From Caulobacter sp. (GTDB taxonomy: Bacteria; Pseudomonadota; Alphaproteobacteria; Caulobacterales; Caulobacteraceae): a stretch of DNA of 62,758 nucleotides. Numbering within the stretch: the stretch's first letter is position 1; every line of letters begins with the position of its first letter. The stretch spans positions 1-62,758 of the forward strand of contig JAHBYC010000002.1 in assembly GCA_019636175.1 (NCBI GenBank). Reading direction: 5' to 3'. Under the pieces are notes generated by a model. The model saw only the letters and a list, made by a program, of their open reading frames with translations, searched no databases and was not told the DNA's origin. The translations under genes were made by a program, and so were the position numbers. Positions 1-62,758 of the stretch are shown here, piece by piece.

Positions 1-1577
1 AGGCCGGCGTCGCGGTCGGGGCCCTTGGCCACGCCGACGACGGGGATGTCGTCGACGCCGAGGTCGGCCATGATCTCGAGCGCGGCGGAGAGCTGGCCGG
101 CGCCGCCGTCGAGGAGGACGAGGTCCGGGCGGGGGGCGGAGACGTCGCCGCCGGCTTCCTCCTCCTTGACCAGGCGGGAGAAGCGGCGGCGGAGGACCTC
201 CTTCATCATGCCGAAGTCGTCGCCGGGGGTGAGGTCGGTCCCCTTGATGTTGAACTTGCGGTACTGGTTCTTCTGGAAGCCTTCGGGGCCGGCGACGATC
301 ATGCCGCCGACGGCGTTGGTCCCCATGATGTGGCTGTTGTCGTAGACCTCGATCCGCTCGGGCGGGGCGTCGAGGTGGAAGGCCTCGGCCAGGCCCGCCA
401 GCAGCTTGGCCTGCGCGCCGCCCTCGGCCATGCGCCGGCCCAGGGCTTCGCGGGCGTTGGTCAGGGCCTCGTCGACCAGGCCGCGCTTTTCGCCGCGCCG
501 GGGGCGGGCGATCTCGACCTTGCGGCCGGACTTCATGCTGAAGGCCTCTTCCAGCAGCTCGATCTCGAACGGGTCGTGGGAGACGAGGATGAGGCGGGGG
601 ATGGGCTTGTCGTCGTAGAACTGGCCGATGAAGGCGCCCATGATCTCGGGCAGGGTGTCGGCCTTGTCGATGCGGGGGAAGTAGGCGCGGTTGCCCCAGT
701 TCTGGCCGGCGCGGAAGAAGAAGACCTGGACGCAGGCCTGGCCGCCCTCGGCGTGGAGGGCGAAGACGTCGGCCTCCTCCAGGGTTTCGGGATTGACGGT
801 GGTTTCCTGGGCGACGGCGGCGAGGGCGCGGATGCGGTCGCGCAGGCGGGCGGCCAGCTCGAACTCCATGTCGTCGGAGGCGGCCTGCATCTGCTCGGAC
901 ATGCGCTTCATCACCGCGCGGGACTTGCCGCGCAGGAAGGCCTCGGCCTCGTCGACCAGGGACTGGTAGTCGGCCGGGGCGATCAGACCGGTGCAGGGGG
1001 CGGCGCAGCGGCGGATCTGGTGCAGCATGCAGGGACGGGTGCGGGAATCGTAGACGCTGTCACTGCAGGAGCGGAGGAGGAAGGCCTTCTGCAGGGTGTT
1101 GAGGGTGCGGTTGACGGCGCCGGCGCTGGCGAAGGGGCCGAAGTAGTCGCCCTTGATCGAATGGGCGCCGCGGTGCTTGCGCAGCTGGGGGGCGGCGTGG
1201 TCGCGGCGGATGACGATCTCGGGGAAGGACTTGTCGTCGCGCAGCAGGACGTTGAAGCGGGGCTTCAGCTGCTTGATCAGGTTGATCTCGAGCAGCAGGG
1301 CGTCGGTCTCGGTGCGGGTGGAGGCGAACTCCATGGCGCGGGTGAGATCGACCATGGTGGCGATGCGGTTGGTGTGGAAGCGGCCTTGCGCGTACTGGAT
1401 GACGCGCCTTTTCAGCGAGCGGGCCTTGCCGACATAGAGGCATTCGCCGTCCTCGCCGTACATGCGGTAGACGCCGGGGGCGTCGGGCAGGCGGTCGGCG
1501 TGGAACCGGATCAGCGCGGCGCCGTGCAGTTTCGACGCCTCGGTCTGGAGGCCTTCTGAGAGGGTGAGATCGGTCAC
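1..1577 (-). CDS. uvrC: UvrABC system protein C (3' end cut by window)
   Basis: Nucleotide excision repair endonuclease subunit that makes both incisions around a lesion bound by UvrA/UvrB. About 525 codons are visible of a protein usually near 610-650, so the C-terminal helix-hairpin-helix part lies outside the window. Visible in order are a GIY-YIG nuclease domain ([10 protein letters not shown] ... CLYVGKA, roughly residues 30-110), a UVR helix pair near 210-245 ([14 protein letters not shown]) and the RNase H-like domain with [17 protein letters not shown] and [12 protein letters not shown]. The GTG start at 1577 (protein begins VTDLTLSEG) is chosen because no better start precedes the domain. 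No partner uvr gene is nearby, which is usual since uvrA, uvrB and uvrC are commonly dispersed. Identity is secure. Confidence 0.96.
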
Positions 1578-1673
1578 GGCGGCAGATATAGGATGAGTCC
1601 GGCGCCGGCGCCTCTCCCCCCGACCGGCGGCTGTGGCCAGGGGATGGCAGGAGCGGCGGGGCGGCGCCGCTTT

Positions 1674-1688
1674 ACTGTGCAGAACAGT
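1674..1688. promoter_or_regulatory. ACTGT-N5-ACAGT dyad, possible operator
   Basis: A perfect inverted repeat, ACTGT GCAGA ACAGT, in an AT-richer patch of the gap upstream of uvrC and the secreted protein. A third ACTGT lies at 1705-1709, in the same CTTACTGT-like context (TTTACTGT and CTTACTGT), 31 bases after the first. The spacing is that of a dimeric repressor site, but no cognate regulator is known. Confidence 0.3.
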
Positions 1689-1907
1689 GATTTTCTGGAC
1701 GCTTACTGTTGATCCGGGGCGGACCGGAAGCGAACGCAGCAACCTGCGTGCGCTCTTTTGCATGAACCCTGTTTACCGAACGCCGTGAATGTGATTTCGG
1801 TGTCGGGCCGGCCGGGGGGCCGTGCGTGGGGGACTTCGACACTGACGGTGCGTCGGTGACGGGTGGGGGAGCCTGTGGGCGAGCCCGTGCGCCCTGCTCG
1901 CGGGCGC

Positions 1908-1933
1908 CCGGACGGAATGTAGCAACCGTCCGG
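1908..1933 (+). promoter_or_regulatory. Hairpin overlapping the Shine-Dalgarno of the secreted protein
   Basis: CCGGACGG (1908-1915) pairs perfectly with CCGTCCGG (1926-1933) around a 10-base loop. The probable ribosome binding site GGAG sits at 1932-1935, so the last two stem bases are part of it. The start codon is at 1944. Folding would compete with ribosome binding. Confidence 0.4.
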
Positions 1934-1943
1934 AGTAAGACCG

Positions 1944-4361
1944 ATGCCGACCACGCCTACAGCCGCCACCGGGGACCTGGCCGTCCTGCCGGTCACGACG
2001 GGCGAAGAGCCCTACTCGACTGTCGCCGCCCTGGCCTCCGGGGGTTTCGTGGTGGGCTACGGCTCGAACGTCAGCGGCAACGACCGGCCCTACCTGCAGT
2101 TCTTCGACGCCAACGGAAACAGGGTCGGATCACCGATCGAGCTGGCCACCACGGGCAACCGCTATGAGTATGTGTCGCCGGTCCAACTGGCTAACGGCGA
2201 CATCATGGTCTCCTACTGGAACGGCTCGATCGAGCAGGCCCAGCGCATCGACTCGACCACCGGCGCCCTGATCGGCTCGCCCATCACCCTGCCCGGCACC
2301 TCCTGGGGCGGCCTGCAGGCGCTGGACAACGGCGGCTTCGCCTACATGAGCTACTGGAACAACGGCATCGTGGCGCTGAGCTTCTTCGATGCGTCCGGCG
2401 CCCAGGTCGCGTCCCTGACTCCGGCGGGCGCGCAGGGCTCCATGACGTTGCTGGACGACGGCAACCTGTTCGTCGCCGTCAACACCACCGCTCCCAACGT
2501 CTTCGGAACAGTCTATTCGCCGACCGGCGCCGTCGTCACCAGCACCTTCGACATCAGCCAGATCGACAATGGCGTGAGCGAAGTCTCCGCGGCGACCCTG
2601 GCGGACGGCCGGGTGGTCGTGACGTTCCGGACCGACAACGCGGGCCTGGGCAACGACGTGTCCTATCGCATCATGAACCCGGACGGCACGGCGGCGACCG
2701 ACCAGACCCTGATCGTCTCCATCGCCGGACGTCAGGAGCGCCCCAGCGTCGTCGCGCTGAACGACGGCGGCTTCATTGTCATGTGGTACGACCTGACCGG
2801 CGCCGACGGCAGCGGCGAGGGGGTGCTCGCGCGGCGTTATGACAGCAGCGGCGCTCTGGTCGGCGATACCTTCGTGGTCCCGGCCGACTCGACCGGCAAT
2901 CAATTCAAGAACGGATACGAGGGCCATTGGGTGGCCCAACTTCAGAACGGCGATGTGGTGTTCGTCTTCACCACGCCGGGGGGCGGCACTTACGACGTCA
3001 AGGCCCGAATCTTCAACGTCGATGGCAATCCGGCCACCATCGCCAGCGCCACGACCGGCGTCGACAGCCTGGTCGGCGACGGGTCCGACAACAGCTTCGC
3101 CTTCACCGCCGCCAAGCTGAACAACGGTGACGGCATCGACGGCGGGGTGGGCAACGACACGGTGCGGCTGACCGGCGGCGGAACCTTCGATTTCACCGGC
3201 GTGACCCTGACCAGCATCGAGACCCTGACCACCGACGGAACCAACGCCACCCTGCACTTCTCCGACACCAGCCAGCTGGGCCTGCTCAGCAACCTGGCCG
3301 GGGCGGACGACCGGGTGGAGATCGACAGCATCGGCCTGGGCCTGTCCCTCGCCGGCTGGTTCGGCGTGGCCGACGCCGGGGTCGAGACGGTGGCCTACAC
3401 CGACCGCGGCAACAATGTTTCCGTCACCCGCGACGATCGCGGCACGGCGGGCGATCCGAGCGACGACCTGCTGCTGCTGACCTACGACGACGATCCGCTG
3501 GACGGGACGGAGAAGGTCTATTCGACCCAGGTGAAGATGTTCGACCGCAACGGCTTTGTCCGCGAAGTCGACACCACCTACGACGCCGGCTACACGGTCA
3601 AGGCGGTGTATGACGCCGCCGGCGTGCTGCTCCAGACCACCCTGACCGACGGTCCCGGCAACGCCCTCAGCATCGACACCAGCGTCAGCACCTATGTCGG
3701 CGGCGTCATCGACAACACGGTTGTGGTGCTGGACAACGGTGCCAGGAGCACCACGACCTACAACGCCGGGGTGAAGGTCCAGCTGGTGCAGGAAGATCTG
3801 GGCGACCTGTATGCCTGGGACTCCATCACCACCACCTACAACGCCGACGGATCGGTCGCCTCGCGTAGCCAGCTCAATGACGCCGGAGAGACCATTTCCA
3901 GCATCAGCACCACATATGACAGCGGCCAGCTGGCGGACCGGACGATAGACTACCTGGACGGGTCTTCGCGCACCGATCTGTTCAACGCCGGGGCCCTGTC
4001 CCTGACCACCCAGATCAAGGCCAACGGCGACAGGTCGATTATCGGCCAGGCCGGCAGCCAGCAGCTGGACTCCGGAACGGGCGACGACCTGATGCGCGGC
4101 GGCGCCGGAGCCGACACCTTCAACTTCACCGGCGCCAGCTTCGGCGCTGACCGGATCCTGGATTTCCAGAACGGCGTCGATCATCTCTACATCGAGATCG
4201 GCGGCAATTCGGTGGACATGGCGGGCCTGCTGTCGGCGGCGACCCTGACCGACACCGCCCAGGGCCTGCACATTTCCTTCACCACGCCGGGCCTGGGGTC
4301 GATCACCGTCTCCGGCCTGACCATCGCCACCTTCGACAATTCCGACCTGATCTTCATCTAG
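1944..4361 (+). CDS. Large secreted protein: seven propeller-like repeats, RTX-like and YD-like regions
   Basis: 805 residues, probably exported by type I secretion; precise role unknown. Residues about 20-370 carry seven similar motifs spaced 45-60 residues apart (LASGGFVVGY, LANGDIMVSYW, LDNGGFAYMSYW, LDDGNLFVAV, LADGRVVVTF, LNDGGFIVMW, LQNGDVVFVF), as expected of a seven-bladed beta-propeller. Next comes an RTX-like Gly/Asp stretch (GDGIDGGVGNDTV), then four T-T-Y-[DN] repeats between about 543 and 660 resembling YD repeats. A C-terminal haemolysin-type block follows (GTGDDLMRGGAGADTFNF), with the hydrophobic end SDLIFI typical of type I substrates. There is no N-terminal signal peptide, which agrees with that route. 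No ABC exporter genes are in the window. SD GGAG at 1932 supports the ATG at 1944. Confidence 0.75.
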   Translation: MPTTPTAATGDLAVLPVTTGEEPYSTVAALASGGFVVGYGSNVSGNDRPYLQFFDANGNRVGSPIELATTGNRYEYVSPVQLANGDIMVSYWNGSIEQAQRIDSTTGALIGSPITLPGTSWGGLQALDNGGFAYMSYWNNGIVALSFFDASGAQVASLTPAGAQGSMTLLDDGNLFVAVNTTAPNVFGTVYSPTGAVVTSTFDISQIDNGVSEVSAATLADGRVVVTFRTDNAGLGNDVSYRIMNPDGTAATDQTLIVSIAGRQERPSVVALNDGGFIVMWYDLTGADGSGEGVLARRYDSSGALVGDTFVVPADSTGNQFKNGYEGHWVAQLQNGDVVFVFTTPGGGTYDVKARIFNVDGNPATIASATTGVDSLVGDGSDNSFAFTAAKLNNGDGIDGGVGNDTVRLTGGGTFDFTGVTLTSIETLTTDGTNATLHFSDTSQLGLLSNLAGADDRVEIDSIGLGLSLAGWFGVADAGVETVAYTDRGNNVSVTRDDRGTAGDPSDDLLLLTYDDDPLDGTEKVYSTQVKMFDRNGFVREVDTTYDAGYTVKAVYDAAGVLLQTTLTDGPGNALSIDTSVSTYVGGVIDNTVVVLDNGARSTTTYNAGVKVQLVQEDLGDLYAWDSITTTYNADGSVASRSQLNDAGETISSISTTYDSGQLADRTIDYLDGSSRTDLFNAGALSLTTQIKANGDRSIIGQAGSQQLDSGTGDDLMRGGAGADTFNFTGASFGADRILDFQNGVDHLYIEIGGNSVDMAGLLSAATLTDTAQGLHISFTTPGLGSITVSGLTIATFDNSDLIFI

Positions 4362-4462
4362 CCGGAGCCATCAGGCGGCCCGGCGCTGGCCTCTCCCCTG
4401 GCGGTCCTGTAGGACTCAACCCTGCGTCGGCTACGGCGCAACAGAACCGGTCGTGAACGCAT

Positions 4463-4495
4463 CCGGCGTCCGTGCGTTACTGGCGCGGACGCCGG
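4463..4495 (+). terminator. Strong hairpin between secreted protein and sensor kinase
   Basis: CCGGCGTCCG (4463-4472) pairs perfectly with CGGACGCCGG (4486-4495) around a 13-base loop. There is no T run after it. It may end the upstream transcript or form part of the kinase leader, whose TTG start is only 43 bases further on. Confidence 0.35.
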
Positions 4496-4538
4496 GGCGG
4501 ACAAGCGCCCGGGCCGCTGTTCGTCGGGTGGGCTGGAC

Positions 4539-6020
4539 TTGAAACGGATCGACTTTCTGGCGTTGTTCGAGGTGCTGCCCAGCCCCCACATGGTGCTGGA
4601 CCGCGAGCTGCGCTTTGTCGGGGTCAACGCCGCCTATGAGAAGGCGGTGCTGCGCAGCCGTGAGGAACTGGTCGGGCAGGTCATCTTCGACCTGTTCCCC
4701 AATGAAGGGGATGCGGGACGGCGGCTGAGGGCAAGCTTCGAGCGGGTCTTCGCCACCGGCGAGTCCGACACCCTGGCCTATATCCACTATGAGATCCCCC
4801 GCCCGGCCGACCAGGGCGGCGGGATGGAGGACCGCTACTGGACCGCGGTGCATGTGCCGATCCGCGGGGCCTCCGGTGAGGTCGAGTTCCTGCTGCAGAA
4901 CACCGTCGATGTGACCGAGCTGCAGCGGTTGCAGAGAGCGGCGTCATTGCCGATCGGCATCGCCCCCGAAGCCGGGGCGGCGACCGGCGGTCTGGAACTG
5001 CTGCAACGGGCGCAGGAAGCCGAACGGGCCCATCGCACCCTGCTGGACCAGAGCGATGACTTCCGCCGGCTGTTCGCCCAGGCGCCGGGGTTCATGGCCG
5101 TGCTGAGCGGCCCGGAGCACCTCTTCACCTTCGCCAACGACGCCTATGAGGCCCTGGTCGGGGGGCGTCAGGTGGTCGGCCGCACGGTGGCCGAGGCCCT
5201 GCCCGAGGTCGTCGGCCAGGGCTTTGTCGACATGCTGGACGCCGTCTATCGCACCGGCATCGCCGCCAGCGCCACGGGTCGGCGAATACTGCTCAGCCAG
5301 GGCGACAACTCACCGCCCCTCGAGCGGTTTCTCGATTTCACCTATCAGCCGATCTACAGCGCCGACGGCGCGGTCAGCGGGGTGTTCGTGCAGGGCGCCG
5401 ATCGCACCGAGAGCGTGCGGGCGGCGGAGCGGCAGAAGACCCTGGTCGATGAGTTGAATCACCGGGTCAAGAACAGCCTGGCGACCGTGCAGTCCATCGC
5501 CGCCCAGACCTTCCGGGCGACGCCCGATCCGGCGGCCTTCCGTCAGGCCTTCGAGGCCCGGCTCATGGCCCTGTCCAACGTGCAGAACCTGCTGACCGAC
5601 GCCAGCTGGATCGGGGCGGACCTGGCCGAGGTGCTGCTGGCCGAACTCAAGCCGCATGGCGAGAGCCGGATATCGGTGTCGGGACCCCCGGTGCGACTGT
5701 CGGCGCCCGAAGCCCTGAGCCTGGCCATGGTGGGCCACGAACTGGCGACAAACGCGGCCAAGTACGGCGCGCTCAGCACCGGGGATGGCAAGGTGTCGGT
5801 GACCTGGGACCTGACCGTTGGCGACAGGGTGGGTGAGCGGCGCCTGCGGCTGATTTGGACCGAACGCGGCGGCCCAACGGTGACGGCCCCGGCGCGGGAA
5901 GGCTTTGGCTCGCGCCTCATCGCCCGCACCGCCGCCCACGACCTGGGCGGAACCTCGGAAGCACGGTTCGAGCCCGAAGGCCTGGTGCAGATTCTCGATG
6001 TGGTGTTGACCGCCGACTGA
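4539..6020 (+). CDS. HWE-family sensor histidine kinase with two PAS domains
   Basis: Cytoplasmic two-component kinase of 493 residues with no membrane segment, so it should sense an internal signal. A PAS-like domain lies at about 1-125 (PSPHMVLDRELRFVGVNAAYE ... then the VEFLLQNTVDVTE tail) and a second at about 170-295 (FAQAPGFMAVLSGPEHLFTF). The kinase domain follows: phosphoacceptor His near residue 307 in LNHRVKNSLATVQSIA, and the WxE signature of the HWE class as IWTERGGP near 440. The class is common in alphaproteobacteria in general stress and light responses. The start is TTG, with the preceding GGTGGGCTGGAC a poor SD. No response regulator adjoins it, so the partner is unknown. Confidence 0.88.
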   Translation: MKRIDFLALFEVLPSPHMVLDRELRFVGVNAAYEKAVLRSREELVGQVIFDLFPNEGDAGRRLRASFERVFATGESDTLAYIHYEIPRPADQGGGMEDRYWTAVHVPIRGASGEVEFLLQNTVDVTELQRLQRAASLPIGIAPEAGAATGGLELLQRAQEAERAHRTLLDQSDDFRRLFAQAPGFMAVLSGPEHLFTFANDAYEALVGGRQVVGRTVAEALPEVVGQGFVDMLDAVYRTGIAASATGRRILLSQGDNSPPLERFLDFTYQPIYSADGAVSGVFVQGADRTESVRAAERQKTLVDELNHRVKNSLATVQSIAAQTFRATPDPAAFRQAFEARLMALSNVQNLLTDASWIGADLAEVLLAELKPHGESRISVSGPPVRLSAPEALSLAMVGHELATNAAKYGALSTGDGKVSVTWDLTVGDRVGERRLRLIWTERGGPTVTAPAREGFGSRLIARTAAHDLGGTSEARFEPEGLVQILDVVLTAD

Positions 6021-6044
6021 CGGTCCAGGCCCCACGCCCTCCGC

Positions 6045-6512
6045 TCACCCCGTTGCGACGCCAGCGCCGACGCGCCGTTGCTGTTCGGCGAAACGAAGGG
6101 TCTCGGGACCCGCGATTTCCGCGCCAAGGGCCAAGGCCGGCTCGGAGAGCTTGTCGGGATTGAAGATCACGCCGTTGCGGCTGACCCGACGGACAAACCC
6201 GGCCGCGATCAGACGGCCAACCGCCCGGCGGGTGGTTTCGTAGGGCATGTGCAGCGTGCCGGCCAGGGCATGGACGCTGACCGGGCGGCGCTGAACGGTG
6301 GTCGCCTGGCCATCGCCCCCTTCAACGCCGCCAGCCCCGCCCTGTCCGTCGACCGCCGAATTGGCCTGGACGATCGCCAGGTAGATGACGGTCAGATTGT
6401 AGTCATGATCGAAGGGCGCGGCCGAGGCCAGAATGGCCCTGAACAGGTGGCCACCCTCCAGGCGCGACAGGGTGTGGGCGACCTCAGTCCCGAGCGTCTC
6501 TTCCCCTGGCAT
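6045..6512 (-). CDS. Small winged-helix transcriptional regulator, paralogue A
   Basis: About 155 residues. The central part, RRPVSVHALAGTLHMPYETT followed by RRAVGRLIAAGFVRRVSRNG, is a winged helix of the Crp/GntR/MarR kind. The preceding segment HDYNLTVIYLAIVQANSAV is probably a helical dimerisation element. A very similar protein is encoded just upstream on the same strand (6671-7153), so the two look like a tandem duplication. The ATG at 6512 is preferred over the one at 6530 because AGAGGG precedes it at good spacing, while the upstream ATG has only a weak site. The gene ends 24 bases from the stop of the convergent kinase gene. Ligand and targets cannot be inferred. A GTGA-N6-TCAC dyad lies upstream. 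Confidence 0.7.
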   Translation of the reverse strand: MPGEETLGTEVAHTLSRLEGGHLFRAILASAAPFDHDYNLTVIYLAIVQANSAVDGQGGAGGVEGGDGQATTVQRRPVSVHALAGTLHMPYETTRRAVGRLIAAGFVRRVSRNGVIFNPDKLSEPALALGAEIAGPETLRFAEQQRRVGAGVATG

Positions 6513-6624
6513 GCTTGCCCTCTGCCCCATGCTTCGCGCCGTCCCCTGGCGAGGACGACCCGAGGCGGGACGTCTCGTACCAACGATATGTTAGTTTATT
6601 GGAGCATGGAGGCCACCCCGGCGC

Positions 6625-6640
6625 CGTGACAGCGATCACA
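6625..6640. promoter_or_regulatory. CRP/FNR-type palindrome
   Basis: CGTGACAGCGATCACA matches the CRP/FNR-type consensus TGTGA-N6-TCACA at nine of ten fixed positions. It lies between the two paralogous winged-helix genes, 113 bases upstream of the preferred start of the downstream one. An AT-rich patch at about 6585-6603 between site and gene is the likely promoter core. Confidence 0.45.
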
Positions 6641-6670
6641 CCGGGAGATCAACAACGGGACCGGCCCCGG

Positions 6671-7153
6671 TCAGTCCTTCCCGCCGGCGACGGCCTCAAG
6701 ATCAACGCCAATCCGGCGCAGGCGGATCAGGATGCTGCGGAACTCACGCTCGATCTCCAGCGTGGAAACGTTGTCCATCGCCGCGATGATGGCCGTTGGA
6801 ACATAGACGCCCCGAGGGGTGCGCAGGCAGACGCCGGCCTCGACCAGCCGCCCCACGGCGCGGCGGACGGTTTCCCGGGGCAGCTGGGTGGCCCGGGCGA
6901 GGGCCTGCATGCTGACGGGTCGACGCATCTCGTCCGGCGGCAGGTCGTCGCCAAAGGCGCCGTCCTCATCCGAGCCGGTGGCGATGTGGGACAGATTGGC
7001 CGAGATGATGGTGGCGCAGACGATGCCGGCGATCAGATCGCCGCCGGTATTGCGGTAAAACAGGTGATAGAGCCGCAGCATGTGCTCGCGCATCAGACGG
7101 GCGGTCTGGCGGCTCTTTCCCTCAAGGCCCAGAGGGCTGGCGTCGCCGATCAT
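6671..7153 (-). CDS. Small winged-helix transcriptional regulator, paralogue B
   Basis: 160 residues, same layout as its neighbour at 6045: a long N-terminal helical part ([19 protein letters not shown], then [20 protein letters not shown]) followed by the winged helix [20 protein letters not shown] and [20 protein letters not shown]. The acidic loop between them ([16 protein letters not shown]) differs from the paralogue. Its ATG overlaps the ispG stop in ATGA, so it is co-transcribed and probably translationally coupled with ispG. That is an unusual partner for an isoprenoid gene. What it regulates is unknown; autoregulation or a link to isoprenoid or iron-sulfur status is only a guess. Confidence 0.72.
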
Positions 7154-8283
7154 TCGGCGGCGTGAAGCGCGGCCTGGCTCTCGAGTTCGGCGGCGCGCTG
7201 TTCGACCAGTTCGACGATGTGATCGACCATGCGGTCGTTGTCCATCTTGTGATCCGGCTTGCCGGCCATATAGACCATGCCCGAGCCCTTGCCGCCGCCG
7301 GTGAAGCCGAGATCGGTCATCAGGGCCTCGCCTGGACCGTTGACCACGCAGCCGATGATCGACAGCGACATGGGGGTGGCGATGTGGGCCAGCCGGGCCT
7401 CCAGCGTTTCCACCGTCTTGATGACGTTGAACCCCTGCCGGGCGCAGCTGGGACAGGCGATAATGTTGACGCCGCGATGGCGCAGACCGAGGGACTTGAG
7501 CAGGTCGAAGCCGACCTTGATCTCCTCCACCGGATCAGCGGCGAGGCTGACGCGGATGGTGTCGCCGATGCCGGCCCACAGCAGGTTGCCGATGCCGATC
7601 GCCGACTTGACCGTTCCGGTGCGCAGGGCGCCGGCCTCGGTAATGCCCAGATGCAGGGGGCAGTCGATGGCGTCGGCCAGCTGGTTGTAGGCCGCGACGG
7701 TCATGAAGATGTCGGAGGCCTTCACCGAAATCTTGAAGTCGTGGAAGTCGTGGTCCTGCAGGATCCGGGCATGGTTCAGCGCGCTCTCGACCATGGCGTC
7801 GGGACAGGGCTCGCCATACTTCTCCAGCAGCTCGCGCTCCAGCGAGCCGGCGTTGACGCCGATGCGCATGGAACAGCCATGGTCACGGGCGGCCTGGATG
7901 ACCTCGCGGACCCGGTCGGGGCTGCCGATGTTGCCCGGATTGATGCGCAGGCAGGCGGCGCCGGCCTTGGCCGCCTCGATGCCGCGTTTGTAGTGGAAGT
8001 GGATGTCGGCGACGATCGGAACCTTGGCGGCCCGCACGATCTGCGGCAGCGCGGCGGTGGACTCAACGTCCGGGCAGCTGACGCGGACGATGTCGGCGCC
8101 GGCCTCTTCCAGCTGGCGAATCTGGTCGATGGTGGCGGCCGCGTCGGCGGTCAGGGTATTGGTCATCGACTGCACCGAGATGGGCGCATCCCCGCCGACC
8201 GGCACCTTGCCGACCATGATCTGGCGGGACTTGCGGCGCTCGATATGGCGCCACGGTCGAAGATGGGTGTGGTCTTGGCTCAT
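7150..8283 (-). CDS. ispG: 4-hydroxy-3-methylbut-2-enyl diphosphate synthase (flavodoxin/ferredoxin)
   Basis: Penultimate enzyme of the MEP isoprenoid pathway, a [4Fe-4S] enzyme that reductively opens MEcPP to HMBPP. The 377-residue length fits the single-domain bacterial form. The N-terminal TIM-barrel part includes [15 protein letters not shown] and [10 protein letters not shown]. The cluster ligands are seen as [10 protein letters not shown] near residue 275 and [11 protein letters not shown] near 310. The ATG at 8283 is the first good start; the divergent TSUP gene begins about 130 bases away. Its stop overlaps the start of the winged-helix regulator downstream. The ferredoxin gene in this window lies 29 kb away and is not obviously linked. 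Confidence 0.97.
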
Positions 8284-8414
8284 GACAGGCGTAACCTAAG
8301 CCTTCAGCGCCTATTTCCCAAGCGGTGAGCGGTGCTGACAAGCGCGATAGATTTATTCCTATTCAATGCATAGAGATTAGCTGGCTAGTTCGCCGTTCAG
8401 GCTGCGGAGCGACC
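8284..8414. promoter_or_regulatory. Divergent promoter region ispG / TSUP exporter
   Basis: 131 bases with a distinctly AT-rich core around 8348-8385 (GATAGATTTATTCCTATTC and following), the likely promoter for the plus-strand exporter. No clear consensus -35/-10 pair can be assigned and no long dyad was seen. Confidence 0.35.
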
Positions 8415-9194
8415 ATGCTGCACGACTTCATCATCTTCGCGCTGGTCGGCTTCGGCGCCCAGATCGTCGACGGGGCCCTGGGCATGGCCTACGGGGTCGT
8501 GTCGTCCTCGGTGCTGCTGGCCGTCGGCGTGCCCCCCGCCACCGCCTCGGCCTCGGTCCATGCCGCGGAGGTCTTCACCACCGCGACCTCGGCCGTGTCC
8601 CACGTCAGCCACCGGAACGTGAACTGGAAGATGTTCTTTCCCCTGGCCATCGCCGGGGTGATCGGCGGCGTGCTGGGGGCCTATGTCCTGACCTCGATCG
8701 ACGGCAATACGATCAAGCCGTTCATCGTCGCCTACCTGGGGATCATGGGGCTGGTCATTCTGTGGCGCGCCTGGAAGGGCCCCACGGCCAACGGAACCTC
8801 CCCCAGGCTGATCCCGCCCCTGGGCCTGATCGGCGGCTTCTGTGACGCGGTCGGCGGCGGCGGATGGGGACCGACAGTGACCAGCGCCCTGGTCGGTTCG
8901 GGCACCTCGCCCCGCTTTTCTATCGGGACGGTCAACACCGCCGAGTTCTTTGTCACCCTGGCCATTTCCGCCACCTTCGTCTGGTCCCTGGTCACCGGAA
9001 ACTGGAAGGATGCCGACGGCGTGCTGGAGCATGCCGCCGCGGTCGCCGGCCTGGTGGCGGGCGGGGTGCTGGCGGCGCCCCTGGCCGGGTGGTTCGTGAA
9101 GATGGTTCCCGTCCGGGTCTTCACCTGGATGGTTGGCTTCCTGGTGCTCGGCCTGTGCCTCTACCAGGGCCTTAAGCTGTTCGCGATTATCTGA
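8415..9194 (+). CDS. TSUP (TauE/SafE) family anion permease
   Basis: About 259-residue inner-membrane protein of the sulfite exporter TauE/SafE family, which moves sulfite, organosulfonates or related anions. Two family repeats are visible: VGFGAQIVDGALGMAYGV near the N-terminus and GGFCDAVGGGGWGPTVTSAL near the middle, the second carrying the G-rich turn followed by Pro. Alternating hydrophobic stretches give roughly eight membrane segments. The open frame extends upstream to 8325, but that part is polar and arginine-rich. The ATG at 8415 after GGAGCGACC starts directly with the first membrane segment and is preferred. No sulfur gene flanks it, so the substrate is not known. Confidence 0.85.
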   Translation: MLHDFIIFALVGFGAQIVDGALGMAYGVVSSSVLLAVGVPPATASASVHAAEVFTTATSAVSHVSHRNVNWKMFFPLAIAGVIGGVLGAYVLTSIDGNTIKPFIVAYLGIMGLVILWRAWKGPTANGTSPRLIPPLGLIGGFCDAVGGGGWGPTVTSALVGSGTSPRFSIGTVNTAEFFVTLAISATFVWSLVTGNWKDADGVLEHAAAVAGLVAGGVLAAPLAGWFVKMVPVRVFTWMVGFLVLGLCLYQGLKLFAII

Positions 9195-9249
9195 CGTCCA
9201 CGGATCAACTGGCGTTCCCTGCCGCCCTGGTCTATTTGTCCGATCACAG

Positions 9250-9954
9250 ATGATCTCTCTGGCTTCCTCCAGACGGTGCGGCGCGGCCGCGGCGTCCCTC
9301 TGCGCCATCACAGCGGCCGGCGCGGCGGAAGCGCGCGAGGTCGATGCGGCCTGGAAGGTCAAGGCGACCGCCGCCAGCGAATACATGTCGAAGGGCGCCG
9401 GCAAGAGCGATGGCGATCCGGCGCTGCAAATGGAGATCGCCTATGAGGCGGGCCCCCTGGACATCGGAGTCTGGGGATCGACGGCGGCCTTCGCCGAGGG
9501 CGGCGACGCCGAACTTCAGGCCTTTGTTTCCGGCGACATCGACGCCGGGCCCATCGACCTCGACCTCAGGGCCATGGTCAAGCATGCGCCCGGCACGGTC
9601 GACGGGGTTCAGGACACCTGGCTGGAGCTGCGCGCCGACGGCGAGGTGAAGGCGGCCGGCTCAACCCTCAGACTGAGAGTGGAATACAGTCCCGACAGCT
9701 ACGGCCGTACGGAGGCGGCCTGGTGGATCGAGCTGCAGGCCAGCCGAAAGATCGCCGCGGACTGGAAGGTCTCGGCCGCCTACGGAGCGCGGGAACAGGA
9801 TCTGGGAACGGACTATCGCGCCTGGAACGCCGGGGTGACCTGGAAGGCGACGGAGCGGTTGTCCCTCGATCTGCGCTGGTACGACACCGACAACCACGGC
9901 GGCGGAAGCAAATATGACGGCCGCCTGTTCGCCTCGGCGACGGTCAGCTTCTGA
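9250..9954 (+). CDS. TorF-like putative outer-membrane porin
   Basis: 234 residues with an N-terminal export signal (RRCGAAAASLCAITAAGAAEA, cut after the Ala-rich part). The mature protein is rich in alternating beta strands and ends in ATVSF, the terminal Phe typical of outer-membrane barrels. The segment ASEYMSKGAGKSDGDPALQ matches the start of the TorF/TIGR02001 family (SDYxxRGxSQ...DPALQ). The ATG at 9250 is the start that places the signal peptide correctly; the frame is open to 9133 inside the previous gene. It follows the TSUP gene by 55 bases and may be co-transcribed, which would pair an inner-membrane anion carrier with an outer-membrane pore. Confidence 0.75.
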   Translation: MISLASSRRCGAAAASLCAITAAGAAEAREVDAAWKVKATAASEYMSKGAGKSDGDPALQMEIAYEAGPLDIGVWGSTAAFAEGGDAELQAFVSGDIDAGPIDLDLRAMVKHAPGTVDGVQDTWLELRADGEVKAAGSTLRLRVEYSPDSYGRTEAAWWIELQASRKIAADWKVSAAYGAREQDLGTDYRAWNAGVTWKATERLSLDLRWYDTDNHGGGSKYDGRLFASATVSF

Positions 9955-9955
9955 T

Positions 9956-9977
9956 CGGCGCCTGCTGAACGGCGCCG
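9956..9977. terminator. Bidirectional hairpin between convergent genes
   Basis: CGGCGCC (9956-9962) pairs with GGCGCCG (9971-9977) around an 8-base loop, immediately after the porin stop and before the convergent hydrolase stop. It lacks a T run, so terminator function is inferred from position. Confidence 0.4.
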
Positions 9978-9987
9978 TCCGAACGCC

Positions 9988-11835
9988 TCAGCGGTCCACC
10001 AAGCGCATCAGCATGTCGCGCAGGCGGGACAGGCCATCCCTGCCCGGCCCCTTCGCCGCCGTCAGATCCTGGTCGACCCGCGCGAGCGCCGCGCCGGCGC
10101 CCCCGGCCGCCCGGGCCGCCGTCGTCGCCGCGCGGAAGTCCTCGATCGGACAGGCGCCGCCGAACAGCCACCAACGACGATCCTGCCCTCCCGACTGCAG
10201 GACGCAACGGCGGTCCGGCGCCAGGCTGAGCCAGACGACCGCCCGGAAGTCATCGAGGGCCGTCCCGGCGAAATCCTCGTGGCCGATCAGGCCGCCGCTG
10301 GCGGCGGTGGTGTCGACGGTGTCCATGCCGTCCGCGACCATGATCTGGCTGGCGTCGCCCAGACGTCGCATGCCGTTGATCTGGGCGGAGAACTGCAGAG
10401 CGACGTCGCGGCGCGAGGCATAGAGGGTGTAGTGGCCGCCGACCCGCCGGGCCAGGGGCCATGTCTTTTCGAAGTCATCGACGCCGACATCCGGCGCGGC
10501 CATGACGATTTCATTGAACCTGCGAGGCGCGCCCGGAGCGGCCGGCGCCATCCGCGCCAGGGCGTTCAGCAGCGGCCGGTTCCCCATGGAATGGGCGATG
10601 ACGATGATCCGCTGGGCCCCGGTTCGGTCAGCCACATCGGTCAGGAAATCCGCCAGGGCGCGGGCCTCGATATCGCTCTCTGACTCCCTGGCGTCATCGG
10701 CGTAGCCGAAGAGGTCGCCGCGCGAGGGCCAGCTGTAGAGGATCGGGGCGCCGTCAAACTTGAGGTCCGCCGCCAGCTGAGCCGTGCGCAGGGCGCTGTT
10801 CTCGAAGCTGGAGTTAAAACCGTGAATGAAGACGAAGGCCTCCTTTTCGCGCGAGGCGTCGACCTTGTCGCGAACCGCGCCGAAGAAGCCGTCGCGCGTC
10901 CCGATCGGCGCGACCGAGGTCAGGATGAAATGCTTTTCCGGATCGGGCCGGAACTCCAGGGCGAAGAGGGACGGCGTCGGAATCTCGCCGACCTGCCGGC
11001 GGGTCGGCACGCTGATGGTCGCCTTGCCGTAGGACATCGACCCGCGCCGGCCGCCGTAGAACCGCGCCGGCTCCTTCGAGCCCGTTCGCCGACGGTCGGT
11101 GGCGTAGAAGATGTCGACCAGCTGATAGGGCGCCTCGGGCTCGGCTGACGGCTGGGGCGCGGGTCGCGGCGGCGGCGCCGTGACCGGCGGCGCTGTCGTC
11201 GGCTCCGGCCTGACCGCCGGTCCGGTGGGCGCGGGCGGCTCAGCCGGCGGTGGCGGCGGCGGCGGCGGAGGCGGAGGAGGAGGCGGAGGGGGCGGCGGCG
11301 GCGGCGGAATGTCGCCGTCGCCTCCCAGATCGACCTTGGCGGCGGCGGCGCGCCGGCTGTAGGCCCGGCCGGTGTCCTCCAGCGCGACCGTGACAGGATC
11401 GGAGGGGCCAAGAATGCGGCTGGCGAGCCCGGAGGCTTGGTCGATCGACCAGACCGCATCGGCGTATTTGCGGGCGGCGAGCTGGGCCGCGGCGGCCAGC
11501 CTGTAGAGTTCGATCAGGGAGACGTGGCCCTCGCCACGGGTGCTGATCGTCAGGTCGATGGCCTTGTCATAGGCCAGGACCGCGCTGGCCGGACGACCGA
11601 GGCGATCAAAGGCGCCGGCGACGGCGACGTAATAGTCGATCTGCGCTTCCGGCCCGATGGCCTTCAGCTGTGTGGCGACGGCGGGATTATCCCAGTCCCG
11701 TTGCAGGGTTCGGACATTGCCGCGTTCAGCCGCGGCCATGACGCTGGCGACGTCAGGCGCCGTCGCGGCCAGGGTCGCGGGCGCCAGCGGGCCCATCGTC
11801 GCAACCATCGCCAGAACAATTGCAAGCCGTCTCAT
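9988..11835 (-). CDS. Exported alpha/beta hydrolase (DUF900) with poly-proline linker
   Basis: 615 residues. A signal peptide (RRLAIVLAMVATMGPLAPATLAA) is followed by a helical region of about 150 residues with a TPR-like pattern (DRLGRPASAVLAYDKAIDL, AAAAQLAARKYADAVWSID). A run of 21 consecutive prolines at about 177-197 and further Pro/Ala-rich linker come next. The C-terminal half is a DUF900-type esterase/lipase domain: AFVFIHGFNSSFENSALRTA forms the oxyanion region, AHSMGN carries the nucleophile Ser, and a His in GLIGHEDFAG may complete the triad. The ATG at 11835 after GGGAGGGG is preferred over the frame's upper end at 11937, which would overlap the tag start. Probably acts in the periplasm or is secreted; substrate unknown. 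Confidence 0.82.
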   Translation of the reverse strand: MRRLAIVLAMVATMGPLAPATLAATAPDVASVMAAAERGNVRTLQRDWDNPAVATQLKAIGPEAQIDYYVAVAGAFDRLGRPASAVLAYDKAIDLTISTRGEGHVSLIELYRLAAAAQLAARKYADAVWSIDQASGLASRILGPSDPVTVALEDTGRAYSRRAAAAKVDLGGDGDIPPPPPPPPPPPPPPPPPPPPPAEPPAPTGPAVRPEPTTAPPVTAPPPRPAPQPSAEPEAPYQLVDIFYATDRRRTGSKEPARFYGGRRGSMSYGKATISVPTRRQVGEIPTPSLFALEFRPDPEKHFILTSVAPIGTRDGFFGAVRDKVDASREKEAFVFIHGFNSSFENSALRTAQLAADLKFDGAPILYSWPSRGDLFGYADDARESESDIEARALADFLTDVADRTGAQRIIVIAHSMGNRPLLNALARMAPAAPGAPRRFNEIVMAAPDVGVDDFEKTWPLARRVGGHYTLYASRRDVALQFSAQINGMRRLGDASQIMVADGMDTVDTTAASGGLIGHEDFAGTALDDFRAVVWLSLAPDRRCVLQSGGQDRRWWLFGGACPIEDFRAATTAARAAGGAGAALARVDQDLTAAKGPGRDGLSRLRDMLMRLVDR

Positions 11836-11935
11836 CGCATGCCCCTCCCGCCGACCCCCGTCAGCGCTCGATCCATGAACCGGTGTTATCAAGCGGCGGC
11901 GGCATGGACGACGTGAACATGCTAGCAACATCGGC

Positions 11936-12538
11936 ATGACCGATGCTCTGATTCGCTGCCCCTGGCCCGGCGTGAAGGACCAGATCTACATCGACTACCA
12001 CGACACCGAATGGGGCGTGCCCGAGTGGGACGCCCGGGCGCTGTGGGAGAAGCTGGTGCTGGACGGTTTCCAGGCCGGGCTGTCGTGGATCACCATCCTG
12101 AAAAAGCGCGAGGCGTTCCGCGAGGCCTTCGACGGCTTCGATCCGGAGAAGGTGGCCCGCTATGGCGAGGCGGAACGGGCCAGGCTGATGGCCAATGCAG
12201 GCATCGTGCGGTCGAACGCCAAGATCGACATGGCGATCAACGGCGCCCGAATTTGGCTGGATATGCGCGACCGGGGCGAGGACTTCAGCGCCTTCCTGTG
12301 GGACTTCGTTGATGGGGCGCCGGTGCAGAACAGCTGGGGCTCGTTCCGGGAGGCGCCGGTCAAGACGGCGCAGGCCGAGGCGATGAGCAAGGCCTTGAAA
12401 CAGAAGGGTTTCAAGTTTACCGGCCCGGTGATCGTCTATGCCTTCATGCAGGCCGTCGGCATGGTCAACGACCATGAGACGGGTTGCTTTCGCCACGCAG
12501 AGTGCCGAAACCTCGCCCATGGCCATCCGCAAGCCTGA
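11936..12538 (+). CDS. tag: DNA-3-methyladenine glycosylase I
   Basis: Base-excision repair enzyme that removes 3-methyladenine. The 200-residue length is normal for Tag. The zinc-site residues are visible: Cys in RCPWPG and His in DYHDTEWG at the N-terminus, and His and Cys in [10 protein letters not shown] at the C-terminus. The core [17 protein letters not shown] is the family's most conserved stretch. It starts 100 bases from the divergent hydrolase gene. Its 3' end overlaps the probable rnhB start by 20 bases, suggesting one transcript for two genome-maintenance enzymes. Confidence 0.96.
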
Positions 12539-13157
12539 CCTGCTGCTCGAACGCGCCTGCCCCGCCCCGGTGTGCGGGGTGGACGAGGCCGGGCGGGGTC
12601 CGCTGGCCGGGCCCGTCAGCGCGGCGGCGGTGATCCTGGACCCGGGCAAGCCGCTACCCAGGGGGCTGGATGACAGCAAGAAGCTGAACCATCGCCAGCG
12701 GGAGGAGCTGGAGTTCGAGATCAAGGCCAGGGCGGTGGCCTTCGCCGTGGGGTTCGCCAGCGTCGAGGAGATCGCCGAGCTGAACATCCTGCACGCCGCC
12801 GGACTGGCGATGCACCGCGCCGTCGAAGCGCTGTCGGTGGCGCCGGTCTATGCGCTGGTCGACGGCAACTACCGGTTCAGGCTGCCGTGCGAGGTAAAGA
12901 CGGTGGTCGGCGGGGACGGGATTTCGGCCTCCATCGCGGCGGCCTCGATCCTGGCCAAGACGGCGCGGGACCGGGTGATGGTGGCGCTGGACGCCGAGCA
13001 TCCCGGGTATGGGTTCGCCTCTCACAAGGGCTACAGCGCCAAGGCGCATTTCGCAGCGTTGCGGGAACTGGGGCCCTGCCCCGCGCACCGGCTGAGCTGG
13101 GGGGCGGTGCGGGAGGTGTGCGGGTTGCCGCCACTGGTTCCGGAGTTGCCGCTCTAG
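12519..13157 (+). CDS. rnhB: Ribonuclease HII
   Basis: Cleaves RNA in RNA-DNA hybrids, including single misincorporated ribonucleotides. About 212 residues. The N-terminal active-site block [20 protein letters not shown] carries the first Asp and Glu, and a third acidic residue lies in [14 protein letters not shown]-like [13 protein letters not shown] and the LSWGAVREV segment near the C-terminus fit the family. The ATG at 12519 (protein MAIRKPDLL) is chosen because the extension upstream reads through the end of tag in another frame. rnhB lies close to ccrM in Caulobacter genomes as well, which supports the taxonomic call. Confidence 0.95.
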
Positions 13158-13182
13158 GTCCTCCTCCGGGGGCGCAGCCCAT

Positions 13183-13225
13183 GGGGGAGGGGGACCGCGC
13201 GCGAATACGCGCGTGGTGGAGGGGG
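13183..13225 (-). repeat. GC-rich palindromic intergenic repeat, copy A
   Basis: A 43-base element, inverted relative to the copy at 15938-15980 and matching it with only two differences. Flanks GGGGGAGGGGGACC and TGGTGGAGGGGG surround a hairpin built on GCGCGC/GCGCGC. It faces copy C (13308-13355) across about 80 bases, so the two form a larger inverted arrangement downstream of rnhB. Confidence 0.8.
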
Positions 13226-13307
13226 CAGCGCCGGCTTATCCGATTGAAGGGCGTTCTGGCGCAGGGAGTGACGACAGCGTTCATGGCAATCCCATCCGCC
13301 GGCGCCG

Positions 13308-13355
13308 CCCCCTCCACCACCGGCCCTTAAGTCGGGCCGGCGGTCCCCCTCCCCC
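13308..13355 (+). repeat. GC-rich palindromic intergenic repeat, copy C (different stem)
   Basis: Same flanks as the other copies (CCCCCTCCACCAC on the left, GGTCCCCCTCCCCC on the right), but the stem is replaced: CCGGCCC (13320-13326) pairs with GGGCCGG (13334-13340). The conserved ends with a swapped but still paired stem are the notable point. Confidence 0.78.
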
Positions 13356-13374
13356 AGCCTTCGGCTGGGGGAGG
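13348..13374. terminator. 12-bp hairpin at the end of repeat copy C
   Basis: CCTCCCCCAGCC pairs perfectly with GGCTGGGGGAGG around a 3-base loop. It sits between convergent rnhB and the acyl-CoA dehydrogenase gene. No T run follows, but position and stability suit a bidirectional terminator. Confidence 0.45.
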
Positions 13375-13403
13375 AAGTGGAGCCTGCCGCTCAGCTGTCC
13401 GGC

Positions 13404-14570
13404 CTAGATCCCCATCTGCCGCGCGGCCAGATCGCGCATGATTTCCTCGCTGCCGCCGCCGATCGCGTAGACGCGGACCTCGCGGTAAATGCGCTCGACC
13501 CGGCCGCCGCGCATGTAGCCGTTGCCGCCCATCACCTGCATCGCCTCGCGGGCGCAGTACTCCATCGTCTCGGTGGCCTGGACCTTGAGCAGGGCGATCT
13601 CGGCGATGGGTTTCTCGCCCTGCTGGACGCGCCAGGCCAGGGTCTCCAGCCAGGACTGGGTGGCGTTGATGCGCTTGTACATGTCGGCCAGCTTGTGGCG
13701 GATGACCTGGTGGTCGGCGAGCCGCTTGCCGAAGGTCTTGCGCTCCTGGGCCCAGGCCAGCGCGTCCTCGAGACAGACCTTTGAGAAGCCGATGGCGCCG
13801 GCGGTCATGCCGATCCGCTCGGAGTTGAAGTTGTTCATGATGCCGGCGAAGCCCTGGTTCTCGGCCCCGATCAGGTTCTCCACCGGCACCCGGACGTCGT
13901 CGAAATAGAGGGCGGCGGTGTCCGACGCCCACCAGCCCTGCTTCTTCAGCGGGGTGCGGGTGAAGCCCGGGCGGTCGCGCTCGATGAGGAGGAGCGACAC
14001 GCCCCCGGCCCCCTCCCCGCCCGTGCGGACGGCGACGGTGTAGTAGTCGGCGCGCATGCCCGAGGTGATGAACATCTTGGAGCCGTTGACGACATACTCA
14101 TCGCCCTCTCGGCGGGCCGTGGTCTTGAGGTTGGCGACGTCGGAGCCGCCGGTCGGTTCGGTGATGGCCAGGGCGCTGATCTTCTCGCCGGAGAGAACCT
14201 GCGGGATGATGCGATCCTTCATCTCCTGGGTCCCCAGGTTGCGGATCGGCGGCAGGCCGATGCCGTGGCTCATCAGGCTGGCGTTGATGCCGCCGGCGCC
14301 GTGGCGGGCCATTTCGGTCGAGGTGACGATGGACATGAAGGGATCGGTCGGGATGCCGCCGTATTCTTCGGGCCAGCCGAGGCGCAGCAGGCCGACCTCC
14401 GAGGCCTTCTTGTAGAGCTCGCGCGGGAACTCGCCGGCCTCGTCCCACTGGTCGGCGAAGGGCATGATCTCCTTCTCGACCCATTTGCGCAGGGTGTCGC
14501 GCCAGGCGCGGTGGTGCTCCTCGTAGAAGGGGCTGAGGCGGCTTTCGTACAGGTGATCGAGCGAGGGCAT
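13404..14570 (-). CDS. Acyl-CoA dehydrogenase family protein
   Basis: FAD-dependent alpha,beta-dehydrogenation of an acyl-CoA. 388 residues, the standard length. N-terminal helical domain (FYEEHHRAWRDTLRKWVEKE), then the FAD/substrate motif ALAITEPTGGSDVANLKTTA, the beta domain with YVVNGSKMFITSGMRADYYT, and a C-terminal helical domain with MQVMGGNGYMRGGRVERIYR. The Glu in the usual catalytic position before the YREVRVYAIGGGSEEI segment is present. The gene is convergent with rnhB across the repeats and divergent from ccrM. Acyl chain specificity cannot be told; it stands apart from other fatty-acid genes. Confidence 0.93.
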   Translation of the reverse strand: MPSLDHLYESRLSPFYEEHHRAWRDTLRKWVEKEIMPFADQWDEAGEFPRELYKKASEVGLLRLGWPEEYGGIPTDPFMSIVTSTEMARHGAGGINASLMSHGIGLPPIRNLGTQEMKDRIIPQVLSGEKISALAITEPTGGSDVANLKTTARREGDEYVVNGSKMFITSGMRADYYTVAVRTGGEGAGGVSLLLIERDRPGFTRTPLKKQGWWASDTAALYFDDVRVPVENLIGAENQGFAGIMNNFNSERIGMTAGAIGFSKVCLEDALAWAQERKTFGKRLADHQVIRHKLADMYKRINATQSWLETLAWRVQQGEKPIAEIALLKVQATETMEYCAREAMQVMGGNGYMRGGRVERIYREVRVYAIGGGSEEIMRDLAARQMGI

Positions 14571-14650
14571 GGTTTCTCCCGGGCCTCTCTCACGGAGGCG
14601 TTTCGGTCAGCATTCACGCCTTCCCCGCACGGAAGTCGAGAGGCGGGGTG

Positions 14651-14665
14651 ATAACCTCTCGCTAA
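14651..14665 (+). promoter_or_regulatory. CtrA-like box upstream of ccrM
   Basis: ATAA-N7-CTAA with C after each half (ATAACCTCTCGCTAACC) matches the CtrA consensus TTAA-N7-TTAA at six of eight positions with correct spacing. A further CTAACC lies at 14675-14680. In Caulobacter ccrM transcription depends on CtrA, so position and spacing are meaningful, though the match is imperfect. Confidence 0.4.
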
Positions 14666-15823
<1,158 letters not shown>

Positions 15824-15830
15824 CTTGAAT

Positions 15831-16003
15831 CAGTCGCTCCCCCTCTGGGGGAGCTGGCGGCGACGACAGGCGACGACTGAGGGGGCGGGGCCGCGGCCAA
15901 AATTGTCGTGCTGCATACTCACCCGACGCCGGCGATGCCCCCTCCACCACGCGCATATTCGCGCGTGGTCCCCCTCCCCCAAGGGGGGAGGAATTGAAGC
16001 GTT
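15831..16003 (+). repeat. Composite palindromic intergenic repeat, includes copy B
   Basis: The space between ccrM and convergent mutY is almost entirely repeat. It begins with CTCCCCC-TCT-GGGGGAG (15837-15853). It ends with the core 15938-15980, where ACCACGCGC and GCGCGTGGT pair perfectly around a 6-base loop between CCCCCTCC and CCCCCTCCCCC flanks. The core is the reverse complement of copy A at 13183-13225 with two mismatches. A and B bracket the acyl-CoA dehydrogenase and ccrM genes in opposite orientation. Confidence 0.8.
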
Positions 16004-16006
16004 CCT

Positions 16007-17050
16007 CTAGAGCAGGCTTGGCGTCAGCAAGGCCCGGCGCGCGGCCTTCAGAAACACGCTGGGCAGGGCCTCCAGGCCTTCCATCGGCGTCCAGATCACG
16101 CCCGGCGCATCGCCCTCGGCCCGCAGGACCTTCAGGGTCAGGGAGAAATGGGTGAAGACGTGCTCGATCTCGCCGGCCTCGCGCCAGGCGGCGGCGGCCG
16201 GCGCGCCGTCGCCGACAGGCGGGGGTGAGGCGGTCCAGTCGCTGGTCGGAAGGCCAAGCATGCCGCCGAGAAGGCCCTTGTCCGGGCGGCGGACGAGGGC
16301 GACCTCGTCGCCCCTGGTCAGGACGTAGGCGACGCCGTGGCGCCGGGGCCGCGGGGCCTTCTTCGTCTTGCGGGGGAAGCTGTCCTGGTCACCGCGAGCG
16401 AAGGCGGCGCAGTGGGTCGATACCGGACAGCGGTCGCAGAGCGGCGACTTCGGCTTGCAGACCGTGGCGCCCAGATCCATCAGGGCCTGGGCCCAGTCGC
16501 CGGGGCGGTCATCGGCGACAAGGGAGGCCGCGAGAGCCTTCAGCTCGTCCTTGACGCCGGGAAGCGGCGCCTCGACCGCGAACAGGCGGCTCATCACCCG
16601 CTCGACATTGCCGTCGACGACGTTCGCGGGCCGGTCGAAGGCGATGGCGGCGACGGCGGCGGCGGTGTAGGCGCCGATCCCCGGCAGGGCGCGAAGCCCC
16701 GCCTCCGTGTCGGGAAACACGCCGCCATGATCGGCGGCGACAGCACGGGCGCAGGCCAGCAGATTGCGGGCGCGGGCGTAGTAGCCAAGCCCGGCCCAGG
16801 CCGCCATCAGATCGCCGTCCTCGACGGCGGCCAGATCGCTGACGGTCGGCCAGCGGCGGGTGAAGGCGAGGAAGTAGGGCGTGGCGTGCGGCACGGTGGT
16901 CTGTTGCAGCATCACCTCCGACAGCCAGACCCGGTAGGGATCGGGGGCCAGGCCCCGGCGACGGTCGGCCGGCGACACCCGCCAGGCGAGATCGCGGGCG
17001 GCGGCGTCATACCAGTCCAGCAGGCTTTGGCGGAGTTGAGCGGCGTTCAC
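16007..17050 (-). CDS. mutY: A/G-specific adenine glycosylase
   Basis: Removes adenine mispaired with 8-oxoguanine. About 347 residues. N-terminal WYDAAARDLAWRVSP and SEVMLQQTTVPHATPYF, the helix-hairpin-helix LPGIGAYTAAAVAAIAF, the catalytic Asp in NVVDGNVERVMSRL, and the [4Fe-4S] ligands C-x6-C-x2-C-x5-C as CKPKSPLCDRCPVSTHC are all present. A NUDIX-like C-terminal domain (GVAYVLTRGDEVALVRRPD ... GMLGLPTSDW) recognises oxoG. GTG at 17050 starts right before the conserved LLDWYD region; TTG at 17110 would add 20 basic residues and is the alternative. Confidence 0.95.
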   Translation of the reverse strand: MNAAQLRQSLLDWYDAAARDLAWRVSPADRRRGLAPDPYRVWLSEVMLQQTTVPHATPYFLAFTRRWPTVSDLAAVEDGDLMAAWAGLGYYARARNLLACARAVAADHGGVFPDTEAGLRALPGIGAYTAAAVAAIAFDRPANVVDGNVERVMSRLFAVEAPLPGVKDELKALAASLVADDRPGDWAQALMDLGATVCKPKSPLCDRCPVSTHCAAFARGDQDSFPRKTKKAPRPRRHGVAYVLTRGDEVALVRRPDKGLLGGMLGLPTSDWTASPPPVGDGAPAAAAWREAGEIEHVFTHFSLTLKVLRAEGDAPGVIWTPMEGLEALPSVFLKAARRALLTPSLL

Positions 17051-17252
17051 CGCCCGTGACCTAATCGCCCGCGCCAAAAAGGAAAGCGGGAACCGACCGC
17101 GAGGGTCCAACGCTCCCCTGCCAGCCAGGGACGATTGTCGGGGGAGATTGTCGGAACCGGCGCCTTCAAATCGTCCTTGATCCGGATGACATCAGCAGTT
17201 GACGGCCCGCGATCCCTGCTGGTTCAACGGCTCCATAGATCGAGGATATGCA

Positions 17253-17960
17253 ATGACCCGCTCCGCCTTGCTGGCCCTGCCTTTGATGGCCCTGACGCTG
17301 GCCGCCTGCCAGCCGCAGCAGAAGGCCGAGACGCCGCAGGAGCCGACCGCCGAGGCCCAGGCCCCGCCGAAGCCGAATATCGCCAAGGACCTTCCCGCCG
17401 GGACCTATTCCCTCGATCCCGATCACACCACGGTGCTGTTCAAGGTCGACCACATCGGCCTGTCGAACTTCACCGCCCAGTTTCGCAAGATGGAAGGCAC
17501 GCTGCTGCTCGACCCGGCGGCGCCGGAAAAGGCCAGCCTGAACGTCGAGATCGAGACCGGCTCGCTGGACACCAAGACCAATCCCAAGCTGGCCTTTGAC
17601 AAGGAGATGACCAGCAAGGCGTGGCTCGACGCCAAGTCCTATCCGAAGATCACCTTCGTTTCGTCCAGCGTGGTCATGACCGGCGACGACACCGCCCTGG
17701 TGACCGGCGACCTGACCCTGCACGGGGTCACCCATCGCCAGACGCTGAACGTGAAGTTCAACGGCGGCTATGGACCGGGCGCGGTGGATCCCAATGGCTC
17801 GCGGATCGGGTTTTCCGCCACCGGAAGCCTGAACCGGTTGGACTTCGGCATCAGCTACGGCATTCCGGCCGAGGGCAGCCGCCTGGGGGTCAGCGACGAG
17901 GTGAAGATCATCATCGAGACGGAATTCACCCAGCCCCTGCCGAAGCCGGCGGGGAACTGA
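17253..17960 (+). CDS. YceI-family lipid-binding lipoprotein
   Basis: About 235 residues. The lipoprotein signal ends in LTLAAC, followed by a Pro/Glu/Gln linker. The YceI beta-barrel domain starts at GTYSLDPDHTTVLFKVDHIG and includes FRKMEGTLLLDP, LNVEIETGSLDTK and DLTLHGVTHRQTLNVKFNG. The family binds isoprenoid-like lipids in a small lipocalin-like barrel. The ATG at 17253 follows GAGGAT and starts the signal peptide; the longer frame from 17199 is not needed. It sits alone, divergent from mutY, with a DUF721 gene 47 bases downstream. The ligand is unknown. Confidence 0.88.
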   Translation: MTRSALLALPLMALTLAACQPQQKAETPQEPTAEAQAPPKPNIAKDLPAGTYSLDPDHTTVLFKVDHIGLSNFTAQFRKMEGTLLLDPAAPEKASLNVEIETGSLDTKTNPKLAFDKEMTSKAWLDAKSYPKITFVSSSVVMTGDDTALVTGDLTLHGVTHRQTLNVKFNGGYGPGAVDPNGSRIGFSATGSLNRLDFGISYGIPAEGSRLGVSDEVKIIIETEFTQPLPKPAGN

Positions 17961-18007
17961 GGGCCGCTTCCGCTTTCCGGCGCCCCGCCAGCGGTCTATT
18001 GTCGCGC

Positions 18008-18550
18008 ATGCCCAGACGCCCCCTGCCCACGGCCGAGGAAGCCGCCGCCATTCTGGGCCGGCATCGCACCCGGCCAATGCGCCGTCCGCCGCCCCCCGCG
18101 GGCCGGTCGCTGGCCCCGCTGATCAAGCAGCTGGACGAACGGTTCGGCAAGGGATCGGCCGGCCTGGCCGCGCGCTGGCGGGAGATCGTCGGCGAGACCC
18201 TGGCGCGACACACCGAGCCGGTTCGGGTGGTCAAGGGACGGGCCGGGTCGGCCTCGATCCTGGAAATCCGCGTGGCCGGGCCGGCGGCGGCCATCGTCCA
18301 GCACCAGGCGCCGGAAATACTTTCGCGGGTGGCGATGATGCTGGGCGATCCCTCGCTGGAGAAACTTCGCATCGTCCAGGGGCCGGTCAGGACCGCCGCC
18401 CCCGCCAAGGCCCAGGTTCGGACCCGCCGCAAGGGTCCGCTGGACGCGGCCGCCGAGGCCGAGCTGGCCAAGGGGCTGGAAGCGGCCGAAGAGGGTCCGA
18501 TGAAGGCGGCGCTGTTGCGTCTGGGACGCGAAGTCCTGAGGGACCGTTGA
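18008..18550 (+). CDS. DUF721 / DciA-like protein
   Basis: About 180 residues. The core PLIKQLDERFGKGSAGLAAR and WREIVGETLARHTEPVRVVK matches the DUF721 domain, which in many bacteria is the DciA loader of the replicative helicase DnaB. The C-terminal part (DAAAEAELAKGLEAAEEGPM) is a variable helical tail. ATG at 18008 is the first start giving the conserved N-terminus RPLPTAEEAAAILG. It stands between the YceI gene and a DsbA-like lipoprotein gene and just ahead of smc. The replication role is inferred from the family only. Confidence 0.75.
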   Translation: MPRRPLPTAEEAAAILGRHRTRPMRRPPPPAGRSLAPLIKQLDERFGKGSAGLAARWREIVGETLARHTEPVRVVKGRAGSASILEIRVAGPAAAIVQHQAPEILSRVAMMLGDPSLEKLRIVQGPVRTAAPAKAQVRTRRKGPLDAAAEAELAKGLEAAEEGPMKAALLRLGREVLRDR

Positions 18551-18655
18551 CTCTTGGCCCCCGGCGCCGCATCGCGCCATCCAATTGCCGCCTTCATGCT
18601 GTGATGGGAATCGCCTTCTACTGATCCATCACGCTTTTCGGGGAGCCTCGAGACC

Positions 18656-19273
18656 ATGGGCCTGTTCAACCGCCGCGCCGCCATTGGCGCCTTCGCCGTC
18701 ATCGCCGCCCTGACGCTGGCCGCCTGCGGCAACAAGAGCGGCGGCGGCGCCGTCGATGGCGACATGTCGCTGGGCGATCCCAACGCCAAGGTGAAGGTTG
18801 TGGAGTATGGCTCTCTCAGCTGCGTCCACTGCGCCAACTGGAATCGGGACGTCTTCCCCGACTTCAAGAAGAAGTACATCGACACCGGCAAGGTCTACTA
18901 CACCTTCCGCCCCTTCCAGCTGGGTCCGACGGACACCTACACCTCCGCCGGCGACCTGCTGGGCCGCTGCATGGGCAAGGACAAGTATCTGACGGTGATG
19001 GACGCGCTGTTCCACAGCCAGGTCGAGGCCCTGCAGGGCAGCACCCGCGAGGTAATCATGCGCGTCGGCCGTTCCGGCGGCATGTCGGAAGAGCAGGTCA
19101 CCGCCTGCCTGACCGATGAGAAGGCCATCGTCGCCCAGGCCGACCGGATGACCAGCGGCCGCGCCAAGGAGGTCAAGGCGACGCCGACCTTCTTCATCGG
19201 CGACAACAAGACGGTCGAAAGCGAAATGCCCCTGGCCGAATTCGACAAGATCTACGCCGAACAGGCGAAGTAA
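18656..19273 (+). CDS. DsbA-family thioredoxin-like lipoprotein
   Basis: 205 residues. The lipoprotein signal ends in LTLAAC and a short GSGGG-type linker follows. The thioredoxin-fold domain has the active-site CVHC in [17 protein letters not shown] near residue 60 and the cis-Pro loop as [14 protein letters not shown] near the C-terminus. A helical insertion lies between. This is the layout of DsbA-like oxidoreductases, and anchoring to a membrane is expected. The SD GGGGAG precedes the ATG. smc starts 20 bases after its stop, so the two may share a transcript, an arrangement seen in other Caulobacterales. Confidence 0.88.
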
Positions 19274-19293
19274 GCGGGGTCGCGAACAACACC

Positions 19294-22200
19294 GTGCAGT
19301 TCCAGAAGCTTCGTCTCGCGGGCTTCAAGTCCTTCGTCGAGCCGACAGAGTTTCGGATCGAACCCGGACTCACGGGCGTCGTCGGGCCGAACGGCTGCGG
19401 CAAGTCGAACCTTCTGGAAGCCCTGCGCTGGGTGATGGGCGCCAATTCGGCCAAGGCCATGCGGGCCGGCGGAATGGACGACGTGATCTTCAACGGGGCC
19501 GGCATGCGGCCCCAGCGAAGCCACGCCGAGGTCTCTCTGACCATCGACAACAGCGACCTGACCGCCCCGGACCAGTTCAACCAGCATCCGGTGATCGAGG
19601 TGGTGCGCCGCATCGACCGGGGCGAAGGCTCGACCTACCGGATCAATGGCCGCGAGGTGCGGGCCCGGGATGTCCAGCTGCTGTTCGCCGACGCCTCGAC
19701 CGGCGCCAACAGCCCGGCCCTGGTGCGGCAGGGCCAGATCAGCGAACTGATCGCCGCCAAGCCGCAGAACCGCCGTCGCATTCTTGAAGAGGCGGGGGGC
19801 GTCTCGGGACTGCACACCCGTCGCCATGAGGCCGAGCTGCGGCTGAAGGCGGCGGAGACCAACCTCAATCGCCTCGAGGACATCATCCGCGAGCTGGACT
19901 CCAACCTGGGGCGGCTGAAGCGCGAGGCGCGGGCGGCGGAGAAGTACAAGCGGCTGTCGGCCGAGATCCGCGCGCTGCAGAGCGCGGTGCTGTTCAGCCG
20001 CTGGAGCGAGGCGCGCGACACCCTGCAGAGGGTCGAGGCCGAGGCCCACACCGCCGGCGCCCTGGTCGAAAGCACGGCCCGCGAGGCCGCAGCCGCCAAC
20101 ACCGCCGCCATCGCCGCCGAGGAGGCCATCAAGCCCCTGCGCGAGGAGGAGACGGTCAGCGCCGCCATCCTCAACCGGCTGGCCATCGAGAAGGACCGCA
20201 TCGAGCGGGAGGCCGAGGCCGCGGAGTCCGAGGTCGCCCGCCTGACCGCCGAGATCGCCCGCATCGACGCCGACGCCGCCCGCGAGGTGCATATCGTCGA
20301 GGACGCCGCATCGGCGCTGGAGCGGTTGGCCGAGGAGATCGCGCAGGTCGAGGCGCAGATCGCCGCGGCGCCGTCGCGGATGCCGGAACTGGAGGCCGCC
20401 GCCAAGGCCGCCGAAGAGGCCCGGGCCAAGGCCGACGGCGAGGTCGAACGCCTGGCCGCCAGCGTCGCCGCCGACGAGGCCCGCCGTCGCGCCGCCGAGG
20501 CCCGGCTGGAGGACGCGCGCTCGCGGCTGAACCGCACGGTGCGGGCGCTGGAACAGGCCAAGTCCGAACGCGCCGCCATCGGGCCGGCGAATGACCCGGA
20601 GGCGGAGGCCGCCCGGTCGCGGATGACCGCCGCCGAGGCCGAGCTGACCGCCGCCCGCGCCGCCGTCGACGCCGCCGAAGCCGCCCGGGGCGACGCCGCC
20701 CGGGCTGAACAGGCGGCCCGGGACGAGATGCGCAAGCTGGAGGACCAGCTTGGCCGGCTGAAGACCGAGGCCAGGGGCCTGGCCCAGCTGTCCGCGCCTT
20801 CCGCCAAGAACCCCTACCCGCCCGCCCTGGACGCGGTGAAGCCGCAGCGCGGCTATGAGGCGGCGCTGGCCGCGGCGCTGGGAGACGACCTGGAAGCCGC
20901 CCTTGACGCCCGGGCGGTCGCCCACTGGGCCGGACGGGTGCTGGCCGATCCGGCCTGGCCCCAGGGGGCGCAGCCGCTGGCCCCGCTGGTCAAGGCGCCC
21001 GAACAGTTGGCCGCCCGGCTGGCCTTCACCGCCCTGGTCGATCAGGCCGATGGCGCGACGCTGCAGGCGCAGCTGGAGCCTGGTTGCCGGCTGGTGTCGC
21101 GTGAAGGCGATCTGTGGCGCTGGGACGGCTTTGTCGCCCGGGCGGAGGCGCCCCGCGCCGCGGCCATCCGGCTGGAGCAACGCACCCGGCTGGCCGAGGC
21201 CGAAGCCGAGATCGAGCGGCTGAGCCCGCTGGCCGAGGCCGCCGTGGCCAGGGCGAAGGAAGGCCAGGCCGCCTTCAAGGCCGCCGAGGCTCATCTGGCC
21301 ACTGTCCGCGCTGCGCCGCGCGAGATCGAACGGACCCTGGCGGCGGCGCGGGACGCCGTCGAGCGTCTGGATCGGGAGGCCGCGCGCCGCGACGCCCGGG
21401 CCCAGTCGCTGGACGAGACCATCGCCCGGTTCGAGGCCGAGCGGGTCGAGGCCCAAGCCGGGTTCGAGGTGGCCGAAGCCGGCGTCGAGGGCGGCGAGGG
21501 CGGCGACAGCCTGTCGCCGATGCTGGATGAAGCCCGCCGGGGCGCGGCGGCCGCGCGCGAGGCGGCGGCCGTGGCCCGCGCGGCGATGGACGCCGAACGC
21601 CGTGAGCGCGATGGACGGGCCCGGCGACTGGAGGACCTGACCCGCGACCGCGACGACTGGACCCGCCGCAGCGCCGCCGCGTCCCGGCGGATCGAAGCCC
21701 TGGAGCAGGATCGCGGCAAGGCCCATCTGGCCATCGCCGAGGCCCGCGACGCGCCGCATCAGATCGAGGCCCGCCGCGCCAATCTGATGGACGAGTTCTC
21801 GATCGCCGAGGCCCGCCGGGCCAAGTCGAGCGACGCCCTGGCCCAGGCGGAAACGACCCGCGCGGCCAGCGACCGGACCCTGCGGGCGGCCGAAGCCGCC
21901 GCCGCCGACGCCCGCGAGGCCCGCGCCACCCTGACCGCGAGGCTGGACGCGGCGCGGGAGCGTTTTGGCGAGATCGCCGGCAATATCCGGGAAGCGGCCA
22001 GGATGGAGCCCGAGGAGTTGGGCCGCCGGATCGCCGAGGAAGCCATCGCCGTTCCCAAGGACGCCGAAGGCATCGAGGCGCATCTGTTCGCGCTTGAACG
22101 GGATCGCGAAGCCATCGGCGCGGTGAACCTGCGGGCCGAGGAGGAGGCTGTCGAACAGGCCGCCCGGGTCCAGGCGATGAAGACCGAACGCGCCGACCTG

Positions 22201-22740
22201 ACCGGCGCCATCGCCAAGCTGCGCGCCGGGATCGAGGAACTGAACGCCGAGGGGCGTACCCGCCTTCTGGCCGCGTTCGACATCATCAATGGCCACTTCC
22301 AGACCCTGTTCCAGGCTCTGTTCGGCGGCGGCGAGGCCGAGCTGCGCCTGATCGAGAGCGATGATCCGCTGGAAGCGGGGCTGGAAATCTACGCCTGCCC
22401 GCCCGGCAAGCGGCTGTCGACCATGAGCCTGATGAGCGGCGGTGAGCAGGCCCTGACGGCCAGCGCCCTGATCTTTGGGGTATTCCTGGCCAATCCGGCG
22501 CCGATCTGCGTGCTGGACGAGGTCGACGCGCCGCTGGATGACGCCAATGTCGACCGCTACTGCAACATGCTCAACGAGATGCGCAACCGCACCCAGACCC
22601 GTTTCATCGCCATCACCCACAATGCGGTGACCATGAGCCGGATGGACCGGCTGTTCGGGGTGACCATGCCCGAGCGCGGGATTTCCCAGCTGGTCAGCGT
22701 CGATCTGATGCAGGCCGAGGCGCTGGTCGCGGCGGAATAG
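19294..22740 (+). CDS. smc: Chromosome segregation protein SMC
   Basis: 1148 residues. ATPase that organises and resolves sister chromosomes together with ScpA and ScpB. Walker A is GPNGCGKSN near residue 32. Long coiled-coil arms rich in Ala/Glu/Arg surround a hinge at about 505-615 ([19 protein letters not shown]). The ABC signature [13 protein letters not shown] is near 1046 and Walker [19 protein letters not shown] near 1071. The start is GTG at 19294, giving [20 protein letters not shown], the normal SMC N-terminus. scpAB are not in the window. A long open frame on the opposite strand is a codon-bias shadow. Confidence 0.97.
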
Positions 22741-22765
22741 GCCGCCGCGCGAGAACGGGACCCTT

Positions 22766-23299
22766 GTGGACAGAGCCGACGACAGCCTTCAGATCCGGCC
22801 GGCCTCCAGCAAGGCCGACTACGACGCCTTTGGCCAGGTTTGCCGGCAGTATGTCGACTGGTGCCGCGCCCGATACGCCGACATGGGCTGGTTCGTCGAG
22901 GAGGCCTTCGGCCATCAGTCGCTCGATGCCGAACTGGAGGTCCTGGCCGAGAAATACGGCCCGCCCAACGGCCTGACCCTGATCGCGGTCAAGGACGGCC
23001 AGGTGGTCGCCAGCGGCGCCTGGCGACGCACCTCCGACACCGTCTGCGAACTGAAGCGGCTGTATGTGACCGACGCCGCGCGCGGCCTGGGCCTCGGCCG
23101 CCGGCTGTCGCAGGCCCTGATCGCCTCGGCCCGCGACGCCGGTTTCCGCACCATGCAACTGGACACCGCGCGACGGCTGGTCGAGGCCATCGCCATGTAC
23201 CGGTCGATGGGCTTTGGCGACATCCCGCCCTATCACGCCTATCCCGACCACCTGATGCCGGAACTGGTGTTCATGGAGATGTCGCTGCGGCCGGGGTGA
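22766..23299 (+). CDS. GNAT-family N-acetyltransferase
   Basis: 177 residues. Motif A for acetyl-CoA binding is LKRLYVTDAARGLGLGRRLS followed by QALIASARDAGFRTMQLDTA. A preceding strand LIAVKDGQVVASGAWRR and the late segment AIAMYRSMGFGDIPPYHAYP fit the fold. The gene starts at GTG 22766, 25 bases after smc, and probably belongs to the same transcript. The substrate is not predictable. It ends just before a pair of strong hairpins. Confidence 0.85.
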   Translation: MDRADDSLQIRPASSKADYDAFGQVCRQYVDWCRARYADMGWFVEEAFGHQSLDAELEVLAEKYGPPNGLTLIAVKDGQVVASGAWRRTSDTVCELKRLYVTDAARGLGLGRRLSQALIASARDAGFRTMQLDTARRLVEAIAMYRSMGFGDIPPYHAYPDHLMPELVFMEMSLRPG

Positions 23300-23301
23300 C
23301 T

Positions 23302-23347
23302 AGACCCTTTCAGGTTTTGATGTACGCATCAAAACCTGAAAGGGTCT
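23302..23347. terminator. Perfect 21-bp hairpin with TACG loop
   Basis: AGACCCTTTCAGGTTTTGATG pairs base for base with its complement across a TACG tetraloop. One arm is AT-rich enough that T and A runs fall inside the stem. It lies two bases after the stop of the GNAT gene, between convergent genes. A bidirectional terminator is likely; the exactness of the stem also suits a mobile repeat. Confidence 0.65.
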
Positions 23348-23360
23348 GGAATCAAACATT

Positions 23361-23412
23361 TAGAGCATGTCCGGGCGGGCGAACCGCGTACAATTCGCCC
23401 TGACATGCTCTA
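23361..23412. repeat. Second hairpin, TAGAGCATGTC inverted repeat
   Basis: TAGAGCATGTC (23361-23371) pairs perfectly with GACATGCTCTA (23402-23412). An inner GGGCGAA/TTCGCCC stem continues the fold with a bulge. It follows the 21-bp hairpin directly and precedes the stop of the MerR-ATPase gene. Confidence 0.6.
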
Positions 23413-23419
23413 GGCGCGG

Positions 23420-24439
23420 TCAGGCCATGCCCCGACGCATGACCACCACCCCTTCGGTCCTGGCCCTGACCTGTGGCGAGGCGAGACAGGATTCCAGCGC
23501 CTCGTAGCCCGGAGACCCCGGCCAGGGGGCGACCCGCATCGGCGGGCTGTGGTTGGCCGGACAGAACAGCAGGGCCTCATCCGGTCCGACCGCGGCCAGA
23601 TCCAGCATCGCGGAGGATCGGGTCATGGCGACGACCGGGCGGTCGGGCGCCGCGCGCGTCCTCAGCCAGGCGGCCAGGGCTTCCTGGGTCGCCATGTCCA
23701 GCCCCTGTTCGATCAGGTCGATGACCAGGACCGACGGACCGTCCGACTCAAGATGGCCGACAATCGCCGTCAGGGCGTCAGAGAGGGTCGCCCCCTCCCC
23801 GGCCAGCCAGGCCAGGGCCTGGTCGACCCGCGCCGACAGCGCCGGATCGGAGGCGAGGTCGAGGGCGGCGGCGTCGCGATCAAGCCCGACAAAGACCGCG
23901 CCGGGCAGGGCCTCGGCAATGGCCACGGCCAGACGGGTCTTGCCGCTGCCCAGAGGGCCGGTGAGCCAGGTCAGGGGCGGAACCGGAGCCAGCTCGAACC
24001 GCTCGCCGCCCCAGGGCCAGGGAAGCGCGATCGACAGCGCCATCGCTCCCGCCGGCGCGACCAGCCGGGTCAGATCGGACAGGGCCGGGGCCTGCCCCCT
24101 GGACAGGTCCTGGCGAAGGGCGCGGATCCGCTCGACGGCCTCGCCAAGCTGGCGCATCTGTCCCTGCAGTCGGCCCTGGTGCGCGGCGAGAACAGGTTCC
24201 AGGTCCGCCGGGTCGCCGCGCAGGACCTGACCGGCCTGAGACAGGCTGAGACCCAGCCGGCGCAGGGCGGCGATCTCGGCCGCCAGGGCCATCTGGTCCG
24301 GCCCGTAGGCCCGCCAGCCCGCCTCGGTGCGAAGCGGCGTGATCAGGCCGCGTTGCTCGTAGAGCCGCAGGGCCTTGGCCGAAACGCCCAGCCGCGCCGC
24401 GGCCTCCGAAGGGCTGAAATATCGCTGGTCCGAAGACAT
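23420..24439 (-). CDS. MerR-family regulator fused to a P-loop ATPase domain
   Basis: 339 residues. Residues about 7-75 are a MerR DNA-binding domain (SPSEAAARLGVSAKALRLYE, QRGLITPLRTEAGWRAYGPD), followed by the usual dimerising coiled coil (LQGQMRQLGEAVERIRALRQ). Where metal or drug sensors have a short effector tail, this protein has about 200 residues with a Walker A loop GPLGSGKTRLAVAI near 160 and a Walker B-like strand SVLVIDLIEQGL near 235. It has no ABC signature. The SD GAGGTG precedes the ATG. It is divergent from a cytochrome c' gene, with a MerR-type promoter directed at itself. Function unknown; ATP-dependent sensing is inference. Confidence 0.78.
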   Translation of the reverse strand: MSSDQRYFSPSEAAARLGVSAKALRLYEQRGLITPLRTEAGWRAYGPDQMALAAEIAALRRLGLSLSQAGQVLRGDPADLEPVLAAHQGRLQGQMRQLGEAVERIRALRQDLSRGQAPALSDLTRLVAPAGAMALSIALPWPWGGERFELAPVPPLTWLTGPLGSGKTRLAVAIAEALPGAVFVGLDRDAAALDLASDPALSARVDQALAWLAGEGATLSDALTAIVGHLESDGPSVLVIDLIEQGLDMATQEALAAWLRTRAAPDRPVVAMTRSSAMLDLAAVGPDEALLFCPANHSPPMRVAPWPGSPGYEALESCLASPQVRARTEGVVVMRRGMA

Positions 24440-24468
24440 GATTCACCTCGCTGATGTCAGACGGGCAA

Positions 24469-24499
24469 GTCATGAGAGCGGCCCCAGGGGCCGGGTCAA
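24469..24499 (-). promoter_or_regulatory. MerR-type promoter with 19-bp spacer and dyad
   Basis: Read on the minus strand, TTGACC (24499-24494) and CATGAC (24474-24469) are separated by exactly 19 bases, the over-long spacer typical of MerR-controlled promoters. The spacer contains the perfect 7-1-7 dyad CGGCCCC-A-GGGGCCG at 24479-24493. It would drive the MerR-ATPase gene, starting about 23 bases before its ATG. Confidence 0.45.
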
Positions 24500-24584
24500 G
24501 CCCCGATCAGACCGGGACGATAACGGCTTGCCGTAAGGGGATGCGGTCGGCTTAATGTCCCCACACCTCCACTGGAGCTCCCGT

Positions 24585-25028
24585 ATGAAACGCCTCGCTA
24601 TCGCCGGCCTCGCCCTGGCCTTGACCGCCGGTTCCGCCCTGGCGCTGGACGCCGCATCGCAGATCAAGGCGCGACAGGACGGCATGAAGGGGATCGGAGG
24701 CGCGACCAAGGGCATCTACGACACCCTCAGCGGCGACAAGGACGCGGCGAAGCTGAAGGCCTACGCCGCCCGCATCAACAGCCTGGCGCCTCAGGTGCCC
24801 GGCTGGTTCCCGGCCGGGACCGGGCCCGAGGCCGGGGTCAAGACCGAGGCCAAGGCGGCCATCTGGAGCGACAAGGCCGACTTCAACGCCAAGGCCCAGG
24901 CCTTCGCCACCCAGGCGGCGAAGCTGAACGCGGCCGCCGAGACCGGCGACGCGAACGCGGTGAAGACCGAGTTCATGGCCCTGCGGGGGACCTGCAAGAG
25001 CTGCCACGACAAGTTCAAGGACGACTGA
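24585..25028 (+). CDS. Cytochrome c' (class II c-type cytochrome)
   Basis: 147 residues with a signal peptide (KRLAIAGLALALTAGSALAL) and a four-helix-bundle-like mature part. The haem motif is C-terminal, CKSCH near residue 138, as in class II cytochromes: GTCKSCHDKFKDD. These periplasmic proteins bind NO or other gases or accept electrons. The ATG at 24585 (MKRLAIAG) starts the signal; a longer frame begins at 24555. A cytochrome b561-type gene follows after 8 bases. This pairing is common and suggests that the membrane cytochrome exchanges electrons with it. Confidence 0.92.
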   Translation: MKRLAIAGLALALTAGSALALDAASQIKARQDGMKGIGGATKGIYDTLSGDKDAAKLKAYAARINSLAPQVPGWFPAGTGPEAGVKTEAKAAIWSDKADFNAKAQAFATQAAKLNAAAETGDANAVKTEFMALRGTCKSCHDKFKDD

Positions 25029-25036
25029 GCCTGTCG

Positions 25037-25687
25037 ATGCCGACCCTGATCTGGGATCTGCCGACCCGGCTGTTTCACTGGCTTCTGGCGGCCCTGGTGG
25101 CGTTTTCCTGGTGGTCGCACCACGATCATCTGGACTGGCACCGGATCAGCGGCTTCGCCATCGCGGGGCTGCTGGTGTTTCGTCTGTGGTGGGGCGTCGC
25201 CGGCAGTTCGACCGCCAGGTTCGCCGGCTTCATCAAGGGGCCCGGGGCCATCCTCGCCTATCTGAAAGGCGGGGCGGCCGGCGCGCCCGGCCACAATCCG
25301 CTGGGCGGTCTCAGCGTGGCGGCCATGCTGCTGACCCTGCTGGCGCAGGTCGGTCTTGGCCTGTTTTCGGTGGACGAGGACGGGTTTGAATCCGGTCCGC
25401 TGGCCAAGTACGTCAGCTTTGACGCGGGCCGGGCGGCGGCGGGGGCGCATGAGATCGTCTTCAACATCCTGCTGGGACTGATCGTCCTGCATCTGCTGGC
25501 CATCGGCTGGTACGCGGCGCGGAAGAAGAACCTGATCGGGCCGATGATCACCGGCAGGGGCGTCATGGCCGAGGGTGTCGCGGCGCCATTGATGGCGCCG
25601 CTGTGGAGGCTCCTGGTCGGGCTGGCGCTGGGCGGAGGCGTCTTCGGTCTGCTGCTGTGGCTGGAGAAGACCGGCTCGGCGTTCTGA
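25037..25687 (+). CDS. Cytochrome b561-type membrane cytochrome
   Basis: 216 residues with four to five hydrophobic helices. The N-terminal WDLPTRLFHWLLAALVAF and HHDHLDWHRISGFAIAGLLV are characteristic of the Ni-Fe hydrogenase/cytochrome b561 family, the His residues being haem ligands. A further His pair is in AGAHEIVFNILLGLIVLHLL. It follows the cytochrome c' gene by 8 bases, so both belong to one operon. The likely role is quinol-linked electron exchange with the periplasmic cytochrome. Confidence 0.9.
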   Translation: MPTLIWDLPTRLFHWLLAALVAFSWWSHHDHLDWHRISGFAIAGLLVFRLWWGVAGSSTARFAGFIKGPGAILAYLKGGAAGAPGHNPLGGLSVAAMLLTLLAQVGLGLFSVDEDGFESGPLAKYVSFDAGRAAAGAHEIVFNILLGLIVLHLLAIGWYAARKKNLIGPMITGRGVMAEGVAAPLMAPLWRLLVGLALGGGVFGLLLWLEKTGSAF

Positions 25688-25705
25688 TCAGCCCGTCTCG
25701 GGTTT

Positions 25706-25820
25706 GCGTGCTTCGACACGCGATCCTTGCGGATCGCTACTCAGCATGACGACGAAGGGGTCATTCAAATAATTCGTCATGCTGAGTAGCCTCGCCCTAG
25801 CGAGGCGTGTCGAAGCACGC
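25706..25820. repeat. Four-way-junction (cloverleaf) intergenic repeat, copy 1
   Basis: Outer arms GCGTGCTTCGACACGC (25706-25721) and GCGTGTCGAAGCACGC (25805-25820) pair perfectly. Inside are a left hairpin CGATCC-TTGC-GGATCG, a central 16-bp perfect stem (CTACTCAGCATGACGA at 25737-25752 with its complement at 25774-25789) and a right hairpin CCTCGC-CCTA-GCGAGG. The whole folds as a four-way junction. A second diverged copy is at 34447-34553. Confidence 0.85.
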
Positions 25821-25894
25821 ACCCGGGCTGGACGCCCCCCCGCCCCTTCGGTCATTCTGGCGCAAACAGAAGACGACAAGGCGGGAGGCCTCTC

Positions 25895-27055
25895 ATGAAG
25901 ATCCAGATTACAGGCCTGTTGGGCATATTGCTGCTGGGCGCATCGGGCGCCGCCTTCGGCCAGACCCCCACCCCCGCCGCCGCCCCCACCGCCAACGACT
26001 ATTCCAGGCCCGAGACCTGGCTGTGCCTGCCGGGCCGCGAGGGGGACGCCTGTTCCGCCGACCAGACCGCGACCATCGTCGCCGCCAACGGAGACCTGAC
26101 GGTCCAACCCTTCGAGAAGGCGGCCGATCCCGGCATCGACTGCTTCTACGTCTATCCGACCGTCTCGGCCGACAAGACGCCCAACAGCGACATGACAGCC
26201 AACCGCGAGGAGGAGTCGGTGATCGCCGTGCAGTTCGCCCGGTTCACCAGCGTCTGCCGCCCCTTCGCCCCGCTGTACCGGCAGGTCACCCTGACGGCCT
26301 TGCGGCAGTACATGATGGGCCAGAACCCGGGGGCGGATCGTGAGCTGGCCTATGGCGACGTCAAGGCGGCCTGGGACTGGTATCTGAAGAACGAGAACCA
26401 CGGGCGCGGCGTGGTGCTGATCGGCCATTCGCAGGGCTCAGGCGTCATTCAAGAGCTGGTCAAGCGCGAGATCGACGGCAAGCCGGTGCAGAAGCTGATC
26501 GTCGGGGTGATGCCGATCGGCTCCAATGTGCCGGTCGACGACAAGGGGATGTTCGGATCGATCCCCAGCTGTTCCAAGCTGGGCCAGACCGGCTGCCTGG
26601 TCTCCTATGTCAGTTTCCGCGACAGCCTGCCGCCGCCGCCGACCAGCCGCTTTGGCAAGGTGGCCGAGGCGGGGATGCATGCGGCCTGTGTGAACCCGGC
26701 GGCGCTGGGCGGCGGCAAGGGAACCCCGACCTCCTACCTGTGGAGCGGCGGTCGGGCGCAGTCGGCGGCCGCGCCCAAGCCCTGGGTTGAGGGCAAGGAG
26801 GTGACCACGCCCTTCGTCACCACGCCGGGCCTGCTGAGCACCCAATGCGTCCGCGCCGGCGACTACAGCTATCTGGCGGTGACGACCAACGCCGATCCGA
26901 GCGATCCGCGCACGGACGAGATCGTCGGCGATGTGATGGTCATGGGCGCGCCCGACCCCAACTGGGGCCTGCACCTGATCGACATGAACCACTCGATGGG
27001 CGACCTGGTGGCGATCGTGAAGGCGCAGGGCGAGGCCTGGACGAAGAGCCATTGA
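25895..27055 (+). CDS. DUF3089 exported alpha/beta hydrolase
   Basis: 386 residues with a signal peptide (ITGLLGILLLGASGAAFGQ) and a low-complexity Pro/Ala/Thr linker. The DUF3089 domain begins with RPETWLCLPGREGDACSADQ and includes CFYVYPTVSADKTPNSDM. The nucleophile elbow GHSQGSGVIQELVKREI shows a serine-hydrolase fold. Several Cys suggest disulfides. Homologues are often labelled lysophospholipase-like, but the substrate is not established. The 5' side is the cloverleaf repeat, and the 3' end meets a small convergent gene across a short hairpin. Confidence 0.88.
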   Translation: MKIQITGLLGILLLGASGAAFGQTPTPAAAPTANDYSRPETWLCLPGREGDACSADQTATIVAANGDLTVQPFEKAADPGIDCFYVYPTVSADKTPNSDMTANREEESVIAVQFARFTSVCRPFAPLYRQVTLTALRQYMMGQNPGADRELAYGDVKAAWDWYLKNENHGRGVVLIGHSQGSGVIQELVKREIDGKPVQKLIVGVMPIGSNVPVDDKGMFGSIPSCSKLGQTGCLVSYVSFRDSLPPPPTSRFGKVAEAGMHAACVNPAALGGGKGTPTSYLWSGGRAQSAAAPKPWVEGKEVTTPFVTTPGLLSTQCVRAGDYSYLAVTTNADPSDPRTDEIVGDVMVMGAPDPNWGLHLIDMNHSMGDLVAIVKAQGEAWTKSH

Positions 27056-27063
27056 GCGATGCC

Positions 27064-27082
27064 TCTCCCGCGCGGCGGGAGA
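27064..27082. terminator. Short hairpin between convergent genes
   Basis: TCTCCCG (27064-27070) pairs with CGGGAGA (27076-27082) around five bases, in the 38-base gap between the DUF3089 gene and the convergent flagellar-like gene. There is no T run. Confidence 0.4.
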
Positions 27083-27093
27083 AGAGCCTGATG

Positions 27094-27312
27094 TCAGGCC
27101 AGGATATCGAGCAGCTCGCCCATCATCTCGTCGGCGGTGCGGATGACCGAGAGGTTGGCCTTGAAGTCGGTCCTGGCGGTGATCTGCTCGACCGCCTCTT
27201 TGGCGAGGTCGACCTGCGCGTCGGCGCCCCAGGCGGCGGTGCGCCGGGCGCTGGCGTCCAGGCGCTGGCTGGCGGCCATCAGGCCCGCGGTGGCGGTATT
27301 GAGAACCTGCAT
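27094..27312 (-). CDS. Flagellar rod/hook-like miniprotein (72 aa)
   Basis: About 72 residues from the ATG at 27312. The N-terminus VLNTATAGLMAASQRLDASA resembles the N-terminal helix of flagellar rod, hook and hook-associated proteins. The C-terminus EQITARTDFKANLSVIRTAD followed by EMMGELLDILA resembles their C-terminal helix (typically ...ANxxVIxTxDEMLxxLL). The large central domain found in FlgB, FlgC, FlgE or FlgG is missing, so only the two coiled-coil ends are kept. It stands alone, away from any flagellar operon, divergent from cobT. Similar short rod-like proteins occur in alphaproteobacteria; the role is unknown. Confidence 0.65.
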   Translation of the reverse strand: MQVLNTATAGLMAASQRLDASARRTAAWGADAQVDLAKEAVEQITARTDFKANLSVIRTADEMMGELLDILA

Positions 27313-27415
27313 GCCCACGGGTCTAGCGCCGTGGCGGTTAAGCCTCCGCCAGCAAACAGGGTAAATCGCCACGGCGGCCTTTTCCCCGCCGCCGACCGGT
27401 GATTTAACCGGTTGC
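27313..27415. promoter_or_regulatory. Divergent control region, flagellar-like gene / cobT
   Basis: GCCGTGGCG (27328-27336) and CGCCACGGC (27367-27375) form an inverted repeat, extending with one mismatch to 12-base arms, across 30 bases. TTAACC-type elements occur on both strands (about 27338-27341 and 27403-27408), and AACCGGTT lies three bases before the cobT ATG. TTAACC is a CtrA half-site, but no properly spaced full box is seen. Confidence 0.35.
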
Positions 27416-29347
27416 ATGTCCGGCAAGCCCGAAAGCCCCACCGAACCCTTCAAGCGCGCCCTGGCTCACGCCGCGCGATCCCTGGCCGAAATGCCGGATC
27501 TGGAGATCGTCTTCTCGGGCGACGGGCCGCAGCTGTCGGGCAACCGGGCGATCCTGCCGCATCCGCCCCGCGACCTGAGCCTGGCCGAGGCCTCGCGAAT
27601 TCGCGGCCTGGCCGACCAGATGGCCCTGCGGCTGGCGCACCATGACCCGGCCGCCCACGCCCGCGGCCGGCCGGTTTCGCCGCAGGGTCAGGCGGTGTTC
27701 GAGGCGGTCGAGCAGGCGCGGATCGAGGCCATCGGCTCGAACGCCCTGGGGGGGGTCCGCGCGAATCTCAATGCGGTGATGAACCAGTCCATCGAGCGCC
27801 GGGGCCTGAACCGCATCCAGGAACGGGCCAACGCCCCCCTGGCCGACATCGTCGGGATGATGGTGCGGGAGCGGCTGACCGGTCAGGCGCCGCCGGAGGC
27901 GGTGCGGGGTCTGGTCGACATGTTCCGCGCCGAGATCGAGACCAAGGCCGGCGCCGACCTCGACCGCCTGAACGGCACGATCGACGATCAGGCCGCCTTC
28001 GGCCGGATCACCCGGGCCATCCTGCGCGACCTCGACATGGGCGACGAGGGCGAGGACGTCACCGAGGGCCAGGAAGAGGACGACAGCCAGGACGAACAGC
28101 AGCAGTCGGAAGACGAGAGCGGCGACGGCGAGGGCGAGTCCCCCGAAGGCAGCTCGATGCAGGAGACCGAGGCGTCGGAGGACGAGTCCCAGGAGGGCGA
28201 GGAGCAGACCGTCGAGGCCGAGGAGGACGAGGACGCGGACCTGTCGGACGAGTCGCCGGAGATGGGCGACGGCGCCAAGCCGGCCCGGCCCGATCCCAAG
28301 GACAGCGGCCGCCCCGAACCCGCCTACAAGATCTTCACCACCGCCCACGACGAAATCGAACCGGCCGAGGCGCTGTGCGACGCCGAGGAGCTGACCCGTC
28401 TGCGGGCCTATCTCGACCAGCAGCTGGCCAGCCTGTCGAGCGTGGTCTCGCGCCTGGCCAACAAGCTGCAGCGGCGGTTGCTGGCGCAGCAGAACCGGTC
28501 GTGGCAGTTCGATCTGGAAGAGGGGATGCTCGACGTCGCCCGCCTGCCCCGGATCATCATCGACCCGACCGCCCCGCTCAGCTTCAAGCAGGAGAGCGAC
28601 ACCGACTTCCGCGACACGGTCGTCACCCTGCTGATCGACAACTCCGGCTCCATGCGCGGCCGGCCGATCATGGTCGCGGCGGTCTGCGCCGACATCCTGG
28701 CGCGGACCCTGGAGCGCTGCGCGGTCAAGGTCGAGATCCTCGGCTTCACCACCCGGGCCTGGAAGGGCGGGATTTCGCGGGACGACTGGATCAAGGCGGG
28801 CAAGCCGCCCTCCCCCGGCCGGCTGAACGACCTGCGGCACATCATCTACAAGGCGGCGGACAGCCCCTGGCGGCGGGCGCGCAAGAACCTCGGCCTGATG
28901 ATGCGCGAGGGCCTGCTGAAGGAAAACATCGATGGCGAGGCCCTGATGTGGGCCCACCAGCGGATGATGGGCAGACCCGAGCAGCGCCGCATCCTGATGG
29001 TCATCAGCGACGGCGCCCCGGTCGACGATTCGACGCTGTCGGTGAACAGCGGACACTATCTGGAGCGTCACCTGCGTCAGGTGATCAGCGAGATCGAGAC
29101 CAAGAGCCCGGTCGAACTGCTGGCCATCGGCATCGGCCATGACGTGACCCGCTACTATCGGCGGGCGGTGACCATCGTCGATGTCGAGCAGCTGGGCGGG
29201 GTTCTGGTCGAGCAGCTGGCCGAACTGTTCGAGGAAGAGCCCAAGACCGTGGCGAGAAGCCGGGGTCTGCTGACCGCGCCGCCCACGGTGCAGCCGCCGC
29301 CGCCGAAAGCCGCGACCCTGCAGGGGGTGGTGGAGGCCCTGACATGA
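27416..29347 (+). CDS. cobT: Cobaltochelatase subunit CobT
   Basis: 643 residues. With CobS and CobN it inserts cobalt into hydrogenobyrinic acid diamide in aerobic B12 synthesis. The N-terminal domain ([20 protein letters not shown]) is followed by a very acidic, Glu/Asp/Gln/Ser-rich linker at about 205-290. A C-terminal von Willebrand A domain carries the MIDAS motif as [19 protein letters not shown] near residue 407 and [14 protein letters not shown] further on. This order is diagnostic. cobS and cobN are not in the window. The stop overlaps the next gene by 4 bases (ATGA), so at least three genes are co-transcribed. Confidence 0.95.
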
Positions 29348-30360
29348 CGGCGCCAGCTTGCCGGGCCCGAATCCTGGCGAAGCTGGCCGGGGCGTTCGGC
29401 GGACTGGCGATGCTGGCCTCCTGCGCCGCCCCGGCGCCGGTGCTGCCGCCCGAGCCGCAGCCGGCGGGGCCCGGGGTCCAGCTGGTGGTGTCGCCGGTCG
29501 CGCTGGACGACAGCAATCCCGGCCGGACCAGCGTCGATGGCTTCACCTACGCCGGCGGCCTGGCGATCAGCGATCCGATCACCAACCGGGTTCACGGCCT
29601 GTCGGATATCCGGGTGACCGAGGATGGCCGTCTGCTGGCGATCAGCGACCTTGGCGACCGGTTCGAGGCGACCCTGAGTTTCGACGCCGACCACAGGCTT
29701 GTCGGACTGACCGACGGCAAGGTGTGGCCCCTGACCCGGCCTGACGGCCAGCCGGTGCAGGGCAAGCGGGAGGGCGACGCCGAGGGGCTGGCCGTGCTGG
29801 CCAGCGGCGACCGCCTGGTCAGCTTCGAGCGCGACCATCGCATCTGGCTCTATCCCGCCGATGGCGGACCGCCCCGCGTCGCGCCCAAGCCCGACAACCT
29901 GTTCTCCGAGAACGAGGGCATGGAAGCCCTGACCGAATATCCGTCCGCCGGACCGGACGCCTATGTGGTCGGCTCCGAGGAGGGCGAATCCTGGCTGTGC
30001 CATCTGGCCAGCCGCTGCGAGCGGTTCGTCAATTTCAACGGTCCCGACCTGGCGTTCGGCCTGACCGCCTTCGCCGCCTTCCCGGACGGATCGCTGGTGG
30101 TCGTCCACCGGGCCTTTGACCCAATCCAGGGCGCGCGGATCCTTGTGTCCATCTATGGCGCGGCCAGCCTGAAGACCAAGGCCCCGCAACCACTGGCCCG
30201 GATGACGCTGCAAGGGTCCCTGACGCGGGACAATATCGAGGGGGTCGCCCTGGTGACCTCGCCCACGGGAGGGACGCGGCTGCTTTTGATGTCGGATGAC
30301 AACGCCAGCTCCACCCAGCGCACCCTGCTGCTGGCCTTCGACTGGACGCCCCGGCGGTGA
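29344..30360 (+). CDS. Esterase-like activity of phytase family lipoprotein
   Basis: 338 residues. The signal ends in AMLASC, consistent with a lipoprotein or exported protein. The PF13449-type beta-propeller-like domain is visible: [58 protein letters not shown] and [11 protein letters not shown]. Catalytic activity is uncertain because the family is poorly studied. It overlaps cobT by 4 bases and its own stop overlaps lldD by 4 (GTGA), so translation of all three is coupled. A cobT neighbour of this type recurs in alphaproteobacteria. Confidence 0.82.
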
Positions 30361-31499
30361 CCGCCGCCTGCGTCGCCGACTACCGCGAACTGGCGCGGCG
30401 GCGACTGCCCCGGGTGATGTTCGACTACATCGACGGGGGCTCCTACGCCGAGGTCACCCTGAGGCGCAATGTCGAGGATCTGGAGGCGATCGCCCTGCGC
30501 CAGCGGGTGCTGCGCGACGTCTCGGCCATCAATCTGCGGACCGACCTGTTTGGCCAGACCCTGGCCATGCCGGTCATCCTGGCGCCGATCGGCATGGCCG
30601 GGATGTACGCCCGGCGCGGCGAGGTGCAGGCCATGCGGGCGGCGAAGGCGGCGGGGCTGGCCATGTGCCTCTCGACCGTCTCGGTCTGCGACCTGGAAGA
30701 AGTAACCCGCGACGGCGGCCAGGCCCCGTGGTTCCAGCTCTACATGATCAAGGACCGCGCCTTCATGGCCGACCTCCTGGCGCGGGCGGCGGACCTGGGC
30801 GCGCCGGCCCTGGTGTTCACGGTCGACCTGCCGGTGCCGGGGGCGCGGTATCGTGACTATCGCACCGGCCTGTTCGGATCATCCGGCCCGTTGACGGGGC
30901 TGAAGCGGGCCGTTGACGGGCTCAGCCATCCGCAATGGATGCTGGACGTCTATTTCGGCGGACGGCCGCACAGCTTCGGCAACATCGCCGCGGCGATTCC
31001 CGAGGCCCGGGGGATCATGGAGTTCTGGCCCTGGGTCACCCGAAATTTCGACCCGACCGTGACCTGGGCCGATCTGGACTGGGTGAGAACCCACTGGAAG
31101 GGTCCGATCATTCTCAAGGGGGTGCTGGACCCGGAGGACGCGCGGCAGGCGGCCCGGCTGGGCGTCGACGGCATCGTCGTTTCCAACCACGGCGGCCGGC
31201 AGCTGGACGGGGTGATGAGCGGCGCCCGGGCCTTGCCGCCGATCGTCGATGCGGTCGGGGATGATCTGGCCGTGCTGATGGACGGCGGCGTCCGCTCGGG
31301 TCTGGACGTGGTCAAGGCCCTGGCCATGGGCGCCAGGGGGGTGATGATCGGCCGGGCCTGGGCCTGGGCGCTCGGCGCGCGGGGCGAGGCCGGCGTCGCC
31401 CATGTGCTGGGCGTGATCCGTCAGGAAATGATGATGGCCATGGCCCTGACCGGCTGCACCGACGTCGGAAAGGCCGGGCCAGACCTGCTGGCCGGCTGA
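30357..31499 (+). CDS. lldD: L-lactate dehydrogenase (FMN, quinone-linked)
   Basis: 380 residues, close to the E. coli LldD pattern throughout: VMFDYIDGGSYAEVTLRRNV, MPVILAPIGMAGMYARRGEV, FTVDLPVPGARYRDYRTG and the catalytic His in VVSNHGGRQLDGV. The FMN phosphate site is LMDGGVRSGLDVVKALAMG. It oxidises L-lactate to pyruvate at the membrane. The start is GTG at 30357 in a 4-base overlap with the phytase-like gene. No lactate permease or LldR-type regulator adjoins it. A stable hairpin follows at 31530. Confidence 0.93.
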   Translation: MTAACVADYRELARRRLPRVMFDYIDGGSYAEVTLRRNVEDLEAIALRQRVLRDVSAINLRTDLFGQTLAMPVILAPIGMAGMYARRGEVQAMRAAKAAGLAMCLSTVSVCDLEEVTRDGGQAPWFQLYMIKDRAFMADLLARAADLGAPALVFTVDLPVPGARYRDYRTGLFGSSGPLTGLKRAVDGLSHPQWMLDVYFGGRPHSFGNIAAAIPEARGIMEFWPWVTRNFDPTVTWADLDWVRTHWKGPIILKGVLDPEDARQAARLGVDGIVVSNHGGRQLDGVMSGARALPPIVDAVGDDLAVLMDGGVRSGLDVVKALAMGARGVMIGRAWAWALGARGEAGVAHVLGVIRQEMMMAMALTGCTDVGKAGPDLLAG

Positions 31500-31529
31500 G
31501 TCGGCGGCCAGCGCTCCGAAGAACGCAGA

Positions 31530-31557
31530 ACGGCCCGCGAGTCGCCTCGCGGGCCGT
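31530..31557. terminator. Bidirectional terminator between lldD and rpmB
   Basis: ACGGCCCGCGAG (31530-31541) pairs perfectly with CTCGCGGGCCGT (31546-31557) around TCGC. It lies between the convergent lldD and rpmB stops. No long T run is present (CGTCTGTCG follows). Confidence 0.65.
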
Positions 31558-31582
31558 CGTCTGTCGTCCGTTCAAACGTGGC

Positions 31583-31882
31583 TCAGGCGGCCGCGTTGGT
31601 CTCGGCGAGCTTGGCCTTCAGCTGGCGCTTGATCTTCAGCGCGCGGGGCGAAAGCTGCTCGTCCTTGGCCTTGGCCAGGAACACGTCCAGGCCGCCCCGG
31701 AAGTCGAGGGTGCGCAGGGCCGAGTTGGTGATCCGCAGCTTGAAGCTCTGGCCAAGGGCCTCGGACACCAGGGTGGCGGGAACCAGGGCCGGCAGGAACC
31801 GACGCTTGGTCTTGGTGTTGGAGTGGCTCACGTTGTTGCCGACCAGGGGCCCGACACCAGTGAGTTCGCAGCGGCGCGACAT
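31583..31882 (-). CDS. rpmB: 50S ribosomal protein L28
   Basis: 99 residues, typical for alphaproteobacterial L28, which is longer than the enterobacterial form. It starts [20 protein letters not shown] with the conserved [12 protein letters not shown] and ends with the basic helix [15 protein letters not shown]. It stands alone, without rpmG, as is common in this group. A strong promoter lies 70-90 bases upstream. The ATG at 31882 has an AAGG element about 9 bases ahead. Confidence 0.97.
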
Positions 31883-31945
31883 TGTTAGCGACCTTCGAAA
31901 TAGAAACGGGGCGCGCGCGGGGTGGCCCGCGCACGAGAGCGGGGT

Positions 31946-31974
31946 CTATAGGGGAACGGGCCGCGATACGTCAA
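31946..31974 (-). promoter_or_regulatory. Housekeeping promoter of rpmB
   Basis: On the minus strand TTGACG (31974-31969) and CTATAG (31951-31946) are separated by 17 bases. TTGACG with an A/T-rich -10 is the Caulobacter housekeeping pattern and this is the clearest such promoter in the window. It predicts a leader of roughly 57-60 bases before the L28 ATG. Confidence 0.7.
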
Positions 31975-32082
31975 CCCTTCGCGGCGGCATCCCAATGACG
32001 GGAAAGCGCTTCAGCCGCCATTCATGCGCGCTCACTATATTGGGTGCGATCACAAGGAACCACTCGGAGCCAGACGCCAGAC

Positions 32083-32535
32083 ATGATCCGCCCGGCCATC
32101 CTCCTCGGCAGCCTGATGCTGCTCGCCCTGCCGACCATCGCCTCCAGCCAGGCGAACGACACGATCCTGCCCGGTTACTGGGAGTATCGCAGCAAGGTGT
32201 CGCTGGGCGTCTCGAGCACCAGCGTGGAGAAGAAGTGCGTCGAGCCCAAGGACATCGAGAAGTTCTTCAGCGGCCCGAGCAACCGCCACTACAAATGCAC
32301 CTATCCGCTGCGCAAGGTCGGTAACGGCAAGGCCGAGTTCAAGGGCACCTGCGTCGACAAGCGCGGCCGCACCGCCGAGGTGACGGCGTCGGGCACCTAC
32401 AGCCCCAAGCACTTCACCCTGGATGCGCGGATCAAGACCAGCATCATCGGCCTGCCGATCACCCCGACCGGCTCCATCGAGGCGACCTGGATTGGCCCGA
32501 CCTGCCCGCCCAAGCCGCCCAAGAAGGCGAAATAG
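32083..32535 (+). CDS. DUF3617 exported protein
   Basis: 150 residues with a signal peptide (MIRPAILLGSLMLLALPTIA). The mature domain begins ILPGYWEYRSKVSLGVSSTS and contains Cys residues in KKCVEP, HYKCTYPL, GTCVDKRG and PTCPPKP, the pattern of DUF3617 (LxPGxWxxxxxV...C). The function of the family is unknown; the protein is likely periplasmic with disulfides. ATG at 32083 is preferred to the open frame start at 32044. It is divergent from rpmB. Confidence 0.82.
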   Translation: MIRPAILLGSLMLLALPTIASSQANDTILPGYWEYRSKVSLGVSSTSVEKKCVEPKDIEKFFSGPSNRHYKCTYPLRKVGNGKAEFKGTCVDKRGRTAEVTASGTYSPKHFTLDARIKTSIIGLPITPTGSIEATWIGPTCPPKPPKKAK

Positions 32536-32723
32536 GCCCCTCGTCCCGCGGTCGGCGCCACGTCGGGCGCGGGACAGGACTTGTGGTTAATCCGCTTTAA
32601 GATACAATAGCTTGTGGTGAACAAAGGCCGAATTGGCGCAGGTCGCTGATTCGGTCATGATTCGTTTCGCGCCTGTTCGCCGCGCCCGGCTGTGGCTATT
32701 AACCGGTTGGCGGAGACCTCCCC
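32536..32723. other. Intergenic region upstream of the amidohydrolase
   Basis: 188 bases with an AT-rich stretch around 32585-32625. TTAA at 32587-32590 and 32597-32600 are six bases apart, one short of the CtrA spacing, and a further TTAACC lies near 32699. Promoter activity is likely; no gene is seen. Confidence 0.3.
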
Positions 32724-34421
32724 TTGCATCGTTTCCTGCGCCCCCTCGCGATCATCTGCGCCGCCGTCCTGGCCGGCTGCGCGGCCCAGGCCGGCGCGCC
32801 CGATGGCGACGACTTCCTGATGTTCGGCGGGCCGATCTTCGGACAGGGCGAGAGCCAAAAGACCAATGGCTCCGTCGAGGTCGCGCCTGCCGAGGCGATT
32901 GTCGTGCGCGATGGCAAGGTGGTCTTTGCCGGTGATCTGGCCGAAGCCCGCGAACTGGGCCGCGGCCTGCCGCAGATCGATCTGAAGGGCGCCGCGGCCT
33001 ATCCCGGCTTTGTCGACAGCCACGTCCACCTGACCGGGGTCGGCTTGCGGGAAATGACCCTCAATCTGGATCAGGTCGGGTCGGTCGAGGCGTTCAAGCA
33101 GGCGGTGAAGGCCTGGGACGAGGCCCACCCCGACACGGCGCCGCTGGTCGGGCGCGGCTGGATCGAGACCCATTGGCCCGAAGCGCGATTCCCAACCCGG
33201 CAGGACCTGGATGCCGTGGTCCCCGACCGGCCCGTCGTCCTCAGCCGGGCTGACGGGCACGCTTCGGTGCTCAACAGCGCGGCGCTGAAACTGGCCGGGA
33301 TCACCCGTGAGACCCCCAACCCGCCGGGCGGCCGCATCGAGCGCGACGCGGACGGCGAGGCCACCGGCATGCTGATCGATGGCGCCCAGGACCTGATCTA
33401 TCCCAAGTTGCCGCCGCTGGACCCCGCCCGCCATCGCGAGGCGCTGGAGAAGGCCGTCAGCCTCTACGCCAGCCGGGGCTGGACCGGCGTCGCCAACATG
33501 AGCACCAGCGCCGCCGACGTGGAGGTGCTGTTCGCCCTGGCGGCGGAAGGCCGGCTGCCGATCACGGTCGATGTCTTCATGACGCCCGAGGATTCCGCCG
33601 AGGTGCTGAAGCGCGGCCCCTACAGCGACCCGACCGGGCGGGTCAGGGTGCGCGGCGTGAAGCTCTATATGGACGGGGCGTTGGGCTCGCGCGGCGCCCT
33701 GTTGCTGGCGCCCTACAGCGACCAGCCGTCAGGCTCTGGCTTGCAGATCGCGGTGCACGACGAAACCATCGACATGCTGAGGCAGGCCCTGAAGGTGCGG
33801 GCGGACGTCGCCTTCCACGCCATCGGCGACAAGGGCAACCGCCAGGTCCTCGACTGGTACCAGGAGGTGCTGAAGTCCGATCCGGAGGCGGCCGGCGCCG
33901 TGCACTGGCGGATCGAGCACTCCCAGATCGTCAATCCGGCCGACATTCCCCGCTTCGCCAGGCTGGGCGTGGTGGCCTCGATGCAGCCATCGCATGCGAT
34001 CGGCGACTTCTATTTCGCCCCGGCCCGGCTGGGCGAGAGCCGGCTGAACGGGGCCTACGCCTGGCGCAGCCTGACCGACGCCGGGGCCCTGGTCATCGGC
34101 GGCACCGACGCCCCTGTCGAGGTCGGCGATCCGAGGATCGAGTATTACGCGGCGGTCGCCCGCAAGGACCTTAAGGGCCAGTCCGCCGCCGACTGGCACC
34201 CGGAAGAGGCCCTGAGCCGGGTCCAGGCTCTGGACCTGTTCACCCTCAATCCGGCCAGGGCGGATCATCGGCCGCAGGGCTGGGGCCTGCTGACGGTCGG
34301 CAGCCCCGCCAACATCACCGTCTTTTCGCGCGATATTCTCAGCGTCCCGGCCGCCGACATCCTGACTGCGAGGCCGGTGCTGACCGTGGTCGGCGGCAAG
34401 GTGGTGTTCGACGGGCGATAG
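32724..34421 (+). CDS. YtcJ-like amidohydrolase, lipoprotein
   Basis: 565 residues starting at TTG 32724. The lipoprotein signal is FLRPLAIICAAVLAGC. The amidohydrolase superfamily metal motif HxH is in YPGFVDSHVHLTGVG. Other family marks are RGWIETHWPEARFPTRQDLD, VKLYMDGALGSRGALLLAPY, DVAFHAIGDKGNRQVLDWY, HWRIEHSQIVNP and LVIGGTDAPVEVGDP. This set is typical of the YtcJ / N-substituted formamide deformylase branch, usually of unknown substrate. Lipid anchoring would place it in the periplasm. The cloverleaf repeat copy 2 follows it. Confidence 0.88.
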   Translation: MHRFLRPLAIICAAVLAGCAAQAGAPDGDDFLMFGGPIFGQGESQKTNGSVEVAPAEAIVVRDGKVVFAGDLAEARELGRGLPQIDLKGAAAYPGFVDSHVHLTGVGLREMTLNLDQVGSVEAFKQAVKAWDEAHPDTAPLVGRGWIETHWPEARFPTRQDLDAVVPDRPVVLSRADGHASVLNSAALKLAGITRETPNPPGGRIERDADGEATGMLIDGAQDLIYPKLPPLDPARHREALEKAVSLYASRGWTGVANMSTSAADVEVLFALAAEGRLPITVDVFMTPEDSAEVLKRGPYSDPTGRVRVRGVKLYMDGALGSRGALLLAPYSDQPSGSGLQIAVHDETIDMLRQALKVRADVAFHAIGDKGNRQVLDWYQEVLKSDPEAAGAVHWRIEHSQIVNPADIPRFARLGVVASMQPSHAIGDFYFAPARLGESRLNGAYAWRSLTDAGALVIGGTDAPVEVGDPRIEYYAAVARKDLKGQSAADWHPEEALSRVQALDLFTLNPARADHRPQGWGLLTVGSPANITVFSRDILSVPAADILTARPVLTVVGGKVVFDGR

Positions 34422-34446
34422 AGGGACGGCGGAGGGACGGGGTTTT

Positions 34447-34553
34447 CGTCCTTCGACACGCCTCGCGACCGCGAGGCTACTCAGGATGACGAAGCGTGGG
34501 GGACCGCAAGGCAGGCCGTCATGCTGACTAGCGGCGCGAGCCGCGTGTCGACG
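34447..34553. repeat. Four-way-junction intergenic repeat, copy 2
   Basis: Outer stem TCGACACGC (34453-34461) pairs with GCGTGTCGA (34543-34551). The left arm is CCTCGC-GACC-GCGAGG, the central stem CTACTCAGGATGACG pairs with CGTCATGCTGACTAG with two mismatches, and the right arm is CGGC-GCGA-GCCG. Layout and core words are shared with copy 1 at 25706-25820, but the arm sequences differ while pairing is kept. Confidence 0.8.
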
Positions 34554-34644
34554 CCCGCAATGGCATATGCGACCTGGCCACTCGGGACAAAGAACAGCTG
34601 AAGGTGACCTTGCCCGACTCGCCTTCGCGCCCCACCTTCGTCCC

Positions 34645-37197
34645 ATGAGTGACCGCTCGACCGGACAGGCGCCGGCCCGGCTTACGGCCGTTCTGGGGCC
34701 AACCAACACCGGCAAGACGCATCTGGCCGTCGAGCGGATGTGCGGCCACGCCAGCGGCATGATCGGCCTGCCGCTGCGGCTTCTGGCCCGCGAGATCTAT
34801 GACCGGGTGGTGGCGCTGAAAGGGCCCCGCGAGGTGGCGCTGATCACCGGCGAGGAAAAGATCGTCCCGCCGCGGGCCAACTATTTCATCTGTACGGTCG
34901 AGGCCATGCCGCTGGGCCGCGAGGTCGAGTTCCTGGCCGTCGACGAGATCCAGCTCTGCGCCGATCCCGAGCGGGGGCATGTCTTCACCCAGCGACTGCT
35001 GCACGCGCGCGGCAAGTACGAGACGATGCTGCTGGGCTCGGGGACCATGGCCCCGTTGATCCGCCGGTTGCTGCCCGGGGTGGAGATCATCACCCGGGAG
35101 CGGTTTTCCAACCTGACCTACAGCGGGCCAAAGAAGCTGACCCGCCTGCCCCGGCGCAGCGCCGTGGTCGCCTTCAGCGCCGATCAGGTCTACGCCATCG
35201 CCGAACTGATCCGCCGCCAGCGCGGCGGAGCGGCGGTGGTGATGGGCTCGCTCAGCCCCCGCACCCGCAACGCCCAGGTCGCCCTCTATCAATCGGGCGA
35301 GGTGGACTTCCTGGTCGCCACAGACGCCATCGGCATGGGTCTGAACATGGACGTCGACCATGTCGCATTCGCCGGCCTGCGCAAGTTCGACGGGCGACGG
35401 AGCCGCTGGCTGCACGGGGCCGAGATCGGCCAGATCGCGGGACGCGCCGGACGCTATCGCCGCGACGGGACCTTCGGGGTCACCGGCGAGGCCGAGGAGA
35501 TGGACGAGGATCTGGTCGAGGCGGTTGAAACCCACCAGTTCGAGGCGGTTCCCACGGCCGAATGGCGCAACAGCCGCCTGGACTTCTCCAGCCTGCCCCT
35601 GCTGATCCGCTCGCTGGATCAGGCGCCGGTGCAGGACGGCCTTAAGCTGTCCGCCGAGGCCCTGGACGAAAAGACCCTCAAGCGGCTGGCCGAAGACCCC
35701 GACATCGCCGCGCGCTGCCGGGATGGAAAGGTGCTGGAGCGGCTTTGGGAGGTCTGCCAGACGCCGGACTTCAGAAAGATCGCCAGCGACGATCACCTCA
35801 ATCTGTTGCGGCGCTTGTTCAACGACCTGACCACCGGCCGGCGACGGGTGCCGCAGGACTGGATGGCCGCGCAGTTCAACGCCCTGGATCGCACGGATGG
35901 CGAGATCGACGCCCTGGCCGCGCGGCTGGCGGCGGTGCGCACCCTGTCCTATGTCGCCAACCGTCCCAACTGGCTGCATGACCCCGGCCATTGGCAGGGA
36001 ACCATGCGCGGGCTGGAAGACCGGCTCAGCGACACCCTGCACGCCAAGCTGATGGCCCGGTTCGTCGACCGGCGGACCAGCGCCCTGATGCGCCAGCTGG
36101 GGGATCGCGAAACCATGCTGGCCGGGGTCGCCGAGGACGGAACGGTGACAGTCGAAGGCCATTATGTCGGCAGGCTGAACGGCGTGGTTTTCGACCAACC
36201 CCGGGCCATCACATCCCTGGAGGAAAAGGCCCTGCGGGGCGCCGCCCAGAAGGCGGTCGCGCCGGAGGTCGCCCGGCGGCTGGGCGCCCTGGCCGCCGAG
36301 CCCGACGAGGCCTTCAGCCTGACCCCCGATGGCGCGGTGCTGTGGCGCGGCGCGGCGGCGGGCTATCTGGGCGCCGGCGGCCCGGCGACGGGCGCCCGCG
36401 TCAGACTGCTGGGAGACCTTGGCCCCGCCCCGGCGCGGGAGCGGGCGCAGCGGCGGCTGGAAGCCTGGCTGGCCGCGGAACGGGAGCGCCGACTGGCCCC
36501 GCTGGCGGCCCTGGAAGGGGCCATGGCGAGGGGTGGTCTGAGGGGTCTGGCCCGGGGGCTGGCGCATCGGCTGCTGGAAAACGGGGGCGTTCTGCCGCGC
36601 CGCGAGGTCGAGGCCGAGATGAAGGTCCTGAGCCAGGCTGAACGCCGGGCCCTGAGGAGCCTGGGCGTGAAGATCGGCGCCTTCTCCCTGCATCTGCCGG
36701 GTCTGTTGAATGAGGGCGCCATCGCCTTCGCCACGGCCCTGAGCCAGTCGGACAGCGGGTTGGCGGCCGGCAAGGTCAGCCGCCTGACGCCGGGAGCGGT
36801 CGATGTGGCCGCCCTGTCGGCGCGCGGCCTGATGGCCGTCGGCGGTCTGGCGGTTCCCGTCGACCAACTGGAGCAGCTGGACGGCCTGTTGCGGGCCTCG
36901 AGCTGGCAGGGCCCAACCGTCACCGTTGAGGACGCCCTGTTCGAGACCCTTGGCTGGACCATCAAGGATGGCGGCGACATCCTGCGCGGCCTCAACTTCG
37001 TACCGGCCAGTCGCGGCAAGCCCATGACCTGGCGGCGGCGCAACCCGCCCCGGGTGCGACAGGCGGCGAAGGCGGCCCCGGCGCCCGAGGCCTCGCCCTT
37101 CGCCGCCCTGGCGAGGCTGACGGTGGCGCCCGCGCCGGAAAAATCCCGCAGCGCCCGACCCCGCCGCCAGCGCCGTCGCCGGGCGGCCAAGCCGTGA
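34645..37197 (+). CDS. SUV3-like DEAD/DEXH-box RNA helicase
   Basis: About 850 residues. Helicase motifs in order: Walker A LGPTNTGKTHLAVERM near 18, DEIQ in FLAVDEIQLCADPERGHV near 99, LLGSGTMAPLIRRLLPG, the DAIGMGLNMDVDHVAFAGLR block, and motif VI QIAGRAGRYRRDGTFG near 262. This matches the mitochondrial SUPV3L1-type helicase, whose bacterial homologues occur mainly in alphaproteobacteria. The C-terminal 350 residues are family-specific and end in an Arg-rich tail ([13 protein letters not shown]). ATG at 34645 (MSDRSTGQAPARL) is preferred over the open frame start at 34567. The stop overlaps an S4 RNA-binding gene, which suggests a joint role in RNA handling. Confidence 0.9.
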   Translation: MSDRSTGQAPARLTAVLGPTNTGKTHLAVERMCGHASGMIGLPLRLLAREIYDRVVALKGPREVALITGEEKIVPPRANYFICTVEAMPLGREVEFLAVDEIQLCADPERGHVFTQRLLHARGKYETMLLGSGTMAPLIRRLLPGVEIITRERFSNLTYSGPKKLTRLPRRSAVVAFSADQVYAIAELIRRQRGGAAVVMGSLSPRTRNAQVALYQSGEVDFLVATDAIGMGLNMDVDHVAFAGLRKFDGRRSRWLHGAEIGQIAGRAGRYRRDGTFGVTGEAEEMDEDLVEAVETHQFEAVPTAEWRNSRLDFSSLPLLIRSLDQAPVQDGLKLSAEALDEKTLKRLAEDPDIAARCRDGKVLERLWEVCQTPDFRKIASDDHLNLLRRLFNDLTTGRRRVPQDWMAAQFNALDRTDGEIDALAARLAAVRTLSYVANRPNWLHDPGHWQGTMRGLEDRLSDTLHAKLMARFVDRRTSALMRQLGDRETMLAGVAEDGTVTVEGHYVGRLNGVVFDQPRAITSLEEKALRGAAQKAVAPEVARRLGALAAEPDEAFSLTPDGAVLWRGAAAGYLGAGGPATGARVRLLGDLGPAPARERAQRRLEAWLAAERERRLAPLAALEGAMARGGLRGLARGLAHRLLENGGVLPRREVEAEMKVLSQAERRALRSLGVKIGAFSLHLPGLLNEGAIAFATALSQSDSGLAAGKVSRLTPGAVDVAALSARGLMAVGGLAVPVDQLEQLDGLLRASSWQGPTVTVEDALFETLGWTIKDGGDILRGLNFVPASRGKPMTWRRRNPPRVRQAAKAAPAPEASPFAALARLTVAPAPEKSRSARPRRQRRRRAAKP

Positions 37198-37484
37198 GCG
37201 ACACCGCCCCCGGGACCTGTCGCGCGGACGTCTGGCTGTGGCGGGCGCGTTTCTTCAAGACCCGTTCGGTGGCCGCGCGGTTCGTCGAGGGCGGCCGGAT
37301 CAGGATGACGCGGATCGGCGTCGAGACCCGCCTCGACAAGCCCAGCCGCACCCTGCATCCCGGCGATCAGCTGGTCTTCGCCCTGGGCGGCCGGTTGATC
37401 GCGGTGCGGATTGAACAGGCCGGCGAGCGCCGCGGTTCGGCGACCGAAGCGCGTGCTCTCTATTCACCCTTGGAGAATAACTGA
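37194..37484 (+). CDS. S4-domain RNA-binding protein (Hsp15-like)
   Basis: 96 residues. The S4 fold is clear: [40 protein letters not shown] and [17 protein letters not shown]. This matches the Hsp15/RlmH-partner-like proteins that bind rRNA or stalled 50S subunits. It starts at GTG 37194 overlapping the helicase stop by 4 bases, so the two are translationally coupled. fdxA follows after 115 bases. Confidence 0.9.
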
Positions 37485-37599
37485 GCGGCGACGACGCCTC
37501 GCCACATTGACAACCGGGCGAGGCCAACCGAAATACGCCAGCCCACGGAACCCTCACGTCGCGCGCCTCTCTTTGCGGCGGCGGCCTACAGAGCCCCTG

Positions 37600-37941
37600 A
37601 TGACCTACATCGTTACCGACGCCTGCATCAAATGTAAGTTCATGGACTGTGTCGAAGTCTGTCCGGTGGATTGCTTCTATGAGGGCGAGAACTTCCTGGT
37701 CATCAGCCCGGATGAATGCATCGACTGCGGCGTCTGCGAGCCCGAATGCCCGGTCGACGCCATCAAGCCCGACACCGAGGATGATCCGGACGGCAAGTGG
37801 CTTAAGATCAATACCGACTACGCCAAGATCTGGCCGAACATCACCCTCAAGGGCGAGCCGCCGGCCGACGCCGAAGCCTTCGAGCGTGAGACCGGCAAGT
37901 TCGAGAAATACTTCAGCGAGAAGCCCGGCAAGGGCAACTGA
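37600..37941 (+). CDS. fdxA: Ferredoxin FdxA (7Fe/8Fe type)
   Basis: 113 residues. Two cluster motifs are visible: [20 protein letters not shown] near the N-terminus and [16 protein letters not shown] after it. The first has the altered spacing of the [3Fe-4S]/[4Fe-4S] seven-iron type. The long C-terminal tail ([19 protein letters not shown]) is typical of alphaproteobacterial FdxA. The ATG at 37600 gives the canonical [10 protein letters not shown] start; the in-frame region above it is not coding. A TTGACA at 37507-37512 may be its -35. It lies between the helicase/S4 pair and carD, an order conserved in related genomes. Confidence 0.95.
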
Positions 37942-38274
37942 GGCGTCAGATCAGCTCCGGCGGCGAGGTCATCACCGCTTTGCCGCCTGACTGACACGGC
38001 CTTGTCGCAAACCTTTCAATCCGCTGAATTTTGTGTTATTACACCCTCGACGCGGCGGCATTTTCCGTTGCGCCTCGGTTCAAGAACAGCCGCTCCCGAA
38101 CGGCGCGCCCGGACGAAGGCGAAGGGTGTCCTAGAAGACCTTTGAACAAGACCGATCAGCCCGCGCCCAAATAGGCGCATGGGGCTTTTCGCGTCGTTTT
38201 CATGGGCCGCTTCGACGACGCCGACGGGATCGGTGCTCCGCGCTGGCGCGGAGGGTGCAGGAGAAGGACGAGAC
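37942..38274. other. Long leader/promoter region of carD
   Basis: 333 bases between fdxA and carD with no separate gene. A GGCGGC/GCCGCC hairpin near 37960-37988 may end the fdxA transcript. An AT-rich patch at about 38025-38045 containing GTGTTATTACAC is the likely promoter. GCGCC-N6-GGCGC near 38163-38178 and the hairpin at 38236-38253 give the leader structure. The carD frame is open up to 38179, but the sequence there does not look like CarD. Confidence 0.45.
38236..38253 (+). promoter_or_regulatory. Hairpin just upstream of the carD ribosome binding site
   Basis: CTCCGCG (38236-38242) pairs perfectly with CGCGGAG (38247-38253) around CTGG. The SD AGGAGAAGGA begins six bases later, at 38259, and the ATG is at 38275. 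It could insulate the SD or take part in translational control. Confidence 0.4.
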
Positions 38275-38778
38275 ATGAGCAAGAGCGAGCTGGAATTTTC
38301 GGTGGGCGACCACGTTGTTTATCCCGCCCACGGCGTGGGCACCGTCCAGGCGGTCGAGACTCAGGAAGTCGCCGGCATGTCGCTTGAGGTCTATGTGATC
38401 ACCTTCGACCACGAGAAGATGACCCTGCGGGTGCCGACCAAGAAGGCCGTCAGCTCGGGCCTGCGTTCGCTGGCCGCCGAAGGGGTGATGAGCAAGGCGC
38501 TGGTGACCCTCAAGGGCCGCGCGCGGGTGAAGCGCACCATGTGGTCGCGTCGCGCCCAGGAATACGAAGCCAAGATCAACTCGGGCGACCTGGTGTCCAT
38601 CGCCGAGGTCGTTCGCGACCTGCACCGCGCCGAAAACCAGCCTGAGCAGTCCTACTCCGAGCGCCAGCTGTATGAGTCGGCCCTGGACCGCATGGCCCGG
38701 GAAGTCGCCGCCGTCGAGCAGATCGACCGCGACGCCGCCGTCAGCCTGCTGACCAAGTCTCTGCAGAAGGCCGCCTGA
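38275..38778 (+). CDS. carD: CarD-family RNA polymerase-binding transcription factor
   Basis: 167 residues. The N-terminal RNAP-interacting domain FSVGDHVVYPAHGVGTVQAV and YVITFDHEKMTLRVPTKKAV is the CarD/CdnL/TRCF fold. The C-terminal helical DNA-binding part includes KRTMWSRRAQEYEAKINSGD and ERQLYESALDRMAREVAAVE. These proteins stabilise open promoter complexes, especially at rRNA and growth-related promoters. The ATG at 38275 is fixed by a strong SD. A good terminator follows. Its place beside an rpoH-type sigma gene is typical of Caulobacterales. Confidence 0.96.
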   Translation: MSKSELEFSVGDHVVYPAHGVGTVQAVETQEVAGMSLEVYVITFDHEKMTLRVPTKKAVSSGLRSLAAEGVMSKALVTLKGRARVKRTMWSRRAQEYEAKINSGDLVSIAEVVRDLHRAENQPEQSYSERQLYESALDRMAREVAAVEQIDRDAAVSLLTKSLQKAA

Positions 38779-38809
38779 AAGGCGGTCGACGCGGACTGAC
38801 GTCCTTAAG

Positions 38810-38838
38810 AACGCCCGGCTTCACCGCCGGGCGTTTTT
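38810..38838 (+). terminator. Rho-independent terminator of carD
   Basis: AACGCCCGGC (38810-38819) pairs with GCCGGGCGTT (38826-38835) around a 6-base loop, followed by TTTCTTT. This is the only intrinsic terminator in the window with both a strong stem and a proper T run. Confidence 0.85.
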
Positions 38839-38883
38839 CTTTGCGCGCGTGAACCAGTCGCCGACCTGCGCCGTAAAGCGGTT

Positions 38884-39762
38884 ATGGCGCGAGAAGCGGT
38901 CACGGCCGAAACAGCGGAAAGGCGGTACATCCGCCAGGCGATGCGCGCGCCGATGCTGGAGGCCGACCGGGAGCACGCGCTGGCCCGCCGCTGGCGCGAG
39001 GCGGATGATGAAGCGGCCCTGCACGAGCTGACCGGCGCCTACATGCGTCTGGTCATTTCCATGGCCAAGCGGTTCCGCGCCTACGGCCTGCCGATGGCCG
39101 ACCTGATCCAGGAAGGCAGCGTCGGGCTGATGCAGGCGGCCGCCCGCTTTGAACCCGACCGCGCGGTGCGGTTCTCGACCTATGCCGGCTGGTGGGTGCG
39201 GGCGGCGATGCAGGACTATGTGCTGCGCAACTGGTCGATCGTGCGGACCGGGACGACGGCGTCCGGCAAGAGCCTGTTCTTCAACCTGCGCCGGCTGCGC
39301 GCCCGGCTGGGCGACATGGAGGGCCGGCTGACCCCGGAGGCCCGCGCCGCCATCGCCGTGGAACTGGGGGTCGATGAGGACGATGTCGAGGCCATGGCCG
39401 GCCGTCTCGCCGCCGGCGACCGCTCCCTGAACGCACCGGTCGCGGCGGGGGCGGACGACGCCTACCAGGACTTCCTGCCCGACGAGGGACCGGATCCCGA
39501 GGAAGCCGCGGCCAGCCATCTGGATGGACGGGCGCGGGAGTCCGCTGTTCACCGCGCCCTGGCGATCCTCAATCCCCGGGAACGCCTGATCATCGAGGCC
39601 CGGCGACTGACCGACGAGCCGGCGACCCTGGAGGCGCTGGGCGAGCGACTGGGCGTGTCCAAGGAGCGGGTGCGGCAGGTCGAGCAGGGCGCGCTGGAGA
39701 AGCTGCGTCGCGCCTTGGTCAAGGCGCATGGTGACCTGGCGGAGGCCGGCCTGATCGGCTGA
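38884..39762 (+). CDS. rpoH: RNA polymerase sigma factor, RpoH (sigma-32) family
   Basis: 292 residues. Region 2 is complete: ALHELTGAYMRLVISMAKRF, DLIQEGSVGLMQAAARFEPD and FSTYAGWWVRAAMQDYVLRN. The RpoH-box word is seen as GKSLFFNLRRLRARLG. Region 4 with its helix-turn-helix is LEALGERLGVSKERVRQVEQ. Alphaproteobacteria often carry several RpoH copies for heat and oxidative stress; since it departs from the strict box (usually Q-R-K-L) it may be the RpoH2-type copy. No SD is obvious before ATG 38884, but the conserved N-terminal MRAPMLEADREHALARRWRE needs at least most of this length. It is convergent with a nuclease-like gene ten bases away. Confidence 0.9.
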   Translation: MAREAVTAETAERRYIRQAMRAPMLEADREHALARRWREADDEAALHELTGAYMRLVISMAKRFRAYGLPMADLIQEGSVGLMQAAARFEPDRAVRFSTYAGWWVRAAMQDYVLRNWSIVRTGTTASGKSLFFNLRRLRARLGDMEGRLTPEARAAIAVELGVDEDDVEAMAGRLAAGDRSLNAPVAAGADDAYQDFLPDEGPDPEEAAASHLDGRARESAVHRALAILNPRERLIIEARRLTDEPATLEALGERLGVSKERVRQVEQGALEKLRRALVKAHGDLAEAGLIG

Positions 39763-39772
39763 CCGGCCGTGA

Positions 39773-40525
39773 TCAGCGGGCCTTGAGAATCTCCACCCCC
39801 TCGGGGTGGTCGAGCCGCATGTCGCCGCCGCGCCCGATCGAACCGCGAACCCGGACAAGCTGGCCTTCGAGAGCCGCAGGGGAGCGGCCGGCGCTGTCGA
39901 AATCCTGAATGGCGCGGGCCGGGATGCGCACCGTGAAGCCATGTCCCAGATCGAGCAGGCGAGCGTCGGCCCCGGTGTGAACCTTCAGCACCTGGCCCTC
40001 CACGAGGGCGAAGCCGGGGGCGGCCTTCACCGCTTCGGCCGGGATCATCACCCGGTAGTCCAGGAGGGTCCAGAGGCCCCGGCCCCGGTTCCTGGCCTGG
40101 GCTTCCCGGTCCAGCATCATCGAGGCCAGGGCCCGGCTTTCGGGGAAGGTGCGGACCCTCGCGGCGCCCTCCTGCAGCATGCGGCCCTGGACCCAGCGCC
40201 GGCCCTTGGCCAGGCGAAGCTGGGCGACGCGGCGGCCAAAGGGGTCGGTGGCGGCGCCGGCGGCCAGCAGCTCTACCTGCTGGCCCAGCACCATCTCGGC
40301 CAACCGCTCGCGAGAGGCCTCGCCGTAGGGATCGTCGAGGCGGGGGGCGGTAATGCCCGCCAGCTTGATGGTCTCGCCGGCGTCGGTGCGGACCATGTCG
40401 CCGGTGACAACCTCCACCACCTTGGCCTTGCCCTGGCTGGCCAGGCTGTCCAGCCGCGCCGCCTCGCCACAGCCGCCCAGGCCCAGGACAGCGCAAATCA
40501 GCAGGAAAACAGGAAGCGGACGCAT
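39773..40525 (-). CDS. SNase-like (thermonuclease family) lipoprotein
   Basis: About 250 residues. The lipoprotein signal is PLPVFLLICAVLGLGGC. An SNase/OB-fold-like domain follows: KVVEVVTGDMVRTDAGETIK, LAGITAPRLDDPYGEASRER and GRRVAQLRLAKGRRWVQGRM. Some catalytic residues of staphylococcal nuclease are not clearly in place, so it may not be an active nuclease. The C-terminal part (VLKVHTGADARLLDLGHGF) may be a second OB-type domain. ATG at 40525 starts the signal; the frame is open to 40582. It follows the response regulator gene on the same strand after 88 bases. Confidence 0.75.
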   Translation of the reverse strand: MRPLPVFLLICAVLGLGGCGEAARLDSLASQGKAKVVEVVTGDMVRTDAGETIKLAGITAPRLDDPYGEASRERLAEMVLGQQVELLAAGAATDPFGRRVAQLRLAKGRRWVQGRMLQEGAARVRTFPESRALASMMLDREAQARNRGRGLWTLLDYRVMIPAEAVKAAPGFALVEGQVLKVHTGADARLLDLGHGFTVRIPARAIQDFDSAGRSPAALEGQLVRVRGSIGRGGDMRLDHPEGVEILKAR

Positions 40526-40613
40526 CGATCCTCGCGGCGATCGCTCACCGCGGGGCGCGGCGACGGCGTCAGGATAGATCAACCCGTCGCGGTCGCGAAG
40601 GCCACCGGCAGGG

Positions 40614-41003
40614 TCAGGCGGCGCGGGTCTTCTGTTGCAGCAGACGTTCCACGACGGGCAGCACGCTGGCCTCGGTCAGCGGTTTCTGGATCGCCTCGCT
40701 GGCGCCCAGGCCCATGGCGATGCGGAGCAGACCCTGCAGGCTCATGGCCCTGGTGCCCGCCGACATCACCGCCACCGGAAGGCCTGGCCAGCGGTCGCGA
40801 ATGGCGGTGAGGGTTTCGACGCCATCCATGTTGGGCATGATCATATCGAGGAGAACGAGGTCGACCGGACCTGACTCAAGCCGCGACAGACCGATCCGCC
40901 CATCTTCGGCGGTCAGGCACTCGTAGCCGGCCGTCGTCAGGAGCTCGCCGGCGATCTCACGCAGCAAGGGGTCATCGTCGATGATCAGAATTCGGCCGGA
41001 CAT
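40614..41003 (-). CDS. Single-domain response regulator (CheY/DivK-like)
   Basis: 129 residues forming only a receiver domain. The acidic pocket is RILIIDDDPLLREIAGELL, the phosphoacceptor Asp lies in DLVLLDMIMPNMDGVETL, the conserved Thr/Ser is in VAVMSAGTRAM, and Lys is in EAIQKPLTEASV. No output domain follows, so it acts by protein contact or phosphotransfer. The ATG at 41003 is chosen because the in-frame extension to 41042 is not domain-like. No kinase adjoins it; the HWE kinase at 4539 is a remote possibility. A perfect dyad lies upstream at 41032-41048. Confidence 0.9.
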   Translation of the reverse strand: MSGRILIIDDDPLLREIAGELLTTAGYECLTAEDGRIGLSRLESGPVDLVLLDMIMPNMDGVETLTAIRDRWPGLPVAVMSAGTRAMSLQGLLRIAMGLGASEAIQKPLTEASVLPVVERLLQQKTRAA

Positions 41004-41031
41004 GTGACGCAATCCACTGGGCAGGCTCACG

Positions 41032-41048
41032 CAACCTGACACAGGTTG
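41032..41048. promoter_or_regulatory. CAACCTG-ACA-CAGGTTG dyad, possible operator
   Basis: Perfect 7-3-7 palindrome located 29-45 bases before the response regulator start codon, in an otherwise unstructured promoter region. The regulator is unknown. Confidence 0.4.
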
Positions 41049-41152
41049 GCTTAAGAAAGTGATGAGGTCGGAGGTTTAGAAGGGGCCAACAAGGTCAAGC
41101 CCGCATCGCCCCTTGCGGCGGCGCGGCTCCCCGGCGTATCTGACCCCCGCGC

Positions 41153-41229
41153 GGCCCGGTAGCTCAGCCGGATAGAGCAGAGCTTTCCTAAAGCTAAGGT
41201 CGGGGGTTCGAGTCCCTCCCGGGCCGCCA
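41153..41229 (+). tRNA. tRNA-Arg (anticodon CCU), CCA encoded
   Basis: The acceptor stem GGCCCGG/CCGGGCC, D arm GCTC...GAGC, anticodon arm with loop TTCCTAA (anticodon CCT at 41187-41189), T arm GGGGG-TTCGAGT-CCCTC and encoded CCA at 41227-41229 all fold. The first anticodon-stem pair is G.A (position 27.43), leaving four good pairs. It decodes AGG, which is rare in this GC-rich coding style. No integrase or attachment duplication is visible next to it. Confidence 0.95.
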
Positions 41230-41253
41230 GCCATCCCCAGCGACCCACCCGGA

Positions 41254-41982
41254 TCAGTCCAGGGTGCGCAGATGGGCCAGGCTGCTTTCGACGCTGGGCC
41301 AGTAGGGCGACGGCGGGAAGTCGTGCTCGACGAAGTAGTGCTCGGCGCCGGCGACGTCGGCGGCCTGGATCAGCGCCGCGAAATCGAAGGTTCCCGAGCC
41401 GACATCGGTCATCCCGCCGTCCGGCGCCATGTCCTTGAGATGAATCAGCTTTACCCGGCCGGCCATGGTTTCGATGAAGGCCCGGGGCTCCTCGCCGCCC
41501 TTCTTCAGCCAGTAGACATCCAGCTCGAAGTCGACGAAATCCGGGTCGGTCTCGGCGACCAGCCTGTCGAACGGCCGGACGCCGTCGGCAGCCTCGAACT
41601 CGAAGTCGTGGTGGTGATAGGCGAGACGCAGACCCTGGCCCCGCGCCTGACGGGCGAAGGCGTTCAGGGTCGCGATCACGGCCGGCCAGTCCCTCTGATC
41701 GGGCATGACATAGGGCATGACCAGGTAGCGACAGCCAAGGGCCCCGGCCATCTCCAGCACCGCATCCGGCTTGTCGGCGATGTCGGCCAGGCCGACGTGA
41801 GCCGAGGGACAGTCGAGGCCGATCTCCCCCATGCAGGCGGCCCAGCCGGCGAAGTCTGACCCCAGCGGGGCGGCGAACTCCACCGCGTCGTAGCCGGTCT
41901 GGCGGATGCGCTCCAGCGTGCCCAGCGGGTCGGCGGCAAAGGGTTTGCGCAGGGTGTAGAGTTGAAGGCCGATCGGTCTCAT
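41254..41982 (-). CDS. Sugar phosphate isomerase/epimerase-like TIM barrel (last gene of operon)
   Basis: 242 residues of the xylose-isomerase-like/AP endonuclease 2 superfamily. Marks: PIGLQLYTLRKPFAADPLGT at the first strand, the metal-site region LAYHHHDFEFEAADGVRPFD, VDFELDVYWLKKGGEEPRAF, KLIHLKDMAPDGGMTDVGSG and YFVEHDFPPSPYWPSVE near the C-terminus. These Glu/Asp/His clusters bind a divalent metal. Its start is only 4 bases after the GMC oxidoreductase stop, so it is the fifth gene of the operon. In related systems such barrels act on 3-keto sugars or glycosides; the exact reaction here is inference. Confidence 0.85.
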   Translation of the reverse strand: MRPIGLQLYTLRKPFAADPLGTLERIRQTGYDAVEFAAPLGSDFAGWAACMGEIGLDCPSAHVGLADIADKPDAVLEMAGALGCRYLVMPYVMPDQRDWPAVIATLNAFARQARGQGLRLAYHHHDFEFEAADGVRPFDRLVAETDPDFVDFELDVYWLKKGGEEPRAFIETMAGRVKLIHLKDMAPDGGMTDVGSGTFDFAALIQAADVAGAEHYFVEHDFPPSPYWPSVESSLAHLRTLD

Positions 41983-41986
41983 GGGG

Positions 41987-43675
41987 CTAGAGGCCTCCCT
42001 GTTGCAGCAGATCCGCCGCGTGGTTCGCCGCCCGGGCGGAAAGGGCCATGTAGGTCAGCGAGGGGTTCATCGAGGCGCTGGAGGTCATCGCCGCGCCGTC
42101 GGAAATGAAAAGGTTGGGAACCTCGTGGGCCTGGCCCCAGCCGTTGAGCACCGAGGTCGCCGGATCACGACCCATGCGGGCGGTTCCCATCTCATGGATG
42201 CGGTCGCCGGGCGGGGTCAGCTGTTCGCCGGCCTCCTCCCAGGGCGTGATGTCGACACAGCCGGCCGCTTGCAGCATCTCCGAGGCGTCGCGCGCGGCGG
42301 CCCGCATCATGGCGTATTCATTGGGCCCGTGGCCGGCGTCGATGACCGGCACCGGAAGCCCCCAACTGTCCAGGCGAGCGGTCGACAGGGTCACCCGGTT
42401 GTCGGGATCGGGCAGCACCTCGCCGAAGGGCATCAGGGAGAAGTTCCAGACCGTGGCGCTGTCGCCGTCGACCGCCAGTCCGTTGACCACCGACTCCGCG
42501 CGCCGCGACCGGGCGGCGGCGCCCTGCATGCCGAAGCCGCGCAGATAGGGTTTGTCGGTCTCGGTGATGTTGGCGTAGCGCGGGACGTAGACCCCGGTGG
42601 GCCGGTCGGCCTGGTAGGGAACCTCCATGAACCCCGGCACCCTGCCGACGATGGGCTTGCTGCTGACATGGTCCATCAGGTTGCGGCCGACCTGGTCGCT
42701 GCCGTTGGCCAGGCCGCGCGGAAAGGCGTCGGATCGCGAGTTCAAGAGGATGGCCGCGGAGTTGATCGCCGAGGCGTTGAGAAACACCAGCCGCGCCTCG
42801 AAGGTCTCGCCCAGCCTGTTCTCGCGGCCGACGGTGCGCACGCCGGTGACCCGGCCCGTTGCCGGATCATGGACGACGCTGGCGACCACCCGGTCGGTCA
42901 GAACGGTGAGGTTGCCGGTCGCGCGGGCCGCCGGGAGGGTGGCGGCGAGGGTCGAGAAGTAGCTGCCGAGCGGACAGCCGTGGTGACAGCGCATGTGCTG
43001 TTCGCAGCGCTTGCGACCGACGTCCATCTGCGGCTTGGCCACCCGGCTGAGATTGGCGACCCGTCCCATGATCATCCGCCGGGTCGGGAAATCGGCCTCG
43101 ATCCGGGCCTTGGCGGCCAGCTCGACATCGTTGAAGGCGAAGGGCGGCAGGAAGTCTCCGTCGGGAAGCTGTTCCAGACCGTCATAGTCGCCGCTGATGC
43201 CGGCGAAGGCCTCGACATGGTCGTACCAGGGCTCAAGGTCTTCATAGCGGATCGGCCAGTCGACGCCGTGGCCGTCCTGCAGGTTTGAGACGAAGTCCTG
43301 CGGCGCCCAGCGATAGGACTGCCGCGCCCAGGTCAGGGAGCGTCCGCCCAGATGATAGCCGCGGATCCAGCGGTAGGGCCGGCCGGGGACGGTCTCATAG
43401 GGGTGATCGTGGTCGCTGGCCCAGAAGGCGCGGTTGGAGTTGAACAGGGCGTAGGAGACCCCGACGTGATAGGGGTAGTGCAGGTCGCGCTCTTCCTGCG
43501 GAATCTGATCATCCCTTCGGCGCAGGGTGGCGGCCAGATCGTGGCTGTAGCCAGGCCCGTGCTCCACCTCTGGACCGCGTTCCAGCAGCAGGACCTTGAG
43601 GCCCCGCTCGCAGAGCTCCTTGGCGACCCAGCCGCCGCTGATCCCGGACCCGACAACGATAGCGTCGAACATCAT
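41987..43675 (-). CDS. GMC-family FAD oxidoreductase (glycoside 3-dehydrogenase-like)
   Basis: 562 residues. The N-terminal FAD-binding motif is IVVGSGISGGWVAKELCERG with LLLERG after it. The family block YRWIRGYHLGGRSLTWARQS and the C-terminal IHEMGTARMGRDPATSVLNG and NLFISDGAAMTSSASMNPSL match the large subunit type of gluconate 2-dehydrogenase and glucoside 3-dehydrogenase. These flavoproteins oxidise a sugar hydroxyl, often C3 of a glycoside. It overlaps the upstream TIM-barrel gene by 4 bases (ATGA). The Tat-exported small subunit and cytochrome c that often accompany such enzymes are not in the operon, and there is no signal peptide here. Confidence 0.88.
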   Translation of the reverse strand: MMFDAIVVGSGISGGWVAKELCERGLKVLLLERGPEVEHGPGYSHDLAATLRRRDDQIPQEERDLHYPYHVGVSYALFNSNRAFWASDHDHPYETVPGRPYRWIRGYHLGGRSLTWARQSYRWAPQDFVSNLQDGHGVDWPIRYEDLEPWYDHVEAFAGISGDYDGLEQLPDGDFLPPFAFNDVELAAKARIEADFPTRRMIMGRVANLSRVAKPQMDVGRKRCEQHMRCHHGCPLGSYFSTLAATLPAARATGNLTVLTDRVVASVVHDPATGRVTGVRTVGRENRLGETFEARLVFLNASAINSAAILLNSRSDAFPRGLANGSDQVGRNLMDHVSSKPIVGRVPGFMEVPYQADRPTGVYVPRYANITETDKPYLRGFGMQGAAARSRRAESVVNGLAVDGDSATVWNFSLMPFGEVLPDPDNRVTLSTARLDSWGLPVPVIDAGHGPNEYAMMRAAARDASEMLQAAGCVDITPWEEAGEQLTPPGDRIHEMGTARMGRDPATSVLNGWGQAHEVPNLFISDGAAMTSSASMNPSLTYMALSARAANHAADLLQQGGL

Positions 43676-44454
43676 GCAGCCTCTGTGGATCGCGGGGGAT
43701 CGGCGAACTGGTTGATCGCCGACCGGAGCGCCGCGACGGGCTCGCCGCGCGGCACGAATTCATGGCCTACCCAGTTCTGGTAGCCCAGATGACGCAGCAG
43801 TCCGGCGATGGCCGGCCAGTTGATTTCCTGCCGGTTGTCGAGGTCGCGCCGCCCGGGCGCACCGGCGGTATGGACATGGCCGATCAGGTCGAAGTGCGCC
43901 TGGATCGTGCGGCTCAGATCGCCTTCCATCAGCTGCATGTGATAGCCGTCGTAGAGCAGCCGCAGGGCCGGGGAATCGACGCCCCGGACGATGCCGGCGC
44001 CAAAGGCGGTGCGGTCGCACTGGTGACCCGGATGGTCGACCTTGCTGTTGAGAAGCTCCAGCAGGAGCCGCACACCGGCCCCCTCCGCATGGGCGACAAC
44101 GGGGGCCAGCCCCTCGATACAGGCCGCGATCGCCGGCTCGTCGGCCCCGTCGCCAAAGCGGTCGCCGGAAAAGACGATCACCGCCTCGACGCCCCCCTCC
44201 GCCGCGGCATCGATATTGCGGCGAACCTCGTCGGTGAGGGCGGCATGCCGCGAGGGGTCGTTGAACCCCTGCTCCAGCTTGTGACCGGTCAGGGTGACCA
44301 GCGACAGTCCGGCGTCGCGGGCGAGGGGCCAGAGCGGCCGGGGCAGCATCTCGACGCCCTGGGCGCCGGCGACCGCCGCCGCCCGCAAAAGGGTCTCAGG
44401 CTCGATCTCGCGGCCGAGGGTGAAGGACCACCAGGCGAAGCTTTGCCGGATCAT
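43672..44454 (-). CDS. Hydroxypyruvate isomerase-like TIM barrel
   Basis: About 260 residues. It begins IRQSFAWWSFTLGREIEPET. The metal-site segments are LLLELLNSKVDHPGHQCDRT, LRLLYDGYHMQLMEGDLSRT and IGHVHTAGAPGRRDLDNRQE, ending in WVGHEFVPRGEPVAAL. This is the pattern of the Hyi branch of the xylose-isomerase-like superfamily. ATG at 44454 overlaps the stop of the Gfo/Idh/MocA gene (ATGA), and its own stop overlaps the GMC gene. The longer open frame to 44787 runs inside the upstream gene and is rejected. Within this operon it probably isomerises or cleaves an oxidised sugar rather than hydroxypyruvate. Confidence 0.85.
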   Translation of the reverse strand: MIRQSFAWWSFTLGREIEPETLLRAAAVAGAQGVEMLPRPLWPLARDAGLSLVTLTGHKLEQGFNDPSRHAALTDEVRRNIDAAAEGGVEAVIVFSGDRFGDGADEPAIAACIEGLAPVVAHAEGAGVRLLLELLNSKVDHPGHQCDRTAFGAGIVRGVDSPALRLLYDGYHMQLMEGDLSRTIQAHFDLIGHVHTAGAPGRRDLDNRQEINWPAIAGLLRHLGYQNWVGHEFVPRGEPVAALRSAINQFADPPRSTEAA

Positions 44455-45599
44455 GCCTGGTCCTCGCCGAGCGACATCCAGCGACCGTCCGCAGCGGCGC
44501 TGCGCACCGCCGCCTCGATGAACCTCACCCCCTCGACCCCCGCCTCGACGCCGGGCAGGCTGTCGGCGATGGCCGGGATCGGGCGCCCGGCCTTGTGGGC
44601 GGCGATAAGGTCGGCGGCGTCGGCATAGATCCGGGCGAAGCCTTCGAGATAGCCCTCGGGATGTCCGGCCGGAATTCGCGTTGCCGCCAGGGCGGCGGCG
44701 GACAGGTCGGGCCCGCCCCGCCGCAACAGCCGCGGCGCCTCGCCCAGCGGCGTGAACCTCAGCATGTCGGGATCTTCCTGCGCCCATTCGAGGCCGCCGG
44801 TTTCGCCGTAGACCCTGAGCCTCAACCCGTTGGCCGCGCCGACCGCCACCTGGCTGGCCCAGAGCTGTCCGCGCGCGCCGCCGGTCCAGCGCAGGCGCAG
44901 CTGGACGTCATCATCCAGCCGCCGTCCGGCGACGAACCGCGAGGTCTCGGCGCTGATCTGGCTGGCCGGCTCGCCGACCACGAAGGTCGCCAGATGGTAG
45001 GCGTGGGTGGCGATGTCGCCCAGGGCGCCGCCCGGCCCCGCCTGGGCGGGATCGCCGCGCCAGTCGGCCTGCTTGTTGCCCGGCAGGGCTGTGGCCAGCC
45101 AGTCCTGGGCGTATTCGGCCTGCACCACCCGGACAGCCCCGAGCGCGCCGTCGGCCACCATGGCCCGCATCTGCCGGACCATGGCGTAGCCGCTGTAGTT
45201 ATGGGTCAGGACGAAGGGGGTTCGCGTCCGCGCGACCGTCTGTTGCAGGTCCAGCGCCTCCGCCAGACCGGTCGTCAGCGGCTTGTCACAGATCACCGCG
45301 ATCCCGGCCTCGAGAAAGGCGCGCGCGGGTTCGTGGTGCAGGTGATTGGGCGTGACGATCGCCACCGCGTCGATCCGGTCGGGCCGGGCCGCCTCGTCCC
45401 GGGCCATCGACGGCCAGTCGCCGTAGCAGCGCCCGTCATCCAGCCCCAGGTTTCGACCGAAGGCCCGCGAGCGTTCGGGATCGCTGCTGAAGGCGCCGGC
45501 GACCAGGGTCCAGCGGTCATCCAGCCGTGCGGCCATGCGATGCACGCCGCCAATGAAGGCGCCCTCGCCGCCCCCGATCATGCCTAGCGACAGGCGCAT
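44451..45599 (-). CDS. Gfo/Idh/MocA family NAD(P)-dependent oxidoreductase
   Basis: 382 residues. The N-terminal Rossmann fold shows LGMIGGGEGAFIGGVHRMAA, the VAIVTPNHLHHEPARAFLEA segment and the active-site CDKPLTTGLAEALDLQQT (the usual EKP is DKP here). The C-terminal domain has the conserved GALGDIATHAYHLATFVVGE with catalytic His. Such enzymes oxidise or reduce a sugar C3 or C2 position, and members are known in oxidative deglycosylation pathways (DgpA/CarA type). It starts 1 base after the stop of the first TIM-barrel gene and overlaps the next gene by 4 bases. Confidence 0.92.
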   Translation of the reverse strand: MRLSLGMIGGGEGAFIGGVHRMAARLDDRWTLVAGAFSSDPERSRAFGRNLGLDDGRCYGDWPSMARDEAARPDRIDAVAIVTPNHLHHEPARAFLEAGIAVICDKPLTTGLAEALDLQQTVARTRTPFVLTHNYSGYAMVRQMRAMVADGALGAVRVVQAEYAQDWLATALPGNKQADWRGDPAQAGPGGALGDIATHAYHLATFVVGEPASQISAETSRFVAGRRLDDDVQLRLRWTGGARGQLWASQVAVGAANGLRLRVYGETGGLEWAQEDPDMLRFTPLGEAPRLLRRGGPDLSAAALAATRIPAGHPEGYLEGFARIYADAADLIAAHKAGRPIPAIADSLPGVEAGVEGVRFIEAAVRSAAADGRWMSLGEDQA

Positions 45600-45600
45600 G

Positions 45601-46650
45601 TCAGCGATCGAGGCCCAGCATCCGGCGGTTGGCCGCCGCGTCGACGCCGGTGGCCGCGAAATCGTCGAAGCTCTTGCCGGTCACCTTGATGATGTGATCG
45701 CGGATGAAGGGCGCGCCTTCCCGGGCGCCGTCGGCCGGATCCTTCAGCGCGCACTCCCATTCGAGCACCGCCCAGCCGTCGTAGCCGTAGCGGGCGAACT
45801 TGGAGAAGATCGCCTTGAAATCGATCTGGCCGTCGCCCGGCGAGCGGAACCGGCCCGCCCGTTCCTTCCACGGCGCGTAGCCGCTGTAGACGCCCTGCCG
45901 ACCGGTGGGTCGGAACTCGGCGTCCTTGACGTGAAACATGCGGATGCGCTCGTGATACAGATCGATGTACTCGAGGTAGTCGAGCTGCTGCAGCAGGAAG
46001 TGGCTGGGGTCGTAGAGCAGGCAGGCTCGGGGGTGGTGATCCACCCGATCCCAGAACATCTCGACCGTCGTCCCGTCGAACAGATCCTCGCTGGGATGGA
46101 TTTCGTAGCAGAGGTCGACTCCCGCCTCGTCAAAGGCGTCGAGGATCGGCCGCCAGCGCCGGCCCAGTTCGTCAAACGCCTCCTCGACCAGCCCCGCCGG
46201 TCGCTGGGGATAGGGATAGAGATAGGGCCAGGCCAGGGAGCCGGAGAAGGTGGCGTGGGCGTTCAGCCCCATGCGCCGGGACGCCCTGGCGCCCAGCATG
46301 ACCTGCTCCACCGCCCAGGCCTGACGCGCGGCCGGGTTGCCGCGCACCCGCGCCGGCGCCGCGCCGTCGAACATCTCGTCATAGGCAGGATGCACCGCGA
46401 CCAGCTGGCCCTGCATATGGGTCGACAGTTCAGAAACCTCGAGCCCGACCGCGGCCAGAACGCCCTTCACCTCGTCGCAATAGGCGTCGCTCTCGGCCGC
46501 CAGGCCCAGGTCGAACAGCCGCCGGTCCCAGGTCGGGATCTGCAGGCCCTCATAGCCGTAGTCGGCGGCCCAGCGGGCGATGGACTCGAGGCTGTTGAAC
46601 GGCGCCTCATCGCCCGCGAACTGCGCCAGGAATATCGCCGGGCCCTTCAT
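45601..46650 (-). CDS. Sugar phosphate isomerase/epimerase-like TIM barrel (first gene of operon)
   Basis: About 349 residues, longer than the other two barrels in the operon. Marks: AIFLAQFAGDEAPFNSLESI, DYGYEGLQIPTWDRRLFDL, VDLCYEIHPSEDLFDGTTVE, ACLLYDPSHFLLQQLDYLEY and IRMFHVKDAEFRPTGRQGVY, with GYDGWAVLEWECALKDPADG near the end. These carry the usual Glu/Asp/His metal ligands. The start ATG at 46650 follows GGGAGGG. It opens a five-gene operon in which all junctions overlap or are within 5 bases. The role is probably a keto-sugar isomerase/epimerase or lyase; the substrate is not known. Confidence 0.87.
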   Translation of the reverse strand: MKGPAIFLAQFAGDEAPFNSLESIARWAADYGYEGLQIPTWDRRLFDLGLAAESDAYCDEVKGVLAAVGLEVSELSTHMQGQLVAVHPAYDEMFDGAAPARVRGNPAARQAWAVEQVMLGARASRRMGLNAHATFSGSLAWPYLYPYPQRPAGLVEEAFDELGRRWRPILDAFDEAGVDLCYEIHPSEDLFDGTTVEMFWDRVDHHPRACLLYDPSHFLLQQLDYLEYIDLYHERIRMFHVKDAEFRPTGRQGVYSGYAPWKERAGRFRSPGDGQIDFKAIFSKFARYGYDGWAVLEWECALKDPADGAREGAPFIRDHIIKVTGKSFDDFAATGVDAAANRRMLGLDR

Positions 46651-46694
46651 GCATCCCTCCCTTGGCGAGCCGCCTGCATCGGGCGACCCGTTCC

Positions 46695-46706
46695 CTGTTT
46701 GAACAG
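46695..46706. promoter_or_regulatory. CTGTT-TG-AACAG dyad upstream of the sugar operon
   Basis: Imperfect 12-base palindrome, 45-56 bases before the first start codon of the five-gene operon. GCTAGC on the minus strand next to it (about 46709-46714) loosely resembles a Caulobacter -10 element. Evidence is weak but this is the only dyad in the operon's upstream gap (46651-46768). Confidence 0.3.
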
Positions 46707-46768
46707 AAGCTAGCATGGGCCGGCCCGTTGGCGAGCGGCCGCCAGAGGTTTTTGTCGGCGCCTGACCG

Positions 46769-47641
46769 TCAGCCGTTCGGCGCCAGTCCGCCGACCGGGA
46801 AGACCGGCTCGTCGAGACCTTGCAGGGCGGGGCTGGCGTCGGCCTGATCGAAGCCGCTCATGATCCGCGCGAACCGCTCCTGCACGGCGACCCGCATGCC
46901 GGGATGGGTGAAGATGTAGCGTTCGTTGTTGCGGATCGCCTCAAGCACGCGAAGCCCGACCCGGTCGGGATCGATGCCGTTCTGGACAAATTCCGACGCC
47001 ACCAGATTTTCCGGCGAGTCCGGCCCGCCGAATTCGTCGGTTCGATTTCGCCGGCTGCGGTCAATGTTGGTTTTCACGAACCCGGGACACAGCACACCGA
47101 CGCCGATATTGTCCGCCGCCAGCTGCCCGGCCCAACCCTCGGACAGGGCGACCACCGCGAACTTGCTGGCGTTGTAGGGCTCCATCCCCGGCGGCGAGAG
47201 CATGCCGGCCATCGAGGCGGTGTTGACCACATAGCCCCCTTCGCCATGGGCGCGCAGATGCGGCAGGAAGGTCTCCATGCCGTAGACCACCCCCATCAGG
47301 TTGACCCGCATCACCCAGTCCCAGTCGGACGCGGCGACCTGGTCGATGGGGCCGCCGGCGCCGACCCCGGCGTTGTTGCAGAGCACATGGACCTTGCCGA
47401 AGGTCTCGATGGTCTTGTCCGCCGCCGTCTGCAGGGCCGCGCGATGGGCGACGTCGCAGAGCACGCCGGCGGCGCGGATTTGCCGTTCCTCCAGGCTCCT
47501 GACCGCCTCGGCCAGGGCCATCTCCTCGATGTCGGCCAGCATCACCGACATGCCCGCCGCACCGAACGCACGGGCCATGGCCAGGCCGATGCCGCTGGCG
47601 CCGCCGGTGATGAAGGCGGTCTTGCCGCTGACGTCCTGCAT
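46769..47641 (-). CDS. SDR-family NAD(P)-dependent oxidoreductase
   Basis: 290 residues of the classical short-chain dehydrogenase type. TGxxxGxG is in TAFITGGASGIGLAMARAFG, NNAG in HVLCNNAGVGAGGPIDQVAA, catalytic Ser in VVNTASMAGMLSPPGMEPYN and YxxxK as PYNASKFAVVA. An acidic residue after the second strand (MLADIEEMAL) suggests NAD preference. The C-terminal extension AVQERFARIMSGFDQADASP resembles SDRs found in catabolic clusters. A TATAGT element at about 47710 on the minus strand with CTGACA 15 bases before it is a possible promoter. The substrate cannot be told. Confidence 0.92.
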   Translation of the reverse strand: MQDVSGKTAFITGGASGIGLAMARAFGAAGMSVMLADIEEMALAEAVRSLEERQIRAAGVLCDVAHRAALQTAADKTIETFGKVHVLCNNAGVGAGGPIDQVAASDWDWVMRVNLMGVVYGMETFLPHLRAHGEGGYVVNTASMAGMLSPPGMEPYNASKFAVVALSEGWAGQLAADNIGVGVLCPGFVKTNIDRSRRNRTDEFGGPDSPENLVASEFVQNGIDPDRVGLRVLEAIRNNERYIFTHPGMRVAVQERFARIMSGFDQADASPALQGLDEPVFPVGGLAPNG

Positions 47642-47767
47642 GTCGTTTCCCCCTGATTTTCTGGCGACGGGCCAGCCGTTGCGGCCGCGCCTTGTGTTGT
47701 GGGGACTATACAGGGGATCAGGACCTGTCAGCGGGAAAAGCGGGCCTATCGGCTGGTCGGGGCCCCA

Positions 47768-48829
47768 CTACGCCCGCAGGGTCGCCAGCGTTACGCGTTC
47801 TGTCCTGACCACGGCCCCCGCGTCGTCATGCAGCACCATGTCGACAGCACCCGCCTGCCAGTCGATGGCGACCGAGCCGAAGTTGGCTGGATAGAAGGCC
47901 GCCCCGAGCCGCCGGGCGTCGACTGGCCCAGGAGGGGTCCGCGCCGTTTCCGGCATCGGGAAGTTCAGGGAACTTGAGGTCATTTCCGTCAAGGGATAGG
48001 GCGCGCCGTCCTCACGGCGATAGACGGCGCCGAAATGGCTGTCGCCCGAGACAATGACGACGCCGCTTGCCGCCGTGCGGCCGATCAGAGCGAGCAGGCG
48101 GTCCTGCTCGGCGGGCCAGCGCGACCAGCATTCACCCACCGCCACCTCGCTCAGAACCGGGATGGACGAGGCGAGAACGCGCAGGTCGGCCGGCTCGGAG
48201 AGCGTCTCCTCCAGCCATTGCCATTGCGTAGCGCCGAGCATGGTTTCGGAGGTGCGGAAATACCGGGTGTCGAGCACAATCAGCTGCGTGCGCCGCCCGG
48301 GCGGGCCGGCCGCGGGCCGATGATAGACGCCCGGGCGGGAACTGCGGGGATCTTCAGCGGGAATCGCCCAGACCCGCTTGAACAGGGCTTCGCTCTGCAG
48401 ACGGGCGGGGAACTCCGCGCCGGCGTCATTCATGCCGTAGTCGTGGTCGTCCCAGGTGACCAGGACCGGGGTTGTCGCGCGCAGGGCGGCAAAGGGGGCG
48501 TCGGCGGCCAACGCGGCATAGGCCTCGCGCAATTCGATCAATTCGGGCCGACCGTTCTCCTCGCTCTGGTAGACGTTGTCGCCGATGTAGAGAAAGGCGT
48601 CCGGCGCCGTGGCGCGGATGGCGGTCCAGACGCCTGCCTTCTCGAACTGCGGCACATAGCAGGAGCCGAAACCGACGCGCGTCAGGACCCTGGCTTCGTC
48701 AAGCGGCGCCGAGGGCATTGCAGGCGGCTCGGGCAGAGACCCGGCCGTGGAGGGCGCGGCGCCGGCGCGGCCCACCCGCGCGGCGGCCACGGCCGCGCCG
48801 GCGAAAAGGGCGAGTTCGCGACGGTTCAT
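47768..48829 (-). CDS. PhoD-like alkaline phosphatase family protein (Tat signal)
   Basis: 353 residues. A twin-arginine-like signal (NRRELALFAGAAVAAARVGR) points to folded export. The metallophosphatase domain shows RVGFGSCYVPQFEKAGVWTA, FLYIGDNVYQSEENGR, LVTWDDHDYGMNDAGAEFP and VIVSGDSHFGAVYRREDGAP, the metal-binding Asp/Asn/His set of PhoD-type enzymes. These hydrolyse phosphodiesters or monoesters in the periplasm. No pho box was recognised upstream. The gap to the next gene upstream (48830-49127) contains an inverted repeat. Confidence 0.88.
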   Translation of the reverse strand: MNRRELALFAGAAVAAARVGRAGAAPSTAGSLPEPPAMPSAPLDEARVLTRVGFGSCYVPQFEKAGVWTAIRATAPDAFLYIGDNVYQSEENGRPELIELREAYAALAADAPFAALRATTPVLVTWDDHDYGMNDAGAEFPARLQSEALFKRVWAIPAEDPRSSRPGVYHRPAAGPPGRRTQLIVLDTRYFRTSETMLGATQWQWLEETLSEPADLRVLASSIPVLSEVAVGECWSRWPAEQDRLLALIGRTAASGVVIVSGDSHFGAVYRREDGAPYPLTEMTSSSLNFPMPETARTPPGPVDARRLGAAFYPANFGSVAIDWQAGAVDMVLHDDAGAVVRTERVTLATLRA

Positions 48830-49005
48830 GTCCGGCTTCCGAGGCGGCCGTGCGCCGCGCCTAAGCGTGACATTGCCCGCAATGGCGGCTCAACCCCGGT
48901 GAACCGCCCCTCGTCGCAAGGAGGCAGGCATTGGTCGCACAGAAATAATCCGGGCGGCGCAAACCTGGGCCAGGGCCAATCGATATTCAGTCCGGCTATC
49001 GAAAT

Positions 49006-49091
49006 CCGCTCTTCCCGGCGAAGGCCGGAAGCCGTTTTCGGGCGCTCGGTCGGCCGAACGCATGGACCCCGGCCTTCGCCTGGGAGAGCGG
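49006..49091. repeat. 23-base inverted repeat with 40-base loop
   Basis: The arm 49006-49028 (CCGCTCT ... GGCGAAGGCCGG) and the arm 49069-49091 are complementary at 21 of 23 positions. The word GGCGAAGGCCGG is common in intergenic repeats of GC-rich alphaproteobacteria. It lies between the nitroreductase stop and the PhoD-like gene, in a 298-base gap otherwise without features. Confidence 0.65.
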
Positions 49092-49127
49092 AATACGGCG
49101 GATCAATTCGCCAAATGTCGATCAGAC

Positions 49128-49805
49128 CTAATCATCAAAGCCGACGAACACCGCGGCCTCGTCGACCGACTTGCGCCTGGAGACCACCGCGTTGGCCGGG
49201 AAGCTGTCGTCCGGCCAGCCCATGGCGATGCAGATCATGATCACCTGGTCGTCGGGAATGCCCGCATGCTCGCGAACGACCGGCGACTGCATGATGCCCT
49301 GACTGTTGATCACGCAGCCCAGGCCCCGCGACCAGGCCGCGTTGACCAGGGCGTTGGCCACCGCCCCGCAATCGAAGGGGGCGATGTCGCCGCCGTGGAT
49401 CGCGCGGTCGTAGGTGACGACCACCGAAACCGGCGCGTCGAACTGTCGAAAGCCGCGCAGAACCCAGTCGAGCCGGGCCTCCTTGTCATGGCGCTCGATG
49501 CCCATGGCGCCGAACAGCTGCTTGGCGATCTCGATCTGCCGCTCGCGGTGGGGACCGGCGTATTCCCCGTGACTGCGGAATTCACGCGAGGACGGAACGC
49601 CCGCAAGATTGCGTTCGGTGTTGCCGGCGCGGATGCGATCCAGCGGCTCGCCGGCGACGACATAGAAGTTCCAGGGCTGGGTGTTCAGCGAGGACGGCGC
49701 CCGCATGGCCAGCTCAATGACGTCCTTGATCAGGGCCCTGGGCACCGGTTCGGGCTTGAAGCCGCGAATGCTGCGGCGTCCTTTGACGACATCGTCGAAC
49801 TTCAT
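49128..49805 (-). CDS. Nitroreductase family protein
   Basis: 225 residues, FMN-dependent NAD(P)H oxidoreductase fold. FMN-binding RRSIRGFKPEPVPRALIKDV and MRAPSSLNTQPWNFYVVAGE at the N-terminus, and GLGCVINSQGIMQSPVVREH plus VIMICIAMGWPDDSFPANAV towards the C-terminus, match the family. The substrate may be a nitroaromatic, quinone or enone. It is preceded on the same strand, 58 bases upstream, by a DsrE-like gene. Confidence 0.92.
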   Translation of the reverse strand: MKFDDVVKGRRSIRGFKPEPVPRALIKDVIELAMRAPSSLNTQPWNFYVVAGEPLDRIRAGNTERNLAGVPSSREFRSHGEYAGPHRERQIEIAKQLFGAMGIERHDKEARLDWVLRGFRQFDAPVSVVVTYDRAIHGGDIAPFDCGAVANALVNAAWSRGLGCVINSQGIMQSPVVREHAGIPDDQVIMICIAMGWPDDSFPANAVVSRRKSVDEAAVFVGFDD

Positions 49806-49863
49806 GGTCGGGCTGCTCCTCGCCGCCTGGATGGGATGGAATACAGGGGGGCTATCGCGACCC

Positions 49864-50397
49864 CTAGAACGGGTTGAGGGTGTAGCCTTCCTGCTGCAGC
49901 AGGGCGTGGGCGGTCATCGCCGACAGGGCCAGATGGACGCCCGGCAACAGGTCGTCCTTGTCGATGCCGAAGGCCGCCGCGCTCTGGCCGCAGACGTAGA
50001 TCCGCACCCCGTGAGCCACCAGCGCCGCGACCAGACCGGCGTTGGGATTGGTCTTGCCCTCCTCCGGCTTGAGCAGGTCGCGAACGGCGGGACCGTGGAC
50101 GACGATGGCCAGCTGGATGTTCTCTTCCGGCACGCCGGCCGCGACCTGCAGGTTGATGAAACGGGCGGCCGATTCCACGCCCTTGTTCAGGGCGCCGTCC
50201 TCGGCGCCCTTGGAGACATCGAAGGCGATCTTGAACTCGACGCCTTCGGGCAGGGGATCGGCGCCGGGGACCGGGGCGATCTGGCCATAGTCGGGGATGG
50301 CCGTGCCGGGACCAAAGCGGCTCATGTCCTGGGCGGCGGCGGGGATGGCGATCAGGGCCAGGGCCGCGACCAGCGGCAGGGGACGAAACAGGGACAT
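49864..50397 (-). CDS. Exported DsrE-family protein
   Basis: About 177 residues. A signal peptide (LFRPLPLVAALALIAIPAAA) is followed by a DsrE-like domain: VEFKIAFDVSKGAEDGALNK, IQLAIVVHGPAVRDLL and the Cys-bearing VRIYVCGQSAAAFGIDKDDL, ending in a helix with HALLQQEGY. DsrE proteins carry or sense sulfur on a conserved Cys; the periplasmic versions have no assigned role. The ATG at 50397 starts the signal; the frame is open to 50439. The gene precedes the nitroreductase on the same strand. Confidence 0.82.
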   Translation of the reverse strand: MSLFRPLPLVAALALIAIPAAAQDMSRFGPGTAIPDYGQIAPVPGADPLPEGVEFKIAFDVSKGAEDGALNKGVESAARFINLQVAAGVPEENIQLAIVVHGPAVRDLLKPEEGKTNPNAGLVAALVAHGVRIYVCGQSAAAFGIDKDDLLPGVHLALSAMTAHALLQQEGYTLNPF

Positions 50398-50496
50398 CGG
50401 CGGGCCTTTCACGGGGTTGACCTGGACATTTTGCAGCATCAGGCGGTCAGGCGAAGGGCGGAAATTCGCCTCATCGCCTGCAGCGAACCGGTTCGC

Positions 50497-51768
50497 TCAA
50501 TGACGGCTCAGTTCAGCGCGACCGACGACCATGTGGTGAACCTCGTCGGGGCCGTCGGCGAACCGCAGATGGCGGACGTCGGTGTAGAGCTCGGCCAGCG
50601 GCGTCCATTGCGAGATGCCGGTGGCGCCGTGGATCTGGATCGCCTGGTCGATGATCTCGCAGACCTTTTCCGGGACCATGGCCTTGACCATGCTGACCCA
50701 GATGCGGGCCTCGCGATTGCCCAGCACATCCATGGCCTTGGCGGCTTTCAGCACCATCAGCCGCATGGCCTCGATCTCGATCCGGGCCCGTGACACCAGT
50801 TCGAGGTTCTTGCCCAGCTGGATCAGCGGCTTGCCGAACGCCACGCGGGTGGTCGCCCGCTTGACCATCAGGTCGAGGGCCCGTTCGGCCTTGCCGATGG
50901 AGCGCATGCAGTGGTGGATGCGGCCGGGGCCCAGGCGGACCTGGGAGATTTCAAAGCCCCGGCCCTCGCCCAGCAGGATGTTCTCCTTCGGCACCCGGAC
51001 ATTGTCGAGTTTGAGATGCATGTGGCCGCGCGGCGCATGGTCGTGGCCGAACACGTGCATCGGCCCCAGGATCTGGACCCCGGGGGTGTCCATGGGGATC
51101 AGGATCTGGGACTGCTGGAATTGCGCCGGCGCGTTGGGGCTGGTCTTGACCATGCAGATCATGATCTTGCAGCGCGGGTCGCCGGCGCCGGAGATGTAAT
51201 ATTTCTCGCCGTTGATCACCCACTCGTCGCCGACCAGTTCGGCGCGCGTCTCGATGTTCTTGGCGTCCGACGAGGCCACCCCGGGCTCGGTCATCGCATA
51301 GCAGGACCGGATCTCGCCATTCAGCAGCGGGGTCAGCCAGCGGGCCTTCTGTTCCGGCGTTCCGACCCGCTCGAGGACTTCCATATTGCCGGTGTCGGGG
51401 GCCGAACAGTTGAGGCTTTCAGAGGCCAGGGGGCTCTTGCCCAGTTCGGCGGCGATGTAGGCGTAATCGAGATTGGTCATGCCCTGGCCGATCTCGGAGT
51501 CGGGCAGGAAGAAGTTCCACAGGCCGGACGCCTTGGCCTTGTCCTTGGCGGTCTGCAGGAGCTCCAGTTGGCCCGGCGCCCAGCTCCATCGATCAGTCTT
51601 GTTCTCGCCCAGGCGATAGAACTCCTCGGTGATCGGCTCGACGTTCTCGGCGATGTGCTTTTTGACCGCCTCCAGCAGGGGCTTGGCCGATTCCGACATC
51701 GCGAGATTGTTGAGCTCGGCCTCGACGTCGATCTGGGCGTCGGCGGCGACTGCGGCGGTCTGGGTCAT
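50497..51768 (-). CDS. Acyl-CoA dehydrogenase family protein (ACAD10/11-like)
   Basis: 423 residues, longer than standard because of an N-terminal extension (VAADAQIDVEAELNNLAMSE). Family marks: WNFFLPDSEIGQGMTNLDYA, CYAMTEPGVASSDAKNIETR, WVINGEKYYISGAGDPRCKI and the FAD-binding IDQAIQIHGATGISQWTPLA, ending in LRFADGPDEVHHMVVGRAEL. This is the long-chain or branched ACAD10/11-like branch. It starts 28 bases or so after the stop of the Baeyer-Villiger-type gene and is probably in one operon with it, so it may handle the acyl-CoA produced downstream of that oxidation. Confidence 0.92.
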   Translation of the reverse strand: MTQTAAVAADAQIDVEAELNNLAMSESAKPLLEAVKKHIAENVEPITEEFYRLGENKTDRWSWAPGQLELLQTAKDKAKASGLWNFFLPDSEIGQGMTNLDYAYIAAELGKSPLASESLNCSAPDTGNMEVLERVGTPEQKARWLTPLLNGEIRSCYAMTEPGVASSDAKNIETRAELVGDEWVINGEKYYISGAGDPRCKIMICMVKTSPNAPAQFQQSQILIPMDTPGVQILGPMHVFGHDHAPRGHMHLKLDNVRVPKENILLGEGRGFEISQVRLGPGRIHHCMRSIGKAERALDLMVKRATTRVAFGKPLIQLGKNLELVSRARIEIEAMRLMVLKAAKAMDVLGNREARIWVSMVKAMVPEKVCEIIDQAIQIHGATGISQWTPLAELYTDVRHLRFADGPDEVHHMVVGRAELSRH

Positions 51769-51800
51769 GAACGGGGTCCGGTTCTGGAGGGGAATGATGC

Positions 51801-54241
<2,441 letters not shown>

Positions 54242-54269
54242 CCCTCACGCCTGGCTGAAGGACCCCGCC

Positions 54270-55187
54270 ATGAGCTTCGACACTCCCCTGGTGATCAGCG
54301 GCCCCCTGCGGGCGCCGCGGCAGATGCTGGCCGATCAGGAATATGGCGGCCACAGCTCCATCCACGACGACGCCATGGCCGAGAAGCTGGGGTTCCGGGC
54401 CGGCCCGATCGAAGGGCCGACCCACTTCAGCCTGTTTCCGCCGCTGCTGGAGAGGATCTGGGGCCAGGCCTGGTACGAGCGCGGCTGCATCTCGTCCCAC
54501 TATCTGAACATGGTGGTGGAGGGCGAGGAGGTGCGGGCCTTCGCCGAAATGCCGCCGCCGGGGGCGACTCGCACGCGAGTGTGGGCGGAAAAGGCCGACG
54601 GCACGCCGGTGCTGGAGGCCAGCGCCAGCATCGGCCCTGACCACGGCGAGACCCTGCTTGAGGGCCGGATGGCGGCCCTGCGGCCTGCGGGCGAGCTGTT
54701 GATCCTCGCCGACCTGCAGGTCGGGATGAAGGGCGCCGAGGACGAGCGGGTGCGGATGGAGCCCGACCAGAACATGGGCAAGCTCTATCCCTTCTCCCTG
54801 AACCAGAAGCTGGCGGTGATCACCGAGACCTCGCCCTGGTACAGCGACGGGGCGTCCTCGCCCTGGGGCCGGGCGATCATCCCGCTGGAGATGGTCAGCG
54901 TGCTGGCGGAATACTCCAGTCATGCGGCGAGGTTTCCCGTGAAGGGCCCGGCGGTCGGCCTGTTCGCCGACCAGGAGATCCGGATGATCAAGGGGCCGCT
55001 GTTCGTCGGCGAGACCTATCTGATCCGCCGCGAGATCGCCGCCCTGGCCCAGAGCAAGCGCACCGAATCCTACTGGGTGCGGACGCGGATCTTCGACGCC
55101 GCCGGAGAGACCCAGGTGGCCGAGATGCTGCTGAACCACGCGACCCTGAAGGACAGCTACGCCGGCTACGCCAAGGCGGAGGGCTAG
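54270..55187 (+). CDS. Double hot-dog fold protein (MaoC-like)
   Basis: 305 residues that read as two hot-dog halves. The first half has QEYGGHSSIHDDAMAEKLGF followed by RAGPIEGPTHFSLFPPLLER, similar to the MaoC hydratase helix region (GxxxxIH.D...A...GF). The second half is GRAIIPLEMVSVLAEYSSHA with VGLFADQEIRMIKGPLFVGE. Such proteins hydrate enoyl-CoA or act as thioesterases, but the catalytic Asp/His pair can only be suggested for the first half. It follows the GST gene and is convergent with the CoA-transferase gene 8 bases away. Confidence 0.7.
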   Translation: MSFDTPLVISGPLRAPRQMLADQEYGGHSSIHDDAMAEKLGFRAGPIEGPTHFSLFPPLLERIWGQAWYERGCISSHYLNMVVEGEEVRAFAEMPPPGATRTRVWAEKADGTPVLEASASIGPDHGETLLEGRMAALRPAGELLILADLQVGMKGAEDERVRMEPDQNMGKLYPFSLNQKLAVITETSPWYSDGASSPWGRAIIPLEMVSVLAEYSSHAARFPVKGPAVGLFADQEIRMIKGPLFVGETYLIRREIAALAQSKRTESYWVRTRIFDAAGETQVAEMLLNHATLKDSYAGYAKAEG

Positions 55188-55194
55188 ACGGCGG

Positions 55195-56379
55195 TCAGGT
55201 CGCGGCCTCGCCCATGGCGGCGATTTCCGCCAGCACCGCGTCGGTGTCCTGGCCAAGGCGCGGCGGGTCGCGGTGGATGGCGGCGGGCGTCTTCGAGAAC
55301 CGCAGGCCCGGTTTCATCGCCCGGTAAACGCCTTCCCCCTCGAGAACCCGCTCCTCGAACAGCGTCTTGCTGAGCTGTTCATCGGTGAAGATGTCGGTCG
55401 GGGCGTTGGCGCGCATGACCGGAATGGAGTGCTCCTTGCCGATCGCCATCCACTCGTCGGAGGTATGGGCCAGGGCCGCCTCGGCCATCATCGCGTAGTA
55501 TTCCGCCACCTTTTCCTTGCCGCTGGGCTTTGAGGTGAAGCGCTCGCTCTCGTAGGCCCCGGGTAGGCCGCCCAGCTCCATGAACCGCGCCGACTGGGTC
55601 GCGTTGGCGGGCATCACCGTGAGGTATCCGTCCTTGGTCCTGAACGGCTTGCGGTGCGGCGTGATGGTGGTGGTGTGGCCGAACTTGCCGGTCGGCGGAA
55701 CGAAGGTCTCGCCATAGAGATGCTCGGCCATGATGTAGCCGGTGAAGGTCTCCAGCATCGGCACGGCGACATACTGCCCCTCGCCTGCCTTCTCCTTGTG
55801 ACGCAGGGCGGCCAGGGTGGCGATCACCGCGAACAGTCCGCAGGTCTTGTCGGCCAGCAGCGAGGGGAGCGGGCGGAATTCCGCCTCCGGTTCGACCATC
55901 TGGCCCAGACCGCAGGCGCCGGCGGCGGACTGGATCAGGTCGTCGAAGGCCTGCAGCCCGGCGTAGGGGCCAGCGTCGTCGTAGCCCATGGCCTCGACAT
56001 AGACGATGTCCGGCTTGATCGCCTTGACCGCCTCGTAGGAGAAGCCGAGGCGGGCGATCGCCGACGGCCGCATGTTGTGGATGAAGATGTCGCCGGTGGT
56101 GATCAGCTTGCGCAGGGCCGCCTTGCCCTCCTCGGCCTTGAGATCGAGGACCACCGAGCGCTTGTTGCGATTGAAGGCCAGGAAGGAGGGGCCCATGTCC
56201 TTCGACACCGGGGCCTTGCCGGCGGTGCGCTGACGCTCGCCGGAGGGCTCCTCGATCTTGATGACGTCCGCGCCAAGGTCGCCCATGGTCTGGGTGGCGT
56301 ACGGCCCGAGCACGAACTGGGTCAGGTCGATGATCCGAACACCAGCCAGCGGCCCGGCGCGCCCTGTCTCATCCACCAT
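55195..56379 (-). CDS. Class III CoA-transferase (CaiB/BaiF family)
   Basis: About 394 residues. Moves CoA between carboxylic acids. The N-terminal GPLAGVRIIDLTQFVLGPYA, DLGADVIKIEEPSGERQRTA and FLAFNRNKRSVVLDLKAEEG are family marks. The catalytic Asp is in GLQAFDDLIQSAAGACGLGQ. ATG at 56379 is chosen because the region between it and the open frame start at 56754 is low-complexity Arg/Pro/Ser and overlaps the divergent amidohydrolase promoter. The likely substrate is the acid formed by the neighbouring oxidative enzymes; this is inference. Confidence 0.92.
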   Translation of the reverse strand: MVDETGRAGPLAGVRIIDLTQFVLGPYATQTMGDLGADVIKIEEPSGERQRTAGKAPVSKDMGPSFLAFNRNKRSVVLDLKAEEGKAALRKLITTGDIFIHNMRPSAIARLGFSYEAVKAIKPDIVYVEAMGYDDAGPYAGLQAFDDLIQSAAGACGLGQMVEPEAEFRPLPSLLADKTCGLFAVIATLAALRHKEKAGEGQYVAVPMLETFTGYIMAEHLYGETFVPPTGKFGHTTTITPHRKPFRTKDGYLTVMPANATQSARFMELGGLPGAYESERFTSKPSGKEKVAEYYAMMAEAALAHTSDEWMAIGKEHSIPVMRANAPTDIFTDEQLSKTLFEERVLEGEGVYRAMKPGLRFSKTPAAIHRDPPRLGQDTDAVLAEIAAMGEAAT

Positions 56380-56578
56380 GGTCTGCTCCCTGATCTGGTC
56401 GCCGGTCCGCGCGGCGCCTTCCGGCAAATAGAGGGGATTCCCCGGCGGCGAGTCAAACGCCCGTTCGACCCCGCAGGGCGCCAGGGGCCGACCGGAGCCG
56501 GCTGCCCTAGGGTCATACTTTCTGCCCGTCGTCGACTGGGCCATCATGGTGCGACAGGCGCGGCGAGGGAGAGACGCG

Positions 56579-58318
56579 ATGCATGATCTGGTGATCCGCA
56601 ACGGACGGGTGGTCGACGGCAACGAGACCCCGGCCTTCGAAGCCGACATCGCCATCGACAACGGCCGCATCGCCGCCATCGGCAAGGTCACCGGGCGGGG
56701 GCGTCGCGAGATCGACGCGGCCGGAAAGATCGTCACCCCCGGCTGGGTCGACATTCACACCCACTACGACGGCCAGGTGACCTGGGATCCCTATCTGTCG
56801 CCGTCCAGCTGGCACGGCGTGACCACCGCCATCATGGGCAACTGCGGGGTCGGCTTCGCGCCGGTGAAGCCCGACCGGCATGAATGGCTGATCGAGCTGA
56901 TGGAAGGCGTGGAGGACATCCCCGGCTCGGCCCTGGCCGAGGGCATCACCTGGGACTGGGAGACCTTCCCGCAATATCTCGACAGCCTGGATCGCCAGCC
57001 GAGGGTGCTGGACATCGCCGCCCAGGCGCCGCACAGCGCCATCCGCGCCTATGTGATGGGCGAGCGGGGCGCCCGAAACGAGGACGCGACGCCGGAGGAC
57101 ATCGACGCCATGGCGCGGATCGTCACCGAGGCGATGCAGGCGGGAGCGCTCGGCTTCTCGACCTCCCGCACCGTGGTTCACACCACCAAGGACGGCCAGG
57201 TCATGCCCGGCACGACCGCGGCCGCCGACGAACTGCTGGCAATCGGCAAGGCGGTGGCGGCGGTGGGTCCGGGCGTCTTCGAGATGTCGTCGGACATGGC
57301 CCCGGCCGAGGCGGAATTCGAATGGATGCGGGCCATGTCGATGGGGACCGGGGTCACCGTGACCTACAGCCTGCTGCAGTCGCCGATGAATCCGGAGAAC
57401 TGGAAGAGCCTGCTGAAGCTGACCGCAGAGGCCAACCGCCAGGGCGCCAGCATCGCCGCCCAGATCGCCTGCCGGCCGACCGGCCTGGTCCTGGGCTGGC
57501 GCAGCACCATCCACCCCTTCGTCGGACGTCAGACCTATCGCGACATCGCCGCCCTGCCCTTCGAGGCCCGGCTGGAGAAGCTGAAGGACCCGGCGGTTCG
57601 CGCGGCCATCCTGGCCGATCCCAGCAAGAAGATGGGGCCGCTGGGCGCGATCATGACCCAGGGCTTCGACCGCATGTTCCGCCTGGTTCAGCCGGACGGC
57701 GGCCTCGACTACGAGCCCCGCGCCGAGGATTCGATCGCCGCCATTGCCCGGGCCAGCGGCCAGTCTCCGGACGCGGTCGTCTATGACATGCTGATGGAGA
57801 ACGAGGGGCGCGGATACATCTACCTGCCCCTGCTGAACTACACCGAGTTCAGTTTCGACCACATCCACGCGATGATGCACGATCCCAACACCGTACTCAG
57901 CCTGTCGGACGGCGGCGCCCACTGCGGGGTGATCTGCGACGCCAGCTTCCCGACCTATATGCTGACCCACTGGGTCCGGGACCGGGCGCGCGGACCGCGC
58001 CTGCCGCTGGAAAAGGTGGTGTCGATGCAGACCCGCGACACCGCCCGGCTCTACGGCCTGAACGACCGGGGCGTGCTGGCGGTGGGGATGAAGGCGGACA
58101 TCAACGTCATCGACTTCGACCAGCTGGCCATCGAACCGCCGGAGATGGTCTTTGACCTGCCCGCCGATGGCCGCCGCATGATCCAGAAGGCGAGAGGCTA
58201 TGTGGCCACCGTCGTCAGCGGCGTGGTGACCTACAAGAACGGCCAGGCGACCGGCGAGATGCCGGGCAGGCTGATCCGGGGCCGGCAGGCGGCGGATGCG
58301 GCGATGGCGGCGGAATAG
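56579..58318 (+). CDS. N-acyl-D-amino-acid deacylase-like amidohydrolase
   Basis: About 579 residues. Amidohydrolase superfamily: metal motif HxH in [40 protein letters not shown] and [20 protein letters not shown] with the metal Asp. This matches the D-aminoacylase branch. SD GGGAGAG precedes the ATG at 56579, which is better than the frame start at 56546. No transporter adjoins it. The protein has no signal peptide and should be cytoplasmic. It is divergent from the CoA-transferase gene across about 200 bases of otherwise unremarkable promoter sequence. Confidence 0.9.
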
Positions 58319-58333
58319 CCGCCGCCATCATGC

Positions 58334-59992
58334 TCAGTTGGGCCAGTAGACGTATTCGTCTCCCGGCTTGAACGCATCGGCGCCAGTCTTGTCGACCGCG
58401 ATGGCCCCCTCGGTGACGAAGGGATAGAGCGGCTTGCGGGCGCCCGCCTGGTGGGCGTCGAGCAGCATCCGCATTTCCGCGACCTTGTCGGGCCGCGCCT
58501 CGGCCAGATTGTTTCGTTCGGTCGGATCGGCCGACAGATCATAGAGCCAGGCCTTCTTTGGCCGGTCGCTGACCTGCAGCTTCCAGCCGCCGGCCAGAAC
58601 CGATTTGTAGTAGGCGCTCTGCCAGAAGATCGGACGGTCGGCGGGGCGCGGGCCTTTGCCGGTCGCCAGGGGCGAGATATCGACGCCGTCGATGACCACC
58701 CCCTTTGGCAGGGCGGCGCCGGTCATTGAGGCCAGGGTCGGCATCAGGTCGATGTGGCTGACCGGCCAGGAAATCTGTTGCCCGGGCTTGATGTGGCCGG
58801 GCCAGCTGACGAACATCGGCACCCGCACCCCGCCCTCGAACAGCGTCATCTTCCAGCCGCGATAGGGCTGGTTGATTTCCGGCAGACCGATGTAGCCGGC
58901 GCCGCCATTGTCGCTGGAGAAGATGATGATGGTGTTGTCGGCCAGACCCTCCTGCTCGAGCTTGTCCTGGATGCGGCCGACGCTGCGGTCCAGCGCCCGG
59001 ATCATCGCCGCATAGACCCGCAGGCGATGGGGCTTGATGTCGCCAACAGCGTCGTAGTCCTCCTTGGTCGCCTGCAGGGGCGAATGGACGCCCCAGTGGG
59101 CGAGGTAGAGGAAGAATGGCCGGTTGCGGTTGGCCTCGATGACCTTCATCGACTCATCGGTCCACCAGTCGGTCAGATAACCGCCCGGCTCGAAGAAGGC
59201 GCCGTCGTTGTAGGAGGCGGCGAATTGCATGCGGGCCCAGAGGAACTTGTCGATTGGATCGAAGTCGAGCCGCGCCTCGACGCCGCGCGGGTCGCCCGCC
59301 GGCAGATAGAGGCCGTTGGCCATCAGCAGGCTCTCGTCGAAGCCCTGGGCGTTGGCCCCGAACTCCTTGCCGCCGCCCAGGTGCCACTTGCCGATATGGA
59401 CGGTGTGATAGCCCGCGCCCTTGAGCATCTCGGCGACCGTCACCTCCGACCCGGGCAGGCCCTGGCCGTCGAAGGCCGGAAGTTCGGCCTCGCGGTCCTC
59501 GTGCCAGATCACCGGCGGCTTTGACGATCCGGGCTCGTTCGAGAACATGGTCACCAGCTTGCCCATGCGCGGCGGCGTGGGGGTGAACTCGAAGCCGGTG
59601 CGCGTCGGATAGCGACCGGTCATCAGCATGGCCCGCGACGGCGCGCAGGTGGCGGTGCCCGAATAGGCCTGGGTGTAGACCGCGCTGCGGGCAGCCAGCC
59701 GGTCGATGTTCGGCGTCTTGACCCGCCCCCCGTCGACCCCGCCGCCGAAGGTGGAGATGTCGTTGAAGCCCAGATCGTCGGCGAGGATGAAGATGATGTT
59801 GGGCGGACGCTGGTCCAGCGGACGGGCCGGCGTCGCCGGCCCCTGCTGCCAGACGACGGGATGGTTCGGGCCGACATCCATCCGGTTTACCCGGGTGACC
59901 GCGAACAGAATGATGCTCTTGCGGTTGAAGTAGGCCAGGGCGCCGACGCCCACCACGACGACCAGCAGGCCGATGAGGATCTTCTTCAGCAT
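58334..59992 (-). CDS. Sulfatase (type I, formylglycine)
   Basis: 552 residues. A single N-terminal hydrophobic helix (KKILIGLLVVVVGVGALAYF) anchors or exports it. The sulfatase domain begins PNIIFILADDLGFNDISTFG with the metal Asp pair. The formylglycine motif C-x-P-S-R is in GTATCAPSRAMLMTGRYPTR, and further marks are YHTVHIGKWHLGGGKEFG and IIIFSSDNGGAGYIGLPEIN. It hydrolyses sulfate esters in the periplasm. A formylglycine-generating enzyme is not in the window, so maturation relies on one elsewhere. A well-defined operator overlaps its promoter. Confidence 0.93.
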   Translation of the reverse strand: MLKKILIGLLVVVVGVGALAYFNRKSIILFAVTRVNRMDVGPNHPVVWQQGPATPARPLDQRPPNIIFILADDLGFNDISTFGGGVDGGRVKTPNIDRLAARSAVYTQAYSGTATCAPSRAMLMTGRYPTRTGFEFTPTPPRMGKLVTMFSNEPGSSKPPVIWHEDREAELPAFDGQGLPGSEVTVAEMLKGAGYHTVHIGKWHLGGGKEFGANAQGFDESLLMANGLYLPAGDPRGVEARLDFDPIDKFLWARMQFAASYNDGAFFEPGGYLTDWWTDESMKVIEANRNRPFFLYLAHWGVHSPLQATKEDYDAVGDIKPHRLRVYAAMIRALDRSVGRIQDKLEQEGLADNTIIIFSSDNGGAGYIGLPEINQPYRGWKMTLFEGGVRVPMFVSWPGHIKPGQQISWPVSHIDLMPTLASMTGAALPKGVVIDGVDISPLATGKGPRPADRPIFWQSAYYKSVLAGGWKLQVSDRPKKAWLYDLSADPTERNNLAEARPDKVAEMRMLLDAHQAGARKPLYPFVTEGAIAVDKTGADAFKPGDEYVYWPN

Positions 59993-60028
59993 CCCGGCTT
60001 CCCCCGTTGCGGCGCCCCTGAGGACCGC

Positions 60029-60073
60029 CTGTCAATTAATTGGCACAATGAGTGCCATTAGTTGACAGGTCAA
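60029..60073 (-). promoter_or_regulatory. Promoter and nested operator of the sulfatase gene
   Basis: Outer arms CTGTCAA (60029-60035) and TTGACAG (60062-60068) and inner arms TGGCAC (60041-60046) and GTGCCA (60052-60057) are each perfect, sharing a centre within half a base. On the minus strand TTGACC (60073-60068) and CATTGT (60050-60045) are 17 bases apart, so the dyads cover the spacer and -10. This is the layout of a repressed promoter, for example a TetR- or GntR-type one. The regulator gene is not in the window. Confidence 0.65.
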
Positions 60074-60104
60074 GTCCCGAGAACGACTGGCGAGCCCCGG
60101 CTGC

Positions 60105-60767
60105 TCAGCCTCCGGTCAGTTTGGCCCTGGCCCGGGCCAGCAGGGCGCGGGCTTCGGCGCGGCGACCGCGATCGGCGACCTCGCGGCCCGGCCGGGGCGC
60201 GGCGGCGATGGATTTCTCCAGCGCCTTCACCGCGCCGGCCCAGTCCCCCTGCCGGAACAGGAAGTCACCATAGAAGAAGTTGCTGTCGATGCCGGCCGGA
60301 TTGGCGGCCAGACCCTTCCGAAGATAGCTGCGCGCCTTGTCCGCATCGCCGAACCCGACCGGAAATCCCGGCACCTGGGCGTAGAGAGAGCCCAGGCTGA
60401 CATAGACCGAACCATCGCCCAGCGCCCGGGGATTGATCCTCTCGGCCTTCTCCAGCAGGCCCTTCGCCTGTTTGGCCAGCGACAGGCCGCCCAGTCCGCC
60501 CTTGGCGCCGGCCTCGGTCGACAGGGAAATCGCCTCCCAGACCAAAGGCTCGGCGCGGTCGGGATGCTGCCGCGCCAAGGCGTCGGCTTCGGTTGCGAGC
60601 CTGGCGGCGCCGGCGGCGCGCGCGGTCTTGTCCGGGACTTCGAAGTTCACATGGTCCCAGCCGTGCGCCAGGGCGTCGATGCGCGCGTCGAAGCCGGGAT
60701 CGGCGGCCAGGACCGGGGCGGCGAACAGCCCCACAACGACGGCGGCGAGAATGGAAGCAAACTTCAT
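60105..60767 (-). CDS. Exported TPR-like protein
   Basis: About 220 residues with a signal peptide (KFASILAAVVVGLFAAPVLA). The mature part has TPR-like helices: PDRAEPLVWEAISLSTEAGA, LAKQAKGLLEKAERINPRAL, VYVSLGSLYAQVPGFPVGFG, ARSYLRKGLAANPAGIDSNF and GDWAGAVKALEKSIAAAPRP. It is likely a periplasmic scaffold or binding protein. It lies 20 bases after the SDR gene on the same strand, as the last gene of the right-edge operon. The ATG at 60767 starts the signal; the frame is open to 60791. Confidence 0.8.
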   Translation of the reverse strand: MKFASILAAVVVGLFAAPVLAADPGFDARIDALAHGWDHVNFEVPDKTARAAGAARLATEADALARQHPDRAEPLVWEAISLSTEAGAKGGLGGLSLAKQAKGLLEKAERINPRALGDGSVYVSLGSLYAQVPGFPVGFGDADKARSYLRKGLAANPAGIDSNFFYGDFLFRQGDWAGAVKALEKSIAAAPRPGREVADRGRRAEARALLARARAKLTGG

Positions 60768-60787
60768 GGGTCGGAATCCTTGATTGA

Positions 60788-61543
60788 TCATCTGGCGAAC
60801 ATCTCCCTGGCCTTGCGGTCATTGGCCGAAAGGGCCCGGTCGACGAGATCGGGAAGAATGGCGTTGAGGCGCACGAACAGGGCTTCGGGAAATCCCAGAT
60901 AGACTTCCCGCCGCCGCTGCCGCATGGCCCGGACGATGCGGGCGGCGATCCGTTCCGGCTCGTCCATGTTCATGTGGGTCAACCGGGCGAACTCCATCAC
61001 CGCCGGGGAATTCAAGGCGGTCCGCACGGCCCGGGGCGCGACATAGGTGACATCGACGCCGGCGCCAGACAGCTCCCGGCGCAGCGCCTGACTGAGCCCC
61101 CGGAGCCCGGCCTTGGCGCTGGAATAGGTGACGAAGTGGGCGAAGTTGATCGACCCGAAGATCGAGCCGACATTGACAATGTGGCCCTGCCCCCTGGCCT
61201 TCATGCCGGGAAGAACCGCCTGGGAGAGGCGGGCGGGCGCGACCAGGTTGACCATGTAGCTGGTGTACAGGTGGCCCGGGGACTGCGCCTCGAACGGGCC
61301 GAAGTGCTGAATGCCCGCCAGATTGACCAGAATGTCCCAGTTCCGGCGGGAGATTTCGGCCGCGGCGGCTTCCAGTCCCTCGGGGGACCCCAAATCATGT
61401 TTCAGGGTCTGCGCCGCGATTCCGGAGTCGACCCGGTCGAGCACAGTGACCCGCGCCCCCTCCGCGACCAGTTGCCGGCAGATCAGCGAGCCAAGTCCGC
61501 CCGCGCCGCCGGTGATCAGGATGTCCTTGTTCCTAAACGGCAT
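60788..61543 (-). CDS. SDR-family oxidoreductase (right-edge operon)
   Basis: About 251 residues. The cofactor motif is NKDILITGGAGGLGSLICRQ, the active site Ser and YxxxK are in GHIVNVGSIFGSINFAHFVT and YSSAKAGLRGL, and NLAG in LVNLAGIQHFGPFEA replaces the usual NNAG. The family often reduces or oxidises acyl-derived carbonyls. ATG at 61543 gives MPFRNKD and overlaps the stop of the diiron gene by 11 bases, so the genes are coupled. The longer frame to 61654 is Arg/Ser-rich shadow sequence. Confidence 0.9.
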   Translation of the reverse strand: MPFRNKDILITGGAGGLGSLICRQLVAEGARVTVLDRVDSGIAAQTLKHDLGSPEGLEAAAAEISRRNWDILVNLAGIQHFGPFEAQSPGHLYTSYMVNLVAPARLSQAVLPGMKARGQGHIVNVGSIFGSINFAHFVTYSSAKAGLRGLSQALRRELSGAGVDVTYVAPRAVRTALNSPAVMEFARLTHMNMDEPERIAARIVRAMRQRRREVYLGFPEALFVRLNAILPDLVDRALSANDRKAREMFAR

Positions 61544-62204
61544 CGGCGGTCTCCCGGACATGCGGGATCGACCGGAACACGCCGGCGAAGAGGTTGAACA
61601 CCGCCTGGGCGACCTCGATGATCGCGGCCTGGTCGTTCGGGTCCGCGACCTCATCCATCAACTGCTGGAAGAAGACCAGATGATCCTGATCCAGGGCGCC
61701 GTGAGAGGTCAGATAGCTGAAGCACTCGGGACCCAGGCCCAGGCTTTCGGCCACCGCCGAGGCGCCCTGGGTGGCGAGCCGGACGCTGGTTCCCTCCAGC
61801 ACCAGAACCATGCCGAAGAAGCCCATCGGATTGACCTGGTCGATATAGGCGTAGACGAAGTCGACCATGTCCTGGGTGGCGGGCCTGGGCAGGCCAAGGC
61901 GCACCGCCTCCGGGTCGCCGCCGCAATTGCGGATGTCGTTGAGAATCCAGGCCTCATGGCCGGTCTCTTCGGCAATGTAGTCATCCAGAGCCTGGCGGAA
62001 CCGCTCATGGGTGTCGGCCAGGCCCGCCCGGGCGGCCTGCATCAGCGGCACCGTATGCTTCACGTGGTGATAGGCTTCGGTGAGGTAGGCGATATAGGTC
62101 TCACGCGAGATGGCCCCGATCAGACCGTCCTGGATCTGCGGGACGGAGGCCAGTGTCTGCTGCCCGGCGGCGGTTTCTGTGATCAGTCGCTGAAAGAAGG
62201 TCAC
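61533..62204 (-). CDS. Haem-oxygenase-like diiron (HDO/TenA-like) protein
   Basis: About 223 residues, all-helical. Three segments carry candidate metal ligands of the haem-oxygenase-like diiron family: AYLTEAYHHVKHTVPLMQAA (Glu and His), DYIAEETGHEAWILNDIRNC (Glu and His) and HGALDQDHLVFFQQLMDEVA (Asp and His). This is the three-carboxylate/three-His type of set seen in enzymes such as UndA, BesC and CADD. The start is GTG at 62204, 4 bases after the stop of the adenylating enzyme gene; the frame open to 62399 is a shadow of that gene. It could oxidise or decarboxylate an activated fatty acid or amino acid. Activity is inference. Confidence 0.75.
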   Translation of the reverse strand: MTFFQRLITETAAGQQTLASVPQIQDGLIGAISRETYIAYLTEAYHHVKHTVPLMQAARAGLADTHERFRQALDDYIAEETGHEAWILNDIRNCGGDPEAVRLGLPRPATQDMVDFVYAYIDQVNPMGFFGMVLVLEGTSVRLATQGASAVAESLGLGPECFSYLTSHGALDQDHLVFFQQLMDEVADPNDQAAIIEVAQAVFNLFAGVFRSIPHVRETADAV

Positions 62205-62208
62205 GGGA

Positions 62209-62758
62209 TCAGTCCTGTTCTGTGGCTTCAATGAAATCGCGGTGACGGGCGAGCAGGTTTGCGCGCCGCGGCCTGCCGTTGCCGGTGAGTTCTCCGGCGG
62301 CGGCGTCGAACGGCTGGCGAATGCGCCAGCGGCCGATCCGGGCGTATTCGGGCAGATTGGCGTTGGCCCGGTCGACGGCCCGCCCGATGACGGCTTCATC
62401 CATGTCCGGCGTCAGCGGAACGATGATGGCCCCCAGCTCGGCCTGAGCCTCGCCGAACACCAGGACCTGACGGATTTCCGGTTGCCCGAGCAGTTCGCTC
62501 TCGACCCATTCCGGCGCGATGTTGCGACCGAAGGCGTTGATGATCAGGTTGCCGCGCCGGCCCGATATGGAGAGGAAGCCGTCCGGGTCGATGGCTCCGA
62601 TGTCGCCTGTATGCACCTCGCCCCGATGGTCCCGGCCGCCGGCGTAGCCCAGGAACGGTCGGGGGCCGACGATGATTTCGCCATCCTCCGACAGGCGGAC
62701 CGTCAGGTGCGGCAAGGGCCTGCCGACGCTGCCGGCGCGGGCGGCGGCGGGCGTGTTG
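62209..62758 (-). CDS. AMP-binding (acyl-adenylate-forming) enzyme, C-terminal part, cut by window
   Basis: About 183 codons are visible and the frame runs off the right edge. The visible part starts AAARAGSVGRPLPHLTVRLS and continues with GYAGGRDHRGEVHTGDIGAI and the hinge region DGFLSISGRRGNLIINAFGR, then NIAPEWVESELLGQPEIRQV, all typical of the ANL superfamily of acyl-CoA synthetases and fatty acyl-AMP ligases. The conserved C-terminal Lys of the ANL family appears to be missing: the expected place reads AAAGELTGNGRPRRANLLAR. It heads the visible part of an operon with the diiron protein, SDR and TPR genes. Confidence 0.85.
   Translation of the reverse strand, partial: NTPAAARAGSVGRPLPHLTVRLSEDGEIIVGPRPFLGYAGGRDHRGEVHTGDIGAIDPDGFLSISGRRGNLIINAFGRNIAPEWVESELLGQPEIRQVLVFGEAQAELGAIIVPLTPDMDEAVIGRAVDRANANLPEYARIGRWRIRQPFDAAAGELTGNGRPRRANLLARHRDFIEATEQD

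What the first reader, a model, noticed from the sequence alone, without database searches (positions are those of the whole stretch)
41254..46650. Five-gene operon that looks like an oxidation-first sugar/glycoside pathway
A GMC flavoprotein of the glucoside 3-dehydrogenase type, a Gfo/Idh/MocA dehydrogenase and three xylose-isomerase-like TIM barrels sit in one minus-strand operon with junctions of -4, -4, +1, +1 or +4 bases. Known 3-keto glycoside pathways (DgpA/B/C-type C-glycoside cleavage, lac-type keto-sugar catabolism) use these same three families. Seen: the families and the spacing. Inferred: the gene product set first oxidises a sugar hydroxyl, then isomerises or cleaves the keto sugar. 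The combination of three barrels with one oxidase is not one I recognise as described.
Basis: partly seen in the sequence, partly recalled or inferred. Interest (0 to 1): 0.75.

Follow-up and report, generated by a model that had tools for sequence, protein, structure and literature searches.

The report
Cytoplasmic five-gene 3-keto-glucoside breakdown operon
This is a bacterial operon that most likely breaks plant-type glucosides by oxidising the sugar first and then splitting, hydrating and reducing it, a recently described route; it is unusual in that all five enzymes appear to sit inside the cell and that it carries an extra conserved enzyme whose job is not yet known.

Summary
The operon is real: five minus-strand genes, 46650-41254, junctions +1, -4, -4, +4, in the same order in 24 of 45 related loci (17 of the 24 titled as Caulobacteraceae). 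Four genes match a published pathway, the Agrobacterium route of C3 oxidation, beta-elimination, hydration and reduction (PMC10628242). B1 matches a solved 2-hydroxy-3-keto-glucal hydratase (E 9e-166). B3 keeps 8 of 8 named active-site residues of the eliminase AtOGE. Gfo/Idh and GMC fit the reductase and the glucoside 3-dehydrogenase by family. Two things I found in no paper searched. (1) Barrel B2 is a conserved extra component with an epimerase/isomerase-type E-D-H-E site and no eliminase histidine; Tat-bearing relatives sit beside GMC and its small subunit elsewhere. (2) This operon type lacks the Tat small subunit (0 of 30 loci, against 34 of 35 other GMC loci) and signal peptides, so oxidation and cleavage probably moved into the cytoplasm. 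Electron acceptor, substrate and B2's reaction are open. It works like the known pathway: a new variant.

The parts
45601..46650 (-). B1: 2-hydroxy-3-keto-glucal hydratase (HYD), 349 aa; keeps Glu183-x-His185 of the E-x-H stretch
   Evidence: 8ro4_A E 8.9e-166 over residues 1-347; AP_endonuc_2; motif positions
44451..45599 (-). Gfo/Idh/MocA oxidoreductase, 382 aa; proposed 3-keto-glucose reductase
   Evidence: PDB 3v5n E 1.5e-124 (named only 'Oxidoreductase'); a Gfo gene lies within about 1 kb of HYD in 26 of 27 other HYD places of the class sample
43672..44454 (-). B2: extra TIM barrel, 260 aa, aligned ligands Glu133, Asp169, His195, Glu232; proposed keto-sugar epimerase/isomerase; no signal peptide seen
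   Evidence: relatives with Tat-like signal beside GMC in other bacteria
41987..43675 (-). GMC flavoprotein, 562 aa, FDH/glucoside 3-dehydrogenase large-subunit type; Cys224, Cys230, Cys234 align with a Cys stretch of FDH; no small-subunit gene
   Evidence: no PF13618 in own genome
41254..41982 (-). B3: O-glycoside beta-eliminase (OGE), 242 aa; His123, His125, Asp155, His181, Glu219, Glu35, Glu153, His62 match AtOGE residues; no signal peptide seen
   Evidence: 8bvk_A E 1.3e-26; residues named in PMC10628242 section 8; positions

Best explanation
The operon encodes a version of the known non-hydrolytic glucoside pathway that runs wholly in the cytoplasm. An imported glucoside is oxidised at C3 by the GMC dehydrogenase. 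B3 splits the 3-keto-glucoside by metal-assisted beta-elimination into aglycone and 2-hydroxy-3-keto-glucal, B1 adds water to give 3-keto-glucose, and the Gfo/Idh enzyme reduces this to glucose. B2 most likely epimerises or isomerises the 3-keto sugar before cleavage, which would let sugars other than glucose enter. Shown here: homology, active-site residues, gene order, absence of the Tat small subunit from the loci and of signal-like N-termini. Inferred: every reaction, the compartment, and B2's role.
Against: No substrate, activity or expression data. The own genome is 87% complete. The 30 loci come mostly from one bacterial family, so the loss of the small subunit may be one event. GMC keeps the Cys stretch of enzymes that (recalled) pass electrons to a membrane cytochrome facing the periplasm, which fits a cytoplasmic enzyme poorly. 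No transporter lies in the window's operon. Gfo is assigned by family and place only. One Tat-bearing B2 (L141) has no GMC within 8 kb, and L111 has none either. Distant B2 relatives lie beside other enzymes (FAD_binding_2, Zn-ADH, UxuA), so B2's family is not tied to 3-keto glucosides alone.
Confidence: 0.7

Rival explanations
1. Same four-step pathway, but GMC still works in the periplasm, exported with an unlinked or unrecognised Tat partner; only elimination and later steps are cytoplasmic.
For: GMC aligns with the FDH/GlcDH Cys stretch; those enzymes pass electrons to a membrane cytochrome (recalled). G742 has a PF13618 gene elsewhere on its contig.
Against: No PF13618 in the own genome or in 9 of 10 other C-type genomes; GMC has no signal; B2 and OGE of the same operon type lack the signal-like starts that their relatives carry.
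Confidence: 0.17
2. B2 is a second lyase, for example for alpha- or other-configured 3-keto glycosides, and stands in for the DUF1080 protein that these operons lack.
For: DUF1080 is within 5 kb of GMC in 0 of 30 C-type loci and 18 of 35 others; in other bacteria B2 sits in the signal-bearing set with OGE and DUF1080.
Against: B2 has no histidine two residues after the first metal ligand, where OGE and HYD have one; it occurs together with both OGE and DUF1080 in many loci, so it does not simply replace either.
Confidence: 0.2
3. A cyclitol (inositol-type) catabolic operon: GMC or Gfo oxidises a cyclitol, barrels dehydrate and isomerise it.
For: Weak IolE and IolG model hits; a B2 relative sits in an aminocyclitol-like cluster in Streptomyces sedi L041.
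Against: B1 and B3 match keto-glucoside enzymes far better; IolE scores 68 and 51 bits against a cut-off of 290, IolG 51 against 355.
Confidence: 0.05
4. B2 is an ordinary hydroxypyruvate or 2-oxo-tetronate isomerase carried along by chance.
Against: Hyi model score 98 bits against a cut-off of 353; Gln of E. coli Hyi and OtnI is His195 in B2; adjacency to GMC recurs across phyla.
Confidence: 0.08

Closest known systems
Agrobacterium tumefaciens GlycDH-OGE-HYD-Gfo operon (PMC10628242)
   Same: GMC dehydrogenase, Gfo/Idh reductase, eliminase and hydratase barrels; matching OGE active-site residues; B1 matches 8RO4 at E 9e-166 (that 8RO4 is AtHYD is recalled; the call gives only the molecule name)
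   Different: An additional barrel B2; no Tat small-subunit gene (the paper's GlycDH, from Rhizobium sp. GIN611, was expressed together with its TAT protein)
Caulobacter crescentus LacABC with DUF1080 (PMC9007349)
   Same: GMC large subunit; [quoted passage not shown] same bacterial family
   Different: LacABC is a three-component membrane-bound enzyme acting in the periplasm; here no PF13618 subunit, no DUF1080 beside the operon, and an added B2
Bacillus smithii levoglucosan pathway (PMC7676230; only the title and the start of its abstract seen in listings)
   Same: Oxidation, elimination, hydration, reduction by four enzymes
   Different: PMC10628242 calls it analogous in pathway but different at the individual enzyme level; our Gfo scores 99.6 bits against a 650-bit cut-off for levoglucosan dehydrogenase
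DgpA/B/C and CGE-type C-glycoside cleavage
   Same: Metal TIM barrel, oxidation then elimination
   Different: CGE has Glu at the AtOGE His132 position and a second subunit (PMC10628242); B3 has His, and no gene for such a subunit is among the five
E. coli YcjR 3-keto-D-guloside 4-epimerase
   Different: B2 is only about 21% identical and has its own conserved block NSKVDH...CD

Membership tests
Agrobacterium-type non-hydrolytic glucoside pathway | HYD-type barrel | tested here: met
   8ro4_A E 8.9e-166, residues 1-347 of 349 aligned
Agrobacterium-type non-hydrolytic glucoside pathway | OGE-type barrel with its metal ligands and catalytic His | tested here: met
   8 of 8 residues named in PMC10628242 section 8 are kept
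Agrobacterium-type non-hydrolytic glucoside pathway | Gfo/Idh/MocA gene in the operon | tested here: met
   the reductase activity itself was not testable
Agrobacterium-type non-hydrolytic glucoside pathway | GMC glucoside 3-dehydrogenase large subunit | tested here: inconclusive
   Met at family level; no GlycDH sequence was compared directly and activity is unknown
Agrobacterium-type non-hydrolytic glucoside pathway | TAT small subunit with the GMC (as for the published GlycDH) | tested here: not met
   genome 87% complete. So I say it works like this pathway and call it a variant
Agrobacterium-type non-hydrolytic glucoside pathway | The four reactions themselves | not testable with these tools
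   needs purified enzymes
LacABC + DUF1080 periplasmic pathway | LacC-type small subunit and DUF1080 near GMC | tested here: not met
   0 of 30 loci have either nearby; the own genome has one unlinked PF06439 gene
Hydroxypyruvate isomerase (for B2) | Hyi model cut-off and Hyi metal site | tested here: not met
   97.8 of 353.45 bits; His195 where E. coli Hyi and OtnI have Gln
OGE/CGE/HYD lyases (for B2) | Catalytic His two residues after the first metal ligand | tested here: not met
   B2 reads E-L-L-N; B1 E-I-H, B3 H-H-H
YcjR-type 3-keto-sugar epimerase (for B2) | E-D-H-E metal site and fold | tested here: met
   identity only about 21%, so membership is not claimed
YcjR-type 3-keto-sugar epimerase (for B2) | Epimerisation of a 3-keto glycoside | not testable with these tools
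   needs an assay

The most novel reading that the evidence does not exclude
B2 founds a new enzyme family: a 3-keto-glycoside epimerase/isomerase that follows the GMC dehydrogenase from compartment to compartment, Tat-exported with it in many bacteria and cytoplasmic here. In Caulobacteraceae the oxidation and cleavage stages moved into the cytoplasm by loss of the Tat small subunit and of the signal peptides of B2 and OGE, which requires a new cytoplasmic electron acceptor for an iron-sulfur type GMC dehydrogenase.
Probability: 0.33. Interest if true: 0.62.

Novelty: new variant of a known kind. Interest (0 to 1): 0.42.

Why it matters
It gives a compact five-gene version of a recently found alternative to glycoside hydrolases, and a test case of a pathway that seems to have changed compartment. 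It also points to one conserved, uncharacterised barrel (B2) in 3-keto-glycoside loci of several phyla, which could explain how sugars other than glucose enter the route.

Tried and rejected
Plain isomerase or inositol reading: models far below cut-offs. B2 as a lyase: lacks the catalytic His; kept as a rival. The operon as an element inserted at the neighbouring tRNA-Arg: rejected, because the nearest relative L002 shares 41185-47650, 49138-49830 and 49864-53838 with the window; it is in the relative that the tRNA region is broken next to an integrase-like gene (the integrase is named from its look, no family search was run on it). Promoter and terminator scan: 1 promoter-like and 2 terminator-like sites, close to what shuffles give (0.3 and 1.7), so of no help. 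The crude Tat pattern flagged some C-type rows through upstream extensions that lie outside the gene; these flags were discarded and start codons were looked at instead.

In one search the rows had to have a GMC of at least 650 bits with 2.5 kb on both sides; loci near contig ends fell out (for example L008, L012, L026, L033, L112), and so did L083, whose GMC reads in two pieces; L083 and L112 both have SUB3. The script put L030, L031, L034, L035, L208 under 'none' (B2 more than 1.5 kb from GMC) and L152 under 'P/other' (QSFTWW variant); I moved these six to the C type, which changes 0 of 24 into 0 of 30. Four of the 'P/other' rows (L183, L196, L197, L201) have only weak B2 scores (88-116 bits) and may be other barrels; the 34 of 35 does not depend on them being B2. 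The SUB3 model was built from, and iterated on, the same loci. The tree has long outgroup branches; the C clade needs two changes because the Chloroflexi and Trueperaceae rows are unresolved, so a single origin of C is not shown. No OGE/CGE structure is among the 50 VIA-align rows for B2, which proves nothing. Kastner et al. 2024, which I recall as the source of 8RO4, was not held and was not read; neither was the lacA paper of Arellano et al. That B2 is undescribed rests only on searches, in a library of open-licence papers.
Full report
Observation. Five minus-strand genes run from 46650 to 41254: B1, Gfo/Idh, B2, GMC, B3, with junctions +1, -4, -4, +4. Pfam confirms the families. The own genome (3.17 Mb, 91 contigs, 87% complete) gave one match to this GMC and only these three AP_endonuc_2 genes. 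The nearest named relative is Caulobacter sp. isolate RI_161 (L002, 90% identity in B2), so the window most likely comes from a Caulobacteraceae bacterium.

Conservation. Of 45 loci with a B2 relative in genome contigs, 24 carry B1-Gfo-B2-GMC-B3 in order, 2 more carry four of the five up to a contig end, 6 carry GMC-B3-B1-Gfo-B2, 4 carry only B2-GMC, and 9 are distant. Of the 24, 17 bear titles of Caulobacteraceae or its genera, 2 of Caulobacterales, 5 only of Alphaproteobacteria or Proteobacteria. In L030 a sugar transporter of the MFS_2 family follows B2, with similar genes in the same place in L031, L033, L034 and L035. In the family sample, 15 of 99 genomes have a B2 match at E 1e-25 or better; 11, the own genome included, are close (E below 1e-100) and 4 are weak, Tat-bearing relatives. 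Genes around the operon recur only in small groups of loci, at most 6 of the 25 compared.

Enzyme assignments. B1 matches PDB 8ro4, named 2-hydroxy-3-keto-glucal hydratase, at E 8.9e-166 over nearly its whole length. B3 matches 8bvk at E 1.3e-26. PMC10628242 (sections 6, 7, 8 and 14 read, plus passages) names 8BVK as AtOGE, the O-glycoside beta-eliminase, with His132, Asp163, His189, Glu233, catalytic His134, and His66, Glu39 and Glu161 in the second metal position. All eight are kept in B3, as His123, Asp155, His181, Glu219, His125, His62, Glu35 and Glu153. The same paper describes the four-enzyme Agrobacterium operon and the route: C3 oxidation, beta-elimination, water addition, reduction. 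GMC is nearest to fructose and glucose dehydrogenase large subunits among solved structures and aligns with a Cys stretch of FDH at Cys224, Cys230 and Cys234; that this stretch holds a [3Fe-4S] cluster is recalled. The Gfo/Idh gene is close to PDB 3v5n, named only 'Oxidoreductase'. A Gfo gene lies within about 1 kb of HYD in 26 of 27 other HYD places (25 other genomes) in a sample of 289 genomes of the class, the own one included.

Two compartments. In 15 such loci (with L112, without L111 and L141) B2 (15), OGE (15 copies in 14 loci), SUB3 (15) and DUF1080 (14) begin with signal-like sequences, often with twin arginines, while HYD (12) and Gfo (13) do not (judged by eye from printed N-termini, no predictor). 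In the operon type of the window B2 shows no signal-like start in the loci printed, and OGE, GMC, HYD and Gfo show none in the five of 28 loci printed nor in the window. The small subunit is within 1.5 kb of GMC in 0 of 30 C-type loci and 34 of 35 other GMC loci; the exception is L194 (six rows re-assigned by hand and the dropped rows are told under Tried and rejected). The 65 loci mix the B2-chosen set with a GMC search in 398 genomes of the phylum, 27 with a match, the own one included, so they are not a random sample. PF13618 is missing from the own genome and from 9 of 10 other genomes with C-type B2 and GMC, all at least 99% complete; the tenth, G742, which has only the B2-GMC pair, has one PF13618 gene at 1.70 Mb of its contig while B2 lies at 4.17 Mb. 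G610 and G525, relatives with GMC but no B2 match, do carry it beside GMC. The simplest reading is that the early steps moved from periplasm to cytoplasm in this lineage. Because B2 shares its compartment with GMC and OGE rather than with HYD and Gfo, it probably acts before hydration.

Limits. Nothing here is biochemical. Losing the small subunit may be a single event. Distant members of the B2 family stand beside other enzymes: GMC fused to a Gluconate_2-dh3 domain in L037 and L038, a FAD_binding_2 flavoprotein in L039 and L040 and weakly in L041, a Zn-dependent dehydrogenase in L042, UxuA in L046, an MFS transporter in L043, an amidohydrolase in L044, so the family as a whole may handle several keto sugars or keto cyclitols. 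The own genome has one unlinked PF06439 gene with a signal-like start and three full-length MFS_2 matches on other contigs, with a fourth, partial one.

Known and new. PMC9007349 (section 10 read whole, other passages seen) describes the periplasmic LacABC/DUF1080 route in Caulobacter crescentus, with a transporter, two epimerases and a reductase upstream. The window's operon is a different layout in the same bacterial family. The pathway is known; the cytoplasmic layout and B2 are what I found no description of, within the searches named under Tried and rejected.

Noticed in passing
window 41153-41229; L002:11265-12506: The operon ends 25 bases from a tRNA-Arg (cct). In the nearest relative L002 the match to the window stops inside this tRNA (41185), ARAGORN finds no tRNA there, and an integrase-like gene lies beyond, so an element seems to have entered this tRNA in the relative.
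   Followed up: partly
window 47768-48829: A PhoD-like phosphatase gene is present in the window but missing from the otherwise collinear stretch of L002.
   Followed up: no
L041:4615-10398: In Streptomyces sedi a B2 relative sits with a dehydroquinate-synthase-like gene, a DegT aminotransferase, an APH-type kinase and a possible flavoprotein, which looks like an aminocyclitol cluster.
   Followed up: no
L037:5206-7974; L038:5908-8004: In two actinobacterial genomes GMC is fused to a Gluconate_2-dh3 domain and stands beside B2.
   Followed up: partly
L107-L110: Four genomes of the window's family carry a more distant Tat-bearing barrel of this family (about 33% identity) without GMC in the short flanks held, nor in the roughly 17 kb fetched for two of them (L205, L206).
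   Followed up: no
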